Below the pieces are notes generated by a model. It saw only the letters and a list, made by a program, of their open reading frames with translations. It was not told the origin of the DNA and ran no database searches. Shown here piece by piece: positions 1-9,640 of a stretch of 9,640 nt of DNA. The stretch is from NCBI GenBank assembly GCA_020353135.1, contig CP070688.1:2853949-2863588 (forward strand), in the 5' to 3' direction. A program made the translations under genes and the position numbers. This DNA comes from Chloroflexota bacterium. GTDB taxonomy: Bacteria > Chloroflexota > Anaerolineae > Promineifilales > Promineifilaceae. Every line of letters starts with the position of its first letter. Position 1 is the stretch's first letter.

Positions 1-88
1 CCGGGAATAGGACGACGACAGCGCGCCGGTCAGCCGGCCGCGAACAGCAAACAATTCCAATATCAAGTGAAGGAGAAAAATAAAGAAA

Positions 89-625
89 ATGGGAACACTG
101 ATCGCAATCACATATGACGACGAACAATCTGGTCGCGCTGCCTTCAACGCCTTGGGCGACCTGCAGAAACAGCAGCTTCTTCAGCTTGAAGATGCAGCCT
201 TTGCCACAAAAGACGAGAAAGGGAAAGTAAAGATCAAGCAGACCCTTGAAAAACAACATACGGGCGCCGCTGCCAGTTTCGGCTTCTTCTGGGGCTTCCT
301 GATCGGCCTCATCTTTGGCGGGCCGCTCTTTTGGGGTCTATTTACAGCGCTGTTGGCCGGCCTGTTTTCCAAGGGCACGGATCTGGGAATCGATAACGAA
401 TTCATGAAGGAAGTCAGCAACTCGCTGGAGCCCGGCGGGTCAGCCATCTTTGCCCTGGTCGTTAAGTCAACGCCCGACAAGGTTCAGGCCGAAATGAAAA
501 AGTACGGCGGGCACTTAGCCCAGACGTCCCTCTCCGAAGAGGACGAACAAAAGCTCCGCCAGGCGTTGGAGCATGACGATGTAAAAGCCGGCGTGGAAGA
601 TACCTTGGATTTCGACGACGAATAA
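89..625 (+). CDS. DUF1269-family small membrane protein
   Basis: A 178-residue protein of the DUF1269 type, a family of unknown molecular function often found with envelope or stress genes. The N-terminus (MGTLIAITYDDEQSG) has the family's short beta-strand start, followed by a charged segment (residues about 25-57). A glycine-rich hydrophobic stretch at about 58-95 (GFFWGFLIGLIFGG, then FWGLFTALLAGLF) could form one or two membrane passes. The C-terminal part (about 102-178) is soluble and ends in an acidic tail (DTLDFDDE). The ATG is preceded by AAGGAG at 70-75, a slightly long 13-base spacing. A perfect hairpin follows at 671-698. A broken second copy of this family's start lies at 2888, so the locus once held two paralogues. 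Family assignment is by recognition of the N-terminus and layout; the function is unknown. Confidence 0.85.
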   Translation: MGTLIAITYDDEQSGRAAFNALGDLQKQQLLQLEDAAFATKDEKGKVKIKQTLEKQHTGAAASFGFFWGFLIGLIFGGPLFWGLFTALLAGLFSKGTDLGIDNEFMKEVSNSLEPGGSAIFALVVKSTPDKVQAEMKKYGGHLAQTSLSEEDEQKLRQALEHDDVKAGVEDTLDFDDE

Positions 626-670
626 AATGCGGAGAAAGAACTGTAGTCGTTAGACAACTGGTCGACCTGG

Positions 671-698
671 GGGTAGGCCTACTTCCGTAGGCCTACCC
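671..698 (+). terminator. Perfect 12-bp hairpin after the DUF1269 gene
   Basis: GGGTAGGCCTAC at 671-682 pairs without mismatch with GTAGGCCTACCC at 687-698, leaving a four-base TTCC loop closed by C-G. It sits 46 bases after the DUF1269 stop, where a terminator is expected, but there is no T-run on either side. It may be a factor-assisted terminator, an mRNA 3'-end stabiliser, or, as DNA, a palindromic protein site. The pairing is certain; the role is inferred. Confidence 0.5.
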
Positions 699-761
699 AA
701 TCTCAAGATCAGGTCATTGCCATTTCCATAGAAGCCCACCGGCTGAATCAAAGCCGACTTC

Positions 762-776
762 TTTAGATCTTCTAAA
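762..776. promoter_or_regulatory. Inverted repeat just upstream of the K+ channel gene
   Basis: TTTAGA (762-767) and TCTAAA (771-776) are perfect inverted half-sites separated by TCT, ending 6 bases before the GTG at 783. The position suits an operator or a weak RNA hairpin near the translation start. It is short and AT-rich, so chance is a real possibility. No convincing -35/-10 pair was seen in 626-782. Confidence 0.25.
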
Positions 777-782
777 TCCTGA

Positions 783-1604
783 GTGATTCGTATGACCAAA
801 GAACCCGAAAGAACAGAGCAAGATCAATCAGAGGCTGTGCGCTTGCACAGCACATCATACGATCTGTTTATTCTGTTTCTCACTATCTATTCGCTTATCG
901 TGATGGTGCTCTTGCTGGTGCCCTGGCTCAGCGAAGCAGCCAGAACCACATTGCTTTTTATCGATACTATCATTTGCATCATCTTCTTGGGAGATTTCTT
1001 GAGCAATCTTCGCCGATCAGGGAGCAAGAGCCAATACTTCTTCAGGGGAGGCGGTTGGCTGGACTTGCTGGGCAGTATACCGGCGATCCCTATCTTCCGA
1101 CTGGCGCGATTGGCGCGCCTCGCCCGGATTTTGCGATTCATGCGCGGCGAAGATCGACAGGATATCATTGACGAGTTCCTAGCCAATCGAGCCCAGAGTA
1201 CCCTTTTCGTCACGATTCTGATCGCCATCGTCGTCCTATCTATCTCGGCTATCTTTGTGCTTCAAGTGGAGAGTCGCTCGGATGAAGCCAACATAACAAC
1301 CGGCGGAGATGCCTTCTGGTGGGCTTTTGTCACCATCACCACAGTTGGCTATGGCGATTACTACCCGACAACCTTAACCGGCCGGATCATGGCCATGATC
1401 CTGATGACATTGGGTATTGCCATCTTTGGTGTCCTGGCTAGTTTCCTGTCGACTGTCTTCATAGCACAGGAAGAAGAGGAAATGTCAGACGAAATGATCG
1501 AATTGCACGGCATGCTGTCCTCGCTGCAAAGGGACAACACGGAGATCAAGAACCAGCTTCAAGCATTGAGGCAGGCGCTACAGGACGAGAAAACGCCTGA
1601 TTAG
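783..1604 (+). CDS. Voltage-gated potassium channel (six-TM, Kv-like)
   Basis: A 273-residue K+-selective channel subunit, expected to act as a tetramer in the cytoplasmic membrane. Predicted S1 is about 27-48, S2 about 55-74 and S3 about 92-104. The S4 has arginines at 106, 109, 112, 115, 118 and 121, exactly every third residue, the hallmark of a voltage sensor. S5 is about 138-162. The pore helix leads to the selectivity filter TVGYGD at 187-192, then S6 at about 203-227. The C-terminus (229-268) is charged and probably coiled-coil (EEEEMSDEMIELHGMLSSLQ). Length and layout match prokaryotic Kv channels such as KvAP or KvLm, with no RCK domain. The start is ambiguous: GTG at 783 or ATG at 792, neither with a strong Shine-Dalgarno. 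The MscS-like gene starts 7 bases after the stop, implying one transcript. Confidence 0.93.
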   Translation: MIRMTKEPERTEQDQSEAVRLHSTSYDLFILFLTIYSLIVMVLLLVPWLSEAARTTLLFIDTIICIIFLGDFLSNLRRSGSKSQYFFRGGGWLDLLGSIPAIPIFRLARLARLARILRFMRGEDRQDIIDEFLANRAQSTLFVTILIAIVVLSISAIFVLQVESRSDEANITTGGDAFWWAFVTITTVGYGDYYPTTLTGRIMAMILMTLGIAIFGVLASFLSTVFIAQEEEEMSDEMIELHGMLSSLQRDNTEIKNQLQALRQALQDEKTPD

Positions 1605-1611
1605 GCTCGTC

Positions 1612-2850
1612 ATGAAGAAGTCGCTTCTGTTATTTGTTACGACTCTCGCACTCGCACTCCTTGCCGGCTGCTCCGGAGAGATCTCCGCCGATCAGATAGA
1701 TGCTGATCCTGGGACCGGGCCGGTATCCCAGTGGGTGGAGCAACTCGTCGATCAAACAGAATTGTCCGAGAGAGAGCTTCTCGGTCTAGCGGTGAGTGAC
1801 TGGATAAACCTGGGGGTATCAATCCTGCTCGTCGTAGGTGGATATCTCCTGGGCATGGTGCTGGTCCGGCGAGTGTTTCCGCCCTTGCTCCAACGCACTT
1901 TTGGTGCGCCTGGGGAAAAGTGGCTGAAAGTCAATGGATCGGATATTACGTGGCTGATCGTCGTCCTCGTTCTCGGTCTGGCTACAAGACGGCTGAATTT
2001 CATCGACGATAGTCTGAAGGATTTCTTGGATGGCCTCTACTTCTTCCTGCTGTTGCTCATCAGCTTTCGCATTGTCTGGCGACTCATTGGCTTTGTTGGC
2101 GCAGAGTACCAGGAGCAAGCAGTTGTTGAAGGACGCGAGGCCGAGTTAGCGCCGGTCATTGTACTGATCGAGCGTCTTCTTCGCGCGGTTGCCATTGTGG
2201 CCGCTTTGGCCGTTGGGTTAGCTCAATTAGGTGTGAATATTGGCGTTCTTCTTGCCGGATTGGGCCTGGCGGGTTTAGCCCTTTCTCTCGCTGCCCAAGA
2301 CACCATCGGGGACGGCATCGCCGGATTCCTGATATTGGTCGACCGGCCCTTCCGCATCGGCGATCGGATCGAAATAGAAGGCGCCGGCACATGGGGTGAT
2401 GTGGTCGAGGTTGGCCTGCGCACGACAAGCATCCGCACTCGAGACAACCGCATGGTCATCGTTCCCAATTCCATCATTGGCAAGAACCAGGTGATCAACT
2501 ATACGTTTCCCGATCCGCGTTACCGTGTCGAAACACATGTGCACGTTGCTTACGACACCGACATCGAAGAGGCCAGAAGAGTCATTATCAAAGCGGTGCG
2601 CAAGGTGGATGGGGTGCTCCCGAATAAACCGGTAGACGCTCTCTACATCGAAATGGGCCAATCGGCCATTGTGTTACGGGCGCGCTGGTGGATCGAATCA
2701 TATACTGACACGCGACATATTTTTGACAGGGTCAATTCAGAGGTTCACAACGCGCTTGCTGAGGCTGAAATCAAGATACCCTACTCGACCCTCGACTTGA
2801 ACGTCAACCTCGATCCGAATCAGCTAAATCCTTCTTCTGAAGAAATCTGA
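1612..2850 (+). CDS. MscS-family mechanosensitive ion channel with lipoprotein signal
   Basis: A 412-residue small-conductance mechanosensitive channel, which releases solutes when membrane tension rises after osmotic downshock. Membrane segments are predicted at about 64-86, 111-127, 141-162, 183-205 and 207-231. The last is the Gly/Ala-rich pore helix (GVLLAGLGLAGLALSLAAQD), followed by the family signature GDGIAGFLILVDRPFRIGD and the beta-domain motif LRTTSIRTRDN...VIVPNS (269-287). The C-terminal cytoplasmic vestibule domain runs to about residue 405. Unusually, the N-terminus is a lipoprotein signal peptide with lipobox LAGC and Cys20 as the predicted lipidated residue. That would put the N-terminus outside, which agrees with five helices and a cytoplasmic C-terminus. 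No good Shine-Dalgarno precedes the ATG, so translational coupling to the K+ channel gene seven bases upstream is likely. Confidence 0.93.
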   Translation: MKKSLLLFVTTLALALLAGCSGEISADQIDADPGTGPVSQWVEQLVDQTELSERELLGLAVSDWINLGVSILLVVGGYLLGMVLVRRVFPPLLQRTFGAPGEKWLKVNGSDITWLIVVLVLGLATRRLNFIDDSLKDFLDGLYFFLLLLISFRIVWRLIGFVGAEYQEQAVVEGREAELAPVIVLIERLLRAVAIVAALAVGLAQLGVNIGVLLAGLGLAGLALSLAAQDTIGDGIAGFLILVDRPFRIGDRIEIEGAGTWGDVVEVGLRTTSIRTRDNRMVIVPNSIIGKNQVINYTFPDPRYRVETHVHVAYDTDIEEARRVIIKAVRKVDGVLPNKPVDALYIEMGQSAIVLRARWWIESYTDTRHIFDRVNSEVHNALAEAEIKIPYSTLDLNVNLDPNQLNPSSEEI

Positions 2851-2874
2851 AATTGTTTAACTATCACACATTTC

Positions 2875-2880
2875 AAGGAG
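2875..2880 (+). promoter_or_regulatory. Shine-Dalgarno of the broken DUF1269 copy
   Basis: AAGGAG lies 7 bases before the ATG at 2888. It is intact although the reading frame it serves stops after 16 codons. The context (AAGGAGAAATACG then ATG) resembles that of the full DUF1269 gene at 70-91 (AAGGAGAAAAATAAAGAAA then ATG). Confidence 0.5.
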
Positions 2881-2887
2881 AAATACG

Positions 2888-2956
2888 ATGAGTGAGTTAA
2901 TTGTGATTACCTATGATACAGAAGATTCGGCCGGATAGGTTGATAGTCTGCCTTGA
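2888..2956 (+). pseudogene. Truncated DUF1269 paralogue remnant
   Basis: The ATG at 2888 opens MSELIVITYDTEDSAG and then meets TAG at 2936-2938. The intact DUF1269 protein upstream starts MGTLIAITYDDEQSGR, so M, LI, ITYD, E and S coincide in the same order. After the TAG the same frame continues VDSLP and meets TGA at 2954-2956. Nothing resembling the rest of the family (membrane stretch, C-terminal half) follows before the next gene at 3028. I read this as the start of a second DUF1269 gene whose body was deleted, leaving its ribosome binding site. An alternative is that the 16-codon frame is now used as a leader peptide for the acidic protein gene 89 bases downstream, which also begins MSEL. 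No promoter was recognised. Confidence 0.6.
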
Positions 2957-3027
2957 TTAACGTAAGATTACCAAGGTTATCTTTACTCCGGCAGGTTTAA
3001 AAACTCAAACAAGGGAGAAGCAAAAAG

Positions 3028-3804
3028 ATGAGTGAATTAGAGCAATCAGCGGAATCCTACGGTGATGAACTGACGCAACAGGGCGTAGCGGACCTGACCG
3101 AAGGTCTGGACGACCTGGAGCTTGCAGCTGCAGCGGAAGACGTATCAAAGGCAGCCATTGCCGCCGGCGCCAGCGATGTCACTCGCGGCGTGGATGAAAT
3201 GATCGTAGCCGATCGCCTGGCACAGTTAAGCGAGATCGTCGGCGAGGCCGGCGTGACGGACGTGGCCGAGGGTCTTGAGCTTTTGGAGGCCTCAGAGGAC
3301 GTCGATCTCTTTAGCGCCATGGTAGGCCTGATGAGCGCCGCAGATGTGGAGCGCGGCCTGGAATTGGCCCGGATCGCCGGAGAATTGACGGCCATTAGCG
3401 ATGTGGTGGACCTGCTAGAAATGCCGATCCTGTCCGATATCCTTCAGTCACGAGGCTCGGCGTTAGAGGTGGCCGCCGTCGACGTGATGCTGCAGGCGGT
3501 GGGCACTCGGGCGCTGTCCGTAGCCATGAGTGATGAGGCTAAACGCATCTCTGATCTGGGCGCCGAAGAAGCGGCCGAAGGGTTGGCCCGATTGGCGGCA
3601 TCAGCCGGCCTGGCAGCGACCAGTGATGAGCTTGGTTTAGCTGGAGCTGAACTAACAGCTCAAGGAATAGCCGAGGTTGAAACTGGCGCAGCTCTCGGAG
3701 ATGCCGCTCGGGAGATGGCAGTTGAAGGTGTGGGTGAAGTCGCCGAAGGCGCCGCAGAGTTAGGCGCCGCGGCCGCTCTTGAAGATAGCGAACAAGACGA
3801 ATAA
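3028..3804 (+). CDS. Highly acidic Ala-rich repeat protein, unrecognised family
   Basis: I do not recognise this 258-residue protein. It has 57 Asp/Glu against 11 Lys/Arg (only two Lys), no Cys, Trp, His or Asn, and a single Pro, so it is strongly acidic and probably helical. It has no signal peptide or membrane segment and looks cytoplasmic. The motif G-x-x-[D/E]-[V/L/A]-x-x-G-[L/V/A] recurs at residues 19, 47, 75 and 103 (Ser for Gly in the last), an exact 28-residue period, and again at 178, 213 and 234 with looser spacing. Examples are GVADLTEGL, GASDVTRGV and GVTDVAEGL. The start has a good Shine-Dalgarno (AAGGGAG, 3011-3017). A perfect hairpin and then a gene for an arginine-rich peptide follow, suggesting a charged partner pair. 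That function is inference; the codon pattern and strong ribosome binding site support a real gene. Confidence 0.8.
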   Translation: MSELEQSAESYGDELTQQGVADLTEGLDDLELAAAAEDVSKAAIAAGASDVTRGVDEMIVADRLAQLSEIVGEAGVTDVAEGLELLEASEDVDLFSAMVGLMSAADVERGLELARIAGELTAISDVVDLLEMPILSDILQSRGSALEVAAVDVMLQAVGTRALSVAMSDEAKRISDLGAEEAAEGLARLAASAGLAATSDELGLAGAELTAQGIAEVETGAALGDAAREMAVEGVGEVAEGAAELGAAAALEDSEQDE

Positions 3805-3832
3805 GCAATTGAAGATCAGTATCGTGGCTCAA

Positions 3833-3861
3833 CGAGTGGCCCAATTGTATTGGGCCACTCG
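3833..3861 (+). terminator. Perfect 12-bp hairpin between acidic-protein and Arg-rich genes
   Basis: CGAGTGGCCCAA (3833-3844) pairs perfectly with TTGGGCCACTCG (3850-3861) around a TTGTA loop. It starts 29 bases after the acidic-protein stop and ends 15 bases before the Shine-Dalgarno of the Arg-rich gene. AAAAGTCCACC follows directly and a TTTT comes only 10 bases later, so it is not a standard U-tract terminator. It may be a partial terminator, an RNA processing or stability element that sets the ratio of the two products, or a protein-binding palindrome. Confidence 0.5.
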
Positions 3862-3876
3862 AAAAGTCCACCTTTT

Positions 3877-3882
3877 AAGGAG
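3877..3882 (+). promoter_or_regulatory. Shine-Dalgarno of the Arg-rich peptide gene
   Basis: AAGGAG is placed 9 bases before the ATG at 3892, close to ideal. This decides the ATG at 3892 over the GTG at 3887, which is only 4 bases away and would open a different, unrecognisable frame. Confidence 0.7.
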
Positions 3883-3891
3883 TTGAGTGCT

Positions 3892-3978
3892 ATGCCTGCA
3901 AGAAGAAGAACAGCCCGTCGGGCGGGGCGTCGTACAGCACGCCGCACTTCAAGGCGCACATCGAGACGCAGACGCTAG
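3892..3978 (+). CDS. Arginine-rich 28-residue protamine-like peptide
   Basis: A 28-codon frame from ATG to TAG. Of 28 residues 15 are Arg, with 4 Thr, 2 Ser, 4 Ala, one Gly and one Pro, and no acidic residue. After MPAR, RR pairs occur at 5-6, 9-10, 13-14, 17-18, 21-22 and 25-26, a strict four-residue repeat of the form [T/A][A/G/S]RR, ending RRRR. Arginine is spelled with five different codons (AGA, AGG, CGT, CGC, CGG), so the protein repeat is not just a simple DNA repeat. A near-ideal Shine-Dalgarno precedes it. Such composition is known in protamines, viral nucleic-acid-packing arms and some histone-like tails, so binding of DNA, RNA, polyphosphate or the acidic protein just upstream is plausible but inferred. 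RRTS at 17-20 and 21-24 resembles a basophilic kinase site. It has no recognised family. Confidence 0.7.
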   Translation: MPARRRTARRAGRRTARRTSRRTSRRRR

Positions 3979-4164
3979 ACCTATAAGAGGTCGGGAAACA
4001 AAACCAGCTAGCTCGAGTCATCACCAATTCAGTTCACATCATCCTGCGTTTTGTCCGCAGTCTGTTAGCGCTGCCTATAACCCCGCAATTTGGAGCTAAA
4101 TGAGGTATTATGATGTTACCCTAGCGTCTGGCTACCTCTTTAACCAAGCTCCGAGGATCAACTT

Positions 4165-7100
4165 ATGGCTAGTGAAGGACGCCCCATGATCAATTGGCGA
4201 GGGATAGCGATTACGGGACTGGCCTATGGCGGCGGGTTGATGGCCGGCAACATCGTCGCGCAGATCCTGTTTAGCTTGATTAGTCCTCTGCCGTATGGCT
4301 GGCTTGGCGAGGCAGCCCGGCTACTCATCGGGATCCTGGTCGTAATGATCGTCACCGGATCTGGCGCTGCGATAGGCGGCTTCCTGGGCGGCTGGACACT
4401 GCCAGTTATCGGCAAGCCAATGGGGAAATACGGTTACGCCTGGCGGAGCGCGCTCTCGGTCGGTCTCGTTTATGGGACATTCCTGGTCGTGGCCGTCTTC
4501 GCCATATCTTCGCTGACCGTACGGGACGCTGCCTTACTGCCGGTCAGTCCGTTCATGCAGGTCTATATGCTGGTGGGCCTTATCACTGGGGCGCTCATCG
4601 GATTGCTTCTTGGACTTACGACGGTGGGCTGGCGCCTCACCGGCTCATTGGTCCTGGCAGGAATGGCCGGTTTCGGGCTTGGCGGCGCCGCCCTTGGCGC
4701 GGCGATCTGGGCCTATTTGAACACTGCCCCTCCTGGCGCGATCTATGATGGTCAGTACGCCTATTTGATGATTGGCTTATTCATTTTTGGCTTGTTTGGA
4801 GGACTGGCCATAGGATTGGCCTACGATAGATTAGCGCGAAGGGCTTCGGATCATGCGCCTAAACCGCCGCGACGCTGGATTCGTTATGCCGCCTATGCCC
4901 TCGTAGGGCTCATTGCCCTCTGGCTCGCGATGCAGTTGCGGCCGTTCTTCGCATTTCTGCAAGATTACTTAACCCCAAGATGGGCCTTGGATACAGAGAC
5001 CATTGCCGCAGATTCGGTCGGTACCCACTGGCAGGTGAGTTCGCCATTCCAAGACGAGATCGCCGAAGTTGAGGCGTTGGATTTGAGCGTAGGCAAGCCG
5101 GGCGCGTTGGCTCTGGCTTCGATTGAAAGGACGGACGCCAGCGCAGATGTGGCTCTGCGGATAGCGCAATTTGAAGGTGATGGAGCGGCCGCATGGGGAC
5201 CGCCGGTCAGCGTCTCAGATTCGCCCTCAGAGTTACACGCAATCAGCGTGGCCGCCGATGCCACAGGCGATATTCACGTTGCCTGGTTGGAGGGCGACGA
5301 TGGCGTCGCCTATTACAGTCGCTGTTCTAACGTCGATTGTATGGTGCCTCGGCCGCTCACAGATGCGGCCGTCAGTTGCTCCTCGGGATCGGAAGGTCCG
5401 GATGCTCTTACGATAGACGTGGCCGCCAGCCCCGATGGGACGGTCATGGCGGTCTGGTCCGATCCACAGGGTGGTCTGGCCTATCGCACCTTGCCGGATG
5501 GCGAACCAGATTGTGTGCCATTGCCGGGGGACGCAGCCACAGGTACTTTTTCGCTCGCCAGCCGGCCTGCATCCGGTTTCTCGCTTACACTCGCCGATCG
5601 ACAAAACGCTGTCTGGCTGATGGAATACGCAAACGATGGTTGGGGCTCGGCGGCCGTTGAAATCGGCGCCGGCGTCCGACCCGATCTGCTGGTAACTGAG
5701 TATGGATCTGCACTCGTCGTGTGGTGCGCCGAAGGTGGCGGGGTTGAGTTGTGGAACGATGGGCAAACCGAACTGCTTTCGCAGCTTTCGTGTAAGAACA
5801 AACCAGCTATCGCCCTTGACGGGGACGGCCGATACCATGTCGTGTGGCGGTCCGATCAAGTTGAAGACGTGTTGGGCGAAGTGAAGCAGGACGAAGTCCT
5901 CTATGAAACGATTGGCGATGGCGAATCGTGGAGCGAACCGATGATCGTCGCCCGGCTCGAAGAGTCTTCTGACTACGGGATGGTCAGCGATCCGACCGGC
6001 GAATTGCATCTGGCCTGGAACGACCTGGATCCTGCGATTCACTATGCCCGGCAGCGGGCTTATGAGTGCGATCCCGGCGTGCTGGCGGGTGCCGAAGCCG
6101 GATTGTACCAGGTGGCCAGCCAGGGTGGATATCGGCCCCAAGACGATGTGATCCCCTTCTGCCAGAATAAGTACGAAGAGATGTTCTTCACGCCTACCGT
6201 CGACCCCGCGTTCTCCGAGAAAGAACCAACCCTGAACGGGGGATACGACGACTACGCTGAGTTAGTGCTGCAAGCGGATCACGAAGTGCTCTTCACGACG
6301 ATGGCCTACTCCAAGGCCGTCAATCAGGATAGCCCCGGCGCGGTACAGGCCCAAGCTGTTGTCGATCTGTACGAGAAGGTAAAGGCCAATCCCGAGAATT
6401 ACCCACGCGGAATGACTGTCCGGCTCCTGCTGGGTAATTCGCCGACAATCAACTTCGAACTGCTGGAATCTGATGGCGGGCTATGGTACATACTGGAAGA
6501 TCTACAGGCGGCCGGATTGGAGAAGATGGTTGACCCGGAATTGGGATGGCGGGTGGAGGTTGGAAACTATTCGGGCCGCTATCCGTACAGCCATGTCAAG
6601 ACCATGATCATCGACGGCGAGACGGTGGTCGCCTCCGGCTTTAATCATGAGTACAAACCTTTGCCCCAGGATCACCCGTCTGGTCTGGGCAAGGGAGACA
6701 CAGATACAGCTTTGGTGATAACCGGCCCAGTCGCCCAGCACTCGCGGCAGATCTACGACCGGTTGTGGACGGGAGCCATTCAACGTTACTGCCCGGACCT
6801 ATCGCTCAGTGAAACCGAATTACGCCTGACTTGCGAAGATTCGCGAGGAGTGCCGGACCATGCGCCGGAGGTTATGCGCTATTCACAGGCAGATGACGAT
6901 GCGGTCGCCTTCTCGATGTTCAGGAGCCACGTGTATGACGAGGCGGACCAACAGATTTTGGCGGCCTTTCATTCGGCCGAGGAGAGCATTGACGTAGCCC
7001 AGGCCATGTTCAGTGCGGAGTTGATCTGCAACCTCAACCATTTCTTTGATGTTTGCGACTTCGGCCAGGCGCTTCCGTATATGGAGGCGTTAATGGACGC

Positions 7101-7449
7101 TGCGGAACGAGGGGTCAAGATTCGCATCCTGTTGACGCCCTACCCTACGCAAAATATCGAAAACATCATCGCCATGGAAATCTTCAATCACGAATTGGCT
7201 GAGAGGGGCCTGGGCCGTAACGTCGAGATTCGAATGTATGATCATTTGCTGCATTCTAAGAGCGCCTTGATCGACGGTGAGTTCGTGATCGTCGGCAGCC
7301 AGAATCTACATTGGAGCGCTTTTGGCGAAGAAAATGGCTTGAACGAGTACAATCTGGGTGTAGGGGACCAGGCGGCAGCCGATCAATACCGGCGATTCTT
7401 TGACTACATGTGGGAGCGTGCGCCTAGCCGGATTGAAACGGCCGCGTAA
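4165..7449 (+). CDS. Multi-pass membrane protein with propeller-like region and C-terminal phospholipase D domain
   Basis: A 1094-residue protein. Seven helices are predicted near 13-36, 52-74, 95-116, 132-154, 158-184, 199-222 and 240-258. Positive loops (KPMGKYGYAWR; RLARR...KPPRRWIR) are cytoplasmic by the positive-inside rule, which places everything after about 260 outside. Residues about 290-640 hold repeats typical of beta-propeller or BNR-like sequences: DATGDIHVAW (365), PDGTVMAVW (423), DGDGRYHVVW (552) and DPTGELHLAW (609). The C-terminus is a phospholipase D superfamily domain with two HKD motifs: H810-x-K812-x4-D817 followed by ASGFN, and H1030-x-K1032-x4-D1037 followed by GSQN. 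Both catalytic sets are complete, so phosphodiesterase or transphosphatidylation activity on lipid or another phosphodiester is likely; the substrate is unknown. Cysteines in the outer region could form disulfides. GAGGA at 4153-4157 supports the ATG. Confidence 0.9.
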   Translation: MASEGRPMINWRGIAITGLAYGGGLMAGNIVAQILFSLISPLPYGWLGEAARLLIGILVVMIVTGSGAAIGGFLGGWTLPVIGKPMGKYGYAWRSALSVGLVYGTFLVVAVFAISSLTVRDAALLPVSPFMQVYMLVGLITGALIGLLLGLTTVGWRLTGSLVLAGMAGFGLGGAALGAAIWAYLNTAPPGAIYDGQYAYLMIGLFIFGLFGGLAIGLAYDRLARRASDHAPKPPRRWIRYAAYALVGLIALWLAMQLRPFFAFLQDYLTPRWALDTETIAADSVGTHWQVSSPFQDEIAEVEALDLSVGKPGALALASIERTDASADVALRIAQFEGDGAAAWGPPVSVSDSPSELHAISVAADATGDIHVAWLEGDDGVAYYSRCSNVDCMVPRPLTDAAVSCSSGSEGPDALTIDVAASPDGTVMAVWSDPQGGLAYRTLPDGEPDCVPLPGDAATGTFSLASRPASGFSLTLADRQNAVWLMEYANDGWGSAAVEIGAGVRPDLLVTEYGSALVVWCAEGGGVELWNDGQTELLSQLSCKNKPAIALDGDGRYHVVWRSDQVEDVLGEVKQDEVLYETIGDGESWSEPMIVARLEESSDYGMVSDPTGELHLAWNDLDPAIHYARQRAYECDPGVLAGAEAGLYQVASQGGYRPQDDVIPFCQNKYEEMFFTPTVDPAFSEKEPTLNGGYDDYAELVLQADHEVLFTTMAYSKAVNQDSPGAVQAQAVVDLYEKVKANPENYPRGMTVRLLLGNSPTINFELLESDGGLWYILEDLQAAGLEKMVDPELGWRVEVGNYSGRYPYSHVKTMIIDGETVVASGFNHEYKPLPQDHPSGLGKGDTDTALVITGPVAQHSRQIYDRLWTGAIQRYCPDLSLSETELRLTCEDSRGVPDHAPEVMRYSQADDDAVAFSMFRSHVYDEADQQILAAFHSAEESIDVAQAMFSAELICNLNHFFDVCDFGQALPYMEALMDAAERGVKIRILLTPYPTQNIENIIAMEIFNHELAERGLGRNVEIRMYDHLLHSKSALIDGEFVIVGSQNLHWSAFGEENGLNEYNLGVGDQAAADQYRRFFDYMWERAPSRIETAA

Positions 7450-7633
7450 ATCCTCTAGATCCCGGCCTCCCCACTTGCGGCCGTCTCTGATTTGGCCCAT
7501 CCGGTCTGGCGTGGCTCGGCTGTGGGCGTCTACAGCCTGTGGCGCGATAGCAGTTTTACCGCCGGAGCGATCATCGACGGCCTGTGTCCTTCGCCCTTGT
7601 TTTTTGCCGCCGGCGGCTTTCTGGCTTACTTCA
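7450..7633. other. Unassigned intergenic stretch after the PLD gene
   Basis: No start codon with a ribosome binding site and no recognisable protein was found. A short frame from 7492 (MAHPVWRGSAVGVYSLW) resembles nothing I know and dissolves into the pseudogene region that follows. AIIDG encoded near 7567 might be a trace of the phosphotransferase IIDW motif in another frame, but this is weak. No T-run terminator for the PLD gene was seen. Confidence 0.4.
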
Positions 7634-7920
7634 GCCGATCCGCCGCCGGGCACATCCGCCATCGCGCGTCAACTCATTGGGATCACCAGGGGATTGTTCA
7701 ACAAGATCTATTTGCGCCGGTATTTTGAGCTTCGGCCGGATGTCCGGCGAGAGTTTGAGGCCTGGCGGGTGCTGGTCGCCGCCGCCCGGTTAGGGATGGC
7801 ATTGAGCAAGAGCAGGAAACGCTGTTGGCGCTCGTCGATGCTCTATCGCTCACACAGAATGTGGGAGAACTACATGAAAAGCCAGGGCGCTGGCCATGGG
7901 CATGTGGGCGACCGGCGTGA
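7634..7920 (+). pseudogene. Frameshifted C-terminal remnant of an APH-like phosphotransferase
   Basis: The frame at 7634-7792 reads PPPGTSAIARQLIG, GLFNKIYLRRYFELRPD, then REFEAWRVLVAAARL. This strongly resembles the C-terminal helical part of aminoglycoside phosphotransferase (APH) family kinases (YLRRY...RP...EAW..VVAAARLAEGI). At 7793-7794 the frame shifts: one missing base after the Leu codon separates it from DGIEQEQETLLALVDALS at 7795-7848, which is the expected next piece of the family. The recovered part is about 70-75 residues of a roughly 270-residue family, and the catalytic HxDxxxxN and IID loops are absent or unrecognisable upstream. It is therefore a decayed remnant, not a working kinase. 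The frame finally stops at 7918-7920. The tail after about 7850 carries the 23-base repeat and is probably not original coding sequence. Confidence 0.55.
7877..7899. repeat. 23-base exact direct repeat, copy 1
   Basis: The sequence beginning AAAAGCCAGGGCGCTGG and ending CCATGG is identical over 23 bases to 9410-9432. This copy lies in the pseudogene tail, 28 bases outside the MFS stop codon. Flanks do not match beyond the 23 bases on either side. Confidence 0.8.
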
Positions 7921-7926
7921 GCCCAC
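7904..7926 (-). terminator. Possible weak hairpin after the MFS gene
   Basis: GTGGGC (7904-7909) and GCCCAC (7921-7926) pair across an 11-base loop immediately past the MFS stop (minus strand, stop at 7930-7928). The stem is short and there is no T-run, so this is only a candidate terminator. Confidence 0.25.
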
Positions 7927-7927
7927 G

Positions 7928-9241
7928 TTATTTAGAGATGCCTCCCCCTGGCGCGGCCGCCGACGCGCCCAGGCCAGCAACTTCTTCTTGTGACTGCAGC
8001 GCCGGTTGCTGGGGCAGGCGCAAAAACACCATGGCTACCACGGCCGCCGCCAGCGAGAGTAAAAATGCGACCATGAAGACGCCATAGGGACCCAATACGC
8101 CGCTGCCGACGACGATCAGTAAAGGCCCAAGCACACCGCCCAGGGCGGCCGAGGATTCTTTGAGCCCCATGACCCGAGAGCGATGTCGTTCGCCGGCGAT
8201 ATCAAGATAATAAGCGCTCAGCGCCGGCATGAGCAGAGCCTCGCCAGCGCCGGAAATCACGGCCACGATGAGCATCATGTAGAATTCACTGGCAAAGACC
8301 AGGCCAATGTAGAAGGCCGAGTTCAGCAGGATGCCGGCTATGATGACTGGCTTGCGAGCGAAGCGGTCGCTGATAGGGCCGGCGGCCAACTGGCCAACGG
8401 CCGTTACCAGGGCATAGACGCCGACCACGATGCCGAACTGGCTCGTCGTCCAGCCAAGATCGTCGTAGGCGTAGAAGACCATTTCTGGTTCGATGAAGGC
8501 GAAACTAAAGACGATGATGAAGTCTATGAACAAGAGGGCGCCAAATACGGTGAGTGGTCGAGGCAGCGACGCCCAAAACGATTCTTGCTCGACTGCCTCA
8601 TCCTTTTGCCGTCGTTCCCGGTCACGTACCTGGCGGGTACGCGTCTCAGGAACCATGACGACGACCATGACAAGACCCAGGGTGGCGATGACGGCCGAAA
8701 CCGCAAATGGGGCGGCAAAGCCAAAGGCGTCGTACATGAACCCCCCGATGGCCGGACCGAAGATAAAGCCGGCCATGTAACTGGCCGAGACGATGCCCAC
8801 CCACCGGGCCCGCTCCTCTCGTGGAAAGAGATCGCCGACCATGGCCATGGCCGAAGGGTAGAGGCCGGCGGTGAGGGCGCCTTGCAGAGCCCGCACCAGG
8901 ATGAAAGCCTCCACGCTGGAAACCAGCAGATAGCCCAGGTTGGCAACGGCAAAAGCCAGCAGCGAAAGCAGAATAATTGGCTTGCGGCCGATGCGATCGG
9001 CCAGGGAGCCCATAAACGGGGCAGCTATGAAGTGGGCCAGCATGAAGGCCGTGGTCATCAGCCCCAGGACTTCTACTCCGGCGCCCAATTCGGCCAGTCG
9101 CCTGGGAAAAACAGGCATGATGATGCCGAAGCCGGTCATCACCAGGGCCACGCAGGCGGACAACAGAAGTATAGTCCGTCGGGCTTGTCCTGGGCTTGGT
9201 TCCGGATCTTCGGTTATAGGCCGGGGCAGCTGGAGATTCAT
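7928..9241 (-). CDS. MFS transporter, DHA1-like drug efflux type
   Basis: A 437-residue major facilitator superfamily protein with twelve predicted helices, likely a proton-driven exporter in the cytoplasmic membrane. Motif A is GSLADRIGRKP (78-88), with its second-half counterpart GPISDRFARKP (288-298). RALQGALTAGLYPSA (117-131) corresponds to motif B. FIFGPAIGG (159-167) corresponds to antiporter motif C in helix 5, typical of DHA1 drug/H+ antiporters such as the TetA and Bcr groups. The central cytoplasmic loop (about 199-225) is highly charged (RTRQVRDRERRQKDE). Length is normal for the family and the protein appears intact. The start ATG follows the upstream gnd stop directly (TAAATG), so translation is probably coupled. 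The substrate cannot be told from sequence. The C-terminal 25 residues are Ala/Gly/Gln-rich and probably disordered. Confidence 0.92.
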   Translation of the reverse strand: MNLQLPRPITEDPEPSPGQARRTILLLSACVALVMTGFGIIMPVFPRRLAELGAGVEVLGLMTTAFMLAHFIAAPFMGSLADRIGRKPIILLSLLAFAVANLGYLLVSSVEAFILVRALQGALTAGLYPSAMAMVGDLFPREERARWVGIVSASYMAGFIFGPAIGGFMYDAFGFAAPFAVSAVIATLGLVMVVVMVPETRTRQVRDRERRQKDEAVEQESFWASLPRPLTVFGALLFIDFIIVFSFAFIEPEMVFYAYDDLGWTTSQFGIVVGVYALVTAVGQLAAGPISDRFARKPVIIAGILLNSAFYIGLVFASEFYMMLIVAVISGAGEALLMPALSAYYLDIAGERHRSRVMGLKESSAALGGVLGPLLIVVGSGVLGPYGVFMVAFLLSLAAAVVAMVFLRLPQQPALQSQEEVAGLGASAAAPGGGISK

Positions 9242-9640
9242 TTAAGCATCATACGTCGTGGCCGTGATGTCGCCCCCCTGCCCGGTCCAATTGGTATGGA
9301 AGAATTCGCCCCGCGGCCGGTCTACGCGCTCGTAGGTGTGGGCGCCGAAATAGTCTCGCTGCGCCTGCAATAGATTGGCCGGCAGCCGTTCCCGCCGGTA
9401 GCCATCGTAAAAAGCCAGGGCGCTGGCCATGGCCGGCACCGGAATGCCCAGCGACACGGCCGTTCCCACCACCCGCCGCCATCCAGCTTCGGCTCGCTTG
9501 ATCTGCTCCTTGAAAAACGGATCTAGCAACAGGTTGATCAAGGCCGGATCCGTGTCAAAGGCCGCCTCGATATCTTCCAGGAACGAGGCCCTAATAATGC
9601 AGCCTTCACGCCACATCAGGGCGATGGTCCCATATGGCAG
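9242..9640 (-). CDS. gnd: 6-phosphogluconate dehydrogenase (decarboxylating), C-terminal part
   Basis: The gene enters from the right edge and only its last 132 codons are inside. The enzyme oxidatively decarboxylates 6-phosphogluconate to ribulose 5-phosphate with NADP+ in the pentose phosphate pathway. The visible part is the all-helical C-terminal domain: ALMWREGCIIRASFLEDI near the edge corresponds to the family's IALMWRGGCIIRS motif. PVPAMASALAFYDGYR and QRDYFGAHTYERVDRPRG are also characteristic, as is the closing FFHTNWTGQGGD segment. This long C-terminus indicates the roughly 470-480-residue dimeric type rather than the short GndA form. The frame is open to the window edge (LPYGTIAL at 9640-9617), so the ATG at 9616 is internal. 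The stop TAA abuts the MFS start codon, giving a two-gene arrangement with the transporter downstream. Confidence 0.95.
   Translation of the reverse strand: MPYGTIALMWREGCIIRASFLEDIEAAFDTDPALINLLLDPFFKEQIKRAEAGWRRVVGTAVSLGIPVPAMASALAFYDGYRRERLPANLLQAQRDYFGAHTYERVDRPRGEFFHTNWTGQGGDITATTYDA
9410..9432. repeat. 23-base exact direct repeat, copy 2 (inside gnd)
   Basis: This copy is identical to 7877-7899 and in the same orientation. On the minus strand it encodes MASALAF, a conserved gnd stretch, so this copy is presumably the original. Confidence 0.8.

Follow-up and report, generated by a model that had tools for sequence, protein, structure and literature searches.

Protamines are short, Arg-rich proteins without acidic residues, and in all three respects they are resembled by a 28-residue peptide encoded by a small open reading frame (ORF) in the bacterial DNA analysed here, a stretch of 9,640 nucleotides that we refer to as the window. 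Unlike protamines, the 28-mer displayed homology with the N-terminal leader found in larger proteins that carry a SHOCT domain at the C-terminus. In its first description, SHOCT was associated with nucleic-acid binding and oligomerisation as hypotheses, of which oligomerisation was not supported by that study's own test (PMC3581485), and a role in anchoring or assembling proteins at the membrane has been proposed for SHOCT-like domains (PMC11237479). The SHOCT domain itself, as described in PMC3581485, is absent from the window and is tied to it only via full-length relatives, and nowhere in its main text does that description use the term arginine. A survey of the literature on SHOCT, DUF1269 and protamine-like Arg-rich small bacterial proteins, judged in part by listings, revealed no description of such an Arg leader. 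The 28-mer had no match in Pfam or the PDB, its biased composition lowering the sensitivity of such searches.

The ORF and its ribosome-binding site were located as follows:

3877-3882, + strand: AAGGAG ribosome-binding site, 9 bases 5' of the ATG at 3892

3892-3978, + strand: 28-codon ORF, assigned as a leader of the Arg-leader SHOCT family on its translation, a 24/27 match to the family member P0130 and the controls given below; TAG directly after the RRxx array

The translation, MPARRRTARRAGRRTARRTSRRTSRRRR followed by the stop, contains 15 arginines, with RR starting at residues 5, 9, 13, 17, 21 and 25 and additionally at 4, 26 and 27, while no acidic residue is present and the calculated charge is +14.5. 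Arginine is encoded by AGA (5), CGC (5), CGT (3), CGG (1) and AGG (1). Translation and counts thus agree with the preliminary description, which had reported a 28-residue ORF with 15 arginines and no acidic residue, RR at every fourth position six times, five different Arg codons and AAGGAG nine bases ahead of the ATG. Among the stop-free 28-codon stretches of the window in six frames, this region displayed the highest Arg density (15; runner-up, 12), and the probability of its twelve fixed Arg positions was ~6e-12, given an Arg frequency of 0.117 across the six frames; the RRxx pattern is therefore not a product of chance. As a separate observation, AGA accounts for 5/15 Arg codons in the 28-mer versus 8/128 across the large genes of the window (p 0.005 by Fisher's test).

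The lead to a protein family came from a search of 34 genomes at a loose threshold with the 28-mer as the query, which returned 25 matches in 13 genomes. The best of these was found in genome G055 (E 0.0105, 81% identity across 26 residues), the remaining 24 having E values from 0.06 to 10; a search of 396 genomes with the 28-mer at E ≤ 0.01 passes over the G055 match (E = 0.0105). The matched region corresponds to the N-terminus of a 162-residue protein and to no short ORF (G055:C169:21168-21653), and this protein possesses the SHOCT domain PF09851 (39.2 bits, cut-off 27). A protein search with the G055 sequence identified 404 proteins at E ≤ 0.001, and PF09851 was precomputed for 117 of the 120 among the matches listed (the best 120 of 404). 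From these 120, we used the 78 proteins of at least 144 residues with at least 10 Arg within the first 32, leaving out the other 42. They define an architecture of roughly 145-170 residues, found in Anaerolineae genomes, in which an Arg leader is followed by a hydrophobic segment, an acidic linker and the C-terminal SHOCT domain (PF09851), a pair of helices.

The N-terminal RRxx leader that begins at the start Met in this family is present in the window ORF. The 78 leaders, all from among the matches listed, contain 3-8 consecutive RRxx units, compared with six in the window, and their commonest inter-RR dipeptides are AG, AA, TA, TT, VA and TS, a set to which every dipeptide of the window (TA, AG, TA, TS, TS) belongs. 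Like the window ORF, the Arg-leader SHOCT proteins P0130, P0119 and G055 possess the RRxx repeat with mostly A, T, G, S or V between the pairs; part of the family shares its MP.RRR start, and the G055 member also combines a ribosome site with mixed Arg codons. An AGGAG/GGAGG-like string was identified at 18 of the 20 SHOCT-gene starts among those listed, a count that includes a start in L130 chosen by this very string. The closest leader among the matches listed, that of P0130, shares 24/27 residues with the window ORF, ungapped and from the Met. In controls with the arginines held fixed, the score of the window was reached by 0/3000 sequences with random non-Arg residues and by 1/3000 in which the window's own non-Arg residues were shuffled, and shuffled versions of the 28-mer averaged 92 versus the observed 118. 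An earlier control, for which the first 40 of the 78 leaders were used and the observed score was 106, discriminated less well (random, 0/2000; shuffle, 31/1000). When 15,054 Arg-rich 28-residue stretches from the loci were compared with 13 leaders, the top scores belonged to SHOCT-family leaders, and the best score outside them was 73 (L111). The ratio of best to self score was 0.86 for the window leader, and 0.65-1.00 (median, 0.90) for full-length leaders in a leave-one-out comparison.

As aligned, the strict RRxx repeat of the 28-mer is not new but corresponds to the N-terminal leader of the SHOCT family. This homology does not support the proposal of an overlooked stand-alone protamine-like gene, and a protamine-like, polyanion-binding mini-gene was set aside as first explanation on the same ground. 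Within the family, the Arg leader changes from one homologue to another in steps of whole RRxx units (12 nt), for instance in P0119 and P0124, a variation reminiscent of a short tandem-repeat array, here set in a protein pattern that is conserved.

The window and G055 leaders share 21/26 residues versus 4/26 codons, with pS 0.89 and pN 0.16, so that the protein pattern is conserved rather than the DNA. Amino-acid selection is supported by this comparison for the Arg leader, not for a 28-residue protein as such. The earlier suggestion of selection on the peptide consequently stands for a genuine coding sequence whose residues are kept over codons relative to G055, and is not supported for a stand-alone 28-mer.

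Compared with the roughly 145-170 residues of the Arg-leader SHOCT proteins, the window ORF ends after 28, and the rest of the architecture was sought in the region that follows:

3979-4164, + strand: expected place of the hydrophobic segment, linker and SHOCT domain, none of which was traced by model search or frame reading

A post-leader model built from the 78 listed family proteins, which recovers relatives, gave no match to the window in any frame, also with filters off, and the three forward frames 3' of the TAG contained neither a hydrophobic segment nor SHOCT. The hydrophobic segment, the acidic linker and the PF09851 SHOCT domain are all absent from the window ORF, and since it has no SHOCT domain it is a fragment of a family member and no working member. 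The GC content is 0.632 in the 28-codon leader and 0.468 in 3979-4164. A SHOCT gene interrupted simply by a frameshift or a point stop was ruled out because its remainder could not be traced downstream in any frame. A small transposable element at 3969-4130, bounded by a 10-bp inverted repeat, was also rejected, as the repeat was at chance level by estimate and the region contains a second 10-bp pair.

The neighbouring genes provide the context in which this fragment has to be read:

89-625: intact DUF1269 copy (ORF list, Pfam)

2888-2938, + strand: remnant of the 5' end of a second DUF1269 gene, comprising 16 codons (MSELIVITYDTEDSAG followed by a stop) and resembling DUF1269 protein starts

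3028-3804, + strand: acidic Ala/Glu-rich protein of 258 residues, pI 4.05, calculated charge -46

3833-3861, no strand assigned: inverted repeat, perfect over 13 bp and with a loop of 3 nt, in the gap that separates the acidic gene from the leader

4165-7449: 1094-residue protein whose N-terminal part is hydrophobic and whose C-terminus carries PLDc_2 (ORF list, Pfam)

The DUF1269 remnant, which stands where the usual upstream neighbour of the acidic gene would be expected, has its own AAGGAG ribosome site and, together with the 28-codon leader, leaves the acidic gene flanked by two amputated starts of genes that accompany it at other loci. The acidic protein had no Pfam, NCBIfam or PHROGs match; its relatives were identified in five Chloroflexi/Anaerolineae genome contigs and its family in 25/396 Anaerolineae genomes, while relatives of the PLD protein were present in 14/396. 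The inverted repeat at 3833-3861 has no T-run and yielded no terminator-like call, and its exact 12-base arm string GAGTGGCCCAAT had no match in 182 loci; it may be a terminator, a processing site or an mRNA-end structure. Overlapping open frames, four of these without a Pfam match, occupy 7450-7927, which may be a decayed gene.

In the loci of some relatives, the acidic gene lies near DUF1269, ion-channel and SHOCT genes. The nearest relatives of the acidic protein, P0002 and P0003, show 68 and 72% identity across 67 and 56% of the query and come from metagenome contigs of 2.1 and 4.6 kb. Our scan covered 35 acidic-gene loci of relatives (L001-L005 and L071-L100), some of them truncated at contig ends, and 13 PLD loci. 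On one strand of L004 (G004:C54), DUF1269 and the acidic gene are followed by a full-length, divergent Arg-leader SHOCT gene that starts ~330 bp beyond the acidic stop. One strand of L082 (G386:C314) carries a SHOCT gene and, 1.2 kb away from it, DUF1269, which precedes the acidic gene and then an ion channel, and in G055 the SHOCT gene lies ~6.4 kb from an acidic-family gene on one contig. By a rough estimate, chance would place three Arg-leader SHOCT genes within 7 kb of an acidic gene with a probability of 2e-4, as computed for 33 loci versus the 35 in hand and assuming 1.2 copies and 5 Mb per genome. SHOCT proteins without the Arg leader were found at four further acidic loci (L003, L075, L088 and L090). 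The SHOCT query had a best E ≤ 1e-10 in 22 of the 396 genomes, not all checked for the leader; these overlapped with the 25 acidic-family genomes in 10 cases versus 1.4 expected and included 9 of the 14 PLD genomes versus 0.8 expected, both excesses being inflated by kinship.

Comparison of sequences establishes both the leader homology and the absence of the remainder from the window, and we consider it likely that the 28-codon ORF is all that survives of an Arg-leader SHOCT gene, namely its 5' end, the remainder having been lost. According to this reading, the SHOCT gene would have lost everything after the leader, so that a stop codon now follows the last arginines, in a manner like the truncation of its DUF1269 neighbour. 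The loss may have been recent, because the 28-mer is no further from the family than full-length leaders are among themselves. Read-through from the acidic gene might still transcribe the remnant, and its intact start might allow translation into a +14.5 peptide that would have no conserved role of its own and would, if made, be a loose polycation beside the -46 protein. Several observations count against the loss of the remainder as a full account. The immediate order of acidic then SHOCT gene was found in one locus only (L004), where the leader is divergent, and P0130 and P0119, whose leaders are most like that of the window, were compared without genomic context. Moreover, the leader shows no decay relative to the family, and its ribosome site and start are intact; since a neutral fragment of any age would be expected to drift, this implies a recent loss or continuing selection on the peptide.

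The second of these options corresponds to a retained microprotein, in which the leader, once cut from its SHOCT gene, would have been kept as a free polycation, with the acidic protein, nucleic acid or the membrane as its binding partner. We regard this as unlikely, albeit worth keeping in view: the undecayed leader with its ribosome site and start would suit it, as would the residues conserved over codons relative to G055 and the position of a +14.5 peptide adjoining the gene for a -46 protein. That conservation, however, was measured on the leaders of full-length proteins and is silent on the time after the cut, and the like amputation of the neighbouring DUF1269 gene suggests local gene decay. 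Rather doubtful, too, is the more specific proposal that a free 28-mer polycation, made from the same transcript as its acidic partner (+14.5 beside -46), would form an electrostatic complex with it.

The search for relatives further argues against a retained microprotein, as no free-standing leader was recognised in 366 genomes nor among 36 protein-database candidates. The 366 genomes were searched with a 14-sequence leader model at E ≤ 0.05, which yielded 26 matches in 23 genomes. Two were clear (G335, 1.8e-7; G055, 6.1e-5), and both are full-length SHOCT proteins; the other 24 were weaker (E 0.0017 and above), and four of these possess a start accompanied by a ribosome-like string and run for 38, 68, 60 and 36 residues to the stop. 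The 36-residue ORF, in G225, was rejected as a free-standing leader because it arises from reading a longer repeated gene out of frame, and the other three lack an RRxx run comparable to that of the window. The locus concerned (L180) holds three near-identical tandem gene copies, the third clipped by the locus end, whose KEGHKEGHEKGE-like repeat casts the off-frame basic ORF and which are unrelated to the 28-mer. The 36 candidates came from a protein-database search with the 42-residue frame that contains the 28-mer, and none reached E ≤ 10, short ORFs often being unpredicted in such databases. The same short ORF with the same stop was not found in related genomes (366 genomes, 35 acidic loci), and the test proposed earlier also gave a negative outcome, as none of the 35 loci of relatives showed the tiny ORF downstream of its acidic gene. 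Small basic ORFs with a ribosome site in the 48 loci (9 rows, 7 distinct) were without the RRxx repeat.

An artefact of assembly or strain mixing, in which a whole SHOCT gene exists but has its 5' end fused to other sequence in the contig, appears improbable: two clean-ended 5' fragments do lie within 1.1 kb (2888-2938 and 3892-3978), but the acidic gene between them and the PLD gene that follows are long intact ORFs. Finally, an unrelated low-complexity peptide that resembles the leader by convergence is highly improbable: Arg-rich repeats do align easily (shuffles average 92 versus 118), but the match is ungapped from the Met with the MP.RRR start and the dipeptide order preserved, the two controls gave 0/3000 and 1/3000, and the genomes found with the SHOCT query overlap those of the neighbouring genes.

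Other origins were also considered. An RNA element was rejected, as no Rfam match reached the gathering score, and a plasmid or phage origin was set aside, the acidic protein and a 1.5-kb stretch having no match in plasmids. A tblastn search of phages and plasmids with the 28-mer was empty, a result that low-complexity filtering makes uninformative, and relatives of the acidic family in viral contigs were sought with none confirmed.

By the positive-inside rule, an Arg leader ahead of a membrane-spanning segment should stay cytoplasmic. In the intact SHOCT protein, the Arg leader would therefore lie at the cytoplasmic membrane surface, ahead of the hydrophobic segment, where it would attach the protein to anionic lipid head groups or to a different polyanion beneath the membrane, and SHOCT would take part in complex assembly at the membrane. 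The hydrophobic segment is likely to span the membrane; over 17 residues, its hydropathy reaches a modest peak (1.46 in P0130 and 1.64-1.82 in three others). A structure model of P0130 had a mean pLDDT of 66, with block means of 51-56 for the leader, in which a helix at residues 7-26 is unreliable, and 78-87 for residues 71-100 and the SHOCT helices. The hydrophobic segment was modeled as low-confidence strands and not as a helix.

Our analysis replaces a tempting 'bacterial protamine' with a testable reading, and it illustrates how the truncated start of a gene can be mistaken for a microprotein. For the SHOCT family, it indicates that the Arg leader keeps its RRxx pattern while the codons turn over. 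For the organisms concerned, it points to a gene set that co-occurs in part of Anaerolineae and comprises the acidic, PLD and SHOCT proteins, joined at some loci by DUF1269 and an ion channel.
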